From positions 1 through 64,000 of the IMG/VR virus record IMGVR_UViG_3300030508_000022: DNA of 64,000 nt. One strand, 5' to 3'. This DNA is from a virus. A program made the position numbers and the translations under genes. Under the pieces are notes generated by a model, which made no database searches, was not told where the DNA came from, and was given only the letters and a program-made list of their open reading frames with translations. Positions 1-64,000 of this stretch are shown here, piece after piece. Numbering within the stretch: position 1 is the first letter of the stretch; each line of letters starts with the position of its first letter.

Positions 1-245
1 TTATAAGCGGTATAATCTTTTTGAACCCCAATTGTGCAGCAACATCTGGGGATGGAGTTGGAGTGGTTAATGAGTTCTACACATCAAGTAATGTGTATGC
101 TCAGTCCGGTCCGATTTCTGTGTCTCTTGGTAGTACTACTTTCCTTGGGTATCTAGAGGGTATGAATATATCTGCAGAAATGAATGAATTCAATTTTGCT
201 AATTTCACCCTGGAGATGTCTATAATCAATGGAGGGAAATCTTAA
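1..245 (+). CDS. Tail/baseplate protein, C-terminal part (truncated by window start)
   Basis: The reading frame is open from the first bases of the window to the TAA at 243-245, so the true start lies upstream. A TTG at 21 could serve as a start but is not needed. About 80 residues are visible, rich in Ser, Asn and Gly with alternating hydrophobic residues, as expected of a beta-rich virion protein. No family is recognised. The next gene starts within a few bases and the following genes encode baseplate parts, so a tail role is inferred from context only. Confidence 0.55.
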   Translation, partial: ISGIIFLNPNCAATSGDGVGVVNEFYTSSNVYAQSGPISVSLGSTTFLGYLEGMNISAEMNEFNFANFTLEMSIINGGKS

Positions 246-246
246 T

Positions 247-1020
247 ATGGTAGAAGAAATTAGAACATACTTGCTGAACTCGAATAAATTCTCGAGCGTT
301 TGCTACTTTCCTTCTGAGTACGAAGAAAAGATACTTCAGCCCCCATTCTCCCTATTTAGAGATGCACTCCTGGGGTCTTCTGCGTACGATACTCCAGCTA
401 TTCAGGCTTGGAGAGCTAATGTGCTGATCTCAGGAATCTATAGGGATCCCGTACTCTCTAGTATTGCCAATTCGTTATTTGACACTAGATTAGTGCAAGG
501 AAAGTTGTTGATACCAACCACGCTTGACCCATCACTTTTTATTAATGTGGTACACCCCAACATGTTCATTTCTACTAGTGACCTGTGGTCTGCCTTTGAT
601 GGCATTAATGAGAAGAAAATTGTAATCACAAAGTCTGCTGGATCAGACCCAGTGACATCTGTTGTGGCCACTGTAGCATCTGCTGGCAGGTATGATTCTA
701 ACACAATAAATTTTACATTCTCTGGTGATATATCAGACCTAAGGAAGGTTCCTAATACTCCCATAAGTATAGCTTTCACAAACTGTTCTAGTATCCCAGA
801 CTCATTTGCCCAGACAACGCTCGACCTTAAGTACCCAAACTACATTGATATTGATGGTATTGTAAATAGTGTGGATCAGGTCCCAGGGAAAGAGGGATTA
901 ATTACAGGAAATAGTGTTGCGTCAGCAGCCCTAAGAGATTTTTACTATACAACTACAAGGCCTCACCAAAGCCTTCTTTGCTTGCTAATGGGATACGCCT
1001 GCAGCCTTAAGAATTCATGA
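247..1020 (+). CDS. Unrecognised tail-module protein (258 aa)
   Basis: An ATG at 229 is possible, but the ATG at 247 is preferred. It follows a good GGAGGG Shine-Dalgarno at 231-236 and avoids overlapping the upstream gene, which ends at 245. The protein begins MVEEIRTYLL. It has a mixed N-terminal part with aromatic and charged residues, then a Ser/Thr/Val-rich beta-type half, and ends with a hydrophobic Cys-containing segment (LLCLLMGYACSL). Its stop overlaps the next start (ATGA at 1017). No family is recognised. Position just before the hub-like gene suggests a baseplate or tail-tube partner, by inference. Confidence 0.6.
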   Translation: MVEEIRTYLLNSNKFSSVCYFPSEYEEKILQPPFSLFRDALLGSSAYDTPAIQAWRANVLISGIYRDPVLSSIANSLFDTRLVQGKLLIPTTLDPSLFINVVHPNMFISTSDLWSAFDGINEKKIVITKSAGSDPVTSVVATVASAGRYDSNTINFTFSGDISDLRKVPNTPISIAFTNCSSIPDSFAQTTLDLKYPNYIDIDGIVNSVDQVPGKEGLITGNSVASAALRDFYYTTTRPHQSLLCLLMGYACSLKNS

Positions 1021-2375
1021 CATTCCTTGGTACTGCCAATAGTGTAAACAAGCCAGTAGTAAAACTAAATGGCATATCAGTAACCTCAGTTAATTCCCAC
1101 GCTGAGGTTGGAGGGATTCCTACGTGTCAGGTTGGAGTTAGGCCAGAGGATCTTACTGACTTTATTGGTACAGATATACAAGCAACTCTAACCGTTGACG
1201 GTGTTAATATTTTCTTTGGTTATGTTGTTGGAGTGGGTTATTCCAATATGAATGGAGGATTGGTCCCATCAGTATCTTTGATTCACGTAGCTAGGGATCT
1301 TGATGAAATAACAAGCTCTCTGCCTGGTGTGAGTCCGGGGAGTACTGCTGATGTTACCTCCCTGTTGTATACTACAGATTCTTCTGCAGTTGCATCTGCG
1401 TCTAGCGGGTTGTCTAAGTTTTTTGTAAGCGACTGGACCCAACCATTCTCTAGTATCATTTGTACCGGATTGGGTAATGTAATTAGCAAGAGCTCTGCTC
1501 AGTCTGTTAGTGGATATGCACCGGTGGTGTCTGGAACAGACAAGCAGACTGCCATTAATATACTCAACCAGATTAGTGGGTGGAGCAATACGGGAGTATT
1601 TGTTTTTGGGTCGAACGCCGGAATAGCTTCGGGAGCTTCTAGATACATAGATGGGTGTTTACAAAGGGCTGGTACTAGCAGTTCTTTGTGGGATGTTTTA
1701 TCTGGCATTATTGCAGCGTTTGATTGTGCACTTGTCTGCAAACCAGGTGGCAATGTGTGTATAATGCCCAATTTTGTTGGAGTTGCAGCTCAGGAAAATC
1801 AAATACCAACTAGTTTTATCCAGAAGGTAGATAGGAGTGCCCTGACCACTAGGTCGCCCAAAGATTGTATTGTTGTCGCTCCAACAGCTATTGGAACCAC
1901 AACCTCCAACTATACAAATCAGTTTTCTCCTATAAAGCTCGGGAGCTACTCATCTACGCTTCCAGGGTCAAAGGGGTCTATGTTGCTTGCAGCCCCTGGG
2001 TGGATGAGTATGCTGAATGGATCTGACTTTCCAGACAGTACCACATCCCCTATTACTGCGTATGCACAGACACATGTTCTTTCATATTCAAATAGGCAAA
2101 AAACCTTCAACATTGTTACTCCTGTTGCTCCTGGAGCCTTTCCTGGAGTTTGCGCTACATTCTCTCCGTTCTCAGGAGCTAAATCATTCGATGGCGGTCC
2201 TATGAGTGCTTTTGGCGCAACTATTGATGGATACTGCAAAAGTGTGGATCACGTATTGTCAGGAGGGACATTTTCAACTATATTTAGGTTCGAGTGTGCG
2301 CTAGAGCAGGGGGTATACGAAAAACAAAAGAGCCACCCCTTTTTTCCTAAGGCAACAATGGACAAGTGGGACTAA
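1017..2375 (+). CDS. Probable baseplate hub protein (gp27/gpD-like)
   Basis: This 452-aa protein opens with two beta-domain segments resembling the barrel of contractile-tail hub proteins: a CQVGVRPEDL stretch followed by TLTVDGVNIFFGYVVGVGYS near residues 60-80. The rest is long and Ser/Gly-rich with several Cys residues. Hub proteins of this kind form the trimeric base of the tail tube that holds the spike. The start ATG overlaps the preceding stop by four bases, and the next gene begins two bases after its stop, so it sits in a translationally coupled operon. The hub assignment rests on fold-like patterns and position, not on a diagnostic motif. Confidence 0.5.
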   Translation: MTFLGTANSVNKPVVKLNGISVTSVNSHAEVGGIPTCQVGVRPEDLTDFIGTDIQATLTVDGVNIFFGYVVGVGYSNMNGGLVPSVSLIHVARDLDEITSSLPGVSPGSTADVTSLLYTTDSSAVASASSGLSKFFVSDWTQPFSSIICTGLGNVISKSSAQSVSGYAPVVSGTDKQTAINILNQISGWSNTGVFVFGSNAGIASGASRYIDGCLQRAGTSSSLWDVLSGIIAAFDCALVCKPGGNVCIMPNFVGVAAQENQIPTSFIQKVDRSALTTRSPKDCIVVAPTAIGTTTSNYTNQFSPIKLGSYSSTLPGSKGSMLLAAPGWMSMLNGSDFPDSTTSPITAYAQTHVLSYSNRQKTFNIVTPVAPGAFPGVCATFSPFSGAKSFDGGPMSAFGATIDGYCKSVDHVLSGGTFSTIFRFECALEQGVYEKQKSHPFFPKATMDKWD

Positions 2376-2376
2376 C

Positions 2377-3087
2377 ATGACGCAAGAACCAGAAGATCTT
2401 TGGAAGGATTGGAAAAAAAGACCAACTCCTGAAAACCTAAGTAGAGCTGTAAATAGCTTTGGTGGGATGATTGCGTCTTCAGCAAATAACAATAAGACGG
2501 TAAACAAGGCCCTACTGACCAGCAAGGCTAGGCTACTCACATCTGAGGCGATTAAAACTTACGACCCTAGTCAGGGTACAAAGCTTTCTACCCATGTCTA
2601 CAATCACCTACGCCCACTAAACAGAGAGGCAAAGGATATGACAGAGGTGGCCCCAATGTCTAGGTACTACGGGGAAGAGAGCGGAAAGATGGTCAATATG
2701 ATCAGAGGGTTTACAGAGGAAAATGGCAGAGAGCCCGATGATGTTGAGATTAGGGATGCTCTTGGCATTTCTGGACGCCGGCTAGAGAAGCTGAATAAAA
2801 TCGTCAAGTACGAGGTCCCAGAGAGTCAGGTAGTTGGAGACGTTGACGAGGGAGAGGATCCAGAAAGCTCCAGACTAAACCTCTGGACAGAGTATGTCTA
2901 CAATGACCTAGATCATCATGGCAGGAAAATACTTGATATGAAGCTAGGTCGCAATGGGCACCCAGCTATGTCCAACGATGAAATTTCAAAGAAGCTCAAT
3001 CTTAGCCCAGTTGAGGTTTCCAACAGGGCGTCAAAGATTGCACAGTCAATTTTGGATGGAGTGAACTCTAGGGACAAAACGATATGA
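2377..3087 (+). CDS. RNA polymerase sigma-70-family factor encoded in the tail operon
   Basis: The 236-aa protein has recognisable sigma architecture. Around residues 55-85 there is a region-2-like segment (YDPSQGTKLSTHVYNHL followed by an Arg/Lys run). Near residues 112-135 there is a region-3-like helix (FTEENGREPDDVEIRDALG). The C-terminal 60 residues form a region-4 helix-turn-helix (DEISKKLNLSPVEVSNRAS). Such factors redirect host RNA polymerase to phage promoters, usually late ones. It lies between the hub-like and gp25-like genes with no separate promoter visible, so it is made together with tail proteins. The two promoter-like elements at 19777 and 53896 are candidate targets, which is inference. 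Confidence 0.85.
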   Translation: MTQEPEDLWKDWKKRPTPENLSRAVNSFGGMIASSANNNKTVNKALLTSKARLLTSEAIKTYDPSQGTKLSTHVYNHLRPLNREAKDMTEVAPMSRYYGEESGKMVNMIRGFTEENGREPDDVEIRDALGISGRRLEKLNKIVKYEVPESQVVGDVDEGEDPESSRLNLWTEYVYNDLDHHGRKILDMKLGRNGHPAMSNDEISKKLNLSPVEVSNRASKIAQSILDGVNSRDKTI

Positions 3088-3476
3088 TCGCTACAGATAC
3101 ATATACAAAAACTTTTTCTGAGGCAGAGCTGTATCAAGCTACTACCCTGGCATCGTTGTTTAAAACAAAGCTATTTTTGGATTGGTTTAATGGCATTAAG
3201 GATTTTATGACACAGGTTGACCGGACAGACACGCTCCAGCAACTCCAGGGACTAAAAGCGTCAGATGTTCAAATTGAAGATTGGTCACCACTAAAACTTG
3301 AGGGCATGCACAGTCTTGCTCTGGAAAAGGCGATGAGGATAAGGTATAGTGGGTATGACACTGGTGGTCTAAGTAATGTCAAAGACATCTACGCTGCTGC
3401 TGCTCAAGAGGCAACTGATCTATCTACAGCTATTGCCACATTCGAAGATTCATCCCTGAACTGGACCACCCAATAA
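3084..3476 (+). CDS. Unknown tail-module protein (130 aa)
   Basis: The start overlaps the sigma-factor stop (ATGA) and the stop shares a base with the next start (TAATG). The protein is mainly helical: an FSEAELYQATTLASLF helix, an amphipathic middle, and an Ala-rich stretch (YAAAAQEA) near the C-terminus. There is no signal peptide or membrane segment. It sits directly before the gp25-like gene, a place where contractile-tail phages often keep small baseplate assembly proteins. No family is recognised. Confidence 0.55.
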   Translation: MIATDTYTKTFSEAELYQATTLASLFKTKLFLDWFNGIKDFMTQVDRTDTLQQLQGLKASDVQIEDWSPLKLEGMHSLALEKAMRIRYSGYDTGGLSNVKDIYAAAAQEATDLSTAIATFEDSSLNWTTQ

Positions 3477-3934
3477 TGCCAACAACAGTAAATTATTCTG
3501 GGAGAAACGTAGATATAGCCTTATTTGATAATAATGCTTCCGGGAATCCAGTAAGCCTTGGAATCCGTCCTACCGCACTTGCCGTAACTGGGAAGCTAAA
3601 GGCATCTCAGAACTATATAAAAGCTATGCTGAGCACTAGTGGGGAGAGACTAGAAGACCCATCTTATGGGTCTTCTCTTATAGCAAATTTAATGTCTAAG
3701 AACATTAGCTTTCCTATTCAGATCCAACAGGCTTTCTCTAGCCAAAGTGCTCTTACCCTTAGGTGGATAAAATCTCAGTACACTAGCACGACCCCCCTTG
3801 ATGAGCAGATTAATACTGTTACGTTATTGAATTATTCCATTCAAGCCACTAGTATTTCTCTTAGCCTTCAGTTATCTACACAAGCTGGTGAAACAGCTGT
3901 ATTTTACCTACCTGTTGCTTGGGGTACACCATAA
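3476..3934 (+). CDS. Baseplate wedge protein, T4 gp25-like
   Basis: The 152-aa length fits gp25-like wedge proteins. A core segment at about residues 43-70 (KAMLSTSGERLEDPSYGSSL) matches the family pattern in which a GeR-x(2)-dPxfG stretch follows an N-terminal helix. Gp25 joins the baseplate wedge to the first ring of sheath subunits in contractile tails. The gene lies directly before the J-like wedge gene, the usual order in such modules, which strengthens the call. The start overlaps the preceding stop by one base. Confidence 0.75.
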   Translation: MPTTVNYSGRNVDIALFDNNASGNPVSLGIRPTALAVTGKLKASQNYIKAMLSTSGERLEDPSYGSSLIANLMSKNISFPIQIQQAFSSQSALTLRWIKSQYTSTTPLDEQINTVTLLNYSIQATSISLSLQLSTQAGETAVFYLPVAWGTP

Positions 3935-3937
3935 TTT

Positions 3938-5623
3938 ATGTCCACATCCATTGAGAATTTTAATATAGTCCCAGGAGTCAATATTGACCCCTCGCTATTT
4001 TCTGCGTCTGACATCCAGGCTGCTCAAGCAATTGTCCGCCAGTACCTTAGCGATACATACCAGGATCTAGACTTCTCTGCACTCTCTAGTTTGAACGACC
4101 TAAATGTTAGGCCACAAGCTCAGATATTCTTAGTGATTCAGTCACTAATTAATCAGTTCAACGCTACCAATACCCTATCTAAGGTTATTCAATCCCCATC
4201 TACCGCCAGCAGTGCAATTGTGGACGCCCTACTGTCCAACTTCTCTGTGTCTAGGGTTGCCGGAACATCTGCCAATGGGTTCATTAAAGTATCTATCCTT
4301 GGTAGCCCGTCTAGTCTATCTATCCAATCAAGCTATACATTCTCTACAGTGGATGGAGTTGTATTTAGCCCAACAATTAATTACATAGCTACTGCAACGC
4401 CAGACCTGTCAAATCCTAGTCAGATCCAGTTGTATCCAGACCAATCCGGTACCCAAAGCTTTGCTATTGTACCAGCTACAGCAGTCTCCACTGGAGCAAT
4501 CTACAACATTCCACAGTACACCCCACTATCCAGTGCTCAGGTGTACAACTTTGTGTCGGCATCGGCATTCTCAGCTTTTTCTGGCGGTAGTGATGCAGAG
4601 ACTGACGCTCAAGTAGTTTCCAGGTTGATACCAGCACTTTCAGTTAGGAACCTGGCATCTCCATTGTCTATAGAGCAGACGCTTAGAGATAACTTCCCCT
4701 ACATTCTACAGATCAATGTTCAAGGAATAACTGGAGACCTAATGACCAGGAACTCCCACAACATCTTTGGTGTAAAGTCTGGGAGTTTTTGTGATGTGTA
4801 TGTAAAAACAGCAGTTTCTATCTCTGAGGTCCCAATAGAGAAAACTGCCACCAAGATTATATCTGGAGACGCAAGCACAGCTGATTTTCAGGACTATGTA
4901 GGAAAGTATGTTGTACAAGTGAGTGTTGGGGATATTCCAGGGATGTACGATGTTTCTAGAGTAACACCACAGGCTGCCAACCTACTTAGTACTTACACAA
5001 TCCTTAAGAAGGTGCGTGGGGTTAATGCTACCATCCCATCTGGTCAGACCCTACACTCTATTACCACTGTCGCTGAGGGATTCTATTCTTCTTACGGATA
5101 TGAGTATGTGGTGTTTGATCCTGTGGTAGACCCAAATCCAGGTGGAAACTATATCCCAGTTACTGTGTATGGGATTACAACTCCTGGAATTGGAGACATA
5201 CAGGGGTTTGTAAATTCAAATTCAAACCAGGTGGCCCTAGTGGACACATTAATTAAAGCGTATGTCCCATGCATTATTTCTACTTCTGAAATAAAGGTTA
5301 GAGTCAAAGCTGGAGCCACTACTGCACTCAACCTGCAGTCTGATGTGATCAATTACATAAACTCTATAAACCCATCCACGGATCAACTTCGCGTTGATGG
5401 CATTATCGCAACAATTTATAAAGATCCAGCAGTCTTATCTGTAGACACACCAATCCTTATTACTGGGACTATTCTGGCTCCAGACCAAAACGCTACAGAG
5501 GTTGTTGTGAGTACTCAATCTATCCTTGGTATTCCAACAGACGTTACTCTTGGTTATGGTCCAGAAAATATCGCTATGTTTACCCAGAGCTCTGGAGTCC
5601 CACTCACAATAATCGAAGTATAA
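3938..5623 (+). CDS. Baseplate wedge protein, J/gp6-like
   Basis: The 561-aa product has the Baseplate_J hallmark near residues 215-230 (FSGGSDAETDAQVVSRL), preceded by a Ser/Thr-rich beta region and followed by the alpha/beta core (EQTLRDNFPYILQINVQG) typical of the family. These proteins form the outer ring of the baseplate wedge. An N-terminal helix-rich part (residues 20-90) and a C-terminal extension beyond about residue 400 make it longer than P2 gpJ and closer to T4 gp6 in size. It starts four bases after the gp25-like gene. Confidence 0.8.
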   Translation: MSTSIENFNIVPGVNIDPSLFSASDIQAAQAIVRQYLSDTYQDLDFSALSSLNDLNVRPQAQIFLVIQSLINQFNATNTLSKVIQSPSTASSAIVDALLSNFSVSRVAGTSANGFIKVSILGSPSSLSIQSSYTFSTVDGVVFSPTINYIATATPDLSNPSQIQLYPDQSGTQSFAIVPATAVSTGAIYNIPQYTPLSSAQVYNFVSASAFSAFSGGSDAETDAQVVSRLIPALSVRNLASPLSIEQTLRDNFPYILQINVQGITGDLMTRNSHNIFGVKSGSFCDVYVKTAVSISEVPIEKTATKIISGDASTADFQDYVGKYVVQVSVGDIPGMYDVSRVTPQAANLLSTYTILKKVRGVNATIPSGQTLHSITTVAEGFYSSYGYEYVVFDPVVDPNPGGNYIPVTVYGITTPGIGDIQGFVNSNSNQVALVDTLIKAYVPCIISTSEIKVRVKAGATTALNLQSDVINYINSINPSTDQLRVDGIIATIYKDPAVLSVDTPILITGTILAPDQNATEVVVSTQSILGIPTDVTLGYGPENIAMFTQSSGVPLTIIEV

Positions 5624-5625
5624 TT

Positions 5626-7377
5626 TTGAACAACGACCTCACATACGGACGCAACTTTGCGGACTTCTTGGGTTCATTCTGGTCATCTATTTTTGATGGT
5701 GGTGCACTAGGAGACGCAATTGGATATTCTTGTAGCGAAATGCTTCTTCAGAGCTATATGGACGTGATGGAGATTATCAACTCCTCCTCTATATACTCTA
5801 TCCCTACTTTCTCCAGGAAGAATGTCCTTCCTGTAATCATCAATGAGAGCGATATGCTGCAGTACGCTCAGGTGCCTTCATATGGAGATGGTGGGTTTTA
5901 TGGACAACAGCCAGATGGAGGAAAGTACAGAAGTGGTTCTTTCTTGAAGTACGGTACCCCAGCTAAGCTTAGTGACTCCTATTTTTATCCACTCCCCCAA
6001 AGCGTTGTTTCGCTCGGATCGTTTGCGGTAAATAGGTTGTTCCAACCATCCGTAACCCTGGCTAATGGCGCAGACTTTATTTTGTCAGCCGACGATGGCG
6101 GCATTGTATTTAAGAGCAATCCGTTCAGCAACCCGCTCATCCCTGTTGCTGATGTATTAAATACTACAACCGGAGAGATGGACAAGCAGATCGTCATTTG
6201 GTTCTGCGATGTGGATGAGGATACATTCCGACTTCATGACCAGTATGGGTTTATCTTCACGAATCTACAGGAGTCTTCTGAGCAGTACAAAATAATCATT
6301 CAGAGTGTGTTTGAGTTGGTGTCTAAGGGACCTAGCATTTCTGCTCTTGATTCCTTTCTATCTGCGGTTAGTGGTAGTCCATTAATCAGGGAGGTGTCAG
6401 AGACCGTTGAGGTAATCCAGGACACTCCTGAGGGGTATTTGATCATTACTGACAAGAGTGTGTACTCTTTGCTAGATAAGACCATGTTGCGCAACAACAT
6501 CGTGGTCGGTGCAGTACTTCCTGCATCCACACCACTTTCCACTGTTGTTGAGGTAGTTGATACCACAATGTATGACTGGTGGGAGGAATTCCCTTCGTTG
6601 CCCCTCAAGCCAGGGTACACCACAAATACCAATCAGTTTTTGTCGTTCCCCAACATAAGTGTCCCAGCGGTGTATGGTCAGAACAATTCTCCAGCACAGC
6701 CTTTGTCCCAGTCAGTGGCGTTTACACTAATTGGCGATCCAATGGCTATTAAGGATTTTTGGGCGTCTGTTAATGAGAAAGCCGGACAGACTGGGAACAA
6801 TTATGGATTTGAGTTGTTCAGTAAGTATAGCGATAGTACAAATCCAGAAACTGACTTCACAAACCAAGTAGATTTCTTTTTGAACCCGGCTCAGGTACTA
6901 GCCGAGGACCTTTGTACTTATTCCATTCTTCCTATTAAAATAAATATAAATTATATACAAAATCTAGATATATTTTTTAAGACTATTAATCCACTCAAAC
7001 TTAGTACTCCTGTTCATGTTATTTTGATGCTATTCCTAGAAATAAATTTAATAGATCAATACCAGCTAGCTGCTTCATCTAACCAAACTCAAACTGACTC
7101 TGTTAATCTAAATGACTTAATTGAAGTGAATTTCAATGATTTCCCGTCAGGGGAGCAGGCATTGTGGTCTGCTCCACCTGATACCACTGGTATACTAGAG
7201 GCTATATCTATTGACGCCAGCTCTTCCAGTAAAGGAGGGAGGTCTTATGGATCTAACAATTTTTATGATTATGACCTTGACTACAGGGGCTTCTTAATAG
7301 AACAATTCGATCTTTCCAATACATCAAATTTAGTGCAGACTTTAGAGATTAAACAAATACCAAAATGTGCAACCTAG
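5626..7377 (+). CDS. Large baseplate/tail protein of unknown family (583 aa)
   Basis: The gene begins at a TTG three bases after the J-like stop; no upstream ATG is available in this frame. Residues 1-80 are helix-rich, and about residues 225-260 carry an SVFELVSKGPSISALDSFL-type segment like those in tail proteins that follow gpJ (gpI-type connectors). The remainder is a long beta-rich region. Bases 6930-7130 are clearly more AT-rich than the rest of the gene, encoding an Ile/Asn-rich stretch. Role as wedge or fibre connector is inferred from position after J. Confidence 0.55.
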   Translation: MNNDLTYGRNFADFLGSFWSSIFDGGALGDAIGYSCSEMLLQSYMDVMEIINSSSIYSIPTFSRKNVLPVIINESDMLQYAQVPSYGDGGFYGQQPDGGKYRSGSFLKYGTPAKLSDSYFYPLPQSVVSLGSFAVNRLFQPSVTLANGADFILSADDGGIVFKSNPFSNPLIPVADVLNTTTGEMDKQIVIWFCDVDEDTFRLHDQYGFIFTNLQESSEQYKIIIQSVFELVSKGPSISALDSFLSAVSGSPLIREVSETVEVIQDTPEGYLIITDKSVYSLLDKTMLRNNIVVGAVLPASTPLSTVVEVVDTTMYDWWEEFPSLPLKPGYTTNTNQFLSFPNISVPAVYGQNNSPAQPLSQSVAFTLIGDPMAIKDFWASVNEKAGQTGNNYGFELFSKYSDSTNPETDFTNQVDFFLNPAQVLAEDLCTYSILPIKININYIQNLDIFFKTINPLKLSTPVHVILMLFLEINLIDQYQLAASSNQTQTDSVNLNDLIEVNFNDFPSGEQALWSAPPDTTGILEAISIDASSSSKGGRSYGSNNFYDYDLDYRGFLIEQFDLSNTSNLVQTLEIKQIPKCAT

Positions 7378-8003
7378 ACCTTACAGACATTTACCAACCC
7401 TCTTGTAAGGGATTGGTTACGATGGGGTACCGAAGCAAGTCTACTAACGTTTTCACTCCGGTTCTTCATAAACAAAACCTAGTTATGTATGGGGCGGCAG
7501 ACGCTATGGCTCGCCTTGTCTCTGGAGATATGCGATATGTTGTGTCGCATATGTACTACCACTACATAAACACAAGCTCTTCAATTCCAAGCATTTCTGC
7601 AATTACAGATAGGAGCCAGGGATCTAGCTTCTTTCAGTCAATGAACTCTAGCGACCATTCTGTTATCCAGGATTGGCTTCGTATACCTATTTTTACTGCA
7701 GCTAAACTTAGCGCGTATGGGGCAACCCCAACTCTGGCTGAAAATTACACAAGCAACATGTCTACTTTTGTGGCGACTAGTGCTTCTAGTGCAACTCAGG
7801 CTGGAGAGTCATCTGAAAATTATTACTTTGCAGACAGCGGAGCTAATGGACCTAGCAACATTATCGGTGTTGCCCTGGTTTGTGCTCCAGTTAATTCTGA
7901 TAATAGCCAGGACGTGGTGTTTAGCCGCCTAGCTCTCTCCTCTCCAATTGTCGTACAGGCGAATAGCTATATCGACTGCTTCTGGGGGCTAGCTTTCCAA
8001 TAG
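7365..8003 (+). CDS. Unknown tail-module protein (212 aa)
   Basis: The start lies 12 bases inside the preceding gene and the stop is followed at once by the next ATG. The protein starts MCNLDLTDIY. It is Ser/Ala/Tyr-rich with no charged clusters, membrane segment or repeat, consistent with a beta-structured virion part. No family is recognised. Its position between two large tail proteins suggests a small baseplate or fibre-attachment subunit. Confidence 0.55.
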   Translation: MCNLDLTDIYQPSCKGLVTMGYRSKSTNVFTPVLHKQNLVMYGAADAMARLVSGDMRYVVSHMYYHYINTSSSIPSISAITDRSQGSSFFQSMNSSDHSVIQDWLRIPIFTAAKLSAYGATPTLAENYTSNMSTFVATSASSATQAGESSENYYFADSGANGPSNIIGVALVCAPVNSDNSQDVVFSRLALSSPIVVQANSYIDCFWGLAFQ

Positions 8004-8004
8004 C

Positions 8005-10284
8005 ATGAATTGGGACCCAATCGTACAACCCCCTTCGGACGGGGAACTCGTAAATCAATCTGTTACTGGCAGATCTATCGCTACTTTGCAGCGTAGGACC
8101 GACTTCCTGTACCAGAGGCTCAACGACTTTAGTGCTCAAAACGGGAAGTTGGTTATTCAAAATGTTGTTTTGGATAATGCAGTTCAAGTGGGAGATTGGG
8201 TTTATTTTGACTCCTCTTCTCAGTCCTACAAACAGGCTATTGCTGAAGGGGTTTACAATACAACCCTAAAGCAGTATACAGCAACTCCTAGGACTTATGT
8301 CGTTGGAGTGTGCGTGAGTGCATCTAGCAACCTTGGATCCATTCTGATGAGTGGGTATATTCAATCTCTTTCTGTTCTTGGATTTAATACATCCTATATG
8401 CTTGAGGGAGGCCAGACATATACCCCTGGTAGATACTATCTATCCTCAAAGACTCCTGGGAAGATGACTTCGGTGGCAAATGCCCCCATTGTCCAATTGG
8501 GATTCCTCAGCGGAGATTCTGCTTTTGTGTCTCCACTCCAGAAAGATATATTTGAGTCTCACATCCACTACAATTTCCCTCTGCACGCGAAGCCAGCATC
8601 CAGCCAGAATACGGATGGGTCTGGTGGCGTTACTATCAGTGGTAATAGGTATGTAGATTACTTCTACTCACCAGCGTCCAACACTCCTCCAAACATCTTG
8701 GTTGCGATAAAGGGCAATGGGACTACACCGTCTGTTGGATATGGAGCAGAATTTAGAGTTGAGATATATAGAGACTCTGGTGGACTAATGGGGGTTGATG
8801 TCTGGGGTGGCTCGTCCCTAGATCAATCAAAACCTGATCACACTGGCGGATCAGGAAGTGGAGCTTCTATTACATCTGTTACTGGGAATGCTTGGCCAAC
8901 CTACGGGTCTTGGTATGCTGTCCCCAATACAGGATTGTCTGTTGCTTTCTTCAGGCAGGATGCAACGTATTCCACAAATACATTGGCATCTGATATTACG
9001 GACAGTGTCCAAGGGATTGCCATTAACACAGACCGATTTAAGTTTTTCCTCCCATCAGATTTGACTGGATGGGCTAACCTAAATCCATTCGACAACCAGG
9101 TTGTCTCTGGACCAGTATTTAGATACGTAAGGGAGGGGGATGTACCACTCAATTCCGTGTGGCCTCCAACCCCTACCAGTTCTGTTGAGATCTCCAACAA
9201 TGGAGTGTCACTTTCTGCCGGTCAGGATTTTTATTGCCTTCCTCAGGATCTACTGTGGATCCCAGCAGCTATTGATACAGTAAATCTTAGGCTATATGCT
9301 CCATGGCCATACGACTACAATGCTCGCAGTGCAGAAGATCCGAATTCTCCATATTTTAAGGCTCTTGAGGTATTCTTTTCCAGTGCCAACATTAGCACTG
9401 CAAAACCACTTGTTGTTTCTCTTCAGAGCAATAGCAATGCCATTTCAGTTACGGATTGCCTAACAGGAAATCCTGCAACATCTGGCAATCTTGCACTAGG
9501 TCTAACACTAGACTTAAACACACTTGCTGGACCGGACAGTAATTCGTGCATAGCAGGAACCGACCCAACATCTCAGAAATTCCTTACATCCGCTTTGGTC
9601 AGTCGACTGACCGCTGGAGCTGGCATAAAGATCGTTGGTAGCACCACCAACATAAATGGGCAGCAAACCGGTGCTCTAACCCTGTCTACAGATGGAGTAC
9701 AGACATCAGGGGAGGTATCTATTGTGTCTTTGAAGAATGCCAAGGAGAGTCTTTATAATGGTATTACTCCGTGTGTGCTTTTCTTGCCACCATCTACAAC
9801 AAAGTGTCAGATCGTCTCTAAAGTCAACATTCCTGTGAACGGGATTGTTGGGAACATTTCTTTAACAATTGCATCGTCAATCTTTGGGTCAACCTCAGTT
9901 GGTAGTGCTCCAGTAATTGCTACATTCAAGTCTACTCATTACGTTCTTAGGAATGGAGTAAATCTAAGCAGCTTTATTGAGTCCTCTGCCTTTGCAGTCC
10001 AGTACTGGTCTGTCAGTCTTGCTAATTACACTGCGTATTCGGTCCTTATCCCAAGCTATCCAAGTGTGTCTTCTATTGTTACCTCTTCATCTCCACCAGC
10101 GAGTGGAGTTGTTCTGACAAGTGGGACTGTTAGTAATGGTGGGTCAAATCCACAAGGGCTGCTTCCAGGGGATTCAATCTTGACAGTAATCGAGAGAGTT
10201 GCTTCTATTATTGATGGTCAAGCTGACTCATACACAGGGAATATCGGATTCACCAGTGTCAACTGGCAGCTAACTACATCATAA
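8005..10284 (+). CDS. Large tail-fibre-like structural protein (759 aa)
   Basis: The ATG at 8005 is two bases after the previous stop. An N-terminal helical adaptor (GRSIATLQRRTDFLYQRLND) leads into a long Gly/Ser/Thr/Asn-rich beta region with no stop in 2.3 kb. A middle segment (SHIHYNFPLHAKP, about residue 184) contains the His pair often seen near fibre or receptor-binding domains. There are no enzymatic motifs. It heads a run of fibre-type genes and is the largest of them, so a fibre or fibre-attachment role is likely. Confidence 0.6.
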   Translation: MNWDPIVQPPSDGELVNQSVTGRSIATLQRRTDFLYQRLNDFSAQNGKLVIQNVVLDNAVQVGDWVYFDSSSQSYKQAIAEGVYNTTLKQYTATPRTYVVGVCVSASSNLGSILMSGYIQSLSVLGFNTSYMLEGGQTYTPGRYYLSSKTPGKMTSVANAPIVQLGFLSGDSAFVSPLQKDIFESHIHYNFPLHAKPASSQNTDGSGGVTISGNRYVDYFYSPASNTPPNILVAIKGNGTTPSVGYGAEFRVEIYRDSGGLMGVDVWGGSSLDQSKPDHTGGSGSGASITSVTGNAWPTYGSWYAVPNTGLSVAFFRQDATYSTNTLASDITDSVQGIAINTDRFKFFLPSDLTGWANLNPFDNQVVSGPVFRYVREGDVPLNSVWPPTPTSSVEISNNGVSLSAGQDFYCLPQDLLWIPAAIDTVNLRLYAPWPYDYNARSAEDPNSPYFKALEVFFSSANISTAKPLVVSLQSNSNAISVTDCLTGNPATSGNLALGLTLDLNTLAGPDSNSCIAGTDPTSQKFLTSALVSRLTAGAGIKIVGSTTNINGQQTGALTLSTDGVQTSGEVSIVSLKNAKESLYNGITPCVLFLPPSTTKCQIVSKVNIPVNGIVGNISLTIASSIFGSTSVGSAPVIATFKSTHYVLRNGVNLSSFIESSAFAVQYWSVSLANYTAYSVLIPSYPSVSSIVTSSSPPASGVVLTSGTVSNGGSNPQGLLPGDSILTVIERVASIIDGQADSYTGNIGFTSVNWQLTTS

Positions 10285-10293
10285 TAGATCCAA

Positions 10294-11235
10294 ATGTCAG
10301 AAAGTATTGTATTTCCAGAATGGCTAAACTCAAACTCACAAAGAAACTATCCGATTCAAGAGAATGCTAGTAGGACGGATGTTTCTGGTGCGTTTGTAAT
10401 ACCAAATAGTTTAGTAGTTGCTTTCCAGATCAACTACCCCAGGAGCTATGTGGGTGGTACGTTCTATATATCCACACTAACTGTCTCTGAGGACAATGTG
10501 TCTATCGAGATTTCGTTCCAACCTAGCGACACAACTGTATCTCCAATTCAAATTTCAACAGTAACTATTGAGGGGAGTTCTTTTACTCAGGACTCTTACT
10601 ATTCGTTTGTTGGATCTGGATCGAATGTGTCTGTACTGGGGTCTATTGGCGTTGGAGATATTTCTGAGACAATCAGTGAAGGTATTGGAGTTTTTAAATT
10701 CCTGCCAGCAAGTACACTATTTGAGGCAAACACCCAGTTTGTTTCAGTGCCGGCTCTTCAGTCGGTTGAGATCTACAACCCTAGCAACTCCCTGCTATAC
10801 ACAGCTACAGATGTTCTTAAACTAAAGGCTGGGCAGAACATTAGGCTTACCTACGAACAGTTAGATTCAGATCCGTATGGTGTAATTCGTATTGATGCTG
10901 TCAATGGAGAGAACCTGGTAGAAACTTCTACCTGTAACAACGCTTTAGCATTTGTCCCATCTCCTATTACACAGATAAATGGTGTATCTCCAGACGCCAA
11001 TGGCAGGATCTTTCTAGAGGGATCTGACTGTATCCAGATAACTACAGACCCGGCAACAAACAGTATCCAAATCATAGACACATGTTCTACATCATGTTGT
11101 GGATGCACCCAGCTCGAGATACTAACTACTGCCCTAGAGCAGCTCAGGGCTCAAGAGACCACTCTTGCAGCATTAATTTCCAGTACCCAAGGTCAGCAGA
11201 GTGAAATGCTGGCAAACCTAATCTCCAATCTGTGA
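10294..11235 (+). CDS. Tail protein, paralogue 1 of the W-N-R-FP family
   Basis: This is the first of five adjacent genes sharing an N-terminal motif, here FPEWLNSNSQRNYPIQE, and a C-terminal INGVSPDANGRIFLEG-type segment. A Cys cluster (TSCCGCTQLE) follows, then a short coiled coil (LTTALEQLRAQETTLAALIS), suggesting trimerisation. The body between is beta-rich and differs strongly from its paralogues. The family probably forms distal tail appendages with a shared attachment head. The stop overlaps the next start by four bases (GTGA). Confidence 0.6.
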   Translation: MSESIVFPEWLNSNSQRNYPIQENASRTDVSGAFVIPNSLVVAFQINYPRSYVGGTFYISTLTVSEDNVSIEISFQPSDTTVSPIQISTVTIEGSSFTQDSYYSFVGSGSNVSVLGSIGVGDISETISEGIGVFKFLPASTLFEANTQFVSVPALQSVEIYNPSNSLLYTATDVLKLKAGQNIRLTYEQLDSDPYGVIRIDAVNGENLVETSTCNNALAFVPSPITQINGVSPDANGRIFLEGSDCIQITTDPATNSIQIIDTCSTSCCGCTQLEILTTALEQLRAQETTLAALISSTQGQQSEMLANLISNL

Positions 11236-12758
11236 TAGATACCCAAGGATGGCAACAAGAGAATTCAATAAGGGTTTTTCCATTTTCTGAAACTGTTTTA
11301 GAAAATCAGTCAAACCCAGCGATCCCTTTTGACTTTATTGTAGATCTTAAGTTTACACCAGGCAGGTGGCACAATCACGATGTCTACCTGTCACTAATTC
11401 GATACTTTCAAACTGCTGACCAGTATGAACTTACACTGAGTTATATCTCAGATTCTACAGTAGCAATCGTTGTCACTGTAGATAGGCTATTAAATTCTGT
11501 AAGTAGGGTGGGTCATCCGATCTCCGTAAAGTCCTCTACTCAATACTCCTGCCTAACCTTTACTCCAGGAGCGAAGTGGGATCCAGATTCAAGTTTGGCT
11601 CTATGGATAATGAGCGCTGGATCGCTCGTGTCTGGAGCTTACACATTAAGTTTTTTGTCAAGCCAGTCTGCCATTGACGATAGTGTGGTTAATCCTGGAC
11701 CTCACACAATAAGGAGAATTTTTATTGAGCCTGTTGCTACCAACTCGCCGACCTCTCAGGTTCCCCCAATCCCTCCTGAGTCTACGTGGGGTAGGGAGGT
11801 GACCCAGAAAATAATCGGAGGAGATAACATAAGTATTACCCAAGACCTTGCCGACCCATCTATGATTATCCTGGATTCTATTCCAGGAGCAGGAGATGGT
11901 GGAACCCCTGGTGTCTCTGGAGAGCTGTTGTGGATAAATGATGTCTCTGGTTCTGGTCCTACTTCCAATGTAACGCTCTCTACTTCTGATTGCTTGCACC
12001 ACATCGAGCAACCTCCCGTTGATGGGGGTGGTGTTGTAGCAAACACTATTCAGATCTTAAGCAGCTGCCTACCATGCTGCTCTTGTGAAGAATATAGAGC
12101 CGTCAGTGCTGCTATTTCTAGGCGGTCTCAAAAGCTAAAAGATCTGTGCACAATTCTATCTAACATGATCCAAGCTAATACAGCCCTATACAACGAGGCT
12201 GTAGATACAATCAATAATGCTAGAGCTCCCATAGTCCAAGTCAGAAACTTGAGGGTATATCCAAACTACTTCAAGGTGAGCCTCCAGAATGTTTGTGTAC
12301 TGCCTGCATACATCCACTTTTCTATCAATATTACTGGGAATGATCCCACTGTACTACCATCACAATTCTCTATTGTTGATGGCGATAGTATTTTGTATGT
12401 TGGAGTGCCACCCACACTTCCTCCACTTGTGGGTACTAGCAAGGACTATGCAGGATCATTCTCCAATCAAGTCCCCACAGTGGCTGGTGTTACTGATTAC
12501 TGCACTCAATCACCAGTTGCTCCAGGTAGTTTTGTAGATTTGATATTTGTAGACAACACTGAATTATCCCGAGACATTAGAACGATTGGTATTACTGTCG
12601 ACGCTTATTCAAATGGTATATATGGGGCAAACAAGAATTATGGGTGCAAATTAGATCACTACACTGCTAAGGTGGTTGATGGTCAACCAATCACTCTAAA
12701 TTCGTGCGGGAAACCAAACACAATCCCACAATGGGATATTAAACAGCTAGTGCCATGA
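11232..12758 (+). CDS. Tail protein, paralogue 2 of the W-N-R-FP family
   Basis: It starts with GTG overlapping the previous stop. The N-terminus (GWQQENSIRVFPFSE) is the clearest copy of the family motif. A Cys-rich CLPCCSCEEY segment near residue 280 precedes a helical stretch, matching the Cys cluster of paralogue 1. At 508 aa it is the longest member, with an extra C-terminal beta domain of about 180 residues. A disulphide or metal-binding knot at the Cys cluster is possible but not shown. Confidence 0.6.
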   Translation: MIDTQGWQQENSIRVFPFSETVLENQSNPAIPFDFIVDLKFTPGRWHNHDVYLSLIRYFQTADQYELTLSYISDSTVAIVVTVDRLLNSVSRVGHPISVKSSTQYSCLTFTPGAKWDPDSSLALWIMSAGSLVSGAYTLSFLSSQSAIDDSVVNPGPHTIRRIFIEPVATNSPTSQVPPIPPESTWGREVTQKIIGGDNISITQDLADPSMIILDSIPGAGDGGTPGVSGELLWINDVSGSGPTSNVTLSTSDCLHHIEQPPVDGGGVVANTIQILSSCLPCCSCEEYRAVSAAISRRSQKLKDLCTILSNMIQANTALYNEAVDTINNARAPIVQVRNLRVYPNYFKVSLQNVCVLPAYIHFSINITGNDPTVLPSQFSIVDGDSILYVGVPPTLPPLVGTSKDYAGSFSNQVPTVAGVTDYCTQSPVAPGSFVDLIFVDNTELSRDIRTIGITVDAYSNGIYGANKNYGCKLDHYTAKVVDGQPITLNSCGKPNTIPQWDIKQLVP

Positions 12759-13588
12759 TCGGAACAAAAGAAGATTGGTTCAACTTAAATTCGCTGAGGT
12801 CTTTCCCGCTGGAATACGGAGACACTCCAGTGTCTGACACTGGGTTTGTGCTTGTTCCATCAATCATTGTGGATTGCATGGTGGTTGCACAATCCAACGA
12901 CTTCCAACCAGTGCTTTCTTCGATTCATTTTTCTAAAACTCTAATTACTGCTTCGTTTTACGACAGCTTTTCTGGGCAAGATTCTTTTATAGCTCAGGTA
13001 CCTATATCCAGTGACTATTCAGTGGCAAATATTATAAGCGTTGGCAACTTTGATGTTTCTGGGTGGGTTGCCTTTGGGGAGGTTTCTACACTATCTCATT
13101 GGTCTGGATCTGGATTGCACAAGCTGAGTAAAACATCCAACTATCTCTCCTCACACTGCTTTATGGCAGCGGGTCCAGAGGTTGTTTCCTCTGTGTCAGG
13201 TGGTGGGGGAAAGTTTACTGGAAATGTATTGATATCAGCATCAGGGGAGCTACTTACTAGCGTAAGCTCGGAGGTAGTCAATGGGGTTATTGAATACAGT
13301 ATTGTATTTTATCTATCTTCCACTGGAGACATTTCTACTCTCTGCACCCCTGCCTCAAATCTGTGCGACTGCTTGTTGCCTCCAATTGCAAAAATAAATA
13401 CCGTTTCTCCAGACTCCTCTGGTAATATAAATATAGTTGTAGACCCATCATTTGGGTTGCAGATAACCAATGTGTCCGATGGCATATTATTGTCTTTGCC
13501 ACAAACAGCACAGACAGCGTGTAATAAGACTCAAACATTGCCATTCCCAGATGGAAGACTCCCAAGTGAGTCATACCTTACATCATAA
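12755..13588 (+). CDS. Tail protein, paralogue 3 of the W-N-R-FP family
   Basis: The ATGA overlap couples it to the previous gene. The N-terminal motif is DWFNLNSLRSFPLEYG and the C-terminal family segment is INTVSPDSSGNINIVV, preceded by a Cys pair (CDCLLPP). At 277 aa it lacks the extra domain of paralogue 2. No enzymatic motif is visible. It probably arose by duplication within this array. Confidence 0.6.
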   Translation: MIGTKEDWFNLNSLRSFPLEYGDTPVSDTGFVLVPSIIVDCMVVAQSNDFQPVLSSIHFSKTLITASFYDSFSGQDSFIAQVPISSDYSVANIISVGNFDVSGWVAFGEVSTLSHWSGSGLHKLSKTSNYLSSHCFMAAGPEVVSSVSGGGGKFTGNVLISASGELLTSVSSEVVNGVIEYSIVFYLSSTGDISTLCTPASNLCDCLLPPIAKINTVSPDSSGNINIVVDPSFGLQITNVSDGILLSLPQTAQTACNKTQTLPFPDGRLPSESYLTS

Positions 13589-14298
13589 TGGAAACAGATA
13601 TTTATACAGAGTGGAGAAATCAACATGAGAGTCAGGAGTTCCCATTTATTGGTTCTTCTGGGTATTTCCCCAACAATCTTTTTGTTGATATATCTATTGC
13701 GTCTTATGGTTCCCAATCCATCTGGCTATCATCTTTGTCTCAGAGTGGCAGTGTAATTAATGGGATTTTAAAGTCAGACAGTGGCGAGGTATTTTCATTT
13801 AGCCAGACATCGTTTAATTCATGTAACGCAGCTGCTCCAATTACATCTTCAAGGGGCAAGCAGGTTGGTACAATTGTCTTTGGAGAATCTGCTCCATCTA
13901 TGGTTCCTTTTATTACTAGCTCCTCCTCTTCGATCAAAGATGGCACAATTCTAGTAGATCCACTATGTATTTTTGTCTTTAGCCCCAAACAGGTATCTTC
14001 TATACAAATCGGTAGAGATGTCTACAGTGGAGTTATCAAGCTTGTTGAGGGAGAGGGGGTCACTATTACTGGTACTGGCAGTAATGTTGTAGTAAATAGT
14101 ATTGGGGGGGACAATAGCTCAGACTGTTGCTTAAAAACGTTCCAACCGCTAAAGTCTATTAACTCCATTACAACAAAGAATGGAAATCTTTTCATCAGGG
14201 CACAGGATGTTGGACAACCAGCTTCTTCTACTGATGTGCAGCAAATTATAAGAATAAATCCGATTCCAAATGGAATCCAAATATCTCTATCAAATTGA
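13588..14298 (+). CDS. Tail protein, paralogue 4 of the W-N-R-FP family
   Basis: It starts at the TAATG overlap with the previous gene. The N-terminal motif (EWRNQHESQEFPFIG) has lost the usual Arg before FP, making it the most diverged head. A Cys pair (DCCLKTFQPL) is followed by a weaker copy of the C-terminal segment (INSITTKNGNLFIRA). At 236 aa it is the shortest of the five. Its stop overlaps the next start (TTGA). Confidence 0.55.
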   Translation: METDIYTEWRNQHESQEFPFIGSSGYFPNNLFVDISIASYGSQSIWLSSLSQSGSVINGILKSDSGEVFSFSQTSFNSCNAAAPITSSRGKQVGTIVFGESAPSMVPFITSSSSSIKDGTILVDPLCIFVFSPKQVSSIQIGRDVYSGVIKLVEGEGVTITGTGSNVVVNSIGGDNSSDCCLKTFQPLKSINSITTKNGNLFIRAQDVGQPASSTDVQQIIRINPIPNGIQISLSN

Positions 14299-15119
14299 CA
14301 GGACTATTCCCTACATTCTTAGATGAAAATGCCAACAGGGCATTTCCTTTTGTAGAGAACACTATCTCAAGTAGTGTTCCAGATTCCTGTTTTCTAGATT
14401 TTAGGGGGTGGAGTAGACTCGGAATAAATACGCTACCAAATTTCTACATGATCTATGACCAGACATCTGGGCACCCAGTTCCCACTGGATACGAATCATT
14501 TGTACAGACTGGTATGGTTCATTTGTTTTTTGAGCTCATCTCTGGCAATACTCTTATATCAAGGACTGTTTGCTTTTATGTCCCAGCCGCAAATAGTACC
14601 TGGCCATATCTATCCAAGAGTACGCTACTTGCCAGTTCTGGAGCTAAGTCACTTGAGGTAAAAATAGTTGTTGATTCTCCAATTTTGTCAGTGCTCATCC
14701 CTGAAAATAATGGATCCGCTACGGTAGGACCTATGTTTGTGGAGCCGGCCCAATTGATGAATGTGGGTGGTATTGTTATTGATAGCCTTAGTGTCATTCA
14801 CTCCCAGGTCGGAAACCCAGAAAGATTTATAACCGGAGATGTAGTGTTCCTTCCTGGCATAAACAATGAAGTTACTCAGTCCGGTAGCGGAGTTGTTCTT
14901 ACTACTCAACAGGGGTATGGTCTTGGACAACAAGTCTACTATGGTACAGACAATGGGGTATGTGACGGAAATGTTTCCCTTATTAATGGAGCCTCACCAG
15001 ACAACAACGATGTATTTAGTATTGTAGCTGGACCTGGAGTTATTATAAAAGATAGCCCATCTACAAATAGCATAATGATTTCACTAGACCCCGCCAACAA
15101 TTCTGCGCAATGCCCTTAA
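14295..15119 (+). CDS. Tail protein, paralogue 5 of the W-N-R-FP family
   Basis: It starts with TTG inside the previous stop (TTGA at 14295). The head motif is [17 protein letters not shown], with Phe in place of Trp, and the C-terminal segment is [17 protein letters not shown]. The protein is 274 aa and beta-rich. It closes the five-gene array and is followed four bases later by the first collagen-like gene, which suggests that heads and collagen-like shafts are built into the same appendage. Confidence 0.55.
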
Positions 15120-15123
15120 TAAT

Positions 15124-15555
15124 ATGGAACAGGATTGCGATTTTATTCCACCAACGGTTCTTGGGTGCACTGGTCCATCTACTAGCGTAGAACCACTGTG
15201 CCCAAAGATTAATACAGCTCCACCACCACTTTCTGTATCACTGGAAGGAGTACAAGGATGCACTGGCCCTACTGGGCCTGCAGGTACTATTGCTGTAAGT
15301 ACTGGGCCGGCAGGACCTCCTGGACCAGCGGGTGGTATCGGTCCACAGGGTCCGGCGGGGCCAGTTGGACCTCAAGGTGGCGATGGAGTTGTTGTTGGAG
15401 CTACTGGGGCGATGGGGTCGGTTGGACCAGTTGGAGCTACTGGGGCGAGGGGGGCAACAGGATTTGGTCCTGGCGTGGGGCCACAAGGTTCTGATGGAGG
15501 TGGAGGGATTTCCACTGGCTGTTCTCCGTGTTCTATTTGCCTATTCATGCAATGA
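15124..15555 (+). CDS. Collagen-like tail protein 1
   Basis: The 143-aa product has an N-terminal head of about 40 residues ([10 protein letters not shown], then PLCPKI) shared with the next two genes. A Gly-X-Y collagen region follows ([20 protein letters not shown] and onward), and it ends in a Cys-containing cap ([11 protein letters not shown]). Collagen-like repeats in phages form thin trimeric shafts. The repeat region reads open in several frames because of its GGN/CCN composition, so opposite-strand frames here are not genes. The stop overlaps the next start (ATGA). Confidence 0.75.
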
Positions 15556-15965
15556 CCCAAGACTGTTTATTTAATGACCCCATAATTTTAGATTGCCCAA
15601 CAATTTCTGTTGGTGTGGATCCACTGTGTCCAAAGATACAACCAATTCCACCAACTTCTGTATCTAATCAAGGTATAGATGGACCAGTAGGTTGTACAGG
15701 TCCAGCAGGGTTAATCTCTCCCCTATCTGTAGGATTACCAGGCCCCCTTGGTCCAGCTGGTCCAGTTGGCCCTGTCGGCCCAGCCGGTCCTGCAGGCCCC
15801 GCTGGCCCTGTTGGTCCTACTGGTCCCGTGGGTCCCGTAGGCCCTGTTGGTCCCACTGGAGTTGTGGGAGGAGTTGGGCCAACGCCATCAGCTGGTGCAG
15901 CTGGATCTCCTGGTGGAACTGGTGGATCTATGTGCAGTAGTTGTGTAAAATGTACCTGGGCTTAA
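15552..15965 (+). CDS. Collagen-like tail protein 2
   Basis: The start is taken at the ATG at 15552, which overlaps the previous stop and gives the shared head ([10 protein letters not shown], then PLCPKI); a longer frame from 15528 would add eight unrelated residues. A GPVGPAGP-type Gly-X-Y run of about 25 triplets follows, and the end is a Cys cap ([10 protein letters not shown]). It is a close paralogue of the genes on either side, so triplication of one collagen-like unit is likely. Confidence 0.75.
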
Positions 15966-15966
15966 T

Positions 15967-16398
15967 ATGGAATCTGACTGCTTATTTAATGCACCGGTAA
16001 TTCAGGGGTGCGAAGTCCCATCTGGACCCATAGATTCACTATGCCCTAAAATACCTAAAACTGTAGTTTCTGTAGCACTAGATGGTGCGCCAGGCCCTAT
16101 TGGCTGTACAGGCCCTACGGGGCCGTATAGTGAGGCAGTTGCTGGTCCTGTTGGTCCTGTTGGTCCTGTTGGTCCTGCTGGACCTGCTGGACCTGCTGGA
16201 CCACAGGGTGGTGCCGGTCCTCCTGGGAATCCTACTCCCGCTGGTAGTATTGGACCTACTGGACCACAAGGGGCTACTGGTCCTATAGGTCCCACTGGGA
16301 TACCAGACTTTAGTACTCCCGTAGCTACTGGCCCCGTTGGTCAGGTTGGATGTGCTGGCGGGACAGATGGTGTTTGCTATCAGGCTATTTTTCAGTAA
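15967..16398 (+). CDS. Collagen-like tail protein 3
   Basis: It is the third copy of the collagen-like unit: head [10 protein letters not shown] with a SLCPKIPK segment, a Gly-X-Y region rich in [11 protein letters not shown] triplets, and a C-terminal cap with single Cys residues (VGCAGG, GVCYQ). Near-perfect GGTCCTGTT repeats at about 16145-16180 point to recent slippage or expansion in the shaft. It starts one base after the previous stop. Confidence 0.75.
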
Positions 16399-16408
16399 AA
16401 TAAGCTTA

Positions 16409-17134
16409 ATGAATACGGTTTTGCTACTAAAGAGAGAGACAAGCTCTAGTTATAAGAGCTCTAGTACCCCAATCTCTGGATTCGTTGGTTATGGTATGAA
16501 AGTATATGTAGATACTGCATACAATATAGTTCCAGAAATATTCGTAATGCAAAGGGATGTAAACAGCTCATACACTGATGGAGTATGCGACACGCTGTAT
16601 TCAGTTGCTTCTGTAGACGAGCTAGAGTCTATCCCCCCAAATGCTCCAGACCCTGATGGATCAAACTTCTTCCGTGTATCCTCACTAGAGATGGTTTTTA
16701 AGTCTCCACAAGATTTAGACAATGCATGGAGTGTGATATCTCAGGACGTTCTGTCACTAGCTACAGCAAACGACCTTTTGATCAACACATCCCCAGATGT
16801 TGTTGCTATGTATCCAGCTGATGCCTTCCCAAGATACTACGGGAATACCACCGCTACTCCATCTGGATCTGACCTTACAGCACTACAATCAGACACATCA
16901 TTCTCTACATCACTCACTGTATCGGAAACCTCTAGTGGGTCTAACTACTACTCATTCTGTTATCCAGCCACAATAGGTACGTCATCCTTGTCTGTGAATG
17001 GCACTTCTACAGCCACTAATTTTTCCACTGTAACTCTTACCAACAAGTACGGGGCCCCAGTACTGTACAATGTATACACAACAACTGCCGCACTAGCATC
17101 TGGAAGTAATTCTATTGTATTCGTTGGTGCCTAA
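16409..17134 (+). CDS. Unknown structural protein after the collagen array (241 aa)
   Basis: The frame extends upstream into the collagen-like gene, but the ATG at 16409 (MNTVLLLKRE) lies just past that gene's stop and is the likely start. The protein has an alpha/beta N-terminal half with a YGMKVYVDTAYN segment and a Ser/Thr-rich C-terminal half ending in a repetitive beta pattern. No family is recognised. A virion role is inferred from its place between fibre genes. Confidence 0.55.
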   Translation: MNTVLLLKRETSSSYKSSSTPISGFVGYGMKVYVDTAYNIVPEIFVMQRDVNSSYTDGVCDTLYSVASVDELESIPPNAPDPDGSNFFRVSSLEMVFKSPQDLDNAWSVISQDVLSLATANDLLINTSPDVVAMYPADAFPRYYGNTTATPSGSDLTALQSDTSFSTSLTVSETSSGSNYYSFCYPATIGTSSLSVNGTSTATNFSTVTLTNKYGAPVLYNVYTTTAALASGSNSIVFVGA

Positions 17135-17138
17135 CATC

Positions 17139-17444
17139 ATGATAATCACTAAGAAGAAGGCTCTAAATATTGTATCTACTGCTGCCGTAATAAAAGACAT
17201 TCCAGCCTTACACCCTATATTTGAAGCAGCTAAAGCTAAGATAACCGAGGCTGGTAGAAAAGAGCGGTGTACCACTTGCCAAGCAAACAATATTCTTTCT
17301 GATATATCTGACAAAGCCCTATCTGCTATAATAAATCTCTCTGAAGATGATCTGCAGAAACTAAAGAAAACCCTTTCCATAAACGAACCAATTTATGCAT
17401 ACACATCTACCCAAACCGGAGTTAATCTAAAAAAACTAGGATGA
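17139..17444 (+). CDS. Small CxxC protein (101 aa)
   Basis: The ATG at 17139 (MIITKKKALN) follows the previous stop by four bases; an upstream start at 17115 would overlap that gene. The protein is helical and Lys-rich, with one CTTC pair near residue 46. Its length and charge resemble small assembly chaperones found beside fibre genes, but this is only a positional suggestion. The stop overlaps the next start (ATGA). Confidence 0.5.
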   Translation: MIITKKKALNIVSTAAVIKDIPALHPIFEAAKAKITEAGRKERCTTCQANNILSDISDKALSAIINLSEDDLQKLKKTLSINEPIYAYTSTQTGVNLKKLG

Positions 17445-18997
17445 AAAAAATACTAACTACACTACTGTTCTTGGCCTTGTGCGCTACTGGATTCTCTCAG
17501 TCTAGTGCCCTTAATGTATCATCTACCTTAGCTGGAAATGCTGGGTACCAACCACTAATTGCAAGAGGTGTTACCAATGGATATGCACCGCTAAATAGCA
17601 ACGCACTGGTTCCGGGCACAAACCTATTCCCTGGTTTTGTGAGTGCAACTAATGGATCTTTTTGGGTAAAATCTGGATCTGGCCTAGCTGTTGTCCAGGG
17701 ACTTACATTTACATCTAATACAATCTCTATGTCTCACGTAAATGTTGGATTAATTGAGAATGATGCACTAACCCTATATGGTATCAGTTTAGATTCTGGA
17801 TTTAATCAGCCGATAGTTATTAGAGGTGGTCAGAGCACTATTTATTTTGCGACAGCACAAACAGTCGGTGCGGCAAACACTGGATATACTGGGTTCAGTT
17901 GGTCAATTAGTGGACCTGGAAACTTTTATTTGGGGTCTGGAACTATAACCGGAAACCTATCTCTCCCTTCTGCTAGTGCTTCAAACGGGCTTTCTATAAA
18001 CTTCAGTAATAGTGTGTTCTCATCTACAAATGACTTTGTTTTTACAAATGCAAATGTGATTGTGTCAAACCTAGGGACTAATGGGTTTTTTAACACAAAC
18101 TCAGCTGTAGTTTCCACCTATAGGAGTTATGCACTAAACTCAACGAGTGCCGACAATCTGTATGCGAGGGTGTATACAAACAATACGTGGCCACTTCTTC
18201 AGACATTCTCTGGAGGCATTGCATTGCCCTCGGCTCTGACTTTATCTAACGGTGGTACCGGTGGAACCAACCAAGTAACGGCTCAGTCATCCCTAGGACT
18301 ATCTATTGGAACAAATGTAGAAGCATATAGCTCGTCTTTAAATCAGATCGGCACTCTTGGTGTACCTACATCAAACTCTGTGCTTGTAGGCGGATCTACG
18401 AACTGGGTGCTACAAACCGCATCTCAATTTGTTGGCTCTCTTGGGTTGTCTATTGGTACAAACGTTCAGGCATTCAGCTCCAACCTAACAAGTGTTTCTG
18501 CTGTGGTCCCAACAAACAACTATGTACTCATTGGAGGTGTTTCTACAAATTGGACTAATGCATCACCAGCGTCTTTGGTTACGACCCTGGGGTTGAGTAT
18601 CGGAACAAATGTTCAAGCCTTTAATGCAAATCTTCAATCGATCTCTTCGATAGGGACCCCATCAGCAAATCAGTTCCTGGCTAGTATATCAAGCAGCTGG
18701 ACGGCTGTCTCTGGAAGTACTGCTAGGGCTGCAATGGGAGTTTCGATTGGTACTAATGTACAAGCCTATAGTTCTAATTTGCAAGCTATAGCTAGTGGAA
18801 CGCCAGTGCCACTTTCCCTTGGTGGAACTGGAGGAACAAATGCATCTAACTCTTTGGTGAACCTTGGTATTGGTAATGGGATAACAACCAATATTACTTT
18901 GATCTCTATTAGTACAACCAACACCGCAGCGTTTGTCACCAATACCATCGGGATCTCTAACGGCATAATCACCAACTGGACTCAAGTAGGACTGTAA
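17441..18997 (+). CDS. Repeat-bearing tail fibre with an N-terminal signal-peptide-like segment
   Basis: The 518-aa product opens with Lys-Lys and a 12-residue hydrophobic core (LTTLLFLALCATGFS) followed by small polar residues, a convincing signal peptide. The C-terminal half has four repeats of about 49 residues, each starting with a SIGTNVQAYSSNL-type unit (near bases 18300, 18450, 18594 and 18750), and two GGTGGTN motifs. Such repeats are common in tail fibres. A secretory signal is unusual for a virion protein assembled in the cytoplasm. It may be a displayed or acquired adhesin, or the hydrophobic N-terminus may anchor it to another tail part. Confidence 0.65.
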   Translation: MKKILTTLLFLALCATGFSQSSALNVSSTLAGNAGYQPLIARGVTNGYAPLNSNALVPGTNLFPGFVSATNGSFWVKSGSGLAVVQGLTFTSNTISMSHVNVGLIENDALTLYGISLDSGFNQPIVIRGGQSTIYFATAQTVGAANTGYTGFSWSISGPGNFYLGSGTITGNLSLPSASASNGLSINFSNSVFSSTNDFVFTNANVIVSNLGTNGFFNTNSAVVSTYRSYALNSTSADNLYARVYTNNTWPLLQTFSGGIALPSALTLSNGGTGGTNQVTAQSSLGLSIGTNVEAYSSSLNQIGTLGVPTSNSVLVGGSTNWVLQTASQFVGSLGLSIGTNVQAFSSNLTSVSAVVPTNNYVLIGGVSTNWTNASPASLVTTLGLSIGTNVQAFNANLQSISSIGTPSANQFLASISSSWTAVSGSTARAAMGVSIGTNVQAYSSNLQAIASGTPVPLSLGGTGGTNASNSLVNLGIGNGITTNITLISISTTNTAAFVTNTIGISNGIITNWTQVGL

Positions 18998-18998
18998 T

Positions 18999-19772
18999 AT
19001 GGAAATCTTTGAAGGCAACCTAGCTAATCCAAGCTCAATCATAATCCCAGGAGTACAAGCTCCAATAGGGGGCTCAGATCCCTTGTCCTACGGAATTGGT
19101 GAGTCGTTCCAGGTTTATGTACAATTCAAGCCTGGTACAAAACGACTATTGTTCACCATTAGTACAAGGTCATTCGGATCTAATTCGGTTGTGTTCCAGC
19201 AGATTGTATTTCCACAGAATGGTCAGGGTGGGATAGCAGAGTTCTCTGTTGGCGCTGATACGACATCAAGACTTTCTCCTGGTGTGTATTACTGGGACGT
19301 ATTCCAACTTAGAGATGATGGAAGTAAGGATGTGTGGTCTGCCTACAACACCGGTACGGTGAATATTGTCGAGTACCCATCCTCCTCTACTATCCAACTT
19401 CAGACTACTCCTACGACAAACACCATTGATGCATACCCATCTCAGACTAACACCCTGAATATGTACATCATCAATGGGTCTACATTCAGCAAGATAATCA
19501 CCTGGAATTCTGCAGGCGAGCCAGTCAATCTTACTGGGTATACTGCAGAGATGCTGATCAAGAATAGCTTAAGTAGCGACTCAGCGATCTTCACCCTTTC
19601 TACCAGCAATGAAAGAATTGCTCTTGGTGGCGAGGCCGGCACGATTGCTCTAAATATTTCTTCTGAAGATACATCCACTATTACAGTGGGAACATATGTA
19701 TATACCTTAACGCTGACAAGTGGTAGCACGGTTAAGAGACTTCTAGAGGGTACGATGTCTGTTACAAATTAG
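18999..19772 (+). CDS. BppU-like two-domain baseplate/fibre protein
   Basis: The 257-aa product has two beta-sandwich domains. Residues 1-125 carry an Ig-like pattern ending in YYWDVFQLRDDGSKDVW. Residues 140-257 resemble the BppU N-terminal domain (VNLTGYTAEMLIKN, then GTYVYTLTLTSGSTVKRLLEG), found in upper-baseplate proteins and fibres of many phages. It is the last gene of the tail operon and is followed by a promoter-like element and the RNA island. Confidence 0.6.
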   Translation: MEIFEGNLANPSSIIIPGVQAPIGGSDPLSYGIGESFQVYVQFKPGTKRLLFTISTRSFGSNSVVFQQIVFPQNGQGGIAEFSVGADTTSRLSPGVYYWDVFQLRDDGSKDVWSAYNTGTVNIVEYPSSSTIQLQTTPTTNTIDAYPSQTNTLNMYIINGSTFSKIITWNSAGEPVNLTGYTAEMLIKNSLSSDSAIFTLSTSNERIALGGEAGTIALNISSEDTSTITVGTYVYTLTLTSGSTVKRLLEGTMSVTN

Positions 19773-19776
19773 TAGA

Positions 19777-19819
19777 GGGGGGGGTATAAAAGTACTCCTG
19801 TTTTGCCATAATATATTGG
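19777..19819 (+). promoter_or_regulatory. Promoter-like element, copy A
   Basis: Eight G residues (19777-19784) are followed by TATAAAAG (19785-19792), CCTGTT (19797-19802) and CCATAATATATTGG (19806-19819). The same four blocks with identical spacing occur at 53896-53938. The position, after the last tail gene and before the RNA island, fits a promoter for the non-coding RNAs and tmRNA. TATAAAAG recalls T4 late promoters, while CATAAT could be a -10 box; which one is used cannot be told from sequence. Confidence 0.55.
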
Positions 19820-19820
19820 A

Positions 19821-20395
19821 GTTAGTAATTACATATTACCTCCAGAGATATCCCAATTTCAACTTTTAGGGTTCTAGCAGGAATGCAAGTTCTGCTACCT
19901 AAAAGTTGACACCCTAGCCAGCCCCATCTCACAGGGGTGAGGCCGACACCTAAGACCCAGAGCGAAGACTGGCGAGAGTAATGTCGTTTAGAGCTTGCAA
20001 ATCTATATAGGGTGGGGAACAATTTGTGGGGGCAACGAAGAAGGAGAAAACGACTCTATGTTTTTAGCATAAAACCTACTTCAATGCCCCCACTCCAAAT
20101 TTAGAGAATCTCAAGCACAAAGAGTGCGTATATCCCGGTGTGCTTATACGTAAGTTCGTGCGTGAGGTTGGCAGGCGCTAAAGTGGGACGTAACCGACTT
20201 TACCGCGCTATGTGAAGGATACCAAATTCTAGAATGAGGGTATATATCATAGAGGGAGCTTCTCCTGTTGTATCATTATGTTTATGAACTCAGTGAATAG
20301 GTTGGTTAGGAATGCTTCCATAAGGAAGTATCGCAAAAGCCAATACTATTCGGTTTACAATCCCAGGTAATTCTGGGATAGTAGTAGAAGATTTA
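19821..20395 (+). ncRNA. Structured non-coding region upstream of the tmRNA
   Basis: About 575 bases hold no convincing gene but many stems. There is a composite hairpin at 19860-19908 (11-bp CAACTTTTAGG stem plus inner TAGCAG/CTGCTA). A 9-bp stem GTGGGGGCA 20026-20034 pairs with 20085-20093. An H-type pseudoknot pairs 20114-20119 with 20139-20144, and 20127-20132 with 20145-20150. There is also a hairpin with TAAAGT/ACTTTA arms near 20200, and one with ATCCCAG/CTGGGAT arms near 20360. It lies directly before the tmRNA and behind promoter-like copy A. Large ornate phage RNAs such as ROOL or GOLLD have similar size and setting, but identity is not shown. Confidence 0.5.
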
Positions 20396-20829
20396 GGGGG
20401 CGCAAGGATTCGACATTGAAATCTGAGACACAACCCACACGTAGAGGATATCAGTTGGCCTCTTTAATCATCTGGTAAAAAGACTAAATGCAGCTACTAT
20501 TCGTAATGCAGCTACGTCGATCCGATCAGCAATGGTCAATGCAGCCGAGGTTCTCTTCAGCAATGAAGATTCCTACGAGCTCGCAGCTGCCTAATAAGCA
20601 GGATCGCTCATAGCGTCACGGTTCAGGGACGCCCGATGCCCAGAACTTCAAAAGGGCACCTCAATTGCTTAATGAGGGTTCAGCCAAGCATGCATCAATT
20701 GCGTTAAGTTGAAAACCTGGGCCCTGTAGTTGTTCATCGCTACAGCCCTTGATTAGATGAACGAAGCGTGTATAAAGGTTAGTTGAAGATTACAGTGGAC
20801 ACGACTATCGTATGTCGTCGCCTCCACCA
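20396..20829 (+). ncRNA. ssrA: tmRNA (transfer-messenger RNA)
   Basis: The 5' end GGGGGCG (20396-20402) pairs with CGCCTCC (20819-20825), followed by discriminator A and an encoded CCA (20827-20829). The conserved GGATTCGAC lies at 20407-20415. A T-arm is formed by ACGAC (20801-20805) and GTCGT (20814-20818). After a GGTAAAAAGACTAA segment, a tag frame begins at about 20487-20490 and ends in SNEDSYELAAA before tandem TAA stops (20592-20597). The tag of 34-35 residues is long. Downstream hairpins fit the usual pseudoknot chain. tmRNA rescues stalled ribosomes and tags their products for proteolysis. A one-piece phage-encoded copy could replace or modify the host's. Confidence 0.93.
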
Positions 20830-20887
20830 TTTATCTCCATCAAGTTCTGTTGACTGCTTCTCCATAATGTGATTTAATAATTGAGAC

Positions 20888-21529
20888 ATGAAAAACTCAA
20901 TTAAAATAATTTGCCATTACTGTGATGAACCAGCCTACAAACCCAAGGGAGAAATAAGTAGGCAAATTAGAAAGGGGGCAGACAAGTTCTTCTGCTCCCT
21001 TTCTTGTTCTGCAAGCTATAGGAACTCAATAAGACCAAATAGGGTAGTAGAAATACATGCAGTGTGTCCACATTGCAAAAAGGAGTTTGATACAGTTTCT
21101 GGTAAGAATAGAAAAACTTTTTGTACCCCAAGCTGTGCATCAAGGGGGAGTATAACTGAAAATAGATTAGAGGGTAACGCCAGGGGTGGTAGGGCTACGT
21201 GTGGAACAAACCTTATTTCGGTTGAAGAAACTCTAAAAAAGAGAGAGGCATGGAAATATGTACGCCTGAAAGATTTTCTTGAATTTCAAAAAGAAGCGTA
21301 TGAGTTTGAGTACAGGATCCCTACCCTTGACTTTGTCCACGACCTTGCTCTAATAAACAGAAAAATAGTTGTAGAGTTTGATGGAGACGAGCACGAAAGC
21401 ATGAAAGCAGAGGACTCTTACAGAGATGGTATTTTGCGTAGCTCTGGGTGGTCAGTATTTAGGATACCAACCAAAAGCAATGCAGTTATTCCACCAGAAG
21501 TTCTTTACCCAATTTTAAAACAAAATTAA
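20888..21529 (+). CDS. Putative homing endonuclease with two CxxC zinc modules and a Vsr/DUF559-like nuclease domain
   Basis: The 213-aa protein has two zinc-ribbon-like modules: CHYC near residue 9 with CSLSC near 38, and CPHC near 60 with CTPSC near 78. The C-terminal 80 residues show the very-short-patch-repair/DUF559 pattern of PD-(D/E)xK nucleases: DFVHDLALINRKIVVEFDGD, a conserved His, RDGILRSSGW and a final VFRIP. Such free-standing nucleases spread by homing. It sits between the tmRNA and the tRNA-like gene, a common location for homing endonucleases in phages. Confidence 0.65.
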   Translation: MKNSIKIICHYCDEPAYKPKGEISRQIRKGADKFFCSLSCSASYRNSIRPNRVVEIHAVCPHCKKEFDTVSGKNRKTFCTPSCASRGSITENRLEGNARGGRATCGTNLISVEETLKKREAWKYVRLKDFLEFQKEAYEFEYRIPTLDFVHDLALINRKIVVEFDGDEHESMKAEDSYRDGILRSSGWSVFRIPTKSNAVIPPEVLYPILKQN

Positions 21530-21805
21530 GGGAGTCGAGACCCAAACCGACTTGAGCTTTCCCAGCTCTTGTAGGTTAACCTCCAGTCCCTTGTCCAATA
21601 CCATGGACTGGGACTGGACAATTTCTGCAGAAAGAAAGCTCATTGGCACTTCCCTGGTGGGCTGCCGATCAAGAGGGGTACAAGTCCCAACACCAGGCCA
21701 ATTTATCTCGAAAGAGATAAAGCTACGGTCATTGAGGGGTCTACAACTGATAAGGCCGAGTCCCTCGTCTTTGAAGGTAGATAGCGACCTGAGCCGTAGT
21801 ATGAT
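21530..21805 (+). ncRNA. Structured non-coding region with tRNA-like fragments
   Basis: Several long pairings are visible. 21530-21590 forms three hairpins (AGTCG/CGACT, GAGC/GCTC, AGGT/ACCT) closed by GGG/CCC, resembling a degraded tRNA. CCAGTCCC (21583-21590) also pairs with GGGACTGG downstream. ATTGGC/GCCAAT and CCTGGTG/CACCAGG enclose a T-arm-like GGGGTACAAGTCCC near 21680. CTACGG/CCGTAG closes a domain at about 21720-21800 with a GAGGG/CCCTC arm inside. None folds into a canonical tRNA by eye. They may be decayed tRNAs or parts of one larger RNA. Confidence 0.4.
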
Positions 21806-21808
21806 TTT

Positions 21809-21880
21809 CTGGGATCGTCTAATGATAAGACACCTTGTGTAAGCAGGGAAATCCGAGGTTCAATTCCTTCGTCCCAGCCA
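21809..21880 (+). tRNA. tRNA or tRNA-like gene, Gln-type body, anticodon uncertain
   Basis: CTGGGAT (21809-21815) pairs with GTCCCAG (21871-21877), and a CCA follows when aligned as in Gln tRNAs. The D-arm is GTCT/AGAC, and the T-arm contains GAGGTTCAATTCC. The whole strongly resembles bacterial tRNA-Gln bodies. The anticodon stem CCTTG/CAGGG leaves only six loop bases (TGTAAG). Pushing the loop to seven bases gives GTA but costs a closing pair. The T-stem carries an extra T. It is either a diverged functional tRNA or a recent pseudogene. Confidence 0.55.
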
Positions 21881-21905
21881 ATTTCCCTGGGGAGGGAAAA
21901 CACCT

Positions 21906-22227
21906 CTGCGGTTTAGAAATACACTGTGAAAAAACTGTAGTAAATTAAAACACAAAAGTTTTTGTTTACTGGTGAACGGTTTTGTTGTGCTCTAAATCGC
22001 AGAACCTTTTTGCTTTGATTTATTCAAAGCGAAACCCTGGTCAGGGTCTTGTTGGGTATAACAAGATACAACCAAAATCCCACTCCCCCTTGCCTCGGGG
22101 GGTGGGATCCACTTTCTGTAAAAAGTAATACCTACCCCTTAGGGGAAAAACAAAAAGCTCACAAAACCAACCATACCCCACGCGAGTGGGTCGCCCGAAT
22201 CAGAATCCATACAAGCGGATTTTGATT
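21906..22227. terminator. Cluster of strong hairpins closing the RNA island
   Basis: A 12-bp stem joins CTGCGGTTTAGA (21906-21917) to TCTAAATCGCAG (21991-22002) and is followed by CCTTTTTG. A second hairpin, ATCCCACTCCCCC with GGGGGGTGGGAT, spans 22077-22108. CCCAC-GCGA-GTGGG spans 22177-22190. GAATCAGAATCC pairs with GGATTTTGATTC in 22196-22227. The cluster lies between the end of the plus-strand RNA island and the 3' end of minus-strand genes, so it probably ends transcription from both sides. No gene is seen between 21881 and 22304. Confidence 0.5.
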
Positions 22228-22304
22228 CAATCAAAAGCGACCTGCTGCGTTGGGGATGGATTCCTGTACACCAGAACTGTGTGCTTTTTGTTAGATGCTG
22301 GAGA

Positions 22305-23006
22305 TTAGGAACCGTACACAGGGTCGCCCTTGTATTTACTCGAAACCGATTTTATCTCGTCTGATAGGGCTTCTGTTATATCGTGGATGTCCCCTTTGGA
22401 CAGCCAAGGTAAAGCATTGATTTGCTTAAAGAGCGTTAGGGCTTGGTCCCGAATATACTCCTGCAATAGACCCATCTGGTAGCTTGTCTGAGCATCCTGC
22501 TTTGCGTGCTCAGATTCTCCATCCACATATTTCTCTGGAAGTTTGGCAAAGTGCAATTGGATAGGCGCTGACTCAAATCCCTCCTGATCCAGGATAGTAC
22601 CAACGAGTGCTGCAATGTCAGGAGAAAAGTGTTCATCTCCTTTTTCCTCATTAAGGCTGACCTCTATGATCCCCCAGACAAATTCCGCTACCGTCATCTC
22701 TGCGATGTCGTTGGGGTCGTTCTCTCCATTGAGGGTAGAACAAATAGCGTTGAAAGCTACCCAATCGTTGTGGAAGCTATCGCTAGTAATCGCGGCAATG
22801 ATAGCATGAAGGCGATCCAAGTTCTCTTCATCAATATCGACATCAAGCTTGTCCTTGAACTCCATTGCGAGAGTCTCGGGTTCCCAGGTGTAGATATCTG
22901 TTCCGAAGAAGTGTAGGGCGATAGCATGGGATACGGTAGCCATCGTGCCAGCGCGAGCCATAATAGCCCCGCAGACCTCTTGGTCTTTAGACTTGTGGAG
23001 TAACAT
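22305..23006 (-). CDS. Unknown protein (233 aa)
   Basis: This minus-strand gene starts at a TAATG overlap with the stop of the gene to its right, so the two are coupled. The protein is acidic and mostly helical, with a run of Asp/Glu around residues 50-65 (KLDVDIDEENLDRL) and a C-terminal helix with KSVSSKYKG. No signal peptide, membrane segment or metal site is seen and no family is recognised. Its setting next to a possible head-associated gene and the terminase suggests a packaging or head role, by inference only. Confidence 0.55.
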   Translation of the reverse strand: MLLHKSKDQEVCGAIMARAGTMATVSHAIALHFFGTDIYTWEPETLAMEFKDKLDVDIDEENLDRLHAIIAAITSDSFHNDWVAFNAICSTLNGENDPNDIAEMTVAEFVWGIIEVSLNEEKGDEHFSPDIAALVGTILDQEGFESAPIQLHFAKLPEKYVDGESEHAKQDAQTSYQMGLLQEYIRDQALTLFKQINALPWLSKGDIHDITEALSDEIKSVSSKYKGDPVYGS

Positions 23007-24019
23007 TACAGGTAGGACGAAAGACGAGTACGCTCATCTTCGCTTAGGCTAGCCAGCTTTGATGGATTGTATTCATCTGTCCCAACCCCAACAAGTTTGG
23101 CGGACTCTTCAGAAAGGGCAAGCTTGAGCACGCCCTGTGGAATTTCGGAAAGCTCTTCATAAGAATAAGAGTCTCCACCAAGATCTACTACTGATGCAAG
23201 CTTTTCTGCTTCTGCACGAGGAGTATTAAAGACGCTAGCAAATGGGTCCTGGATGGACTTCCCGTAGTGGCGAGCCAGAGAGTGCTTCTTGTCAAAGATC
23301 TCCAGAAGCTGTGCCACCTTGAACATACCATTGATATCCTTGTCGTCAGATTCAATTAGGTCGTCTGCGATCTTGCAGAGAGCAACCTTTTCGCTGTTGT
23401 CGTGAATTCTAACGGCACGAGCTTTGATCTCCTGAGCGACCTTCTCTGTGTTAGGGATATTCAGTCCTGCGACCTGTAGGATGCGCTCTGGGATCTCAAT
23501 GTCGTAAGAAGCCATCTTGTCGGCGATCTGCTTTGCACAGGAAACTTTCTGACTAAAATCAAATGTTCCAAATAGGTCATTCACAAAGTACTTAGCAAAC
23601 TTCTTCAGAGACTCCCCGCTACATCCATCAAATACACGAGTGATGTTGTCTACTCCAGTAACGGTAATTGCCCAATCCTGATAGACAACCGCAGCGGTCT
23701 TTGAGTTCTCTTCAGAGAGATCAGCAGCCAGCTCCTCTACCTCTTTTGAGATATTGAAAAGCTGAGCTGCTTTGACGATCCTCTCTTCTACACTAGCACT
23801 CTTTTCGTTTGCCCCATAGTAGTAGGCAGCGCTAACATAAACGTTGCCGGCATCGGTAAGTGGAAGTGATCGGGAATCAGAGTCTGCAAAGGCGGAGTCT
23901 GGAAGAGACTGAAGGTATTCAGAATCGAGCGTCTCAGCTTCCTTAGCGAAAGAAGGAACTTCCCTATTCTGGAAAATCTTAATAAAATTGTGGCCAAAGT
24001 CAGTGTAGAAGTCTTTCAT
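23006..24019 (-). CDS. Unknown phage protein with a prohead-associated-type segment (337 aa)
   Basis: A frame exists from a TTG at 24052, but the ATG at 24019 (MKDFYTDFGH) or 24031 is more plausible. Residues about 40-70 (LPDSAFADSDSRSLPLTDAG) followed by VYVSAAYYY resemble a short segment common in phage proteins near heads, in which an FA..RxLPL motif precedes a helix. The rest is helical and rich in Ala, Glu and Lys with no catalytic motif. It is the first gene of a two-gene minus-strand unit and is divergent from the next plus-strand gene. Confidence 0.55.
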   Translation of the reverse strand: MKDFYTDFGHNFIKIFQNREVPSFAKEAETLDSEYLQSLPDSAFADSDSRSLPLTDAGNVYVSAAYYYGANEKSASVEERIVKAAQLFNISKEVEELAADLSEENSKTAAVVYQDWAITVTGVDNITRVFDGCSGESLKKFAKYFVNDLFGTFDFSQKVSCAKQIADKMASYDIEIPERILQVAGLNIPNTEKVAQEIKARAVRIHDNSEKVALCKIADDLIESDDKDINGMFKVAQLLEIFDKKHSLARHYGKSIQDPFASVFNTPRAEAEKLASVVDLGGDSYSYEELSEIPQGVLKLALSEESAKLVGVGTDEYNPSKLASLSEDERTRLSSYL

Positions 24020-24085
24020 GATGATTACCATAAATTTATCCAAACTCACCAACTATTGCAAGTTTCTTCCTAAAATATAACAATT

Positions 24086-24874
24086 ATGACTCACATACCT
24101 AAGTCACTTATCCCAATGCCACCGCCACCGTGCAAGATAGTTCAGAAAAAAAATCCTGTACCCGATGATGTAAGGAGGAGGCGAGATAATTATAATCTAA
24201 GGGCTAGAATTCAGAGGCATAACGACCTCTTAAATACATTCATATCTCCAGGGGCCATAGCAGTTGCTAGGTTAGGGTTGGTTCCTAAGCACCTAGATGC
24301 CCCCTTCACACGGGCAGAGATCAAGAAATATATCACTGAGTGTAATACTATATTCTATCACTCCACGTGGGCGAAACCCAACAGCTATAAAGATGTAATG
24401 AATGGGCCAATTTTTGACCTGGATTTACCCCGACTAAAGATGCCCATAAGCCCAGACCTAGAGAGACCCGCTACAGACGGACTAATAAAACTTGAGAATA
24501 AGTATGTTATGTCAATCAAAGATCTTCAAAGATGGTTCTATCAGGGATTTAAGCGGTATATGTTTAAAGTGATTCATGAGAATACTCTATACTCATGCGG
24601 AGGTGAGTGGGCTTTAATGTATGAATCAGAGATACTTGCCTCTTTCCCAGAATTGCTCATTTATCCAGGGAGAAAAAGAATTTGGTATCTAGTCCAGATA
24701 ACTAGAGATACTGACTTATCAATAATCGAAGTTAGTATATACAGTCCAGACTATTACCCCATACTAAGTATAGGTACGACTCTGGGTGAGGGTAGCGTAA
24801 TTCCAGAAGAGTATAGGGCTTGGTGGAACCAAGCTGTCTTACCACTACCACCAGATAGAATAGTAGTTGATTAA
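24086..24874 (+). CDS. Unknown protein (262 aa)
   Basis: The gene begins at an ATG about 65 bases from the divergent minus-strand start, so that short gap must hold promoters for both. The N-terminus is Pro-rich (SLIPMPPPP), then very basic (DDVRRRRDNYNLRARIQRHN); the C-terminal half is mixed alpha/beta with a WALMYESE segment. No family is recognised. Confidence 0.55.
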   Translation: MTHIPKSLIPMPPPPCKIVQKKNPVPDDVRRRRDNYNLRARIQRHNDLLNTFISPGAIAVARLGLVPKHLDAPFTRAEIKKYITECNTIFYHSTWAKPNSYKDVMNGPIFDLDLPRLKMPISPDLERPATDGLIKLENKYVMSIKDLQRWFYQGFKRYMFKVIHENTLYSCGGEWALMYESEILASFPELLIYPGRKRIWYLVQITRDTDLSIIEVSIYSPDYYPILSIGTTLGEGSVIPEEYRAWWNQAVLPLPPDRIVVD

Positions 24875-24921
24875 GTAAGTCAAATAATTCACGAATAAAT
24901 ACACCAAACAAACAAAATATT

Positions 24922-26133
24922 ATGTTAGGAGACGAAGAGTATCCATTGGCAGACATTGTCGATGAGATGAAGTACCCTTTTTGCCCAAAGTGCAAATCAA
25001 AGGTAGTAGCAGTCAGTAGTCAGCACTCGGTGTGCCTTGGGAATTGCAAATGGATCGGACCATCATCTAGCATCCTAAGGGGGAATGTCATTCTTAAGTC
25101 ACTGATTGCTCAGGAAGGATTTATCAATCTTTCGTATGGATCACCCAATGGACTAAAGAAGATTGCACAGGATATAGCGAAGAACAAGAATTTCCCTGGG
25201 GGAGATGATGAGATAGATGGTAGAGATGTTGGAGCAGCGAGGTGCTTTATCCCCAAGTTTGACGAATTTGGGGAAGAAAGTGACATCGAAGACTTCATGG
25301 AGTCTACTACCAAAAAGAGTTTTAGACTTGGTATGTTCAACCACATGGAAAAAATTGCAGCTATGACTGCGTGCGCAATGCGCAGTAGCCTTACCCACAA
25401 ACTACTCCGGTTTGCTACATCCAGGGTTGTTGATCAAAACTCAATGGTAAGCAATAGGGAATCGTATCTGCTTGGTGATGACAAAACTCCCAATCCAGAT
25501 CTGTTCCGCAAGAAAGCTGCTATAGAGGTAGACAACAGGAAGTCTGATGAATTTATGACAGTTGTAGATATTTATTCTAGCTCTTATGGTAGACCGGACA
25601 CATCTTTGCATGCAAAGTACACCAAAGAGGGAAGTATTCTACAGAATGAATATCCATCAATGAGTATCTCTAAGCACGCGATGACTTGGCAACCACTCTA
25701 TTGGCCAGCTATGAATCTCGAGTCAGATGACCTAATTCGACTAGCTGCGGTTCTTCAGGGTGGAGACGAGAACATCACCTATATTGTGACAGAGAGTATG
25801 GATACTGGAGAGTTCCATGCTGGAGTATACAAGAGAGAGGTCTATAGCCCAGGAGCTCATTTTATAAAATCCAAAGCAACTACTGTGGAGGATGCGATAA
25901 ATAGAATCAGAACCTCATTTGAGAAAGCTATTGTAGCTGCAGACAGGTCTGGACATATCTTAGATTTTTCCTGGCTTCAAGATTGGCAACAGGATATCCC
26001 ATCAGATACAGCGTTCTTTGATATATTGACTGCCCCATTTTGGGATGAGTCAATAGCTTCAGAGATGTTGCACCTGATCGGTCTTTCTAAGAATCAAGTA
26101 TTAAAAGAAATGTACGAAGAAACACAACAATAG
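24922..26133 (+). CDS. Unknown protein with N-terminal zinc ribbon (403 aa)
   Basis: Residues 17-40 carry a four-Cys zinc ribbon (FCPKCKSKVV, then VCLGNCKW). The remaining 360 residues are mixed alpha/beta with an acidic region (FDEFGEESDIEDFM). The gene ends seven bases before the 3' end of the convergent terminase gene. A DNA- or RNA-contacting structural protein is possible. The family is not recognised. Confidence 0.55.
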   Translation: MLGDEEYPLADIVDEMKYPFCPKCKSKVVAVSSQHSVCLGNCKWIGPSSSILRGNVILKSLIAQEGFINLSYGSPNGLKKIAQDIAKNKNFPGGDDEIDGRDVGAARCFIPKFDEFGEESDIEDFMESTTKKSFRLGMFNHMEKIAAMTACAMRSSLTHKLLRFATSRVVDQNSMVSNRESYLLGDDKTPNPDLFRKKAAIEVDNRKSDEFMTVVDIYSSSYGRPDTSLHAKYTKEGSILQNEYPSMSISKHAMTWQPLYWPAMNLESDDLIRLAAVLQGGDENITYIVTESMDTGEFHAGVYKREVYSPGAHFIKSKATTVEDAINRIRTSFEKAIVAADRSGHILDFSWLQDWQQDIPSDTAFFDILTAPFWDESIASEMLHLIGLSKNQVLKEMYEETQQ

Positions 26134-26140
26134 GGGTCCA

Positions 26141-29100
26141 TCAATAATTCCCGAATCTACCGACTTCCATTCCGATGTCGTTGATGTAGGAAGCATTGAT
26201 AGATAGGTTCGTAGCCATACCAGCCATTGACGGCAAATCTGTAATACCTAGGGCTGCCATGAAGATGGCATATCCAAGGGCGTGCAGAAAGTCGTCTGGC
26301 TTGTCCTGATAGCGGCTGTAGCGTCGAATAGTGGCTCCATGAGAGTTTGTTGCGTCCTCAGTGAAGGTAGCGAGCAAATCTCTGGAATACTGCTCGAACC
26401 AGCCTCCCTTAGGAAACCGAATCCGCTGAGCCTTGATAAGAGTGAACACGATGTAAATCAGTGTTGTTCTATCTACGGTAAAGCAATTGTTGGTATTGGG
26501 CATGAAGAACTTCTTGGTGGTCCCATAGGCAATAGAACCTGTGGGCACCCCCATGTAGGCTCCAAGGTTGGGGTTCTGTACGGATCCAACGAATCCAGCA
26601 TCAGCTCCTACAATTTCAATTCTACTTCCGGTTACGCTTTTGAGGTAATCTCCGATAACATAGTGACGCTGCTCATCCGGCAATCCTGTGGGCCTAATAG
26701 CCCCTAGAACGTCGAAGCAGCCGTCTCTGTACCCGACGGCTACACCAACAGTAAAGCTGACCACCTCAGCACCGCCCCAGTCAACGCCCCCAGCTACCCT
26801 GTGGTAGATCTGAGCGTTTGGTGGTTCGTGTTGGTCTATGTCTAAGATACTAGCCTCTTTAATGTCCTTCTGAGTGATTGGAACACCGCCCTGTGAGGTG
26901 GGTATTCCTAAGCACTCTTGGAGAAATCTAGATTGTGAATATGCGCTAGACCCATGAAGTTTATTATAAATAGTTTCGATGTATCTATCGTGTGGAAATA
27001 TACGGTCTGGAACAATAATTTGGGGGACATGATACCCCTCTGAGTCACGGTGGATTGGGTCGTATTCGTACGACCTAATCCACTTTCCTCTGGTCACATC
27101 TATTACCTTGCCACATTTTATGCAGCAAATCCCTTTGATCTGAATCATTTCCAAAACTCTTCCAGCTTCGGTAGGTACATTTTCGTGCCCACACCCACAT
27201 TTCATTATCCACTCGTTTTGAGTCGAGTTTTCAAAAAGCTTGGTAAGTGTGTTGTCAACGCCACGAGCGGTTCCGAAATAGCTTTCGTATCGATAATCAG
27301 ATGTTCCTAATGTTTCTCTAATCTGAGGAATGAAGTCTGCATTAAGATCCTGACAGTTGTGTACGCCTATCCCGTTAGCAAAGAATGTGTGGTTCTTCTC
27401 TGTCTCTATATCATATACATCATCTACCCCAAGGTAGGCAATCCCGACGATGTCTGAGAAGTCCTCAGTGCTTCCTTTTTCTTGAGTTTGTTTTCTCTCC
27501 TTTTTTGTATCTGTTTTGCATGGCGCACTGGATCCTGTCTCAGCCTCATTCCGGTTTCCCTTCCCCTTTTTCTTGAAGCCTCTAAGTTCTCCCAGTATCT
27601 CTCTTTGCGTTTTGTGTTCATGGCGTCTCGATTCCTTTCCACCCATCTTGTCTTTACTCCCTTCTTGGCGATAGCACTGCACTTCTCGCCACAATACGGT
27701 TGGATCCCATTCCCCACGAATGGTTGCCCACAGAGCCTGCATGGCTTCTCCAGGTTTACTTCCTGATAGGCCCACTTGTACTCCATCTCTGGGAATGAGT
27801 ATATCCTGGTGTTTTCTAAGAGCACCTTGGTCCCAACCACATCCACTGTGATTATGTAATACGTCTTGTTCCTGCTTTTCTTCTTTATTTTTATGGCTTT
27901 GCAGCTCACTCCATTTTCTTTTAACCAGCTCACCAATAGACTGGATTCCTCTTTTGAGAATGATTGGGTATTGAACACAAAACTTCTCCCTGTATTGGAT
28001 AGGCTCCCATCGTCCATCATCCACCACGCAATCGCTTCCCAGGTCAAGTGTTTGACCCATTCTTGAGTTACCTTCTTCTTTGGCAAGCCCTTGTCTGAAG
28101 TACCCGTGTAGCAGATCTGGTGTATAGAGTCTAGGCATGGAGCACTTAGGGATCCAAAAACGCAGCTTTTCTCCCCCCAGCCCCTGTTCTCTACAATCTT
28201 GGGCTTTGTCCTCACTAGGTCCCCCAACACTTCCGCTTTGCGGTTGCAGTATCGTTCCTGACACTGGCCGTGTGTTACGTAATACTTGGGGTGGGATCTT
28301 GGAGTGGTACCACCCACTTTTGTCAGACAGGAATCTCCCAATAGTGTCCCAAAGACCATTTGCTCTTGACTGTGATTTAATGGCCTTAGCTTTGCTTGCT
28401 CTTGGGCATCTGTTAGCTTCATGCCACGGTAGTATTTCTGCAAGGTATATCCATCCCCTGTCGGACATGATTCGCTCGTTCCCTGTGCAGTCGAGGTGGT
28501 CCCCGTTGGATAAAATGATTCGCCAGACGTGTCGTTTGCCTTTGTGCTTAATTGATTTAATTGTGTCATATTCTAATTTTAACGTTGATTCGTTAAATCC
28601 AACAATACGATCCCCTGGTTTTTTGTCAACTAGAGTGTCAAGATTGATCCCGTCAAATAGGGCTGTAGAGCCCAAATTGCATTCATCCAGGTAAACTTCA
28701 TCGGTCGTCACCCCCAATGAATTAGATACGTTATTGAAGCAAGAAATGCCCACAAATCTGCTCCCACTTACATAACTCTTTTCGTTGACATTAGCTGTAC
28801 AGGTGTTATTCACAACCGGCCATGGCAATAGCTTGCCCTGGGTCATTGGAGCCATAAACATTGAGTGTAGACGCTGAGTATAAATGCTTAGTGGGGCAAC
28901 ATACATTACTCTAAAATATGACCTCCACCAGCAGTTCATTAATATAGATGCACTGATGCTCGTAGATTTTCCTAATTGACGAGCGCACATGTAAACATGC
29001 TTTCTAACCTTTCTGGTTTTGCTAAAAATCCCAGCAAACATCGGACGACGGTGTAAAATATTTAAAGGTTTCCCTTGGAAACTTATACTTGCGGGTACTA

Positions 29101-29185
29101 GGTCGACCAAGTCGATCTTGTTTGATAGTTGGCCATACAGGCGCTCCAGTTCCTTATCGCTTACTGGGATGATTTGTTTGTCCAT
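26141..29185 (-). CDS. terL: Terminase large subunit with an in-frame intein
   Basis: This packaging motor cuts concatemers and drives DNA into the head. The 1014-residue frame splits as N-extein 1-168, intein 169-610 and C-extein 611-1014, giving a 572-aa spliced terminase. A Walker A-like motif (CARQLGKST) lies at residues 67-75. Walker B ends VYLDE at 168, and the intein sits right after it, before Cys-Gln-Asp-Leu-Asn. The C-extein has a CGCG...CIKCG zinc site and a nuclease domain opening with GGVDWGG and including ADAGF. The intein begins at Cys169 and ends His-Asn before Cys611. Splicing is required for a working ATPase. Confidence 0.9.
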   Translation of the reverse strand: MDKQIIPVSDKELERLYGQLSNKIDLVDLVPASISFQGKPLNILHRRPMFAGIFSKTRKVRKHVYMCARQLGKSTSISASILMNCWWRSYFRVMYVAPLSIYTQRLHSMFMAPMTQGKLLPWPVVNNTCTANVNEKSYVSGSRFVGISCFNNVSNSLGVTTDEVYLDECNLGSTALFDGINLDTLVDKKPGDRIVGFNESTLKLEYDTIKSIKHKGKRHVWRIILSNGDHLDCTGNERIMSDRGWIYLAEILPWHEANRCPRASKAKAIKSQSRANGLWDTIGRFLSDKSGWYHSKIPPQVLRNTRPVSGTILQPQSGSVGGPSEDKAQDCREQGLGGEKLRFWIPKCSMPRLYTPDLLHGYFRQGLAKEEGNSRMGQTLDLGSDCVVDDGRWEPIQYREKFCVQYPIILKRGIQSIGELVKRKWSELQSHKNKEEKQEQDVLHNHSGCGWDQGALRKHQDILIPRDGVQVGLSGSKPGEAMQALWATIRGEWDPTVLWREVQCYRQEGSKDKMGGKESRRHEHKTQREILGELRGFKKKGKGNRNEAETGSSAPCKTDTKKERKQTQEKGSTEDFSDIVGIAYLGVDDVYDIETEKNHTFFANGIGVHNCQDLNADFIPQIRETLGTSDYRYESYFGTARGVDNTLTKLFENSTQNEWIMKCGCGHENVPTEAGRVLEMIQIKGICCIKCGKVIDVTRGKWIRSYEYDPIHRDSEGYHVPQIIVPDRIFPHDRYIETIYNKLHGSSAYSQSRFLQECLGIPTSQGGVPITQKDIKEASILDIDQHEPPNAQIYHRVAGGVDWGGAEVVSFTVGVAVGYRDGCFDVLGAIRPTGLPDEQRHYVIGDYLKSVTGSRIEIVGADAGFVGSVQNPNLGAYMGVPTGSIAYGTTKKFFMPNTNNCFTVDRTTLIYIVFTLIKAQRIRFPKGGWFEQYSRDLLATFTEDATNSHGATIRRYSRYQDKPDDFLHALGYAIFMAALGITDLPSMAGMATNLSINASYINDIGMEVGRFGNY
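27356..28681 (-). other. Intein in TerL, 442 aa, inserted at Walker B
   Basis: Splicing motifs are present. Block A starts CNLGSTALFDG, then PGDRIVGFNE. A block-B-like DHLDCTGNERIMSD lies near intein residues 50-65. Block F reads VYDIETEKNHTFFANG and block G is GVHN followed by Cys. Between block B and block F the terminase frame stays open for over 300 codons but reads as low-quality, Arg/Lys/Gly-rich sequence. The recognisable endonuclease there lies in another frame. Confidence 0.85.
27424..28422 (-). CDS. LAGLIDADG homing endonuclease nested in the intein in an alternative frame
   Basis: In a frame shifted from terL, a protein starting at about MKLTDAQEQ (28422; the open frame extends to 28569) contains two LAGLIDADG-type helices, FGTLLGDSCL and AIAWWMMDDGSL. 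A four-Cys zinc site (CRLCG, YCGEKC) and a long basic helical tail follow. It ends at a TAG inside the C-terminal splicing region. In a normal intein this domain would be in frame with the splicing blocks, so small shifts on both sides have uncoupled it. Its own start signal is weak. It could also be reached by frameshifting. Confidence 0.7.
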   Translation of the reverse strand: MKLTDAQEQAKLRPLNHSQEQMVFGTLLGDSCLTKVGGTTPRSHPKYYVTHGQCQERYCNRKAEVLGDLVRTKPKIVENRGWGEKSCVFGSLSAPCLDSIHQICYTGTSDKGLPKKKVTQEWVKHLTWEAIAWWMMDDGSLSNTGRSFVFNTQSFSKEESSLLVSWLKENGVSCKAIKIKKKSRNKTYYIITVDVVGTKVLLENTRIYSFPEMEYKWAYQEVNLEKPCRLCGQPFVGNGIQPYCGEKCSAIAKKGVKTRWVERNRDAMNTKRKERYWENLEASRKRGRETGMRLRQDPVRHAKQIQKRRENKLKKKEALRTSQTSSGLPTLG

Positions 29186-29280
29186 AAATAATAGAAACCA
29201 CTTGTAATAGTGGTGGCAGTTAAAATAAATAAGCTAAAAGGGGTGTTCAGTAAAGAAATTATTGAACACTTTATAAATAT

Positions 29281-29445
29281 ATGTATAGTCAAGCATTACA
29301 ATTCTTGTTTGCGCACATCGAAAGATTTGGTGAAAAAATAGTTCTTGCATCCTGCTCCAAAAGAATGGATAAGGTATTACGAGCACCAACCTTTGAAGAG
29401 CTATATGAGAATCCACAACGATATAAAGGTCGCTTCCTTGTATAA
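29281..29445 (+). CDS. Small protein (54 aa)
   Basis: The frame from ATG at 29281 encodes MYSQALQFLFAHIERF at its start and ends with QRYKGRFLV before TAA. It has normal amino-acid balance, with a hydrophobic then basic character and a single Cys in LASCSK. It lies in the divergent region between terL and the next plus-strand gene, just after a GTGTTCA/TGAACAC hairpin. No family is recognised. Its small size makes coding likely but unproven. Confidence 0.45.
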   Translation: MYSQALQFLFAHIERFGEKIVLASCSKRMDKVLRAPTFEELYENPQRYKGRFLV

Positions 29446-29484
29446 AGGAGCACCAACAATTGGTAATGTTACAAATAATTAAAG

Positions 29485-29883
29485 ATGAAAAACAATAAGC
29501 CCCTAACAGCTTACAGCAATAGTAAGCAATTCCTTTGCTGCGTAACTGGAGAAGTTATCCATCCCGAGCGGGTGGAGTATCTCCTTGGGGAGGGAGTATT
29601 AGAATACAACCTAACAAGTATCAATGGTGCCAACGCGACCTATAGGCCAAAAAAGATTATCGTTGTCGACGACGAAGGAACTGAGTTCTTTTGTGACAAG
29701 ATTGACGAAACTAGGGCCTGGTCAGAGGAGCGTTTTGGAGCAGATGCAGATGAAGATTCGATCCCAGAGGAGACTGAAAGAAAAGTCCCCAAAAAGATCG
29801 AAGAGGCTTCCCCTGCTCTGATTCATGAAAGTCTCGACGTTGTTATCAAAAAAGAGGATACTGAAGAGGATGATTTCTCGTAG
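29485..29883 (+). CDS. Small acidic protein with CxxT/Cys pair (132 aa)
   Basis: The protein begins MKNNKPLTAY, has a hydrophobic segment with two adjacent Cys residues and a nearby turn (FLCCVTGEVIHPER) like a half zinc ribbon, and ends in a strongly acidic tail (KKEDTEEDDFS). The pattern KxFxCxVTG followed by an ER helix is seen in small phage proteins of unknown role. The start follows an A-rich leader without a Shine-Dalgarno. Confidence 0.5.
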   Translation: MKNNKPLTAYSNSKQFLCCVTGEVIHPERVEYLLGEGVLEYNLTSINGANATYRPKKIIVVDDEGTEFFCDKIDETRAWSEERFGADADEDSIPEETERKVPKKIEEASPALIHESLDVVIKKEDTEEDDFS

Positions 29884-29993
29884 TCCAAATTTGTTTTTAT
29901 CCAAGGGCGGTGAACCTTCGTTTGCGAAGTTTCAGCCATCTAAATCCTTGATCTTTGATAAGTTGCCCACAATCAAACAAATCACACAAACAC

Positions 29994-30164
29994 ATGAACG
30001 GTCTAACGAATCTGATTCTATCAGTGACGGTCCTAGTGCTGACGGCAGCACTGTGCAAGAAACAACTTGTTGAGCTTGCAGAAGAACTAAGTGAAGTAAG
30101 CGCAGACACAGAGGTGGGTTCCGCCTCTACTATTACATTCCCATCGAAAGCTAAGGCTTCCTGA
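29994..30164 (+). CDS. Small membrane protein (56 aa)
   Basis: The start is the ATG at 29994 after an ACACAAACAC leader. One transmembrane helix (LTNLILSVTVLVLTAALC) covers residues 4-21, followed by a charged tail (ELAEELSEVSADTE). The stop TGA shares its A with the next ATG (TGATG), coupling the two genes. Size and topology fit small lysis or inner-membrane phage proteins, but nothing is specific. Confidence 0.55.
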   Translation: MNGLTNLILSVTVLVLTAALCKKQLVELAEELSEVSADTEVGSASTITFPSKAKAS

Positions 30165-30292
30165 TGGCTGAGTGGACCTTCTTATTAACAGGGTCGGCTA
30201 TTTCCTTTGTAGTGGTGTGCATTCTTCGCAAGAAGGAAAAGACATCTTTCACGAAGAGCCAGCCTCGACCACAACCCATATTGCTTAACTAA
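30164..30292 (+). CDS. Very small membrane protein (42 aa)
   Basis: ATG at 30164 overlaps the preceding stop. The product has one transmembrane helix (FLLTGSAISFVVVCIL) followed by a basic tail (RKKEKTSFTKSQPRPQP), giving an N-out, C-in prediction. It ends with TAA at 30290-30292, one base before the next start. Tight coupling on both sides supports a real gene. Confidence 0.5.
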   Translation: MAEWTFLLTGSAISFVVVCILRKKEKTSFTKSQPRPQPILLN

Positions 30293-30293
30293 A

Positions 30294-30551
30294 ATGTCAC
30301 ACTACAAAGAGAGAGTGGATGTCGGGTTTGTGGGAGGATACATTTTCTTCTACATCATAACTTGCAAGCTTTTGTTCGGTAAGATTCTTTGCCCATTCCT
30401 GTTTGCCGTATGGTTGACAGCTGGTTGGAGTATCTCTCGGTACATTGCAGATAAGTTTATTGTAGGGGCAGAAGACGTAAAGTTTTGGTCAGCTCTGGGG
30501 ATTTTCCTTGGAGTTCTTGGACTGGTGTCTCTAGCCTGGAACATAAAATAA
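30294..30551 (+). CDS. Small membrane protein with two to three helices (85 aa)
   Basis: Hydrophobic segments lie at about residues 11-27 (GFVGGYIFFYIITCKLL), 31-46 (LCPFLFAVWLTAGWSI) and 66-82 (SALGIFLGVLGLVSLAW). The start is one base after the preceding stop. It belongs to a run of four small membrane proteins (29994-30891). Holin-like function is possible given size and topology but no endolysin is seen nearby. Confidence 0.55.
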   Translation: MSHYKERVDVGFVGGYIFFYIITCKLLFGKILCPFLFAVWLTAGWSISRYIADKFIVGAEDVKFWSALGIFLGVLGLVSLAWNIK

Positions 30552-30555
30552 AACC

Positions 30556-30891
30556 ATGTTTCCCGTACTAACATTATTCATTGCTCTTATTATCTTTGGT
30601 GACAAAGGAGTAAGTGCTATATTATATGTTGTGCAGGAAGCAGAAATCACAGCCCGAATGAGAGGTTATATCGAAGCACGTTACTCAGGTACTCCATTGG
30701 AGTACTTGATGAACTGCCGGTATTGCCTTTCATTCTGGGCTGCTTTTCTGGTTGCCTCCGCATTTTCCGCTTTCTCTTTGCTACTGGATATTTCTGTTCC
30801 AATCACTGCAGTTCTGTGTATATTGCTGACTCTAGTCATCTATGGCACACAACTCGAAAAACTAAAAAAGGAAGACAGCAGTGGACATTAA
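30556..30891 (+). CDS. Membrane protein, DUF1360-like (111 aa)
   Basis: The protein has three hydrophobic segments, and between the first and second it carries NCRYCLSFWAAFL, matching the CxxCxSFW signature of DUF1360 membrane proteins seen in phages and sporulating bacteria. The function of that family is not known. It overlaps the next gene by 11 bases. Confidence 0.6.
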   Translation: MFPVLTLFIALIIFGDKGVSAILYVVQEAEITARMRGYIEARYSGTPLEYLMNCRYCLSFWAAFLVASAFSAFSLLLDISVPITAVLCILLTLVIYGTQLEKLKKEDSSGH

Positions 30892-31327
30892 AGATCTAAT
30901 AGACTGCCAGTTCGTTTCCGATATCTCCCAGTTGGGGGCGACTGTTGAATTCAAGACAATCTTGTATTCTCCTGTGTCTATGCAGATGGAGCATGTAACC
31001 ATTTCGTGCCCAATGTCTGGGAACTACATCCTAACGGATGCGGCAAAAATAATTGAGGGTGATGTAGGTGTTCCAGAGGAGAGGCACAAGGATTTACTCG
31101 TCCAAGTGTTCTCTTCCCTGGAGCAGTCTACAGGGGTCAGTAAGTTGATCGACAAAAAACAAATATTACCAGATTCTTTTGATTCACGGATGCAGGAATT
31201 GGCGCTGAAGTTCCTAGGGGATCTCAGCGAAGAGGAACTAAAAAAAGACTCAGAAGAGCTAAAGTTCTCATTCCTACACCTTTGTTCAAAAAACTTCCAA
31301 GACTCATATGTCCGATACACCAGTTGA
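30881..31327 (+). CDS. Unknown protein (148 aa)
   Basis: The start lies inside the membrane-protein gene. The product is soluble and mixed alpha/beta: a beta-rich N-terminal half (ATVEFKTILYSPVSMQMEHV) and an acidic helical C-terminal half (LSEEELKKDSEELKF). It overlaps the next start by about 20 bases. No family is recognised. Its position upstream of the Ycf46-like ATPase suggests a shared operon. Confidence 0.5.
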   Translation: MDIKDLIDCQFVSDISQLGATVEFKTILYSPVSMQMEHVTISCPMSGNYILTDAAKIIEGDVGVPEERHKDLLVQVFSSLEQSTGVSKLIDKKQILPDSFDSRMQELALKFLGDLSEEELKKDSEELKFSFLHLCSKNFQDSYVRYTS

Positions 31328-31697
31328 TAATCAAGAAAACGTAGCACAACAGCCACCAGCCCCAGGGGTTATAAGCGACCAGGAGGTTGCAGGAGTGCAG
31401 GCAATGATAGCCTCGAGGCTAGCAGCGAGCATCTCTCCAATGATTGCCAGGGAGCTTATGACAGGCAAGATATCATTTGCTGCCCTCACTGTGGTGGTAG
31501 ATGATAAATACAGTGGTACATTCCCATTCTATCAGATCGCTCCACAAACAGCCTCTGAGCAGGATAAGTTTGGAATCAAACTAAGCAACATCAAGTCAAC
31601 AATGTTGGCTGCTGTAGAGTTTGCCAAAGTGCTAGGGTTTTTCAAAAATAAAGTAGCAAGATCCTTTGATGAAGGATATCTCGATCCACCCAAATAA
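31308..31697 (+). CDS. Unknown protein (129 aa)
   Basis: It begins with an acidic, Gln/Pro-rich disordered segment (TPVDNQENVAQQPPAPG), followed by a helical and beta domain with MIARELMTGKISFAAL and VDDKYSGTFPFYQI. The stop is three bases before the Ycf46-like ATPase start. It may be a partner of that ATPase. No family is recognised. Confidence 0.5.
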   Translation: MSDTPVDNQENVAQQPPAPGVISDQEVAGVQAMIASRLAASISPMIARELMTGKISFAALTVVVDDKYSGTFPFYQIAPQTASEQDKFGIKLSNIKSTMLAAVEFAKVLGFFKNKVARSFDEGYLDPPK

Positions 31698-31700
31698 CAA

Positions 31701-33437
31701 ATGTCATCCTCAATTCTAAGAGATTATGTTCTTTCCAGAATACCGATAGTTTGGGTGTATAGCATTGAGGAAGATAGGCTCTTGCAACAAGAGGCCAACT
31801 TCCTGCTAGACAAGGGTACAACCAATAGGGTGTACATTTACGATGCTAGCAACACCATTTATGACTTTCAGAAACGTGGGGGTAAGCCTCAGGTAATGGA
31901 GGTTGGTGGCCCTACCGAGGCTATCAGTGAATTTATCAAGCCCTCGAGATTCAAGTTTGAGGACTTTGTTGTAGATAAACAATGTACGTGGGATTTAAAT
32001 GACAATGGGTTTCCATCTAAATCTATCATGGTACTTCTTGACGCCGCTTTCCATATGGTGGATTCAAACAACGTCAAGCACACCAACGCAAGGCTGACTC
32101 GCGCAATTAAGTCAGCTGCTCAGGAGTTGATTAAGCAACAAAAGAGTTTGGTGTTTGTGAATCACCACACAGATATTCCTATCGAATTAGAAAACATCGT
32201 CACTTATGTTGAGCACAAGCTCCCAGATGTGAAGATGATGAAATCCATCGTCAGGAGCAGCCAGGGTGCTTTGATCTCAGAGTCTATCCCAAAGATTACT
32301 CTTACAGATGAAGAGCAGGGGGTGATTGCTCAACAGCTCACTGGACTGACTAAGTGGCAGGCAGAGAATGTCCTGTCTTTGGCAAACAGAGAGAATGCAA
32401 TCGACATAACCTATGGCACTGGAGATAAGCCGCCTAGAACCTTTAAGGGGGAAGTACTCCGAAGAGAGAAGGCTAGGCTCATCCAGAAGTCAGGAGTTCT
32501 GAAGATCATAGAAGTTAATCAGGGGCTAAGCTCTGTTGGTGGCATGGAGAATCTGAAGGCGTGGGCAAAGGATAGGGAGTTGATATTTAGTCAGGGGGCC
32601 AGGGATGACGGAATTGATCTTCCAAGGGGCATATGGGTTGTAGGCCCATCTGGAGTTGGTAAGACTCATGTAGCACAAGCGCTAGCTAAAGAATGGGATA
32701 GAACTATCCTTAGGTTAGATGTGGCTGCTTGTATGGGTAGCTTGCTTGGGGAATCCGAGGGAAAATTGTTGCGTGCCCTAGGTGATGCTGAAGCACAAGC
32801 ACCATGTATTCTCTTTATTGACGAGGCTGAGAAGCTGATGGCAGGCGCTAGTGGAGTAGTTAGCGATGGGGGTACATTTCAGAGAATGTATGGCACATGG
32901 CTTACTTGGAATCAATCTAGGAAAGCAGATGTATTTGTTGTTTGCACAACTAATAGCGTACAAGATGTCCCAGCTCCCGCACTTAGAAAAGGTAGGGTAG
33001 ATGAAATATTCTACGTAGGTCTACCAGGCCTAAAGCAGAGAGTGGACATCTTCAACATCCACCTAAACAAAAGAGGGTGGAATCCAGAGGAGTATGGAAT
33101 TGATCTTGGCTTACTAGCCATGAAGACTCCACACCGAACTGGATCAGAGATTGAGCAAATTGTAAACGAGGGGCTAATTAGAAAAGGAAAGGCGATTGGG
33201 TTTGGAAAATCCAACCCCATCAAAACAGATTATTTCCTTGATGCAATTGGCGATGTAAAGATCATGGCAGAGCTAAACCCAGATGAGGCTTCTGGATTGT
33301 TCAAGTGGGCTAAATCAAGGGGGGTTATGATGGCAAATGCAGACGATGATTTGACGCCACCCAAAAAATCTTTCTTGAGTAAGACAGGAAAGCCTGATCC
33401 AATGGAACCCATCAAAATTAACGAAGAGGAGTTATAA
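31701..33437 (+). CDS. AAA+ ATPase of the Ycf46 type
   Basis: The 578-aa protein matches the Ycf46 plan. An N-terminal half of about 270 residues opens with IPIVWVYSIEEDRLL. A hinge reads SVGGMENLKAWAKDRE. The AAA+ module has Walker A GPSGVGKT at 315-322, the ESEGKLLRAL motif and Walker B LFIDEAE near 371-377, with an Arg-rich second region (CTTNSVQDVPAPALRKGR) behind it. Ycf46 proteins are known in cyanobacteria, plastids and some phages; their substrate is unclear. It is followed by Ycf35-like and DUF2997-like genes, the usual neighbours. Confidence 0.75.
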   Translation: MSSSILRDYVLSRIPIVWVYSIEEDRLLQQEANFLLDKGTTNRVYIYDASNTIYDFQKRGGKPQVMEVGGPTEAISEFIKPSRFKFEDFVVDKQCTWDLNDNGFPSKSIMVLLDAAFHMVDSNNVKHTNARLTRAIKSAAQELIKQQKSLVFVNHHTDIPIELENIVTYVEHKLPDVKMMKSIVRSSQGALISESIPKITLTDEEQGVIAQQLTGLTKWQAENVLSLANRENAIDITYGTGDKPPRTFKGEVLRREKARLIQKSGVLKIIEVNQGLSSVGGMENLKAWAKDRELIFSQGARDDGIDLPRGIWVVGPSGVGKTHVAQALAKEWDRTILRLDVAACMGSLLGESEGKLLRALGDAEAQAPCILFIDEAEKLMAGASGVVSDGGTFQRMYGTWLTWNQSRKADVFVVCTTNSVQDVPAPALRKGRVDEIFYVGLPGLKQRVDIFNIHLNKRGWNPEEYGIDLGLLAMKTPHRTGSEIEQIVNEGLIRKGKAIGFGKSNPIKTDYFLDAIGDVKIMAELNPDEASGLFKWAKSRGVMMANADDDLTPPKKSFLSKTGKPDPMEPIKINEEEL

Positions 33438-33444
33438 CAAAAAT

Positions 33445-33834
33445 ATGTCACATATGAGAGCAATGGCCCTGCCTGAAATCAGGGACCTAGATACACTTCA
33501 AAAAGCCTGCAAACGGCTTGGTGGAGTTTTGGATACAGAAGCCAAGCAAGCTAAGTTCTATGCAGGGCAACAAAAGGGGTGCGATGCTGTGATTAAGTTC
33601 TCAGATAGCACATACGAGATAGCAGTAATCAAAAACGAAAATGGAGTGTATGAGATCGAGGCAGATCTGTATGACTCAAGGCTTCGCGCCATCGTTGGCA
33701 AAGACTGCTCTCTACTTAGTCAAGCATTCCAGATTGAGCAACACCGCAAAATCGCCAGGAATCAGGGGTATGAAGTTATCGAAAGGACAAACCCCAAGAA
33801 TGGTAACATCAAGCTGACAATTGAACGCCGATGA
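33445..33834 (+). CDS. Ycf35-like protein (DUF1257)
   Basis: The protein starts MSHMRAMALPEIRDLDTL, close to the MSHf...i.....L pattern of Ycf35, and continues with CKRLGG, a beta-rich middle (YEIAVIKNENGVYEIEADLYD) and an ending with a QGYEVIER and LTIERR pattern. Ycf35 proteins are small partners of unknown function, usually next to DUF2997 and an AAA+ ATPase. It overlaps the next start by four bases. Confidence 0.65.
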   Translation: MSHMRAMALPEIRDLDTLQKACKRLGGVLDTEAKQAKFYAGQQKGCDAVIKFSDSTYEIAVIKNENGVYEIEADLYDSRLRAIVGKDCSLLSQAFQIEQHRKIARNQGYEVIERTNPKNGNIKLTIERR

Positions 33835-34028
33835 GTGTAGAAACTATCGAAATCGAAATAACCCCAGAGGGGGTAGCTAGTATTGAAGCATTTGGGTTTA
33901 CTGGAGATGGCTGCAAAGCTGCCACCAAGGCACACGAAGCTATCTACAAGGAAGAAATTAGCAGTAAGGATAAACCCGAGCTGCACATGGGGACAAAAGT
34001 CTCCACTAAATCAAATGTCTCAAGATAA
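33831..34028 (+). CDS. DUF2997-like small protein (65 aa)
   Basis: The N-terminus (TIEIEITPEGVASIEAFGF), then TGDGCKAATKAHE, follows the DUF2997 pattern of a short beta hairpin, a Gly-x-Cys turn and a helix. DUF2997 genes commonly follow Ycf35 genes, as here. The stop overlaps the next gene's start by 14 bases. Confidence 0.6.
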   Translation: MSVETIEIEITPEGVASIEAFGFTGDGCKAATKAHEAIYKEEISSKDKPELHMGTKVSTKSNVSR

Positions 34029-34287
34029 AGAGATATCAATGATATTCGCCACTGATGGAACTGTTAAGTCAGTCTATCATGACGAATTGAGTATTTTTGA
34101 TCAAGGCCGCGTCAACAACTGTCGTGTGACAGATGTTGAATTCGATAACGAATCCCAAGAGTGGGTTGCGACCTTGATTAAGACGGGGCAAGTAATTGCC
34201 AAAGGTAAGAGCAGAAACGAAGTCCTAGCCCAGGAAGTATCTATTGTAGATGCCCTCCTGTTTGATGGACAAGACATACACCCATAA
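34015..34287 (+). CDS. Unknown small protein (90 aa)
   Basis: The frame is open from 33883, but that part overlaps the DUF2997-like gene. The ATG at 34015 (MSQDKEISMI) gives a compact alpha/beta protein with two beta hairpins (FATDGTVKSVYHDEL, VTDVEFDNESQEWVATL) and a C-terminal helix. It is probably part of the Ycf46 cluster. No family is recognised. Confidence 0.5.
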   Translation: MSQDKEISMIFATDGTVKSVYHDELSIFDQGRVNNCRVTDVEFDNESQEWVATLIKTGQVIAKGKSRNEVLAQEVSIVDALLFDGQDIHP

Positions 34288-34302
34288 ACACAAACAAACA
34301 AA

Positions 34303-34578
34303 ATGGAAAAAACACCAGAACCACGGTCCGAACAAGAAGTCCTCTGTGATATCGTTAGCCTCCTTGAGTCTAACAAGATCACTCAAAACGCAGATATTGC
34401 GTATATCTGCAGTCGCCTACTCAATCCCGACAAGATTCGTGGAGTGAAGCGCTCTGTCACGATGAAGCGCCAGAAGCAGTACCAGGCTTTCCAGGTCATG
34501 CTGGCTGGTATGGGCAAGCGTGCATCCAAGACGGTTTCTTCTTCTCCTAAGAAGAAAGCGGCCAAAGCATCTCGCTAA
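34303..34578 (+). CDS. Small basic protein (91 aa)
   Basis: An ACAAACAAACAAA leader precedes the ATG. The protein has an acidic N-terminal helix, a central helical domain (NADIAYICSRLL, then IRGVKRSVTMKRQKQY) and a Lys/Ser-rich tail (SSSPKKKAAKASR). The tail suggests nucleic-acid binding. A strong terminator follows 14 bases after the stop. Confidence 0.5.
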   Translation: MEKTPEPRSEQEVLCDIVSLLESNKITQNADIAYICSRLLNPDKIRGVKRSVTMKRQKQYQAFQVMLAGMGKRASKTVSSSPKKKAAKASR

Positions 34579-34592
34579 ATCCAAAGCTGAGG

Positions 34593-34623
34593 GCGGGGCA
34601 TCCATAGGGGTGCCCCGCTTTTT
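34593..34623 (+). terminator. Rho-independent terminator
   Basis: GCGGGGCA (34593-34600) pairs with TGCCCCGC (34611-34618) and is followed by five T residues. It ends the operon that holds the Ycf46 cluster and precedes the replication/repair operon. The next ATG begins six bases past the T-run. Confidence 0.8.
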
Positions 34624-34628
34624 GCGTC

Positions 34629-35750
34629 ATGATTAAAATAGCACACATTTCAGATTTACATATCGGTAGTCACCAGTGGGGTAATGTCGGTAGACAAAAA
34701 CACCACGGCAAGAATTTACACAAGCTCGCAGATGAGCTTAAGGATTACGACATCGTGATGATAACTGGAGATGTGTTTGACTCTCCAGAGCCTAGCCCAC
34801 TAGATGTGATCCAGTGGATATACTTCTGCCGAGACCTAAAGGGGTTTGGAGCAGAACTGATAGTTAATGTGGGGAATCACGATATGGTTGTCGGATCTGA
34901 GTATCAGTGGGTAGAGACTGGACTACTTGAGGAGCGTGATATTCACAAGGAGAAATCTGGTGATCTGCACGACACCATATTGGGGATTAAAATACTAAAT
35001 CTTAGTTATATACACAAAAAACAAATTAAAGATGTAATTAATAATATACCGGATGGAATGGACATTATTATGATGCATCAGTCAGCCGCTGGATTCTTAC
35101 CATCAATTGCTAGGCCGCAGCTAGACGAAGAAGATCTCGCAGAGCTTTCAAAGAAGTGCAAATACTTGGCATTAGGCGATCTTCACATTCACAAGATCAT
35201 GAAGCTATCTAATGGGTGTACTGCCGCATATCCTGGTACAAACTTCTTCTTGAAGTTGGGTGAGGAATGCAACGACTTCAAGTTCTTGGAGATCCAGTTC
35301 GACGAAACAAAAAAGAAGGTTTCAAAGATCAAATCCATTCCATATTCTCCAGATCAAGCCTCCTATGTAATAAACCTATTTGAATCAAGTAGCGTACTAG
35401 GTATTGTTGCTAAAGATCCATTTGCTTTTTACATTGTCAGATATACTCCCGCTCAAGAGGATGAAGCTAGGGGGCTAGTTTCTGAAGTCAACAAACACTT
35501 CCCAGGAGCTATCATTCACCTACATAGAGATAAGCCTCCAAAGGTGGCAGACTCCCTAGAGAGCGACAGTGAGGTTACGGAAGATACAGACTTCATATCT
35601 CTTGTAGAAAAAGAGAATAGCCTGGAACAGAGGGATGTAGATCTCGTTAGTGAGATATGGAACAACCCCTCTACAGATAATATAGCTGCAATCCTTGAAA
35701 AGGACTTAACCGAAACGATTCATGAAGCTCAGACACTACACAGCAAATAG
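34629..35750 (+). CDS. sbcD: SbcD/gp47-like exonuclease subunit
   Basis: This metallophosphoesterase forms the nuclease half of the SbcCD (T4 gp46/47) complex, which trims DNA ends during recombination-dependent replication. Its 373 aa carry the phosphodiesterase motifs in order: SDLHIG near residue 8, GDVFD near 47, GNHD near 79, MMHQS near 149 and GDLHIHK near 187. Bases 34990-35060 are AT-rich relative to the flanks. The matching SbcC gene lies downstream. Confidence 0.85.
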   Translation: MIKIAHISDLHIGSHQWGNVGRQKHHGKNLHKLADELKDYDIVMITGDVFDSPEPSPLDVIQWIYFCRDLKGFGAELIVNVGNHDMVVGSEYQWVETGLLEERDIHKEKSGDLHDTILGIKILNLSYIHKKQIKDVINNIPDGMDIIMMHQSAAGFLPSIARPQLDEEDLAELSKKCKYLALGDLHIHKIMKLSNGCTAAYPGTNFFLKLGEECNDFKFLEIQFDETKKKVSKIKSIPYSPDQASYVINLFESSSVLGIVAKDPFAFYIVRYTPAQEDEARGLVSEVNKHFPGAIIHLHRDKPPKVADSLESDSEVTEDTDFISLVEKENSLEQRDVDLVSEIWNNPSTDNIAAILEKDLTETIHEAQTLHSK

Positions 35751-36006
35751 TCACGCACTAGATCTTCTAAATGGAGTAATGGTGTTATTCTCATATGAGA
35801 CTCCAGTGGCGCTAAAGAGTGGTGACACTATCTACCGCTCCTCAACTAAGTACAGCCCTACAACAGGCAAACACATAACTGTGTGGAGACGTAGATTTGG
35901 TTATAACACGCCATTCCTAGAAGTATCTCCAGAAAGATTAGAGAGACTCATAGAAGAGAGGGCTAGGATGTTTTGTCTATACGACAACAGCGATGAAAAT
36001 AACTAG
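35722..36006 (+). CDS. Unknown small protein between SbcD and SbcC (94 aa)
   Basis: It overlaps the end of sbcD and the start of sbcC, so it is translated in the same unit. The sequence has a short helix then beta segments (MVLFSYETPVALKSGDTIYR) and a basic TVWRRRFG stretch, ending with a helix (PERLERLIEERARM). Similar small proteins of unknown role occur in many phages. No catalytic residues are seen. Confidence 0.55.
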   Translation: MKLRHYTANSHALDLLNGVMVLFSYETPVALKSGDTIYRSSTKYSPTTGKHITVWRRRFGYNTPFLEVSPERLERLIEERARMFCLYDNSDENN

Positions 36007-37780
36007 AGTAGAACTAAAAAACGTCACTCAGCATAGAGATGTCAATATCGATATCCATGATAACGTCGTTGGCATTATTGGTCAGAATGGATCAGGCAAA
36101 AGTAATTTTGCCTCTTCCATATCTATTGCTGTAACTGGGGAGTTTGGAAAAAAGAAGAAGGACCTGATTACTTATGGAGAGAAAACTGGCTCAATAGAGG
36201 TAAGTGGTATTATCAAAGATGTGCCATTTGTAATTAACAGGAATCTACACAACAACGAAGCATCGTTGGAGTATGGATCGGACACTATCAACGGATCAGA
36301 CGCTGTTACGGATAAGATGTTGGAACTACTGGGGTGCGACAAGTCATTCCTTCCCAATATGGTATTTGTTACTCAGCAGGATATTTTGGGGCTCTTATTT
36401 GGCAGGGCCGCTGAGAGGAATAAGATGCTCCAGAAGTTCTTTGGGTTAGAGAAGGCTGCAAAGATTGAGCAGCTAATTGGACGTTGGAAGTCAAACATCC
36501 CATACCCTGCAATAATTGACGAAAGCCAAGCTAGGGCTGCTATTGAGAGTGTCTCTAAGATGAAGAAAAATCTCGAGGCAGAGCTAGGTGAAAGGAGGGA
36601 TAAAATCTCGTCTCTTCGTGAATTTCTTGACTCTGCAAATGAGGATAAGATTCTTTCCAACAAGAAGAGGGCATTGCGCAAAGAGTCAATTGAAGCAAAG
36701 ATAGAGGAGAAGATCGCTTACAAAGAGTCTCTGTCTAATAGCTTAAAATCACTTACTATTCCCAAGGTAACTAACCTAGACATAGAAAATATCAAAGAAA
36801 GGTTGGCTAGTGCAGTCAAGGAGTCTGGAGGGATCAAGGAGATGATCAAGATTCTTGATGCAGCCAGTTGCTCTCACGACAAAAGTGGCGATTGCTCTAT
36901 ATGTGGGAACAAGTTGACAGAAGATATTGTAGAATCAATGGGTAGAAGGCTTGAGGAATCTCGTAAGGCATCATCCAAGATAGATAGAACCATCTTTGCT
37001 ATATCAAAAGAGTTAGAAGATGCTTCTAGCGAGTTGTCATCGTATGAGACCAAGAGGGATCAATATACTGCCAACATAGATAGCGCCAATACAGCTATTG
37101 AGGTTTTGAAAAAAGAGCTAGAAGATAATCAATGGCCAAAGCACTCATCTGAAGCGTACGAAGGTGGGCTGATGAATATACGAGATGCTCGCACAGAGAT
37201 GAGCAATGCAGAGGAACAGGCAAGTATAATAATCTCCTCCATTGGTGGATTAGTTGATCAGATTGCTCAGCACGAAAAAGACCTAGAGTCTGCCAAGACT
37301 GTGGGACTCAAGTATTCTGGGACTAAGATTCATGAGTCTAGGATTTCTAGGGTTAGAGATGTATTTAGGCATGATGGCATTAGTGGCCTTTATGTAAATT
37401 CCAAGATGAACCAAATGTGTTCATCTATTAACCAATACCTACAAAGCTTCGGAGCGCAATACCGAGTCAGTGTAGACAAAGATAATGATTTTGTGTGTGA
37501 CTTTGGATCCAAGAAGGTTCCAGCGTCAGACCTGTCTTGTGGACAAAAGGTAACACTATCTTTGGCATTTAGGTTTGCTGCTTGCGAGATCTTCTCGACA
37601 GGAGTGGACTTGATAGTCTTAGATGAACCAACCACATGGCTTGACAGAAACACCATTGCAAATTTTAAAGAAATCATCGAAAGTATTTCAGAACTCTCTG
37701 ATAGCCAGAACCTACAAATCCTGACTGTTACTCACGAGAGATCTCTGATCCCATACTTTAGACAAACAATCGAATTCTGA
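35993..37780 (+). CDS. sbcC: SbcC/gp46-like ATPase subunit
   Basis: This SMC/Rad50-family ATPase partners SbcD. Walker A (GQNGSGKS) is at residues 30-37, a zinc hook (CSICGNK) near 301, an ABC signature (DLSCGQKVTLSLAF) near 512, and Walker B (LIVLDEPTTW) near 540. Long charged helical arms flank the hook. At 595 aa the coiled coils are short, as in phage gp46 rather than in bacterial SbcC. The stop overlaps the next ATG (TGATG). Confidence 0.9.
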   Translation: MKITRVELKNVTQHRDVNIDIHDNVVGIIGQNGSGKSNFASSISIAVTGEFGKKKKDLITYGEKTGSIEVSGIIKDVPFVINRNLHNNEASLEYGSDTINGSDAVTDKMLELLGCDKSFLPNMVFVTQQDILGLLFGRAAERNKMLQKFFGLEKAAKIEQLIGRWKSNIPYPAIIDESQARAAIESVSKMKKNLEAELGERRDKISSLREFLDSANEDKILSNKKRALRKESIEAKIEEKIAYKESLSNSLKSLTIPKVTNLDIENIKERLASAVKESGGIKEMIKILDAASCSHDKSGDCSICGNKLTEDIVESMGRRLEESRKASSKIDRTIFAISKELEDASSELSSYETKRDQYTANIDSANTAIEVLKKELEDNQWPKHSSEAYEGGLMNIRDARTEMSNAEEQASIIISSIGGLVDQIAQHEKDLESAKTVGLKYSGTKIHESRISRVRDVFRHDGISGLYVNSKMNQMCSSINQYLQSFGAQYRVSVDKDNDFVCDFGSKKVPASDLSCGQKVTLSLAFRFAACEIFSTGVDLIVLDEPTTWLDRNTIANFKEIIESISELSDSQNLQILTVTHERSLIPYFRQTIEF

Positions 37781-37920
37781 TGGAAACAGAAAATGATGAT
37801 AATGAAGAAGATAATCGGTGCCCTATTTGCGATAATATATATCCACACAACCACAACGAGCAGACGTGGAAGGAGTTTGATGACTTTTGGAGCAAATTAG
37901 GGAGCGAAAATAAAAAATAA
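37780..37920 (+). CDS. Very small zinc-binding-type protein (46 aa)
   Basis: ATG at 37780 shares its A with the sbcC stop. The product is acidic and contains CPICDNIYPHNHNEQ, a CxxC followed by a His pair that could hold one zinc ion, then an FDDFWSKLG helix. It ends two bases before the exonuclease gene. Overlap on one side and close spacing on the other support it as a real gene. Confidence 0.5.
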   Translation: METENDDNEEDNRCPICDNIYPHNHNEQTWKEFDDFWSKLGSENKK

Positions 37921-37922
37921 CC

Positions 37923-38594
37923 ATGATACAAGTAATCGTAGACATCGAAACAGAACCTCTCTCAAGAGAGGAGATAGAGGCAGTAATGCCTGAGATCAAG
38001 GCAGCAGGGAACCTCAAGGACCCAGTAAAGATTGCTGCTGATATTGAAGATAAGAAGGCTAAGTTCTATGACCAAGCAGCCCTAAATCCACTCACAGCAA
38101 AAGTGTGTGCAGTGGGTGTCTGGGAAGTAGGCAAGGCGTCTCCAGTACTACATCACTCAAAGGACGAGAAAGACCTGATAACGGTATTCTCTAATCTGTG
38201 TGTTGGCAATGTCAGCGGTGTTCCAGAGATTGAGATAATTACATTCAATGGTATCTCATTCGATATTCCATTCTTGTGTAGGAGAGCCCTGAAGTATGGC
38301 AAGAACCTATTCCCATGGTTCTTCGGCATTGATGGTTCTCTTTCCAGGAATGCGCCATTGATTGACTTGGCTGCTATTTGGGACTGCCGTAGAAAAGATT
38401 ACGTCAGTCTGAATGAGCTGTCTATCCACCTAGGGAATGGAACCAAGACAAAGAGCAAGGAATTGTTCTGGCAGACACTCAAGCGAGATGTGAAAGAGGC
38501 TGAGGCTTATCTCACACACGATCTGAGTCTGACCTACGAAAATGCAAAATCCATGGGACTTATCAATGACCCACCTGAACGCACTGGAACCTAA
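37923..38594 (+). CDS. Predicted 3'-5' exonuclease, DnaQ/PolB-exonuclease-like
   Basis: The 223-aa protein carries the DEDD exonuclease motifs: VDIETEP (Asp7, Glu9), ITFNGISFDIPFL (with Asp in the second motif), and a C-terminal YLTHDLSLTYE. This fits the PolB-type stand-alone exonucleases. Since the phage polymerase here is of the PolIII alpha type, which lacks its own proofreading, this gene is a good candidate for the proofreading partner; that is inference. Confidence 0.75.
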   Translation: MIQVIVDIETEPLSREEIEAVMPEIKAAGNLKDPVKIAADIEDKKAKFYDQAALNPLTAKVCAVGVWEVGKASPVLHHSKDEKDLITVFSNLCVGNVSGVPEIEIITFNGISFDIPFLCRRALKYGKNLFPWFFGIDGSLSRNAPLIDLAAIWDCRRKDYVSLNELSIHLGNGTKTKSKELFWQTLKRDVKEAEAYLTHDLSLTYENAKSMGLINDPPERTGT

Positions 38595-38655
38595 GACAGC
38601 ATTCAAGTTGTTCAGAAAAAAGGCTAATGGAGATATCACGTCTCTGTCAAATTGA
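38566..38655 (+). pseudogene. Truncated copy of a common small phage protein
   Basis: A 29-codon frame beginning at 38566 encodes KTAFKLFRKKANGDITSL, a start typical of a small phage protein usually about 50-60 aa long (KLFRKKxDG...LF). It stops at TGA 38653-38655, while a +1 frame from there continues with VWYLAN before ending. The expected PTKG...RPGWH end is missing. A frameshifted remnant is likely. 38656-38760 holds nothing else convincing. Confidence 0.3.
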
Positions 38656-38760
38656 GTTGATCAGGCCGCAGATACAGGGTAGTGTCTGGTACCTTGCCAA
38701 CTGAATAAAAGTAATTGGACCGGTAAATACACAAAAACACAAGAAGATCGTAAAAACAAA

Positions 38761-39774
38761 ATGAAAGTATTATTTATACTAAAACTAAGACATGACTATG
38801 ACAGTTCTTATGGAGCCAAGGGGTTCTCTAGTGGATTGCAAAACTCAGCGACATTCGTGTCGGACATGCTAAGCAACAATTGCGTAGACTCAAAGATCGA
38901 GATTGTCGTGGACGGGAATTCCATCGATAGGGTTGTTACACAGCACAAGCCGAACATCGCTATCATTGAAGCACTGTGGGTAACTCCAGAGAAATTGAAG
39001 GAGCTTACTAAGCTGCACCCCAACATCACCTGGGTGATTCGGAATCACTCTGAGATTCCATTCCTAGCGAACGAAGGTATTGCTACGGACTGGGTCTATC
39101 AGTATGCACAGATCCCTGGGGTGTTTGTTTCGTCAAATACCGTTCGGTCATGCGAGAACATTTCTGTGTTCACAAAACAGAGAACTGTCTACCTGCCGAA
39201 CTACTACATCCACAAGAAAGTGGATAAGTTTGAACTTCCTACAGTACATAATGATGTAATTAACATTGGGTGCTTTGGAGCCATCCGGCCACTAAAGAAC
39301 CAGATGATGCAGGCAGTGGCTGCTATTGACTACGCGGAACGGAGTGGCGAGGTTCTGCACTTCCATATAAATTCCACGAGATTGGAGCAATGGGGTGCGC
39401 AGGTATACAAAAATCTAAAGAACCTATTTGCCAACAATGGATACCACGAACTAATCGAACACGAGTGGAAAGATCACAATACGTTTTGCTCTCTCATAAA
39501 GAGCATGGACGTTGTACTTGCAGCTAGCTATACAGAAACATTCTGTATCGTTGCAGCGGATGCTGTGTCTCAGGGCGTTCCTGTTGTATCTAGTGAAGAC
39601 ATCTTTTGGCTAAATAGCCTAAAGTGCAACCCAAACGACAGGAAGTCCATTGTCAGAGCTATAATCAAGTCACAGGGTATTTTAAAGCCCCTCTACTTGA
39701 TGAAGCAGAGGAATTCTCTAGAGAAGTATCTTGGTGATTCTTGGCAGCAGTGGATAGAGCAAGTACGCGATTGA
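38761..39774 (+). CDS. Glycosyltransferase, GT-B (family 4-like)
   Basis: The 337-aa protein has the two-domain GT-B layout. The N-terminal domain includes KPNIAIIEALWVTPEKL and HPNITWVIRNHSEIPF. The C-terminal domain starts near INIGCFGAIRPLKNQ and carries DVVLAASYTETFCIVAADAV, the Glu-containing E(x)7E-like donor site of GT4 enzymes. Phage glycosyltransferases may modify DNA bases, virion proteins or host surface sugars; the target here is unknown. An A-rich leader precedes the start. Confidence 0.7.
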   Translation: MKVLFILKLRHDYDSSYGAKGFSSGLQNSATFVSDMLSNNCVDSKIEIVVDGNSIDRVVTQHKPNIAIIEALWVTPEKLKELTKLHPNITWVIRNHSEIPFLANEGIATDWVYQYAQIPGVFVSSNTVRSCENISVFTKQRTVYLPNYYIHKKVDKFELPTVHNDVINIGCFGAIRPLKNQMMQAVAAIDYAERSGEVLHFHINSTRLEQWGAQVYKNLKNLFANNGYHELIEHEWKDHNTFCSLIKSMDVVLAASYTETFCIVAADAVSQGVPVVSSEDIFWLNSLKCNPNDRKSIVRAIIKSQGILKPLYLMKQRNSLEKYLGDSWQQWIEQVRD

Positions 39775-39780
39775 CATCCT

Positions 39781-39800
39781 CCCCGGCCTTTAGGCCGGGG
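39781..39800. repeat. IS200/IS605-end-like palindrome
   Basis: CCCCGGCC-TTTA-GGCCGGGG is flanked by TTGACATCCT on the left and ATTCCC on the right. This arrangement is typical of the hairpin ends of IS200/IS605 elements and their short non-autonomous relatives. No tnpA or tnpB gene lies in the window. It sits between the glycosyltransferase stop and the helicase start, so it may be a solo end left by excision or a miniature element. It can also act as a terminator, although no T-run follows. Confidence 0.5.
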
Positions 39801-39825
39801 ATTCCCACTAAATATGCAGAGCACA

Positions 39826-41271
39826 ATGAAAGTAACAATCACCAGATCTGGAGGGTACTTACGAATAGATCCGATCATTCCAGATCTTCTCGCAAAACTA
39901 TCTTTCTCTTACACAGTGAGGGATAAAATTAAGAAAAAGTTTTTTGATCAAAAGACTGGAAAGATGCGAGAGGTGTTTGTAGATGGTCCTATTGGTTCTG
40001 TTAAGAAGAACCTGTACAAAATAACAAAAGATGGGAATGGGGTAATTACGTACGATGGTCTATTGACCCTAGTAAAGAAAACCCTATTCAAGTTAAAATA
40101 TGAGATTGATATCCTTGAACCGAATGGTGCTATTTACGAAGAACCAGAAATAACCGAAAGGGTATTTGAAGGTCTCTATCCAGATCAAAAAACTGCGGTA
40201 GAGGCTGTCCTGAGTCACGATGGTGGGTGCTTAGTAAATGCAGCAACCAATACTGGTAAGACAAGGATAATCGCGGCACTCTGTAGGGCTTTTAGCAAAC
40301 ACAGGGGATTGGTTGTAACCAACCGCCAATCTGTAGCTACAAAGCTTTATAAAGATCTGCAGGATCTTGCTCCCGAGTGCGATCCAGGCGTCTACCTTTC
40401 ATCAAAAAAGGCGAAGGGTAGAACTATGGTAATAACATCAAAATCTCTACAAAAGTTTGATCCAAGTAATATTAGTTATATTCTGTTCGATGAGGCGCAT
40501 TCAGCATCAAGTCCGGTTACGTCAGAGCAATTGTTAAGATTCAAAACATCCAAAAAGTGTGGGTTCTCTGGAACCCTATCTGGTGGATTCAAGGGGCTTT
40601 CAAAATACCTTGAGTCTGTTTTTGGACCAACCGTGTTTACCTTAACAGATCAGGAGCTAGAGGAAATGGAAAGGGCTACTCCACTACATGTCTACACTAT
40701 AAAAGTAGACAAAGGGGTCCAGTTCTCAAAGACAACCCAGAATCTCACAATGGAGAAAAATGGGGTTTGGTACAACCGTCACAGGAACAAGCTACTTAGC
40801 GAGTGCGTGAATCTAGTCCCCAAAGACCAACAACTAGTAATCTATGTAAGAACTCTAGCGCACTTAGAGGAATTGATGTCCGACTATCTGAAAGACAGTG
40901 GATTTGAGATATACCACGGTAGCATATCTACAAAAGAGAAGATTAGGGTTATGGGTGGATTCAACTCTGGAGATATGAAGAGAATCATCTCTACTGACTG
41001 CCTGGCAGAGGGTGTAGATCCCAAGGCGCTGTTTGTGACTATAAATGCCAACTGGACTCAGTCTGATGTTTCGGTCCTTCAAAAAGCTGGAAGAAATAGA
41101 AGGTTGACAGAGGGTAAGGGGTATGGAGTAGTAATAGATTTCAACGACATGTGGTGTGAGAGAATGCAAAGAAAATCAAAAACTCGCATAGACCTATACA
41201 AATCAAGAGGATACAAATTATTTGAAGATGTCTCACCAGACCAAATACAATTTTTACAAGATGCAACCTGA
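39826..41271 (+). CDS. SF2 helicase, UvsW-like
   Basis: Starts are possible at 39814 and 39826 (MKVTITRSGG); the second is preferred. The protein has Walker A (ATNTGKT, about residue 141), a DEAH box (LFDEAHSA, near 223) and motif VI (QKAGRNRR) near the end, with an N-terminal domain before the motor like that of T4 UvsW. Such helicases unwind R-loops and branch-migrate recombination intermediates. The stop overlaps the next gene. Confidence 0.75.
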   Translation: MKVTITRSGGYLRIDPIIPDLLAKLSFSYTVRDKIKKKFFDQKTGKMREVFVDGPIGSVKKNLYKITKDGNGVITYDGLLTLVKKTLFKLKYEIDILEPNGAIYEEPEITERVFEGLYPDQKTAVEAVLSHDGGCLVNAATNTGKTRIIAALCRAFSKHRGLVVTNRQSVATKLYKDLQDLAPECDPGVYLSSKKAKGRTMVITSKSLQKFDPSNISYILFDEAHSASSPVTSEQLLRFKTSKKCGFSGTLSGGFKGLSKYLESVFGPTVFTLTDQELEEMERATPLHVYTIKVDKGVQFSKTTQNLTMEKNGVWYNRHRNKLLSECVNLVPKDQQLVIYVRTLAHLEELMSDYLKDSGFEIYHGSISTKEKIRVMGGFNSGDMKRIISTDCLAEGVDPKALFVTINANWTQSDVSVLQKAGRNRRLTEGKGYGVVIDFNDMWCERMQRKSKTRIDLYKSRGYKLFEDVSPDQIQFLQDAT

Positions 41272-41917
41272 AGAAGTAGATGCCAGTTCGCTAGCTAGAA
41301 AATGCCAGCGAGTCTACGAGTGCTTTAGGGGGCGATCAGCCCCTGGGTACAAGTGCGGCAAAAAGTTTGATAGTGAATGGTTCAAGTTGGCCAATACACT
41401 TATTAGACTAAAAGCAGATCCAGTAACCTACCTAGAATCACTTTTTGAGTGCTGGGGTGGTGCTCCATTTGTAAATCAACTGTGCTCCCCGAGAGCACAG
41501 AGCATTTACAACAATTATCTCAACAAAGGGAAAACCATTGGCGAGCTGGAGTTTACAAACCAAATAAGATACCTCAATGACGCCATAGCTTTCTATACAA
41601 AAACTCATGGAGAAGTCGACAATATTCTTGGTCTAGACTTCGTTCCGGTGAAGGCATATATTCGTATATTGCTATGCAGCGAGGACGTTTTACCAGAGTT
41701 TTTAGAAAGATATGGGGCAACTGCATACGCGGAGGTCAAGGCCAACCCATCAATTGACAAATATATAAAGGATACCTATGTCTCAAGATACAACAGATTA
41801 TTTCCACAAAGACTTTCAGAGGTCGATGATAGCGCACACGATACGCTGCCCGAGCCTTCTAAGGTACCTGCACGAAGGCAGATTTACCCACAACGACGTA
41901 GAGCTACCGATTCATAG
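41261..41917 (+). CDS. Unknown protein overlapping the helicase gene (218 aa)
   Basis: An earlier ATG at 41222 is possible, but the ATG at 41261 (MQPEEVDASS) gives a short overlap with the UvsW-like gene. The product has Cys residues (KCQRVYECFRG, YKCGKK), is helical, and ends very basic (VPARRQIYPQRRRATDS). It overlaps the DnaB-like gene by about 140 bases in another frame. In T4-like genomes, helicase loaders are found close to gp41, so a loader role is possible; no motif proves it. Confidence 0.45.
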   Translation: MQPEEVDASSLARKCQRVYECFRGRSAPGYKCGKKFDSEWFKLANTLIRLKADPVTYLESLFECWGGAPFVNQLCSPRAQSIYNNYLNKGKTIGELEFTNQIRYLNDAIAFYTKTHGEVDNILGLDFVPVKAYIRILLCSEDVLPEFLERYGATAYAEVKANPSIDKYIKDTYVSRYNRLFPQRLSEVDDSAHDTLPEPSKVPARRQIYPQRRRATDS

Positions 41918-43169
41918 TGGAATCTTAATTGCAGCCAAAAAGATACTGAATGTTCAGGGGGTAGTACCCACCGAATGTATCCCAGTAGAACTCCTGGCAA
42001 TGCATCTCAAGGAGATGATTGAATCAGGAGATATTTTGGCTACAGAAAGAAAACCACTAATAAGAGAGGTTGAGGCAATCTATGACATGAAACTCCACGA
42101 GGAGTACTTCCTTAAAATTCTTCCTGCATTTCTGTCTGAGATAAAAATTTCAAGATTGATCAGTGGATATAAGAAGGGTACGCCACAGGAGTTTGCCAGT
42201 AAGATATCTAAGGCGCTTGAGGAATCAAAACCAAGTAGTTCAAAATCTGTATCCATAAAGCCTCTTATTGATTGCCAGATGTCCGATGTTCCGGTTGAGT
42301 ATGTCCCATGCGGGATTAACGCAATTGACTCTAGGATGAATGGCGGTCTTGGTAAGGGGGAGTTTGGAGTAGTTTGCGGTGTTTCTGGTTTAGGCAAAAC
42401 AACCGTAGGGATTAACTTTTGTTGGGGAGCTTGCCTCTCTCACAAGAAGACACTACTAATCACCCTAGAGCTGCCACAGAAGAAGATCTCAGAAAGGTTG
42501 TATTCCAGAATGACCCAGGTTGATTACAACAGGATCAGGTATGGTGATGATGGTGACATGGATAAAGTTAGGGATGAGGTTCATCAGATTAGGGATACAT
42601 TTCCCCTAGAGGTTAGAGCAAACTTTGATATCTGGGATTATTCAGAGGAAGCTTGCTCCCTCAAGATGATAGAAAATCGATTGGCTGGACTGTCCCCTGA
42701 GGAGATGCCAGACATGATCTTCCTTGATTGGCTAGACGCCCTCGAAACAGACCCATCAGATAGAAGCAATGGGTATGTATCCAGAGAGCTGCGACACCAG
42801 CTTCAGAACTACTCTAAGGGATGCTCTGACATCGCAAAGAGATTTAACGTGGCATTTTGGACAGCAACCCAGGCAAATGCCAAGGGGGATGGACAGAGAG
42901 AAGTCCGTATGTCAAACGCAGCAGAGGGCTTTAGTAAGTCATGGCGATGCTCAGTCTTTCTTGGAATCGGCGCAACTGACCAAGACAGAGAGGGCGGGAG
43001 AATGACAGTTAAGGCAGGCAAGATGCGAGACGGACAGATATTTGAATCACAAATTCTCGCAAGGCTAGACAAACAGACCTTTGAGGATATCCCACCAGAC
43101 CTGCTCAATGCAGTTCCAAGTGCGGCAAATTTTACTCCAGTAAATAGACGAACACAGAACACACGATAG
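41778..43169 (+). CDS. Replicative helicase, DnaB/gp41-like
   Basis: The 463-aa protein has a helical N-terminal domain (to about 160) and a RecA-fold motor with Walker A GVSGLGKT at 201-208, a TLELPQKKISERL segment, Walker B (MIFLDWLD, near 312) and an ANAKGDGQREV loop. This ring helicase unwinds the fork and partners the TOPRIM primase encoded downstream. It overlaps the upstream gene. Confidence 0.85.
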   Translation: MSQDTTDYFHKDFQRSMIAHTIRCPSLLRYLHEGRFTHNDVELPIHSGILIAAKKILNVQGVVPTECIPVELLAMHLKEMIESGDILATERKPLIREVEAIYDMKLHEEYFLKILPAFLSEIKISRLISGYKKGTPQEFASKISKALEESKPSSSKSVSIKPLIDCQMSDVPVEYVPCGINAIDSRMNGGLGKGEFGVVCGVSGLGKTTVGINFCWGACLSHKKTLLITLELPQKKISERLYSRMTQVDYNRIRYGDDGDMDKVRDEVHQIRDTFPLEVRANFDIWDYSEEACSLKMIENRLAGLSPEEMPDMIFLDWLDALETDPSDRSNGYVSRELRHQLQNYSKGCSDIAKRFNVAFWTATQANAKGDGQREVRMSNAAEGFSKSWRCSVFLGIGATDQDREGGRMTVKAGKMRDGQIFESQILARLDKQTFEDIPPDLLNAVPSAANFTPVNRRTQNTR

Positions 43170-43170
43170 T

Positions 43171-43509
43171 ATGGAATACACAGAACAACGACCAATACAG
43201 CAATGGCCAATTGGAAAAGTTGGAGACTCGGCGGACCTAGGAGAAATAGTAGGTCTTGAGTTATACTCCTCAGAGATGGACATAACCTATCAAGAGGACG
43301 ACGACAGAGAGGCAATTGTCATTGCGACATTTGTCTCACCAGATGATGAAATAAATGTTTATAAACTCCCCTTTGACCCGGTGCTGTTCTCTCAGCTTTC
43401 TGAGATCTTCAGGAACTATGCGTTGAAGCACATAAACAACCTAGGAACCCCTGCCCAGGAATATAGGGCAACAAAAACCAAATACGGATACGAATTCGAT
43501 CTCACATGA
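43171..43509 (+). CDS. Unknown protein between helicase and primase (112 aa)
   Basis: It starts two bases after the helicase stop and overlaps the primase start by four bases. The sequence is acidic, with alternating beta segments (LELYSSEMDITYQEDDDREA) and a C-terminal YEFDL. No motif is recognised. Tight packing indicates cotranslation with the replisome genes. Confidence 0.5.
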   Translation: MEYTEQRPIQQWPIGKVGDSADLGEIVGLELYSSEMDITYQEDDDREAIVIATFVSPDDEINVYKLPFDPVLFSQLSEIFRNYALKHINNLGTPAQEYRATKTKYGYEFDLT

Positions 43510-44558
43510 GTCTATCCTTTGAAGAAGTAGAACGAGTCTTTCCTGAAGCTCAGCAGACTTTTTCCAGGGATCATACAGAATTCACCGTACACTGTCCACG
43601 CTTCCACAAGAAGGGTGGACGGTATAAGATGTCCATCAACGCTGACACTGGCGCATACATCTGTCACGACTGCGGACACGCCGGCAATGCCTACAAAGAC
43701 TTCTTCGACGAGGGTCGTCAATTCTTTATAGGAATGAAGGTTCGTAGACCCAAAGACTCTGAGACATCGTGTCAGGTATATCGATCAAACAGAACAATCT
43801 GGAAAGACGATATTCCTGTCCCTGGTGAGATGGTAAAGATGAGTAGTCTTGAGGACAATCATCCCGCTGTAGAGTATCTAACCCAAAGAGGCATCTCTAT
43901 GGAAGATGCTGACCGATTCAAGTTGTCATACTGTACTGATGGTACATATAGGTTCAGTGACAATATGGGAACTACCTCTGGGAGAATTATATTCCCCGTA
44001 GTCATGGCTGGTACCCTTATGGGGTGGCAGGCACGACAGGTGGAAAAGGTAAATGATCGCGGGGATAGGATGATCTGGAAGGGAGATGCCTTCGGTTGGG
44101 ACATAATGGAAAAGATCCCGCTTGAGGGTGGTGGGTTTCATTGGTCAGATCACCATGTCCCAAAGTATTATACTTGCCCTGGAATGCAGCGAGCAAGATC
44201 CCTATTTAACTTTGATAAAGCCGTCAAAAATGAAGGATATGTCGTTGTTACTGAAGGGCCAATTGATGCTCTAAAGGTAGGGTGCTGCTCTGTCGCCACC
44301 TTTGGAAAGAAACTAACACGAGATCAAATTAGGATAATTTGCACCAACTGGACTAAGATCATTATGATTTTGGACCAGGATGTAAATACCCAAGACGAAT
44401 GGTTCAAGAGACTTGAAGATTCGTTCAAGGGGGTATATCTTTTAACTATGAAGCTTGAAGGATTCAAGGATCCAGGTGAAGCACCTAGGTCGGAAATCTG
44501 GAAGCAGATTGAAGCAAAATATGGAAACCCAAATGACTACCGCCCAAAAGTACCCTGA
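43506..44558 (+). CDS. DNA primase with zinc ribbon and TOPRIM domain
   Basis: A CHC2-like zinc ribbon uses Cys30, His34, Cys53 and Cys56 (HCPRFHKKG, YICHDCGHAG). A TOPRIM core follows, with VVTEGPIDALK near residues 247-257 and MILDQDVN near 287. The 350-aa size fits T4 gp61-type and small DnaG-type primases. It makes RNA primers for lagging-strand synthesis with the DnaB-like helicase. Confidence 0.85.
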   Translation: MSLSFEEVERVFPEAQQTFSRDHTEFTVHCPRFHKKGGRYKMSINADTGAYICHDCGHAGNAYKDFFDEGRQFFIGMKVRRPKDSETSCQVYRSNRTIWKDDIPVPGEMVKMSSLEDNHPAVEYLTQRGISMEDADRFKLSYCTDGTYRFSDNMGTTSGRIIFPVVMAGTLMGWQARQVEKVNDRGDRMIWKGDAFGWDIMEKIPLEGGGFHWSDHHVPKYYTCPGMQRARSLFNFDKAVKNEGYVVVTEGPIDALKVGCCSVATFGKKLTRDQIRIICTNWTKIIMILDQDVNTQDEWFKRLEDSFKGVYLLTMKLEGFKDPGEAPRSEIWKQIEAKYGNPNDYRPKVP

Positions 44559-44787
44559 TGACTTTGAAGATATAATCTATCAATCAATGCTCTCTATGGA
44601 AAGCGACAATGGTGTTGTTCACCTTCCTGACGTGATCAAACTCGTCAGTAAGAGAGTGAAGGCCAAGATCAATCCAGAAAGCGTATTCATCTTTATGAAG
44701 CGCATGTGCGAAGAGGGTATGGTAGAGAAAGTTTCCCACAATCACTACAAAGCGATTGAGTTCGATCCGAACTTCTCGTTCAGTTAA
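44533..44787 (+). CDS. Small winged-helix-like protein (84 aa)
   Basis: ATGs at 44521 and 44533 are both possible; the second (MTTAQKYPDD) has the smaller overlap with the primase gene. The product has helices and a beta-hairpin ending (FMKRMCEEGMVEKVSHNHY) like a winged helix-turn-helix. A DNA-binding regulator is possible. Two hairpins follow the stop. Confidence 0.5.
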   Translation: MTTAQKYPDDFEDIIYQSMLSMESDNGVVHLPDVIKLVSKRVKAKINPESVFIFMKRMCEEGMVEKVSHNHYKAIEFDPNFSFS

Positions 44788-44796
44788 TAGTACTGC

Positions 44797-44848
44797 GCCT
44801 ACCCATTGGTAGGCTATCGTAGATCGCCACAGCCCCGCGCAAGGGGCT
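44797..44848 (+). terminator. Double hairpin before the polymerase gene
   Basis: GCCTACC (44797-44803) pairs with GGTAGGC (44808-44814) around CATT. AGCCCC (44831-44836) pairs with GGGGCT (44843-44848) around GCGCAA. Neither is followed by a T-run. They may attenuate transcription or protect an RNA end between the primase operon and polymerase. 44849-44880 is an A/C-rich leader. Confidence 0.4.
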
Positions 44849-44880
44849 CGTTGCGTCTGCACACAAACACACACAGAAGT

Positions 44881-45738
44881 ATGAGCGCACCAACTAAATT
44901 AAGTATATTGCCACTCCACACTCATACAGCGTATAGCCTTATGGATGGAGTGTCAAAAATAGACGAATACATAAAGTACTGCCAGGAGAATGGGATTGAG
45001 GCTTGTAGTTGCACTGACCACGGGTATGTCCTTGGGCTATATGACCTCATAACCAAGACCTCAAAAACAGATATTAAAGGGATACCAGGTGCAGAAATAT
45101 ACCTTCTTCCCCACAAAGAATACAACGTAGCACCAGGCAAAAAGGCATTCAAATATTTTCATCTAACCCTATGGGCGATGAACCAAACTGGGTATAAGAA
45201 CCTACTTGCTTTATCAAATGCTTCATGGGGCCCAGGTAGGGTTGTAAACATATTTGGAAACTTGAAGCCCAGGGTTGCTTGGGAAGACCTAGAGGAGTTC
45301 AATGAGGGAATCATCTGCGGCAGTGGATGTATTGAGGGGCCTATTGTAAAGCCGTATCTTCGTGGAGAGAATGACATGGCCGCTTATGGCCTAGAAAGGC
45401 TCATGGAGATATTCGGATCGGACAATAGGCTATTTATGGAGGTAATGCCCCACAACGTCGATAGAGACTGGGAGACAAAGGGAGTTATACAAGTAGAGGG
45501 AGAAAATGGATTTATGTATACCTTCAAGGAAACAGATATGCTAGAAACAGACATCGGTACGATTTCTGCTCTAGAGGCTTGCACCAGGAAAGTTACTGAG
45601 GTATTTTCATCCCTCAACGACAGACCACAAGAGTTCCCTCTCTCCAATCGAATAATTGACTCTCCAATGAGCATAAGCGAAGAAGAGTTATACGAACTCA
45701 CTGGTCCAACAAGGATAATTGAAACGCATGAGAGTTAA
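44881..45738 (+). CDS. dnaE: DNA polymerase III alpha, PHP part (split gene, piece 1)
   Basis: The start ATG at 44881 (MSAPTKLSIL) follows an ACACAAACACACAC leader. The PHP domain motifs PLHTHTAYSLMDG and CTDHGYVLG and later conserved segments (HLTLWAMNQTGYKNLL, ICGSGCIEGPIV) are clear. The frame ends at TAA 45736-45738, after an extra stretch of about 85 residues not obviously part of PHP. The next gene, in the +1 frame, continues with the last PHP segment. Either two polypeptides are made or the gene is frameshifted. Confidence 0.75.
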   Translation: MSAPTKLSILPLHTHTAYSLMDGVSKIDEYIKYCQENGIEACSCTDHGYVLGLYDLITKTSKTDIKGIPGAEIYLLPHKEYNVAPGKKAFKYFHLTLWAMNQTGYKNLLALSNASWGPGRVVNIFGNLKPRVAWEDLEEFNEGIICGSGCIEGPIVKPYLRGENDMAAYGLERLMEIFGSDNRLFMEVMPHNVDRDWETKGVIQVEGENGFMYTFKETDMLETDIGTISALEACTRKVTEVFSSLNDRPQEFPLSNRIIDSPMSISEEELYELTGPTRIIETHES

Positions 45739-48511
45739 CAAAAGCAGCTGGAGAAAAGTAGAGAGAGGTATGTTCGTGCGAATGGAATGCTCTCCACAAG
45801 CACAGCATGGCGACTTACAGAAAGCGGGCAATGAGCTCATCATGAAGATCGCTAAGAAAGAAGGTCTTCCTCTTCTGCTTACTTTGGATGCTCACTTTGT
45901 GAATAAGGACCAGAAGGTTGTTCAAGATCTCCTACTGCAAAACGGTAGGGGGGAGGACGGCGGTCTCAAGTTCTTCACAAAGTACTACCAATTAAACACA
46001 GAGGAAGCTTGGGATAAGTGGAAGAGTCTGCATGGCAATACATCAGCTCAATTTGTAGAGGGGGTAGAGAACAACCATGCATTGGCAGCAATGTGTGAGC
46101 GTGTACAGCTCAAGAAGGAATACCATCTTCCAGAGGTAGAGATGTCCAGAGAGGTTATCGAACTGGACTGCGATCTGGATACCAAGTACAAGCACCACCT
46201 ATTTGATCTGATCACTAGATATGGTCGTCTACCAGATGATCCTGTCTACAAGGCTAGAATCAAGCAGGAGGTAAAGCTGATCGCAGAGAATGGTAAGGTA
46301 AACCTTCTCCCATACTTCTTTGCACTACACGATTTTTGCGAGACAGCTAGGTCTATTGGGATTGAGATTGGTGCTGGTCGAGGTTCTGCTGGAGGTTCGC
46401 TTCTGGCATATCTCTTGATGATCACCCATGTTGATCCCATTCACTATGGATTGTCCTTTGACCGATTCCTCTCTATGGGACGAATCAACAGAGGAAAGCT
46501 GCCAGATATCGATGTGGACTTCAGTGACCCAGGTAGGCTTGTTGAGTGTCTTAAGGCAAAGCATGGTGACAAGTTCATCAGGGTTTGTACTACTGGCACC
46601 AACAAGGTCAAGAGCGCAATCAAAGACGTATCTAGGGTTCTGTTGAATACAAAGGAAGATGAGGCGATGAAGCTTCGTGTGGACAATCTATGCAAGACGA
46701 TTCCAGATATCCCACAGGGGTTTAATGATCTCTTGGGTTGGCTAACTGGGTGGACAGATGACGATGGTATAGTCCACATGGGGGAGATAGAAAACAACAA
46801 GGAGCTTGGAGAGTTCTTTGATGAATTTCAGGCTGTGAGGAATCTTGTGTTTCAGGTTCTTGGTATCCCTAAATCACTTGGAAGACATGCTAGCGCATAT
46901 TGCTTGTCTGACGTGCCGATTGTGGAGATTGTCCCTGTCTGTACTATCAACAACGAAGACTGTACTCAGTTTACAATGGAAGCTGTTGAGGCTATGGGGC
47001 TTATCAAGTTCGATCTTCTAGGACTCAATACCCTAAAGGATATTGGCAACTGTGTTAAGCTCATCAAGAAGCGTCACAAGATCTCAGTGGATATTTACAA
47101 AATCCCAGAAGACCCTTTGATCTTTGATGAGATCTGCCAAGGCAGAACCGAAACTGTCTTCCAGTTCAAAGGCCCAATTCCAACACAAACCTGCATGCAG
47201 GTTCAGCCTAGGAGCGTTCTAGATCTAGCAGCCATCACCGCAGCATGTCGTCCTGGTACGATGTATGCAGAGATGATTGATGAGGAAACCAACGAGAAGA
47301 CTACTCTCATTGATCTTTGGATTAAAAGGCGTCAGGGCATAAAAGCTGTTACGTTCTTACACCCAGACCTTGAAGATATCCTGTCGTCCACTCATGGTAT
47401 CGTTTTGTTCCAAGAGCAAATTGCTGCCATGTTCCAAAAGTCTTGTGGCTACACAGGAGAGCAGGCTGACGAGATTCGAGAGATCATCGGCAAGAAGAAG
47501 GCTGACAAGATGAATGAGATTCTACCAGATATCCGCAGAAGGCTTGCAGATAGAGGGTGGAATGCAGAGCAGACATCAGCCTTCGTTAGTCTTTGTATAG
47601 CTAGTAGCTCGTACTCTTTCAACCTTAGTCATAGTGTGGCGTATTCCTATATGGCATACATCTGTGCTTGGCTCAAGGGTCACTATCCTCTTGAGTGGTG
47701 GACTGCTATCCTGCAGAACTCTACTCATGAAGATCTAGAAGAGAATGCAAAATTCTTCCACGAGAGAGTTAAGCACCCAGACATTAATGTTAGTGATGTC
47801 GACTTCTATATTATCGATGAGAAATACGAGAAGATTGTATATCCACTAACAATGATTAAGGGGATTAAGAATGCTGCTGTCGAACTAAAACAGAATGCTC
47901 CATACAAGTCCCTAAATGATTTGTTTATGAGGTCTGATCGTAGAATCGTCAGCAAGAGAGTTATATCTGCATTGATCTGGTCTGGTGCTCTGGATGAAAT
48001 GCCAGAGGCCGCTGGAGATAGTGTAACAGATAAGAGAAATAATTTGATGACGGAATACCTAAAGCTTAGGTTTTCTGTCAGCAAGAAAAAAGAGGATAAT
48101 GTCCCTCACGTCCCTCTAAGTAGGGGACAGGTAGAGATGCTTGAAAGCAAGAGTCTTTGCATCGGCAACCCTGACATAGTTGAGTTCTTCCGGTCACAAG
48201 GAAGGACTCGTTGTGTCGACATTGCTACGGCTTCATTGCTTCCAGCCGATGAGCGCGTCTGCTGTGCAGGCGTAGTTGTAGGCTTCAACAAGATAAAGAC
48301 GAAGAAGGGTGATGACATGTGCTTCATTGACATGGGAAATAAGGAACACAAAATGAGTGTTACTATCTTTCCCAAGTTGTATGCAGGCATGGCAGATAAG
48401 GTGAAAGAGGAAGCGGTAGTATTTGTATATGGGAAGATTAATGTATATGGAGGCAGGAAGTCTATCCTTGCAGATGGTATTGAGTTCTACGACATCGACG
48501 AAATAAACTAA
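45728..48511 (+). CDS. dnaE: DNA polymerase III alpha, PHP end plus polymerase core (split gene, piece 2)
   Basis: The first ATG after the upstream in-frame stop (TAA 45716-45718) is at 45728, inside the end of piece 1. The protein resumes PHP with LPLLLTLDAHFVNKDQKVVQ, then carries GRGSAGGSLLAYLL and the catalytic PDIDVDFSDP segment near residue 258, the helix-hairpin-helix region, and a C-terminal OB-type domain with CAGVVVGFNKIKTKKG. It lacks proofreading motifs, so the separate exonuclease gene probably supplies them. This is the phage's main replicative polymerase. Confidence 0.88.
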   Translation: MRVNKSSWRKVERGMFVRMECSPQAQHGDLQKAGNELIMKIAKKEGLPLLLTLDAHFVNKDQKVVQDLLLQNGRGEDGGLKFFTKYYQLNTEEAWDKWKSLHGNTSAQFVEGVENNHALAAMCERVQLKKEYHLPEVEMSREVIELDCDLDTKYKHHLFDLITRYGRLPDDPVYKARIKQEVKLIAENGKVNLLPYFFALHDFCETARSIGIEIGAGRGSAGGSLLAYLLMITHVDPIHYGLSFDRFLSMGRINRGKLPDIDVDFSDPGRLVECLKAKHGDKFIRVCTTGTNKVKSAIKDVSRVLLNTKEDEAMKLRVDNLCKTIPDIPQGFNDLLGWLTGWTDDDGIVHMGEIENNKELGEFFDEFQAVRNLVFQVLGIPKSLGRHASAYCLSDVPIVEIVPVCTINNEDCTQFTMEAVEAMGLIKFDLLGLNTLKDIGNCVKLIKKRHKISVDIYKIPEDPLIFDEICQGRTETVFQFKGPIPTQTCMQVQPRSVLDLAAITAACRPGTMYAEMIDEETNEKTTLIDLWIKRRQGIKAVTFLHPDLEDILSSTHGIVLFQEQIAAMFQKSCGYTGEQADEIREIIGKKKADKMNEILPDIRRRLADRGWNAEQTSAFVSLCIASSSYSFNLSHSVAYSYMAYICAWLKGHYPLEWWTAILQNSTHEDLEENAKFFHERVKHPDINVSDVDFYIIDEKYEKIVYPLTMIKGIKNAAVELKQNAPYKSLNDLFMRSDRRIVSKRVISALIWSGALDEMPEAAGDSVTDKRNNLMTEYLKLRFSVSKKKEDNVPHVPLSRGQVEMLESKSLCIGNPDIVEFFRSQGRTRCVDIATASLLPADERVCCAGVVVGFNKIKTKKGDDMCFIDMGNKEHKMSVTIFPKLYAGMADKVKEEAVVFVYGKINVYGGRKSILADGIEFYDIDEIN

Positions 48512-48543
48512 TAAAAACAAAACTAAATAAACTAAAATAACAT

Positions 48544-49758
48544 ATGGCCAGAGGAATTAATGATTTCCAAAATGATCGGAACTATACGTCCAAGCATTTT
48601 GTATATCGCGAAGGTGTTAGAGTGAAGTTCGCAAATGCGAACAAGGATATCGTTGCCTGCATCTTGCCGGCAATTGGTGACAAAGAGGATAAGGCAAGTT
48701 TCTTGCCCTATCGTGACGAAGAGAACCCAGATGCATACACCAACTGGGCAGTGGGAGTTTACTTCCATCCATTCGTTGGAAAGGAATCAAATATTATTAG
48801 CGCCAAGACGTTTGACCCAGACGCATACGATCCAATTCAGGAGCTAATCAAAACAGCCAAGGCCGATCCGAAGTATGCCCTCATCGCAGGGTATGGTTCT
48901 GATGGCAAGAAGATCCCCAATGCATACAAGAACGAACATGTTCGTCTTGGATCCATGTGGAGCGGCTATGTTGTTAATTCAATTATTTTGTACGACAAGG
49001 ATAACCCATCCGACAAGCCCGTAATCCTACAGATCCCTATTGGTGCTTTCACTAGCAGAGACTCTGAGTCGAAGGGCTGGGGTCTTCTATCTGAACTTGG
49101 GCGTAAGAACCGCAAGGCAGAGAAGGGATCTGCAGATGAGTATTACTGGGGTGATATCACTGATCCAAGGAAGCTAGTTCCTTGCTCTCTGAAGATCTGC
49201 CCAGGACCTACTGGCGGTATCTCCATCTACAACATGGTTCCGCTCGATGACGAAGATCCTATCAAGACGACAAGCTCTGTTCTCAAGGCTCGATACGACC
49301 TTGATAGCATCTTCAATGAAATCACTGAGGGTGAAATTATCAGCAAGCTGATCTATTACTTCAGTGACACACCCAAGCTGCTCGAAAGGGCATTCTCGCG
49401 AAGGGTGCCAGGCATTGAGGCAATGATCAAGAAGGCAACAGGAGTCAGTGTCACCTCAACCTCATACGATGACGATGAGGAAGAAGACGAGATCCCTGAT
49501 GCAGAATTCAGACGCCCAGCAGCAAAGGCAGGTCCCTCTAAAAGGAATAGCCTTGATGATGAGGAAGAGGAGTCTGCTGATGAGCCAGTACGTGAGTCGG
49601 CTCGGAGCTTTGAGCCAGAGGAAGATGAACTTCCAGCTCCAGCTTCCAAGAGAGCAACATCTCTCGACGACGATGATGAACTAGAGGATGTAGTGGTTGA
49701 GTCCGTTCCACAACGAAAGAAAGCAACGAAGAGCAGCGTAGCTGAACTCTTTGATTAA
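48544..49758 (+). CDS. Probable single-stranded DNA-binding protein
   Basis: The 404-aa protein has a folded domain of about 300 residues rich in aromatic and basic residues (RNYTSKHFVYREGVRVKF), then a long disordered tail of Asp/Glu/Ser/Pro (DDDEEEDEIPD, EDELPAPASKRA). An acidic C-terminal tail and a place between polymerase and recA fit gp32-type proteins that organise replisome partners. No zinc site is seen. A processivity or scaffolding role is an alternative. Confidence 0.55.
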   Translation: MARGINDFQNDRNYTSKHFVYREGVRVKFANANKDIVACILPAIGDKEDKASFLPYRDEENPDAYTNWAVGVYFHPFVGKESNIISAKTFDPDAYDPIQELIKTAKADPKYALIAGYGSDGKKIPNAYKNEHVRLGSMWSGYVVNSIILYDKDNPSDKPVILQIPIGAFTSRDSESKGWGLLSELGRKNRKAEKGSADEYYWGDITDPRKLVPCSLKICPGPTGGISIYNMVPLDDEDPIKTTSSVLKARYDLDSIFNEITEGEIISKLIYYFSDTPKLLERAFSRRVPGIEAMIKKATGVSVTSTSYDDDEEEDEIPDAEFRRPAAKAGPSKRNSLDDEEEESADEPVRESARSFEPEEDELPAPASKRATSLDDDDELEDVVVESVPQRKKATKSSVAELFD

Positions 49759-49766
49759 TAAAGTGG

Positions 49767-49786
49767 GAGGGGGCTTCGGCCCCCTC
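49767..49786 (+). terminator. Hairpin terminator with TTCG tetraloop
   Basis: GAGGGGGC-TTCG-GCCCCCTC forms a perfect 8-bp stem nine bases after the stop of the ssDNA-binding-protein gene. It is followed by CCAAACC, not a T-run, so it may work as an RNA end or with a helper factor. Confidence 0.55.
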
Positions 49787-49809
49787 TCCAAACCAAACAA
49801 AATAAATTT

Positions 49810-51012
49810 ATGGCAAGAACAAAGAAAGAGAAATCGACGGAAGTTAGTAAATACTCAAGCGTTGTTGAGCAATATTTTGCGGAGAGTGCCGCTGGAGTTA
49901 AAGAAAAATATGGATCTGATATGGTGTCTTCAGCGACTGAGGAAGATGGAAATTTACAATATATTTATGTCCCAGACTTGGGATTTCAGTGGGCTCTAGG
50001 CAGAAAGGGGTTCGCACTTGGAAGGGTGATGCAAATATTAGCTGCCGAGGGGTCTGGGAAGACTTCATTGGGATTGTGGATAGCAGACCTCTGTATGAGA
50101 GCTGGAGGGTTGAGCTGCTTAATAGAGACCGAGCAAGCGGGTTCAACAAAACACATGAGGGCATATCTATCTAAGCCAGAAGAGTTTAGAGTCTTCCATC
50201 CGACCAGTATTGAAGGTGCTATGAGAATGACCCTTGATCAATTAAACTTATTTCTTAAATTAGACCCCGAAGGGGAAATCCCAAAGTGCATCGTAATTGA
50301 TTCAATAGCAGGCAGTTCTGATGAGAGGTTAGAAGAGGATGAGGAAAATTTTGTTCAACAAAAAGTAGGTGGGGTCTCCAAGCAGCTCAAAGATTGGTTG
50401 AATCTTTGTAAAAACAAAATAAAAGAAACCAATACCCTTCTCGTTCTTGTAAATCAGGGTAGGGAAGCTATTGCAACTGGTTTTGCAGCAAGAGTTCCCG
50501 TTGCCGAGATAGACAAACTGATTGGAAGTGGCGGGAAGGCAATTCCTTTTGTAAGTACATACAATCTGATACTTAAAAGACAAAGTGCCTTAAAGGACTC
50601 TTCAGGAGAAGAAAAGGATGGATTCAAAACCAAACTAACGCTTAAAAAGAACAAAATTGGAGTACCATTTAGAGAGATTAATTATAATATTAGATGGAAC
50701 AAGTCTTTTGATTTTGTAGAGGCAACAACCTCCATGCTCGCTTCTGGGGAAATTGGTGGCTTCCAACAAGTCAAAGGTCCTAAGTTTTTTTCTGATGAAA
50801 TGGGGATTCCTAAGGAAAGAGCATTAACTGCGCAAGAGTTTTATGACTTCGCCCACGACCCAAGCAGAATAGAAGTATTCCAGCAGGAACTAGATATTGT
50901 ATTAGATGACAAAATATTGACATATGAGCATCTAAAGAAAGAGGAGGATCAATTAAACACTGAATCTGGGATTATTCCATCGGTGGTTCTACCGGAGTCT
51001 CCTGTGGAATAA
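49810..51012 (+). CDS. recA: RecA/UvsX-type recombinase
   Basis: The 400-aa protein carries Walker A (AAEGSGKT) at 78-85, a LIETEQAGS catalytic-Glu segment, Walker B (CIVIDSIAGS) and an LLVLVNQGRE L2-side segment. It binds ssDNA and drives strand exchange for repair and recombination-dependent replication. The gene is more AT-rich than its left neighbour. Its last 41 bases overlap the end of the opposite-strand HNH gene. Confidence 0.85.
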   Translation: MARTKKEKSTEVSKYSSVVEQYFAESAAGVKEKYGSDMVSSATEEDGNLQYIYVPDLGFQWALGRKGFALGRVMQILAAEGSGKTSLGLWIADLCMRAGGLSCLIETEQAGSTKHMRAYLSKPEEFRVFHPTSIEGAMRMTLDQLNLFLKLDPEGEIPKCIVIDSIAGSSDERLEEDEENFVQQKVGGVSKQLKDWLNLCKNKIKETNTLLVLVNQGREAIATGFAARVPVAEIDKLIGSGGKAIPFVSTYNLILKRQSALKDSSGEEKDGFKTKLTLKKNKIGVPFREINYNIRWNKSFDFVEATTSMLASGEIGGFQQVKGPKFFSDEMGIPKERALTAQEFYDFAHDPSRIEVFQQELDIVLDDKILTYEHLKKEEDQLNTESGIIPSVVLPESPVE

Positions 51013-51793
51013 TTGCTTTTCCACTAATACTCATCACCCTGTCCTCTTTTGACTTCGATGCATTATCTCTGGCCCACAATGGCCTAAGATTACTGAGAGC
51101 CCACAGTTCTTTGAATTGTGGGTGATCGGTTGAATCGAAGTCGAAAGAGCAGCAGGGCTTTTTGTGGTCTATGTGCCAACCATCGGTATAGCTACCATTT
51201 GGGCGACCATAGTTTTCCCATGTCATTCCGTCTTGGAACTGACTCTCAATGTGTTTAATTAAGTCCTCAACTGTATATCCCAGTTTTGCCAATATAGCTT
51301 TTGTTGGCTCATTACATTTTTTGCCATGAAGAATGCTTACCATCCTTCTACTAAGATTTCTTGTTAAACGATATGGAAGGCTTTCCGCTCTTGTTTTTCT
51401 CAATCGCGCAGCCTGTTTTCCTGGATTTCTTAATCGGTAGTCTTTTACTCTGGCGGCAATCTTTTCTTTATTGTTTATGTAATACTCTTGATGCCTCTTT
51501 TTATCAGCTTCTCTATTTTTCCAGTAATCAGTTTTTGCCTTCTCTTTGATTTTTTCTATATTGGCTTCTCTCCATTTTTGGTGCCTTAACCTCTCCTTCT
51601 CTTCATTTAAGTCCCTATATGCTTTTCCATTTTCAGACACTTTCCTTTTAGTCTCTTCGTTATTGTTATATTTCCCCCTAGCAATCTCATTAATGCACAC
51701 AGCACACCTAGAGGTAAATTTCCCTGGTCTATCTGATCTTGGCATAAACTCTATTTCATCTTTTTTAATCAAACATCTGGTACACTTTTTCAT
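50972..51793 (-). CDS. Free-standing HNH homing endonuclease
   Basis: The ATG at 51793 gives MKKCTRCLIKKDE, the start of a zinc module completed by CAVC. A long basic helical region follows (KAYRDLNEEKERLRHQK and similar repeats), then the HNH core near residues 205-245 (GWHIDHKKPCCSF, then LWALSNLRPLWARDN). Such genes home into conserved phage loci. It is inserted tail to tail against recA, sharing 41 bases at the 3' ends. Confidence 0.75.
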   Translation of the reverse strand: MKKCTRCLIKKDEIEFMPRSDRPGKFTSRCAVCINEIARGKYNNNEETKRKVSENGKAYRDLNEEKERLRHQKWREANIEKIKEKAKTDYWKNREADKKRHQEYYINNKEKIAARVKDYRLRNPGKQAARLRKTRAESLPYRLTRNLSRRMVSILHGKKCNEPTKAILAKLGYTVEDLIKHIESQFQDGMTWENYGRPNGSYTDGWHIDHKKPCCSFDFDSTDHPQFKELWALSNLRPLWARDNASKSKEDRVMSISGKAIIPQETPVEPPME

Positions 51794-51855
51794 ATACAGA
51801 GTGTATGCTAGTTTACCCAAAACTTCAATACCCAAATAACAAAACATAATAAATT

Positions 51856-52407
51856 ATGACCGACCCACGTAAAGCCTATCTCTCTATGACAGAAGAGGGG
51901 AAGGAGATTAATACAAGAGGCAACCTCAAGTTTGCCCTAGCACTGTCAACGCAGCTCAAGACGAAGATTCCGCAGGCTGCAATTAGGTCAGCTGAGGATC
52001 CGTTCTTGGAATTCAACATCCAGACCAAAGAGGTTCGACACTTAAATAGGGTCGAAGCCTTTGGTGGAGATTTAGTAATAGATACAGCACCCACTGAGCT
52101 GTTCTTTGTAGAGGGGGTTAGCGATATTATGCGCCCCAGTAAAAAGTCACAATTCAATAACTTCGAGAAGCTTGTGACAAATAGGATATGCGAAGTTAGT
52201 TGTAAATATGAGGGGATTAGGGGGGCTAATGCCCCCACCCTCCTGTTAGCTACAAACGCCTCAGCCACAGTGCTATGGGTTTTTGGATCAAATGACCAAA
52301 ACGAGATGGACGAATTGGGTGCTAGGTATATAGCTATACCTGGAGAAGAAAGTAACTTTTTTGCTTGTCCCGTGAGTATCTTAGCAGATAAGCTCTTGAA
52401 ACTATGA
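51856..52407 (+). CDS. Unknown protein downstream of the HNH gene (183 aa)
   Basis: The start follows an AACAAAACATAATAAATT leader. The protein is alpha/beta with basic and aromatic residues (KFALALSTQLKTKIPQAAIR, TNRICEVSCKYEG) and ends in ILADKLLKL. It overlaps the convergent RuvC-like gene by six bases. No family is recognised. It may have been contiguous with recA before the HNH insertion. Confidence 0.5.
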   Translation: MTDPRKAYLSMTEEGKEINTRGNLKFALALSTQLKTKIPQAAIRSAEDPFLEFNIQTKEVRHLNRVEAFGGDLVIDTAPTELFFVEGVSDIMRPSKKSQFNNFEKLVTNRICEVSCKYEGIRGANAPTLLLATNASATVLWVFGSNDQNEMDELGARYIAIPGEESNFFACPVSILADKLLKL

Positions 52408-52905
52408 GCAAAGTCCCATATGCTTGCGCCTGTGATATTCCGCAATTAGAATGCCGTCTCCGTCGTGCTTAAGAGGTAGATATGGAAACAGCTCTTTGCC
52501 CACTCTTAGACTTTCTACCTTGAGTTGATCCCCTTTCGTTCCAGGCGGCAATAGAGAATGTTGCCAAATTTTTGAATCAATAAATGAATACTCTATTTTG
52601 CATTCCTCTAGAGCTATCTGGACACACTCCACAGACCTCATAGCACTCATTGAGGCTGTGAACCTCCGGCTATTAACCATGGGACGCTCTAATATTGCTA
52701 CCACCTCTTCTCCAGGGAAGAGAGCTTTTATCTTATTAAATATTTCAACTAATTTTGGATAATCTATTCTACTAATATTCTTTTTCTCTTTGGTGTAAGA
52801 TCTTTCTTTTTTGATTGGAAGCTTAAATAAAAGTCCGCGCCCGTCTGGAGTTACCGCCCCTATTCCATTATTTGTGACACCATTGTCTATCCCACATAAA
52901 ATCAT
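52402..52905 (-). CDS. RuvC-like Holliday junction resolvase
   Basis: The 167-aa protein shows the RNase H-fold RuvC pattern: CGIDNGVTNNGIG with Asp7, AILERPMV with Glu73, a KVESL helix with Glu131, and LKHDGDGILIAEY with Asp148/Asp150. These four acidic residues form the two-metal site of RuvC-type resolvases. It is on the minus strand, convergent with the previous gene, and is the only DNA-metabolism gene here on that strand besides the endonucleases. Confidence 0.75.
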   Translation of the reverse strand: MILCGIDNGVTNNGIGAVTPDGRGLLFKLPIKKERSYTKEKKNISRIDYPKLVEIFNKIKALFPGEEVVAILERPMVNSRRFTASMSAMRSVECVQIALEECKIEYSFIDSKIWQHSLLPPGTKGDQLKVESLRVGKELFPYLPLKHDGDGILIAEYHRRKHMGLCS

Positions 52906-53011
52906 GATCTAAAAATATATAACAAAATCAACATAGTCAACTATTATTAGGCGAAAAACAACTTGTCAATCATAGTCATAGGGTCTAGCTTAATGAAAGC
53001 CTTCTAACACT

Positions 53012-53353
53012 ATGAAACAGTCTATTTCCATCGAACCGATACGCTCTGGCCCACCCCCGTTCCTGTACACAATGGACGAGAATGAAAACGAGTATATCAT
53101 CTGTACTGGAAAATTCCCGATGATCCTAAAGATTAAGGACTTCGAGTATGAGTATATAGATGATGAAGAAGGAGACGAAGAAGAGCCACCAAGGGATCCA
53201 GAGAGTCTAACTGGAGATTTTCAGGTAGAGGCGATGAAGTTTAGTAACACTGGACTTAAGCCCCTATCGTACGAAAAAAACACAAAGGTAGTAAAAGAAA
53301 TCATCAAGAGGGCTATAGACTTTTACCTTGCTCTCGAAGGTGATACACAATAA
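53012..53353 (+). CDS. Unknown protein (113 aa)
   Basis: The gene starts about 105 bases from the divergent RuvC-like start. The protein begins MKQSISIEPI, has an FPMILKIKDFEYEYIDDEEG acidic stretch, and ends in a helix (KEIIKRAIDFYLAL). No family is recognised. It is followed nine bases later by the next gene. Confidence 0.5.
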   Translation: MKQSISIEPIRSGPPPFLYTMDENENEYIICTGKFPMILKIKDFEYEYIDDEEGDEEEPPRDPESLTGDFQVEAMKFSNTGLKPLSYEKNTKVVKEIIKRAIDFYLALEGDTQ

Positions 53354-53362
53354 ATAAACAAT

Positions 53363-53830
53363 ATGGCAAAAGACAAAACAACCCAAGTTGAAGTAGAAAC
53401 TCCAACACCTACACCAATAGAACCAGTAGCACCAGAGGCTACTGCTACACCAGAGCCCACCCCTACGGTAGAGCCTGTAGTAGAGCCCACACCATCAGTA
53501 ACAGTATTTGATGTTGTTGGGACAGATAATTCCGAACCCAACCCATACAACGAAATACTAGAAAAGCTTGTTCCAGCATTAGCTGGCACATCTAAGCATC
53601 TTGTTGCAACATTCGCTAATGTTACTCCAACTACTGGGTATATTCTGGTAAGGACCTCAAACGGTATTTATACCTTTGCTCGAATCGTTGCATCCAATAA
53701 TGGAGGCTTTGAGTCAGAGTTCTTGTATAATGTACCTGCCGCTGAGCACGCTCTACTAACCAAGATCTTTGAAGAGATTGGTGTCAAGCCGTCTGGACAT
53801 TCATTCATGAGTCAGTCTGGCATTCTGTAA
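53363..53830 (+). CDS. Protein with Pro/Thr/Glu-rich N-terminal repeats (155 aa)
   Basis: Residues 8-50 are a run of short Pro-Glu-Thr units (TPTPIEPVAPEATATPEPTP), likely disordered. The rest is an alpha/beta domain (NPYNEILEKLVPALAGTSKH, then LVRTSNGIYTFARIVASN). The start follows an AATAAATAAACAAT leader. A terminator and a promoter-like element lie just after it. No family is recognised. Confidence 0.5.
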   Translation: MAKDKTTQVEVETPTPTPIEPVAPEATATPEPTPTVEPVVEPTPSVTVFDVVGTDNSEPNPYNEILEKLVPALAGTSKHLVATFANVTPTTGYILVRTSNGIYTFARIVASNNGGFESEFLYNVPAAEHALLTKIFEEIGVKPSGHSFMSQSGIL

Positions 53831-53857
53831 TTTCATTGTTACCACATAATGGAGAGA

Positions 53858-53887
53858 GGGCCCCTGCGCAAGGGGCCCTTTTCTTTT
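53858..53887 (+). terminator. Rho-independent terminator
   Basis: GGGCCCCT (53858-53865) pairs with AGGGGCCC (53871-53878) around GCGCA, followed by TTTTCTTTT. It separates the upstream transcript from promoter-like copy B, which begins nine bases later. Confidence 0.85.
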
Positions 53888-53895
53888 GGGTAGGA

Positions 53896-53938
53896 GGGGG
53901 GGGTATAAAAGGTGCCCTGTTCTTCCATAATACATTGG
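53896..53938 (+). promoter_or_regulatory. Promoter-like element, copy B
   Basis: Eight G residues (53896-53903), TATAAAAG (53904-53911), CCTGTT (53916-53921) and CCATAATACATTGG (53925-53938) match copy A at 19777-19819 block for block with identical spacing. It follows a strong terminator and precedes the 54008 gene, exactly where a promoter is expected. Weak similarity continues for about 40 bases beyond both copies (AATTAC/CTTACATTAC stretches). Confidence 0.6.
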
Positions 53939-54007
53939 TAAAAGAATTATCACTTACATTACGTAAGGAGATAGCAAGTTAAAAACAAACCAAAAAGGAA
54001 ATCTCAT

Positions 54008-55264
54008 ATGTTTCACCGGGTCTGTCGGAGCATAGTCAGCTTAAAAACACTTTGCCCTATCAACGGGGCATTTCCTATGGAGGGCGATCCATTTATGCTA
54101 CCTGAAGAAGGCGGTGTAATTGTGTATGGGATGTGGAACGAAAAGACGTTCCAAGGGAAAATCGGAGTTTATGAGATCGTCAATGGCATTCCATGCCTTG
54201 CGGCCTCAGTTCCTGTATCAGGAACAAATGGGGCATATTGCCCAAGAAGGGAATTCCAACCAGCCGTCAATTGGATGGTGGGAATCCTCGAACGATCATC
54301 TACGAATGACCTCCCTACGGGAAGTTATTACATTCCGGTGGAAGAACTGGAAAAGAGGATCGAGCTCCCCAAGTTCTGGAAAGAACGTGGGAACAAGCAA
54401 CAAAAGACTTTCGGACCCGAAGTGACTCGGCGTCGCGAGCTATTTGCTACTCTACCACACAGAAAATGTGTGGAGATCTCAAAGCTCCTACTGCCAGCAC
54501 GAGAGGGATCCACCACCAAGCTGGAGATTCTCCAGATTGATGAAGACGGAGCCCCAGGTGCGCTCAGCAACTTCCCCGTCAAGGCGAAGAAGTTCACACA
54601 CCTCATGACCATTAGACTCGAGAAGTCATTGATGTTCATGAACACGGAATTGATGACTACCTGGCACCGCTACATCAAGCGTGCACAAGAAGTCAATATC
54701 ACCCACGACCCCGACTCAGCTCGAATGGCCATACAGGATATGGCCATTGGGTTGCAAGAGTTGCTAACGGCACACTGCTACAGAAACTGGATCACACCAG
54801 GGTCTGTGGACTTCAAGAATGAGTATTGCGAGCGGATGAACAATATCTGCACGAAAATAGTCAGCTACTTCCCTGAACTAGTGAAGCCAGTTGATACATT
54901 CAACCTGAAGTTGTGCGCTGTGGACCCAACCCAGATCCCCCTCCTGATCGGCATCCAAGGTTCCCCTGTGGGAGTCGGCAGAGCAGATCTCGTGGATGGA
55001 TTCAAGTTCCCTCGTACATGGCGCAACACGCCATTCGAGGCAAAGTCAAAGGACGAAAAAGCTCCGTTCTTCCGCAAGCCAGTTCAAAAAGAAGCCCAGG
55101 TCATTTACTCGTCAGAGTTTGCACCTGAGCCAGTCCAAGTCGAACAACCTAAGGTTGAGGTCGACCCATCTATTACATCACCAGTTGAGACTCCCGTAAA
55201 GGAGCACGCGACAACCGGTGGTATCAGTCTTAAGTCATTCTGGGAAATACCTTCCCTGGAATGA
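54008..55264 (+). CDS. Unknown protein (418 aa)
   Basis: It starts at ATG 54008 after an A-rich leader and behind promoter-like copy B. The protein is mixed alpha/beta with a Cys-containing start (HRVCRSIVSLKTLCP), a helical middle (MAIQDMAIGLQELLTAHCY) and a Pro/Val/Glu-rich linker near the end (VEVDPSITSPVETPVK) before an SLKSFWEIP tail. The end resembles a short docking peptide after a flexible linker. No family is recognised. Its dedicated promoter suggests strong expression. Confidence 0.55.
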   Translation: MFHRVCRSIVSLKTLCPINGAFPMEGDPFMLPEEGGVIVYGMWNEKTFQGKIGVYEIVNGIPCLAASVPVSGTNGAYCPRREFQPAVNWMVGILERSSTNDLPTGSYYIPVEELEKRIELPKFWKERGNKQQKTFGPEVTRRRELFATLPHRKCVEISKLLLPAREGSTTKLEILQIDEDGAPGALSNFPVKAKKFTHLMTIRLEKSLMFMNTELMTTWHRYIKRAQEVNITHDPDSARMAIQDMAIGLQELLTAHCYRNWITPGSVDFKNEYCERMNNICTKIVSYFPELVKPVDTFNLKLCAVDPTQIPLLIGIQGSPVGVGRADLVDGFKFPRTWRNTPFEAKSKDEKAPFFRKPVQKEAQVIYSSEFAPEPVQVEQPKVEVDPSITSPVETPVKEHATTGGISLKSFWEIPSLE

Positions 55265-55310
55265 TACCGCGCAAGAAGGTAATCAAACACAACAACAAAA
55301 ACAAAATACA

Positions 55311-55715
55311 ATGAACATCATTGCAAAGATCGGCGGCCTCTTTATCAAAAAAGCCGCACCCACCGCTGGCCAAAAGGCCGGTGTCATCGCCAAAGCTGCC
55401 ATTAGTGCAGTAAGGCCATACGCAGTAGACGGCCTCAAGGTCGCTGCTGGAGTCGCCGCCCTCTATGGCGGTGCCAGACTCGGCATTTCCCTCGTGGACA
55501 ATGCGGAGAAGGTTGCGCACAAGGGGGCGAGTGCCGGCAAGAGGGCGATGGAGACCGCAGGGGCTGCTGCCTCCATGGTCAAACACAAGGCCGCAGGCGC
55601 AGTCGGGTTGGCAACAGGCATTGTCCTGAAAGCCACTGGGGTCTTCAAGGGCCCCAAGAAAGACTCGGATGAAATTGTTCCTGAGGGCCTAGTGCCCCAG
55701 GAAGAACTCATCTAG
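55311..55715 (+). CDS. Ala/Gly-rich protein with one hydrophobic helix (134 aa)
   Basis: The frame runs from 55218, but the ATG at 55311 (MNIIAKIGGL) follows an AACAACAAAAACAAAATACA leader and avoids overlap. The protein is Ala/Gly/Lys-rich, with a likely membrane or amphipathic helix (AAGVAALYGGARLGISLV, residues 48-65) and later SMVKHKAAGAVGLATGIVLK. Base composition is more GC-rich than its neighbours. A membrane-associated or nucleoid-type protein is possible. Confidence 0.5.
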   Translation: MNIIAKIGGLFIKKAAPTAGQKAGVIAKAAISAVRPYAVDGLKVAAGVAALYGGARLGISLVDNAEKVAHKGASAGKRAMETAGAAASMVKHKAAGAVGLATGIVLKATGVFKGPKKDSDEIVPEGLVPQEELI

Positions 55716-55731
55716 TTCAAATACGGATTTA

Positions 55732-55757
55732 GGGTGGTGCTAGCAATAGCACCACCC
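55732..55757 (+). terminator. Hairpin terminator with GCAA loop
   Basis: GGGTGGTGCTA (55732-55742) pairs perfectly with TAGCACCACCC (55747-55757) around GCAA. Only TTG follows, so the U-tract is weak. It sits 16 bases past the Ala-rich gene. Confidence 0.65.
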
Positions 55758-55797
55758 TTGCCCGTCATCTTTTGAAAAGATACGATTAACGTTTCTG

Positions 55798-55855
55798 GCA
55801 GTAGCCAGTGTTAAATTATATTAGGTTACCACATATATTTAACACTGACTACTGC
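55798..55855. repeat. Long inverted repeat
   Basis: GCAGTAGCCAGTGTTAAAT (55798-55816) is repeated inverted at 55837-55855 with one mismatch that can pair as G-U. The 20-base loop is AT-rich. It lies just before the ATG at 55870, so it could be a regulator-binding site, an RNA processing stem, or a barrier controlling the next gene. Confidence 0.6.
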
Positions 55856-55869
55856 TTGAAATAACATAC

Positions 55870-56568
55870 ATGAGTAAAGACAAATTTATTTTAACTACTG
55901 ACTATAAGTGCCACATGTTCTCTGCGGTATTCTCCCTTGAAGGACAAGAAAGTATCTTCAACTCAATGGACAAAGCCGACTTGCTCCACTCCTATATGGT
56001 CTCCAGGATCATGATTGAGTTTGATAAGTACGAGCAGGAAGGGATTTTCAATGATACAGAATTTTTAAAAGGCGCTGTCGTTCGAGTTAAAGATGTTCTG
56101 GACTCTGTGAAGAAGAGAGTGTCTGAATCGTACGAAAAGCGACTTGCTATTACTCTTTCCACAATCGAGGAAAGATACCCATTTGAAACAAAATGTGTAA
56201 ACGAACTCATTAAAGACCCAACAGGTGTTGTGTGCTCTAGTTTCTTCGTTCCACAAATCATTATGGGGATGATTAATCATCACGAAAATAGCGAGAACAA
56301 GAAACTCCCACACCTGATCTCAATCAACCTTAATCAGTTCGTGGACGCTATTGGATCTTCCAATGAATCTGCAATAACTGATGCTGTCAATCTCTGGAGG
56401 GAGAAAGACCTAGAGAACCAACTTCAGAATAGTAAAGGGATTGAAAACCTTCGACACCTAATCAAACAAACAGTCCAGGTTAGCCTTGTTGCTAATGGTG
56501 ACTTTCAAAAATTTGTACAATCTCAAAATGCTGAAACAAATGCCACCAAAAAAGAAAAGGAGGGGTAG
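55870..56568 (+). CDS. Unknown protein (232 aa)
   Basis: The start follows the long inverted repeat and a CATAC leader. The protein is helical with even charge (VRVKDVLDSVKKRVSESYEK, GSSNESAITDAVNLW) and ends in a Lys/Glu-rich tail (NATKKEKEG). No metal or catalytic motif is seen. Its end overlaps the AT-hook gene. Confidence 0.5.
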   Translation: MSKDKFILTTDYKCHMFSAVFSLEGQESIFNSMDKADLLHSYMVSRIMIEFDKYEQEGIFNDTEFLKGAVVRVKDVLDSVKKRVSESYEKRLAITLSTIEERYPFETKCVNELIKDPTGVVCSSFFVPQIIMGMINHHENSENKKLPHLISINLNQFVDAIGSSNESAITDAVNLWREKDLENQLQNSKGIENLRHLIKQTVQVSLVANGDFQKFVQSQNAETNATKKEKEG

Positions 56569-57196
56569 ACCCCCCAAAGTAAAGGAATCGCAACTGCCAG
56601 TTGTGCCCAAGAAACGGGGTCGTCCATTTAAAAATCCTCCTCAATCACTTCCGACTGAGAAGAAAAAACGTGGCAGACCTTTTAAGAATCAGCCTACTCC
56701 AACTGCTACCAAACCAAAGGTGAGGGCAAAGAGGGTTGAGAAAGTTACCCCAGAAAAACCAATCAAGAAAAAGGAAGTAGTGGTTGATACAGGGTTTGGA
56801 TCTGTAGAAGGAAAGATGTTCCTATCCCACCGAGACTCCAAGATACCTAAATTCCAATCCTGGTACAAACAGTACCTGGATGTAGATCCACAGAATAATG
56901 GAACAGACATTAATGGTCTTTCTGAAGTAATCTCTAAGCTGCAGGATGTAGTTAACGACTACTTCATTGAGAACAGTATAGACCTGTCCATTAGGATTCC
57001 GGTTATGAGATTGATGCTGGGAGAGAAGATTACAAAAATATTCTTTATGCCAGAAGCTGCTGGAGTGACTGTTGAGATCTATTACAAGGTGAGTTCAGTT
57101 CCATCTGGTGCTAGTCCTTCTACAAAGACAACCTTGGTTTGTAATCAATTCAATTCTGCAGTGAGGTCAGTATTCCCACTGGGAGTTTCTGGATAG
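56540..57196 (+). CDS. AT-hook DNA-binding protein (218 aa)
   Basis: ATGs at 56528 and 56540 are possible; the latter (MPPKKKRRGRPPK) opens with the first AT-hook. Three AT-hooks with the RGRP core lie in the first 55 residues (RRGRPPK, KRGRPFK, KRGRPFK), each set in Lys/Pro-rich linkers. A C-terminal alpha/beta domain follows from about residue 85 (GTDINGLSEVISKLQDVV). AT-hooks bind the minor groove of AT-rich DNA. A role in genome organisation or transcription is likely. Confidence 0.7.
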   Translation: MPPKKKRRGRPPKVKESQLPVVPKKRGRPFKNPPQSLPTEKKKRGRPFKNQPTPTATKPKVRAKRVEKVTPEKPIKKKEVVVDTGFGSVEGKMFLSHRDSKIPKFQSWYKQYLDVDPQNNGTDINGLSEVISKLQDVVNDYFIENSIDLSIRIPVMRLMLGEKITKIFFMPEAAGVTVEIYYKVSSVPSGASPSTKTTLVCNQFNSAVRSVFPLGVSG

Positions 57197-57280
57197 AAAT
57201 TTATTTTACCCTGAAACTTAAGATTCTTGTTGACCTGCCTTAAATCCAGTGGTTAAAATCGAATCCGTCAGGATGAGTTC

Positions 57281-57379
57281 GGGAAAAGTCCGCTTCGCGT
57301 TAGCGAAGTGACTTATCGTGAGGAATCCGAAGGTTTCCGAGGGATCAGTCACTTCGGTAGCGAAAGCAGATCTTTTCCC
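57281..57379 (+). ncRNA. Structured RNA domain upstream of the 57429 gene
   Basis: GGGAAAAG (57281-57288) pairs with CTTTTCCC (57372-57379), closing a domain that holds CTTCGC-GTTA-GCGAAG (57293-57308) and GTGACT/AGTCAC (57308-57313 with 57347-57352). Two of the stems compete for the base at 57308, so alternative folds are possible. It may be a leader regulating the downstream gene or part of a small RNA. 57197-57280 shows no gene. Confidence 0.4.
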
Positions 57380-57410
57380 CACCATAAATACTTAAACAAC
57401 ATGACAAAAA

Positions 57411-57427
57411 GCTCCCTGAAAGGGAGC
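57411..57427 (+). promoter_or_regulatory. Hairpin abutting the start codon of the 57429 gene
   Basis: GCTCCCT (57411-57417) pairs with AGGGAGC (57421-57427), one base before the ATG. The right arm contains the only Shine-Dalgarno-like bases, so folding would hide the ribosome site. A 25-codon frame starting at 57401 overlaps it. On the opposite strand the hairpin is followed by TTTTT, so it could also end antisense transcripts. Confidence 0.4.
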
Positions 57428-57428
57428 C

Positions 57429-58208
57429 ATGTCTTCATCCAAAAAGTTCGTGACAGAAAAAAACAAAAAGACAGATGAGTCTCAGTTTCCAGTCATAAAG
57501 TCAGAGGAGGATTCAGAGCTTCCTGAGAAAGAAGATCTCTTTGATAACTCCCCTAGGCCAGTCTTAACCTCCCTGATTGTTTCAGGAAAAGAGATCTCTG
57601 TCCCTTCCTCCTGTCAGTTCGATACAAAAGCGTTCTGGCATCCCAACCTGCCATTCGTCAACTCCTACAGAAACGAAGGGATCCTTCCAGTTAAGGAAAC
57701 TAAGGAGTGGCTCTACAACAACTTCCTAGAAACCCTCACAGACCAAGAGGGTACCCAGAAGGTTATGGCAATGGAGAACGACGAACTTCTAGGAGTTGTC
57801 GCTACTCTATCCAAAGATCAATTTGAGAGACTGGCAATATACTGCTCGCAGAGGTTGTCTGAGGGCGCATACAAAGCTGAATGGAATGTAGAGATGTGGA
57901 ACATTGGGTTCTCTCTCTTCTCAGAGCTTGGAATGGTACGGCTAGGGGTAGTTCCCCTTCCAGATGCCAAGAGGCTTTGGGTTGGAAGAGATTCAGTTGC
58001 TGGATCCAGGCAAATTCAATTCAGGGCTGCTAGAGGAAATTTCCTCCACGTTGGCCTAGACTTTGTAAGAACCTTTATTGGTCAAGATGCCCACAAGAAG
58101 AGTTGGTCTCTCCAGCACAGAGGTGGACTCTGGAGGATAGTGTCAGGTAAACCCCGATCTCCTTCGTATATCTACATTGAGGAGTTCGACAACGATTTAT
58201 TTCAATGA
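57429..58208 (+). CDS. Unknown protein (259 aa)
   Basis: It begins MSSSKKFVTEKNKK with a Lys/Ser/Glu-rich disordered N-terminal part of about 50 residues, followed by a folded alpha/beta domain (WLYNNFLETLTDQEGTQKVM, then VEMWNIGFSLFSELG). No catalytic motif is recognised. The stop overlaps the next start (ATGA). Confidence 0.5.
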   Translation: MSSSKKFVTEKNKKTDESQFPVIKSEEDSELPEKEDLFDNSPRPVLTSLIVSGKEISVPSSCQFDTKAFWHPNLPFVNSYRNEGILPVKETKEWLYNNFLETLTDQEGTQKVMAMENDELLGVVATLSKDQFERLAIYCSQRLSEGAYKAEWNVEMWNIGFSLFSELGMVRLGVVPLPDAKRLWVGRDSVAGSRQIQFRAARGNFLHVGLDFVRTFIGQDAHKKSWSLQHRGGLWRIVSGKPRSPSYIYIEEFDNDLFQ

Positions 58209-58474
58209 GTCTTCGATATGAACAGGATTCAGCAATAGCTGCTACTGAGAAGTTTTTGAAGAGCTTCTTTACTGGGAGGAAAAGAACACTCAAGGAATTG
58301 AGAGAGGAGGCGACCAAGTGCCTCAGACACTTCCCAGGAATTGACAAGGATGGCAAGCCCATCTTTAGTCAGGACAACATCAAGTGTCAGACTAGAGATG
58401 AGGACCAAGCATTTTTTAATCCCCCAAAAATCTGTCCTCCAGTGGAGTACAGGCGTGGGGATAAGCGATACTAG
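58205..58474 (+). CDS. Unknown small protein (89 aa)
   Basis: Its start overlaps the previous stop. The protein is basic and helical in the first half (ATEKFLKSFFTGRKRTLKEL) and has three spaced Cys residues (TKCLRHF, IKCQTRD, KICPPV) and a YRRGDKRY end. No family is recognised. A long non-coding stretch follows. Confidence 0.5.
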   Translation: MSLRYEQDSAIAATEKFLKSFFTGRKRTLKELREEATKCLRHFPGIDKDGKPIFSQDNIKCQTRDEDQAFFNPPKICPPVEYRRGDKRY

Positions 58475-59525
58475 TCAGCAGGTCAGTAACAACGTCTGGT
58501 AGCACATTTGACATAGAGTGCTAGGAGTAACGTCCCTAGCTCCCTCCACGATTGTCATTTAAAAGCGCCTACGGGATCGAGAGCCCAAAGAGCGGAGGGA
58601 CTAAGTGAAAATCTGCTGTATACTTACAGAAGCACCTCTACCCGACAATCCAAAGCGCAATCCTTATACTCGATGACTTGAAAAGGGAGTGCATTCCCGT
58701 TCTGACTATTTTGATTTTATGCGTGATCTTTCAATTGGCAGGAACCTGGCCAAATGGGGCTCGGGAATGTGGGTTCGAGTCCCGCTCACGCTCGTATTTT
58801 CTGGACAAGGAGGTGGGCTTAGAAGCAGCCATCCATAGAGAGTTGACCGTAGTCGGGGGTCTAGGATACCTATGAGTCTACATCAAATACACCGATAAAA
58901 AGGAGATAAATGTAGTATACGTTAGGGAATATATCTGAAGACTTATCTTATTCATTAAATAAAGGCATATGTTACCTAGGGCACTCTCCCTAGGTGATTT
59001 GAATAGGGTATGCTGCGAGGTTGCTACCTCCTCTTGTAATGAAATCTAGTTATAACCTATTGATTACAAGTAGGTATATGAGTGTTATACTACGAGACCA
59101 GTCATTTGGCGTAAAAGCACGATTGTCCAGAAAACATTTTTGTAGAACTTCTTGGGTAGTGAAAAATACCGCTTGTTGGTTGAGTTTGGCCTGGCAAACT
59201 GTCATGACCCTATCAGCTTTGGTATGATTGGCTTTCAGACAAGCCACGCCTTGAAGGCAGAAAACAAGCAGGATAGTGTTGGCCAAGCTTCTTGCATTGC
59301 GCATCGCTGATACCGACGCTTACCCTGTTGCGCCTATTCTCACTACTCAAGATCCTTTTTTGGAAGATGTGTTTCGGTTAGTATCGGTATTGCCGAATTA
59401 AATGTTGAAAACCCGTCTGTGGCCGCGAGGAGCAATCCTTTCCCGCCCAAAAAAAGTAACAATGTAGAATTATGTGAAGTCCAAACTCACAAAAATTCTA
59501 CTACAGATAATATCAGCAGCCCCTC
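58475..59525 (+). ncRNA. About 1-kb structured non-coding region
   Basis: No convincing gene occurs in this kilobase; short frames at 58678 and 59021 have poor amino-acid character. Pairings include TAGCAC/GTGCTA (58500-58523), GCTAGG/CCTAGC (58520-58540), and a pseudoknot of TCCCTCC (58541-58547) with GGAGGGA (58594-58600) and GATTGTC (58550-58556) with GACAATC (58644-58650). Further on are ACCTAGGG/CCCTAGGT (58974-58995), GAGGT/ACCTC (59017-59030), CTTGTAAT/ATTACAAG (59033-59070) and AGTTTG/CAAACT (59183-59200). A tRNA-like fold is embedded. Size and setting recall GOLLD-class phage RNAs; identity is unproven. Confidence 0.5.
58720..58793 (+). tRNA. tRNA-like fold embedded in a structured RNA (possible pseudo-tRNA)
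   Basis: GCGTGA (58721-58726) pairs with TCACGC (58786-58791). The D-arm is TTTC-AATTGGCA-GGAA with the GG pair in the loop. The T-arm GTGGG-TTCGAGT-CCCGC is canonical. Total length is about 74 bases, as in a tRNA. The anticodon region (58745-58768) does not form a five-pair stem with a T33 loop, and no CCA is encoded. It may be a decayed tRNA or a tRNA mimic that recruits tRNA-processing enzymes. Confidence 0.45.
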
Positions 59526-59541
59526 AAAAAGGAATTAGTAT

Positions 59542-60288
59542 ATGTCGTACTTAGTACTCGACCCACAAAACAGCATTGAGGACAAATTCAAAGTCATCTC
59601 AGCAGTATCAGCAAGCAGACAGCATGGAGTTCAGTTCCGCCCAAGATCCTCTCAGGATAATACTTGGTTCGACTTCCCATGCACAGAAGTAACAGACGAA
59701 CATGTTCGTCAGAACTTCTTTAGAATCCCGATTTCGGGACAGGAGCAGACCTATCAAATCGAGCCGGTTCGCCGTGTGGTGTATCCAGCACTCGCTGACA
59801 TCGAACCGAAAGACACTTGGCTAAACCCAGGTCGCCTCTCTCCCGAGCAGATCAATACTGCAGCGGGATATCGTTTATTGACAAAGAATGAACAGATTGC
59901 AATCGAGCTAGGTAAGGTCTCACAATGCTTCATTGGCGATCTTGAATTTTACGACTCCGGTGTTTGGAGAACGCGTCACCTAGGCAGTGCCCTTGCTGGC
60001 AAGAACGGTTTAACCACTTACCGCACCAAGCGTAAGTACAAGAACCCACTGAGTTCAAAAACTGATGATTGGTTCACTCCAACAATGACTTGGATTCGAC
60101 TCAAGCGAGACAAGTCTACTGCGTGGCTTGTAACAGAAATTGTCCTTGATTTAACTTCAGGCCGTCCCGAGGGGTTGTTATTTAATAATGTTAGACACGA
60201 TGTACTAAGTCTCATCCGTTCGGACAAATATGAGGTTAGTGCTGGTGACGACTATTGGCAGCCATTATCGGTCTTCAAAAACATTTAG
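59542..60288 (+). CDS. Unknown protein (248 aa)
   Basis: Located between two structured non-coding regions. The protein begins MSYLVLDPQNSIEDKF, is alpha/beta, has a TKNEQIAIELGKVSQCF helix with one Cys, and a basic YRTKRKYKNPLSSK stretch. It contains no recognisable catalytic site. It may belong to the ubiquitin-like cassette downstream or may be linked to the flanking RNAs, as an RNA-binding partner. Both ideas are inference. Confidence 0.5.
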   Translation: MSYLVLDPQNSIEDKFKVISAVSASRQHGVQFRPRSSQDNTWFDFPCTEVTDEHVRQNFFRIPISGQEQTYQIEPVRRVVYPALADIEPKDTWLNPGRLSPEQINTAAGYRLLTKNEQIAIELGKVSQCFIGDLEFYDSGVWRTRHLGSALAGKNGLTTYRTKRKYKNPLSSKTDDWFTPTMTWIRLKRDKSTAWLVTEIVLDLTSGRPEGLLFNNVRHDVLSLIRSDKYEVSAGDDYWQPLSVFKNI

Positions 60289-60293
60289 TTGAT

Positions 60294-60680
60294 TTTGGTA
60301 GGCGGTGTGAAATCGTAGAACATAAAGGTTAGTTTCAAAGATAATCCTAGGGCCCCAAATTTAGGACTTTGAATCAGGTATTTAGCAAGGCACTGATAAA
60401 GCTTAGACCTTAAAATACTCTACAAGGAAATACTGGAGTACCAGTCCGGTTAGAAATGAGAGTATACCGAAACGCAGATAATCGTGGGAAGTAACGTCCC
60501 ACCCTACCAAATTGCCTTTTTGTAGTGCCGCAAGGCTGTGGTGAAACCATCCACAAATAGTAAGTGACCGAGTCCCTTTGCGAGCTGCAGGTTTCTTCAG
60601 GACAGAGGCAGGGGCCGGATCATCCTGTTACCATTCAGTGCACAAAACTATTACTACAAAATAAGCGGCAAAGGCCGCTC
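60294..60680 (+). ncRNA. Two-domain structured non-coding RNA
   Basis: Domain I is closed by TTTGGTAGG (60294-60302) pairing with CCTACCAAA (60503-60511). It contains a TTCAAAG...TCCTA / TAGGA...CTTTGAA hairpin (60334-60373) and GTGGGA-AGTAACG-TCCCAC (60484-60502). Domain II is closed by TTTTGTAGT (60518-60526) pairing with ACTACAAAA (60653-60661), with GCC-GCAA-GGC, TGTGG/CCACA and CAGGA/TCCTG inside. AGCGGC-AAAG-GCCGCT (60664-60679) ends it. No gene is seen. Perfect long-range 9-bp stems in tandem make a real folded RNA likely. Confidence 0.55.
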
Positions 60681-60716
60681 AGATATTGCCCATGTTAGTT
60701 TAGTAGAAAGTTCAGT

Positions 60717-61184
60717 ATGGCAAAGAAGATTAGTGTAGAGGAGTTAGATACAGTCTTGACTGCTTCAGTCCAGGACGGAGCAGAGAAAGAAAGAATTTTA
60801 GCAGAGGTTCGTAATTATATTGCGAATCTTGCAAATGATCAGGACGAGGCAGAGCCTGCTGTAGAGACCAGGGATGTAACAATCCTTTTTGGCTCTCAGG
60901 AGACCATTGACGTGATTGATACCGACGCGATTGTAGCGTTCACTGTCAAAATTGAAGCCACCTCAGATCATAACCAGATAATTCCTCATTTGCTAGCGAA
61001 GGCCAGTATTTTTAATCAGAACACAAGGCGTAGAAACTCTCGTATCCAGAATCTGGGCGAGACTTTCAACACCCTCAGTCCTAAAAGGCACTTGGATGAG
61101 TTTCCTAAAAAGATCCTCACCAAGCAAGCGTCCCTGGTCATCAAGACCACGAACCATCCTATACAGAGTGTTGTTGTGCGTTGA
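60717..61184 (+). CDS. Unknown protein at the head of the ubiquitin-like cassette (155 aa)
   Basis: The N-terminal 45 residues are helical and acidic (VEELDTVLTASVQDGAEKER). A beta segment follows (DVTILFGSQETIDVIDTDAI), then a basic helix region (QNTRRRNSRIQNLGE) and a C-terminal beta strand (IQSVVVR). No family is recognised. It precedes the ubiquitin-like gene by 145 bases and may be a regulator or target of the cassette. Confidence 0.5.
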   Translation: MAKKISVEELDTVLTASVQDGAEKERILAEVRNYIANLANDQDEAEPAVETRDVTILFGSQETIDVIDTDAIVAFTVKIEATSDHNQIIPHLLAKASIFNQNTRRRNSRIQNLGETFNTLSPKRHLDEFPKKILTKQASLVIKTTNHPIQSVVVR

Positions 61185-61201
61185 CTACGGAGATGCGCTA
61201 C

Positions 61202-61258
61202 AGCCGGTGTAACCTTTTACGGGGTTATGCCGGCTAAGCGCCTTTCTATAGAAAGCGC
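61202..61258 (+). other. Paired hairpins upstream of the ubiquitin-like gene
   Basis: AGCCGG plus GTAACC (61202-61214) pairs with GGTTAT plus CCGGCT (61223-61235), a near-perfect 12-pair stem. The palindrome CTTTCTATAGAAAG flanked by GCGC bases follows at about 61239-61258. Neither has a T-run. They may end the upstream transcript, process it, or regulate the ubiquitin-like gene that starts at 61330. Confidence 0.5.
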
Positions 61259-61329
61259 CTAGTTGTGGTTCTTGATTAAAAACTAACGCTGGCTCCTGGC
61301 GTCCAGGTAGCAAACATAATATACACATT

Positions 61330-61575
61330 ATGGCAAACGGTAACATTCGTATCACTGTCTCCTTCGGAGGCAACCAGCTCCCAATCAATGGTCTCCCTGT
61401 GGGGTCCACTCTGAGCTGCATTCGTGCCAACCGCAACGTTTCTGCAGCCCTCGGCTACAGCAACGAGAACGTGGAGTTCGTCCTCAACGGCTCCCGCGCA
61501 AGCGACAATACTGTCATCTCTGACGGCGATGTCGTTAACGTTCAGCACAAGGCACACGAGAAGGCTTCCGCCTAG
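61330..61575 (+). CDS. Ubiquitin-like (beta-grasp) protein, 81 aa
   Basis: The protein has the strand-helix-strand order of beta-grasp folds: IRITVSFGGNQLPINGLP, then a helix around VSAALGYSNENVEF, then VLNGSRASDNTVISDGDVVN, where the final DGDVVNV strand is typical of ThiS/MoaD/ubiquitin-like proteins. The C-terminus (KAHEKASA) lacks a terminal Gly-Gly, so processing or a non-Gly linkage would be needed for conjugation. The E2-like and E1-like genes follow within 2.5 kb. The gene is somewhat GC-richer than its neighbours, and a strong terminator follows. Confidence 0.65.
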   Translation: MANGNIRITVSFGGNQLPINGLPVGSTLSCIRANRNVSAALGYSNENVEFVLNGSRASDNTVISDGDVVNVQHKAHEKASA

Positions 61576-61592
61576 TCTCGTAGGCTAATTTT

Positions 61593-61626
61593 ATCCCCCA
61601 ATCTCGTTGCGCCGAGATTGGGGGAT
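61593..61626 (+). terminator. Strong hairpin terminator after the ubiquitin-like gene
   Basis: ATCCCCCAATCTCG (61593-61606) pairs perfectly with CGAGATTGGGGGAT (61613-61626) around TTGCGC. A T-rich stretch (TTATTTTTTTT) lies at about 61638. It may limit read-through so that the ubiquitin-like protein is made in excess over the enzymes downstream. Confidence 0.7.
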
Positions 61627-61673
61627 ATCTTAGACATTTATTTTTTTTATATCCCACAAGTTCTTCAAAACAC

Positions 61674-62483
61674 ATGAAACCTCTTATTATCCTTAACGAA
61701 GACGGTGTCGCATACCGTATGGAGCCATTCGCTCTACAAAATGTTAGTGAGATCATCGAACGAGTCTCAAATCAGTCGTTCTCAACCATCAAAAAGCATA
61801 CGACTTTTGAGGTTGCAGAATCAGTTGGATCATCAGGCGTACAGTACAAAAGGGTGCCATTCCACCTGTCCATTACGAAGAAGAACGAAGCTGTCTACTG
61901 GGGATATATTCCTGGGATTGTCTTTGATACCTCCTTCCAGATTGTGGAACACAGTGGAACCCCTCGATTGATCGCTGATTTTACTCGCTCAGCAACTGAC
62001 GCATTCCAGGATAGGATTTACTGCTCATCGGAATCTCTCAGTACTTCGGATTGCAAGGTTCGGTTCTTGGTTGCTATCTCTCTTACTCCAGGGGGGTCAG
62101 GCAATTACGAAATCAATGCATATTTCTGCTTCCAACTTTTTGATGTGAAAGCGGGGTTAATTATGGGCAACTTCTTGCCGTGTATCCCAAACGTCTTCGC
62201 TGACGCCAGGGTTTGCATGGGTAGTGCCTTTGATAAGTACACCAATCCTGTCAAAACCTCGGATGAAGAAATCCAGCGTACCCTCAAGTCATTCTTTGAG
62301 AGCCGCATGAATTCGGATCTGATCACTCAAGGTGCAAATCGCATCGAGTTGGCAGACCAGCTAATTGGGTGGAACAGAGAAAAGAAGCAGGTTGCTCCCA
62401 TCAAGTCCGCCAAAACAATCCTCACCGTCAAAGTTGGAAACTACTATCTTGATGGCCTTCCATACGCCACAGTTGGTTGGTAA
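61674..62483 (+). CDS. E2-like protein, PRTRC system B type
   Basis: The 269-aa protein carries FLPCIPNVFADARVCMGS at residues 167-184. Its PNVF..xRVC pattern with Cys181 resembles the E2-like active site of PRTRC-B proteins and the HPN...ICL site of ubiquitin-conjugating enzymes. Two preceding beta segments (VPFHLSITKKNEAVYWGYIP) fit the PRTRC-B N-terminal region. In such systems E2-like proteins accept an activated ubiquitin-like protein from ThiF-type E1. The call rests on motif and on neighbours (beta-grasp protein before, ThiF-like after). Confidence 0.65.
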   Translation: MKPLIILNEDGVAYRMEPFALQNVSEIIERVSNQSFSTIKKHTTFEVAESVGSSGVQYKRVPFHLSITKKNEAVYWGYIPGIVFDTSFQIVEHSGTPRLIADFTRSATDAFQDRIYCSSESLSTSDCKVRFLVAISLTPGGSGNYEINAYFCFQLFDVKAGLIMGNFLPCIPNVFADARVCMGSAFDKYTNPVKTSDEEIQRTLKSFFESRMNSDLITQGANRIELADQLIGWNREKKQVAPIKSAKTILTVKVGNYYLDGLPYATVGW

Positions 62484-62492
62484 TACACATAC

Positions 62493-63599
62493 ATGAAATC
62501 CTTATTCCAAGAAATGTTGGAGTTGCCTGGATTGCCTGTCAGTTCCGAAACTATTTTCGGAGCTACTCGTCGGTCCAGGATGTTGTCTCTTCTTGACGAC
62601 TTTAGTTATCTCAAAAAAAATGGAGGGGAGCTGAAAATATTCCCACTTACTGCAGAACAAAAAGCGGATAGGCGGGACCGAAGTTTTATATCTAAGGAGC
62701 TATCCGAGTCCTTTGAGATTGGTCAATTCCAGTGCCAAATATTCGATGCAGTTGTTAAAAAGCTGGAAGCAGAGGTTTCCAGAGGAGAAGATTCTCCTTG
62801 GGCTTTGCGATTCATTGCAGAGATGCCTCGACAGCAGGAGCCACAACAGGCTCCTGTACCACAAGCCCTACCAGAGGTTCGAGTGGAGGAACAACCCCTT
62901 ACGGGAGTTTTCCCAGCTGATGCATTCAATACTCCAGTGGCGCAGCAGGCTACTCCAGCAGTTGTTCCAGTTGTTGCCCCAGCTGCCTATCAGCCTACAA
63001 CTCCACGTCAACAAGTTCCCATTGCACCAATTATTGGTGGAATTGGGGCTGAAGTAAATTGGGCGGATATAGCTGAGCCAACACCTGCACCTAATCGTGG
63101 TGCTCCTCAGGTTACAGATGGATTCGTCGATATGGATCCAGCTGACTTTGAGAATCTTCCTACGGCAGCTCCTACTACCCCTCCTCCCGCTCCCACGGCA
63201 GCAGAGGCAGCAGAGGCGGGAGAAGTTCCTCGCGCTACCATGGCCAATGAAACTCCAGCTGTTGGCGAAGGTGCGATTACAGGATTTGGTGAAATTCGTA
63301 CACCTGAGGCTGTGGATCAGATTGTTACACCACCAGCTGTTGGTACTACGGTGGTTCAGGTTACTGATGGTGCAGGTGCCGCTGGATTGTGGCATACACC
63401 AGCTGTTGGTAATCAATTCTTTGGAGTTAATCAGGGAGATGACCACATAGTGTTTACCCCTACTGATCACAACCTGTTCATTACTGCTGATAACAATCTG
63501 GCAGTGGGTGATACTCCAGCTCCAGTAGCTGATGTTCCAGATGTGCAGCAGGCAGTTCGGAATACAGTTCGTAGGCGCGTACGCGCAATAAACGAATAG
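62493..63599 (+). CDS. Protein with Pro/Ala-rich linker between two small domains (368 aa)
   Basis: Residues 1-115 form a helical, charged N-terminal domain (MLELPGLPVSSETIF, WALRFIAEM). Residues 115-290 are a Pro/Ala/Val/Gln-rich low-complexity linker (PAPTAAEAAEAGEVPRATM and others). The last 70 residues include HIVFTPTDHNLFITADNN and a very basic end (RNTVRRRVRAINE). It lies between the E2-like and E1-like genes. No JAB/MPN protease motif is present, although PRTRC systems usually carry one. A scaffold or target is possible. Confidence 0.5.
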   Translation: MKSLFQEMLELPGLPVSSETIFGATRRSRMLSLLDDFSYLKKNGGELKIFPLTAEQKADRRDRSFISKELSESFEIGQFQCQIFDAVVKKLEAEVSRGEDSPWALRFIAEMPRQQEPQQAPVPQALPEVRVEEQPLTGVFPADAFNTPVAQQATPAVVPVVAPAAYQPTTPRQQVPIAPIIGGIGAEVNWADIAEPTPAPNRGAPQVTDGFVDMDPADFENLPTAAPTTPPPAPTAAEAAEAGEVPRATMANETPAVGEGAITGFGEIRTPEAVDQIVTPPAVGTTVVQVTDGAGAAGLWHTPAVGNQFFGVNQGDDHIVFTPTDHNLFITADNNLAVGDTPAPVADVPDVQQAVRNTVRRRVRAINE

Positions 63600-63625
63600 T
63601 ATACGCACTAACTGAAAGTTAAATG

Positions 63626-63660
63626 GGTCAGTGCCGAAAAGTCGGCACTGACCATTTCTT
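63626..63660 (+). terminator. Hairpin terminator before the ThiF-like gene
   Basis: GGTCAGTGCCGA (63626-63637) pairs perfectly with TCGGCACTGACC (63642-63653) around AAAG, followed by ATTTCTT. It lies after the Pro/Ala-rich gene and before a leader (AACCAAAAAACAATTAATC) for the ThiF-like gene. Confidence 0.6.
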
Positions 63661-63699
63661 AGATAAACAAAAATCAACCAAAAAACAATTAATCAAAAT

Positions 63700-64000
63700 A
63701 TGAAACAGAACTACTACGTCATCGGATGTGGAGGGGTATGCAGCTATTTCTTGCCAGCATTCCTCAAGACCCTCAATTACTCCAAGGAGTTTAAGGGGTC
63801 AACAGTAACCCTAGTTGATGGCGATACAATCGAGGACAGGAATTATGAGCGTCAGCTCTTCGCCAGCGGATTGACGGGAATGAACAAGGCAGAGGCCTTG
63901 ATGTCGGTTCTTGGTGAAAGTCACCCCAACATCAATCTCAAGACACATTCCGAATATGTGACTGGATCATTCCCCATTAAGGATGGTTCTGTTGTCATTG
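63700..64000 (+). CDS. ThiF/E1-like enzyme (truncated by window end)
   Basis: The first 100 residues are visible from ATG 63700. The N-terminus YYVIGCGGVCSYFLPAFL is a Rossmann Gly-x-Gly-Gly-x-x-Ser nucleotide-binding loop. VTLVDGDTIEDRNYERQLF is the ThiF/E1 segment in which Asp and Arg bind ATP, with GMNKAEAL after it. ThiF-type E1 enzymes adenylate ubiquitin-like proteins and pass them to E2. The DGDTIEDRN..RQLF form is close to ThiF proteins of PRTRC cassettes. The catalytic Cys would lie beyond the window. Confidence 0.75.
   Translation, partial: MKQNYYVIGCGGVCSYFLPAFLKTLNYSKEFKGSTVTLVDGDTIEDRNYERQLFASGLTGMNKAEALMSVLGESHPNINLKTHSEYVTGSFPIKDGSVVI

Follow-up and report, generated by a model that had tools for sequence, protein, structure and literature searches.

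Does a tailed phage encode a complete ubiquitin-like conjugation system of its own and, if so, what would such a system serve? Most of what is known of ubiquitin-like conjugation in bacteria comes from anti-phage defence (Bil, CBASS); the PRTRC cassettes of plasmids are uncharacterised. The question is raised by the last genes of a 64,000-nucleotide stretch (hereafter the window) of the viral record IMGVR_UViG_3300030508_000022, where an earlier note, made from the letters alone, had seen a beta-grasp protein, an E2-like protein and a ThiF/E1-like enzyme lying in order on one strand. All three genes were found again in that order and on the + strand. The whole record, 73 kb, is that of a tailed phage, with a terminase large subunit, a baseplate J protein, a PolIII alpha and a UvsX-like recombinase.

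The cassette across the window edge

The cassette opens with the gene of the ubiquitin-like modifier (81 aa; 61330..61575, +), followed by a hairpin with a 15-bp stem (61592..61627, +), the gene of the E2-like protein (269 aa; 61674..62483, +), that of an accessory protein X (368 aa, Pro/Ala-rich and lineage-specific; 62493..63599, +), which matches no known family, and that of the E1-like adenylating enzyme, of which the window holds 63700..64000. Reading past position 64000 completes the E1 (237 aa; 63700..64413, +) and adds, from the ORF list, an ORF Y of 537 aa (record 64414-66027, +) and a JAB/JAMM peptidase of 403 aa (record 66035-67246, +), both beyond the window. The order in the record is Ub-E2-X-E1-Y-JAB, so that the four-part core Ub, E2, E1 and JAB lies within one gene cluster. 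The cassette had been described as having no visible JAB protease: this absence was an edge effect, because the JAB gene begins beyond the end of the window. As for the 368-aa and 537-aa proteins, we rejected them as shared parts of the cassette, the 368-aa protein having no relative in other cassettes; comparison across cassettes also ruled out that one of them is the 109-aa protein X of the marine phages.

The hairpin separates the modifier gene from the enzyme genes. It folds at -28.9 kcal/mol (z=-5.6, none of 200 shuffles being as good), and a U-rich tract begins about 10 nt downstream; a simple terminator scan did not call it at 61592-61627. Stems of at least 9 bp follow the Ub gene in 16 of 33 loci, versus 1 of 33 after the E2 gene, 1 of 33 after the E1 gene and 1 of 31 after the JAB gene, and the window shares the hairpin at this place with about half of its marine relatives. 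It resembles a terminator or an attenuator.

The modifier and its predicted enzymes

The sequence of the modifier did not by itself reveal the fold: no Pfam family passes its cut-off, the weak match being ThiS (0.07). The beta-grasp proposal is nevertheless supported by the AlphaFold2 model (pLDDT 84.9), which displays a beta-beta-alpha-beta-beta-beta arrangement with a flexible C-terminal tail, disordered at 77-81, and whose nearest PDB structures by Foldseek are SUMO and the Caldiarchaeum ubiquitin (E about 1e-5, TM 0.65-0.70).

The modifier ends in VVNVQHK-AHEKA-SA, and the absence of Gly-Gly pointed out in the earlier note is real; on the other hand it is not anomalous, since PRTRC protein C and the phage relatives mostly end in K-G or K-A. 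A terminal Gly or Gly-Gly is lacking in the window (AHEKASA), in the marine relatives (ASSKA) and in the PRTRC protein C of Pelobacter (GTKA) alike, and in our alignment of 25 phage relatives Ala75 and Lys78 are invariant and Ala79 nearly so. The tail common to PRTRC protein C and the phage proteins is mostly x-x-x-K-[G/A]; judged by its residues, AHEKA-SA looks like this signature followed by a two-residue extension. Such a short extension has one other case, locus L019 (ANSKA-HG), and PRTRC relatives carry longer ones. In phage KLEB27-3, gp199 consists of four tandem copies of the modifier, with units ending KAGVKG/M and a PRTRC_C score above its cut-off; phage D69 has three tandem copies ending TGTKG, and tandem copies also exist in two Bacillaceae plasmids. 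The tandem proteins of KLEB27-3 and D69 are "polyubiquitin-like" precursors, which would need cleavage. From the K-[G/A] tail and the tandem precursors it can simply be predicted where the protease should cut and which ends the E1 should accept.

The E2-like assignment, with Cys181 as the predicted catalytic residue, also held. The motif P172-N173-x7-C181-x-G183 is present, i.e. Pro-Asn stands eight residues upstream of the Cys as in HPN-x7-C, though without the His, and Asn173 and Cys181 are invariant in 15 of 15 distant relatives. The protein matches Pfam Prok-E2_D below the cut-off (E=0.0019), and its profile aligns by hhalign with PRTRC protein B (90%, E=1.4e-6) over the active-site motif, about 26 columns around the Cys; unrelated pairings, used as control, gave 0.6% or less. 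Its structure model (pLDDT 64) is too weak to use, and because of this poor quality the structure search, which returned no significant match, is uninformative. When the E2 and JAB profiles were run against the sequences of the PDB, nothing meaningful matched.

The ThiF-like assignment of the E1 is secure: the protein passes the Pfam ThiF cut-off (E=1.4e-10), its best NCBIfam match is TIGR03736 PRTRC_ThiF (E=1.1e-10) and its profile aligns at 99.7% (hhalign) with that of canonical PRTRC ThiF. At 237 aa it is short, a single domain with no separate Cys domain, yet it carries the GxGG (G9/G11/G12), DxD (D40/D42), NxxRQ (N48/R51/Q52), Lys (K63) and Asp (D104) residues and a Cys (C170) at the MoeB/ThiF position. 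A narrower alignment had hinted that the catalytic Cys was missing; this was rejected with the wider one, where the Cys170 column is Cys in 33 of 33 sequences, E. coli ThiF and MoeB included.

The JAB peptidase matches Prok-JAB (1.8e-4) and aligns with PRTRC_A (hhalign 91.5%, E=8.7e-7). Its JAMM motif is intact, E68 and H125-x-H127-x7-S135-x2-D138, and these residues are invariant in 15 of 15 distant relatives.

Recurrence and possible role

A copy inside a tailed phage had been thought unusual. Far from being a rarity, the cassette is found again in isolated phages and in dozens of viral contigs from the sea: the four-gene core is kept in the same order in about 50 marine viral contigs, and Ub-E2-(X)-E1-JAB stay together both in the window and in those viral loci of its clade that are complete. 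Since the four proteins recur in unchanged order in 40 or so further viral contigs, the cassette is more than chance. Variants exist in the isolated phages Arash, D69 and KLEB27-3, and probably in crAss001; related cassettes are retained in plasmids. Other searches added nothing: scans of viral contigs with the JAB alone or with the Ub profile, a scan of genome contigs with the E1 profile, and a PRTRC_C scan, run without positive control, of 385 genomes of one class. A PolIII-based search for a close relative of the window phage found one near-identical fragment, which ends before the cassette.

We think it quite probable that the phage makes a complete and reversible ubiquitin-like conjugation system, used during infection. 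Sequence or predicted structure directly shows how the modifier folds, which four genes are present and in what order, that their catalytic residues are intact, that a hairpin follows the modifier gene and that the set recurs; from these we infer the individual enzymatic reactions, the site of cleavage and the targets. The JAB peptidase would trim the two-residue tail of the modifier (AHEKA/SA), and would likewise cut the tandem or extended precursors of the relatives. The E1 would adenylate the exposed C-terminus using ATP, then load it onto Cys170; Cys181 of the E2 would accept the modifier and pass it to one or several target proteins, where it would be joined to an amino group and from which the same JAB enzyme would later detach it. 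The marine-phage modifier already ends in ASSKA and needs no trimming, yet the JAB is retained beside it, which points to a deconjugating role. The hairpin behind the modifier gene would allow an excess of modifier over the enzymes.

As targets we consider phage or host proteins of the replication and takeover stage most likely, rather than those of anti-phage defence, because the cassette usually adjoins genes for replicating and repairing DNA: PolA and VRR-NUC-like genes in marine phages, primase/UDG/resolvase genes in crAss phages; in plasmids the PRTRC neighbours are ssb/topA or a helicase. Proximity to replication genes is weak evidence for the class of target. More generally, we give an even chance to the idea that several unrelated tailed-phage lineages run their own ubiquitin-like modification during infection, with an E1, an E2, a JAB that deconjugates and polyubiquitin-like precursors, regulating replication proteins of phage or host, or virions. 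If true, this would be a viral post-translational modification system serving infection rather than host defence. Complete cassettes in many unrelated phages suggest that viruses, too, use this chemistry.

Other roles have to be weighed against this one. The modifier could be conjugated to phage structural proteins, or the enzymes packaged, to serve assembly or the first steps of infection. In the Arash record both E1 (gp246c) and E2 (gp248c) are called "structural protein", as are genes adjoining the terminase, which would favour a virion role; a further entry is named "cell wall hydrolase, structural protein". But the record gives no basis for the label and we found no paper on it; the marine and crAss cassettes sit in replication modules, and two papers on crAss001 do not mention the cassette. 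We hold virion modification to be unlikely. The cassette, or mainly JAB and modifier, might instead disrupt Bil or type II CBASS by deconjugation or as a decoy. Host ubiquitin-like defences do exist, Bil being cited in PMC12135933 as acting on phage tails, and the PADLOC models weakly match the E1 (E1-E2 models, 3.7e-6) and the JAB (0.0065). This counter-defence is rather improbable: the phage keeps what looks, from its residues, like a complete and active E1-E2 pair, beyond the needs of a decoy or deconjugase, its JAB is closer to PRTRC_A than to the defence model, and plasmids keep related cassettes.

A sulphur carrier, with a ThiS/MoaD-like modifier, ThiF-like activation and JAB processing as in the sulphur-assimilation neighbourhoods of PMC1779556, would account for the resemblance of the E1 to ThiF/MoeB and for ThiS as the modifier's weak Pfam match, and sulphur transfer is a known role of clusters that combine ThiS, E1 and JAB but have no E2 (PMC1779556). 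Here, though, the whole clade has an E2-like protein whose Cys is invariant, neither a rhodanese nor any sulphur-metabolism gene was seen adjoining the cassette, and the tail ends in K-A or K-G instead of Gly-Gly; the sulphur reading is very improbable. We find hardly any room for a phage-borne weapon against competing phages: Bil is indeed a four-part Ub/E2/JAB/E1 set (PMC11354881) and is cited in PMC12135933 as blocking phage assembly, but the hallmarks of Bil are missing and the cassette adjoins replication genes across phage lineages. The reading that we prefer, a conjugation system serving infection, is open to experiment: as some of the phages concerned have been isolated and their hosts can be cultured—Bacteroides for crAss001 and DAC15, a Vibrio collection for D69, Bacillus for KLEB27-3—the function of a PRTRC-type cassette is directly testable.

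Comparison with PRTRC, Bil and other systems

Among phages, the records of Bacillus phage vB_BauM_KLEB27-3 and Acinetobacter phage ME3 already name "PRTRC_A" and "PRTRC system protein A", respectively, near a ThiF gene; their gene order differs from that of the window, and the records mention neither the full four-part set nor the tandem modifier of KLEB27-3. We found no description of PRTRC-type phage cassettes in a literature search that covered few subscription papers, so an earlier description is possible.

Compared with Bil (BilABCD), the likeness lies in modifier, E2, JAB and E1 forming one operon. In Bil, the Ub-like domain occurs twice in BilA, a CEHH motif marks BilB, and BilD joins an inactive and an active adenylation domain to a Cys domain (PMC11354881); the window has a single 81-aa modifier domain and a single-domain E1 of 237 aa, and its E2 lacks CEHH, C181 being followed by D187, Y189 and K194 at the E, H and H positions. 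With ThiF/ThiS and MoeB/MoaD the cassette shares the chemistry of the adenylation domain and the aligned Cys170, but those pathways have neither E2 nor conjugation, and in the E1 tree the ThiF and MoeB of E. coli fall on branches of their own.

Of the named families, PRTRC of plasmids fits the E1 and the JAB best. The four components (TIGR03735, TIGR03737, TIGR03738, TIGR03736), the invariant residues and a similar x-x-x-K-[G/A] tail are shared. Tested against the curated cut-offs of NCBIfam TIGR03734-03738, 03741 and 03742, the proteins stay far below: 41.3 bits for the E1 (TIGR03736, cut-off 144.75), 22.6 bits for the JAB (TIGR03735 PRTRC_A, E=6.4e-5, cut-off 101.8) and 12.1 bits for the E2-like protein (TIGR03737, E=0.09, cut-off 131.45). 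The modifier does not match TIGR03738 (profile-profile 0.4%), and fold, gene position and tail motif are what link it to PRTRC protein C. ParB-related, E and F proteins gave no match across the whole, possibly incomplete, 73-kb record, the E search having no positive control and the F search recovering PRTRC F in two PRTRC plasmids; F was not found by profile search in Arash, D69 or KLEB27-3 either. The PRTRC plasmid order is ParB-E-C-F-B-A-ThiF, versus Ub-E2-X-E1-Y-JAB here, and the window E1 forms a separate clade. The earlier idea of a PRTRC cassette stands for a PRTRC-type conjugation gene set in a tailed phage: by its sequences the cassette is PRTRC-type and not a canonical member, because its scores lie below every curated cut-off and ParB, E and F are absent.

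Finally, the operon type 6d of bacterial genomes (Iyer, Burroughs and Aravind 2006, PMC1779556) resembles the cassette in its small single Ub-like protein, its E2-like protein without the HPN histidine, and its separate E1 and JAB genes plus a helical protein. The phage case of the same study, a Ub-like domain with a JAB in lambdoid tail clusters, is without E1 or E2.

A probable conjugation cassette running past the window

The cassette is most likely a reversible ubiquitin-like conjugation system, predicted to act during infection. Its ubiquitin-like modifier (81 aa, 61330-61575, +), E2-like (269 aa, 61674-62483, +) and ThiF/E1-like genes all lie where the earlier note placed them. The viral record has 73,391 bases, of which the window covers bases 1-64000; reading on past 64000, as that note proposed, completes the ThiF-like gene (63700-64413, +, 237 aa), which is followed by an ORF of 537 aa (64414-66027, +) and by a 403-aa ORF with the full JAMM motif, E68...H125-x-H127-x7-S135-x2-D138 (66035-67246, +). 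The JAB peptidase, of which that note had seen none, is thus present beyond the window, and its seeming absence was an effect of the window edge.

Judging from its genes for terminase large subunit, baseplate J, DNA polymerase III alpha, replicative helicase, primase and a UvsX-like recombinase, the record is that of a tailed phage. In the terminase ORF (26141-29185, -, 1014 aa) the terminase matches fall at residues 55-178 and 612-974 with a long stretch between, possibly an intein or a fusion. DNA polymerase III alpha (44806-48511) occupies two overlapping ORFs, the profile matching over 28-222 in the first and 219-1055 in the second, which can be read either as a split gene or as a frameshift. 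Besides, a 578-aa AAA ATPase (31701-33437, +) is related to the uncharacterised phage family phrog_8638 (E=1.6e-88).

The catalytic residues are invariant in alignments of proteins from phages with related cassettes and from plasmids: E2 keeps its Asn and Cys in 15/15, E1 keeps a Cys in 19/19, and every one of 15 JAB proteins has the Glu, His, His, Ser and Asp of the JAMM motif. When E. coli ThiF and MoeB are added to the E1 alignment, Cys170 of the window E1 shares a column with their conserved Cys (33/33), which in ThiF we take to be the catalytic Cys184; a Pfam ThiF match above cut-off (1.4e-10) upholds the ThiF-like identity proposed for the downstream enzyme. The E2 motif is P172-N173-x7-C181. 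Eukaryotic E2s carry HPN-x7-C, so that the window E2 has the same Asn-Cys spacing but not the His. The operon type 6d E2s are also devoid of this His (Iyer et al., PMC1779556), a lack that the window E2 has in common with them.

The modifier, its tail and its tandem forms

Structure prediction, for which the earlier note had called, agrees with the proposed beta-grasp fold: the PDB structures that best match the AlphaFold2 model of the modifier (25-sequence alignment, pLDDT 84.9, tail disordered) are those of SUMO and of ubiquitin from Caldiarchaeum, with TM 0.65-0.70 and E about 1e-5. The C-terminus (AHEKA-SA) was rightly said to lack Gly-Gly, but the tails of the relatives likewise end otherwise: ASSKA in marine phages, AGEKG and ANSKA-HG in the relatives L057 and L019, TGTKG in Salmonella phage Arash and, three times, in a protein of Vibrio phage D69, and AGVKG, four times, in gp199 of Bacillus phage KLEB27-3. 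PRTRC protein C ends in GTKA in Pelobacter and elsewhere in GAKG-AHAQI, VGTKG or ATYKG, with one exception among seven PRTRC tails, VKTNG. The window tail fits this shared K-[G/A] signature followed by two residues, and JAB would cut the modifier after K-A or K-G. Since most marine modifiers end right at the signature and JAB is nonetheless kept, JAB probably also strips the modifier from its targets.

KLEB27-3 gp199 (L078:218-925, +) exceeds the PRTRC_C cut-off and consists of four tandem ubiquitin-like units, in each of which KAGVKG is followed by the Met of the next unit; by this layout it is a phage polyubiquitin-like tandem precursor. D69 VPHD69_0307 (L075:7295-8086, -) has three units ending in TGTKG, with spacers between them, and Arash has an unannotated gene for a 66-aa ubiquitin-like protein ending in GTKG (L066:107-307, +), masked by the wrong-frame gp251c. 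Tandem modifier genes similar to those of KLEB27-3 exist on plasmid pAD3 and on a Cytobacillus plasmid. In the tandem genes of Bacillaceae plasmids (L071:1-870; L072 upstream of 1010) the units end in AGTKG and the E2, JAB and E1 genes lie downstream, a gene order like that of KLEB27-3.

The window modifier and E2 genes are separated by a hairpin at 61592-61627 whose stem is 15 bp long (fold -28.9 kcal/mol, z=-5.6); a U-rich tract starts about 10 nt 3' of it, and a simple terminator scan did not call it. In about half of the marine relatives (16/33 loci) the modifier gene is followed by a stem of 9 bp or more, a count that overstates independence because these loci are akin to one another; after E2, E1 and JAB such stems occur in 1/33, 1/33 and 1/31. 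Several of the post-modifier stems are mutually unrelated in sequence. A terminator or attenuator at this place would favour an excess of modifier over the enzymes.

Cassettes in other phages and their possible targets

Scanning with E1 gave six marine viral contigs (33-35% identity), and an E1 profile gave 58 loci. Wherever the flanking sequence suffices, the main-clade order is Ub (~75 aa), E2 (~260-310 aa), protein X (~110 aa), E1 (~240 aa) and JAB (~380 aa); L019 is intermediate, its E1 and JAB genes being separated by an additional gene as they are in the window's record. The named isolates nearest to the PolA of the marine relatives are Pelagibacter phages HTVC023P and HTVC027P (~39%). 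A search of 50,697 phage records with the window terminase gave only four relatives (24-27%), those of Arash and of the Vibrio phages D69, D181 and D148; each of these phages also encodes E1 and JAB.

More distant versions occur in KLEB27-3, Acinetobacter phage ME3, Flavobacterium phages and Crassvirales, among the latter crAss001 and DAC15, both of them isolates. The ME3 cassette reads as interrupted: its PRTRC_A-like gene (L068:1748-2182, +) goes no further than the first JAMM His, the JAB being apparently incomplete, a tRNA and other genes separate it from ThiF, and no modifier was found in ME3. The set in Crassvirales isolates and genomes (L076:1942-6352, L067:1272-5639, L065:1474-5651) is divergent and annotated mainly as hypothetical or thiamine biosynthesis. 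It comprises a protein whose beta-grasp-like N-terminus is followed by K-x-[KR]-S-G-[AG], a Cys-Xaa-Gly protein that is possibly the E2, a JAMM protein and ThiF, modifier and E2 being assigned here by motif and position only.

We favour replication-stage proteins as the targets because the cassette lies next to genes for replication or repair: PolA and a gene that we read as VRR-NUC-like in marine phages, primase, uracil-DNA glycosylase and resolvase in crAss phages, ssb, topA and helicase on some plasmids. The main competing hint, that cassette proteins associate with the virion, comes from Arash, whose E2- and E1-like genes (L066:1519-2274 and 3499-4539, +) are labelled 'structural protein' in a record that gives no method. 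Defence is possible, and so is counter-defence, for which the earlier note had named Bil as an opponent; Bil-specific features are absent from the cassette.

Relation to known systems

The best NCBIfam matches are PRTRC_ThiF for E1 (1.1e-10), PRTRC_A for JAB (6.4e-5) and, weakly, PRTRC_B for the E2-like protein (0.09), with no match for the modifier; in Pfam, JAB (Prok-JAB, 1.8e-4) and E2 (Prok-E2_D, 0.0019) stay under cut-off. That three members match three members of one system is, in our reading of these sequences, better evidence than any single weak score. Profile-profile comparison of the phage proteins with canonical PRTRC plasmid proteins, in which unrelated pairings reach 0.6% or less, gave 99.7% for E1 (2.8e-25, the window E1 left out of the phage profile), 91.5% for JAB (8.7e-7), and 90% for E2 (1.4e-6, confined to the active-site region); the modifier, at 0.4%, had no match. 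In an E1 tree, built by a quick method and weak in its deep branches, the window groups with L019 and the marine phages in a single clade (SH-aLRT 99), separate from canonical PRTRC (96). The ParB, E and F models match nowhere in the 73,391-base record. The F model matches two PRTRC plasmids and has no match in Arash, D69 or KLEB27-3. With its separate E1 clade and without ParB, E and F, the window cassette is therefore not filed as a PRTRC member.

The conjugation chemistry and the PRTRC family were already known, as were the PRTRC_A labels in the KLEB27-3 and ME3 records. In the part of the literature covered, we found no description of the complete four-part phage cassette, of its wide spread or of phage polyubiquitin-like precursors. 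The window cassette has a conjugation core that would work in the manner of PRTRC or operon type 6d; the phage pairs of Ub-like protein and JAB that Iyer et al. 2006 (PMC1779556) described from tail clusters have neither E1 nor E2.
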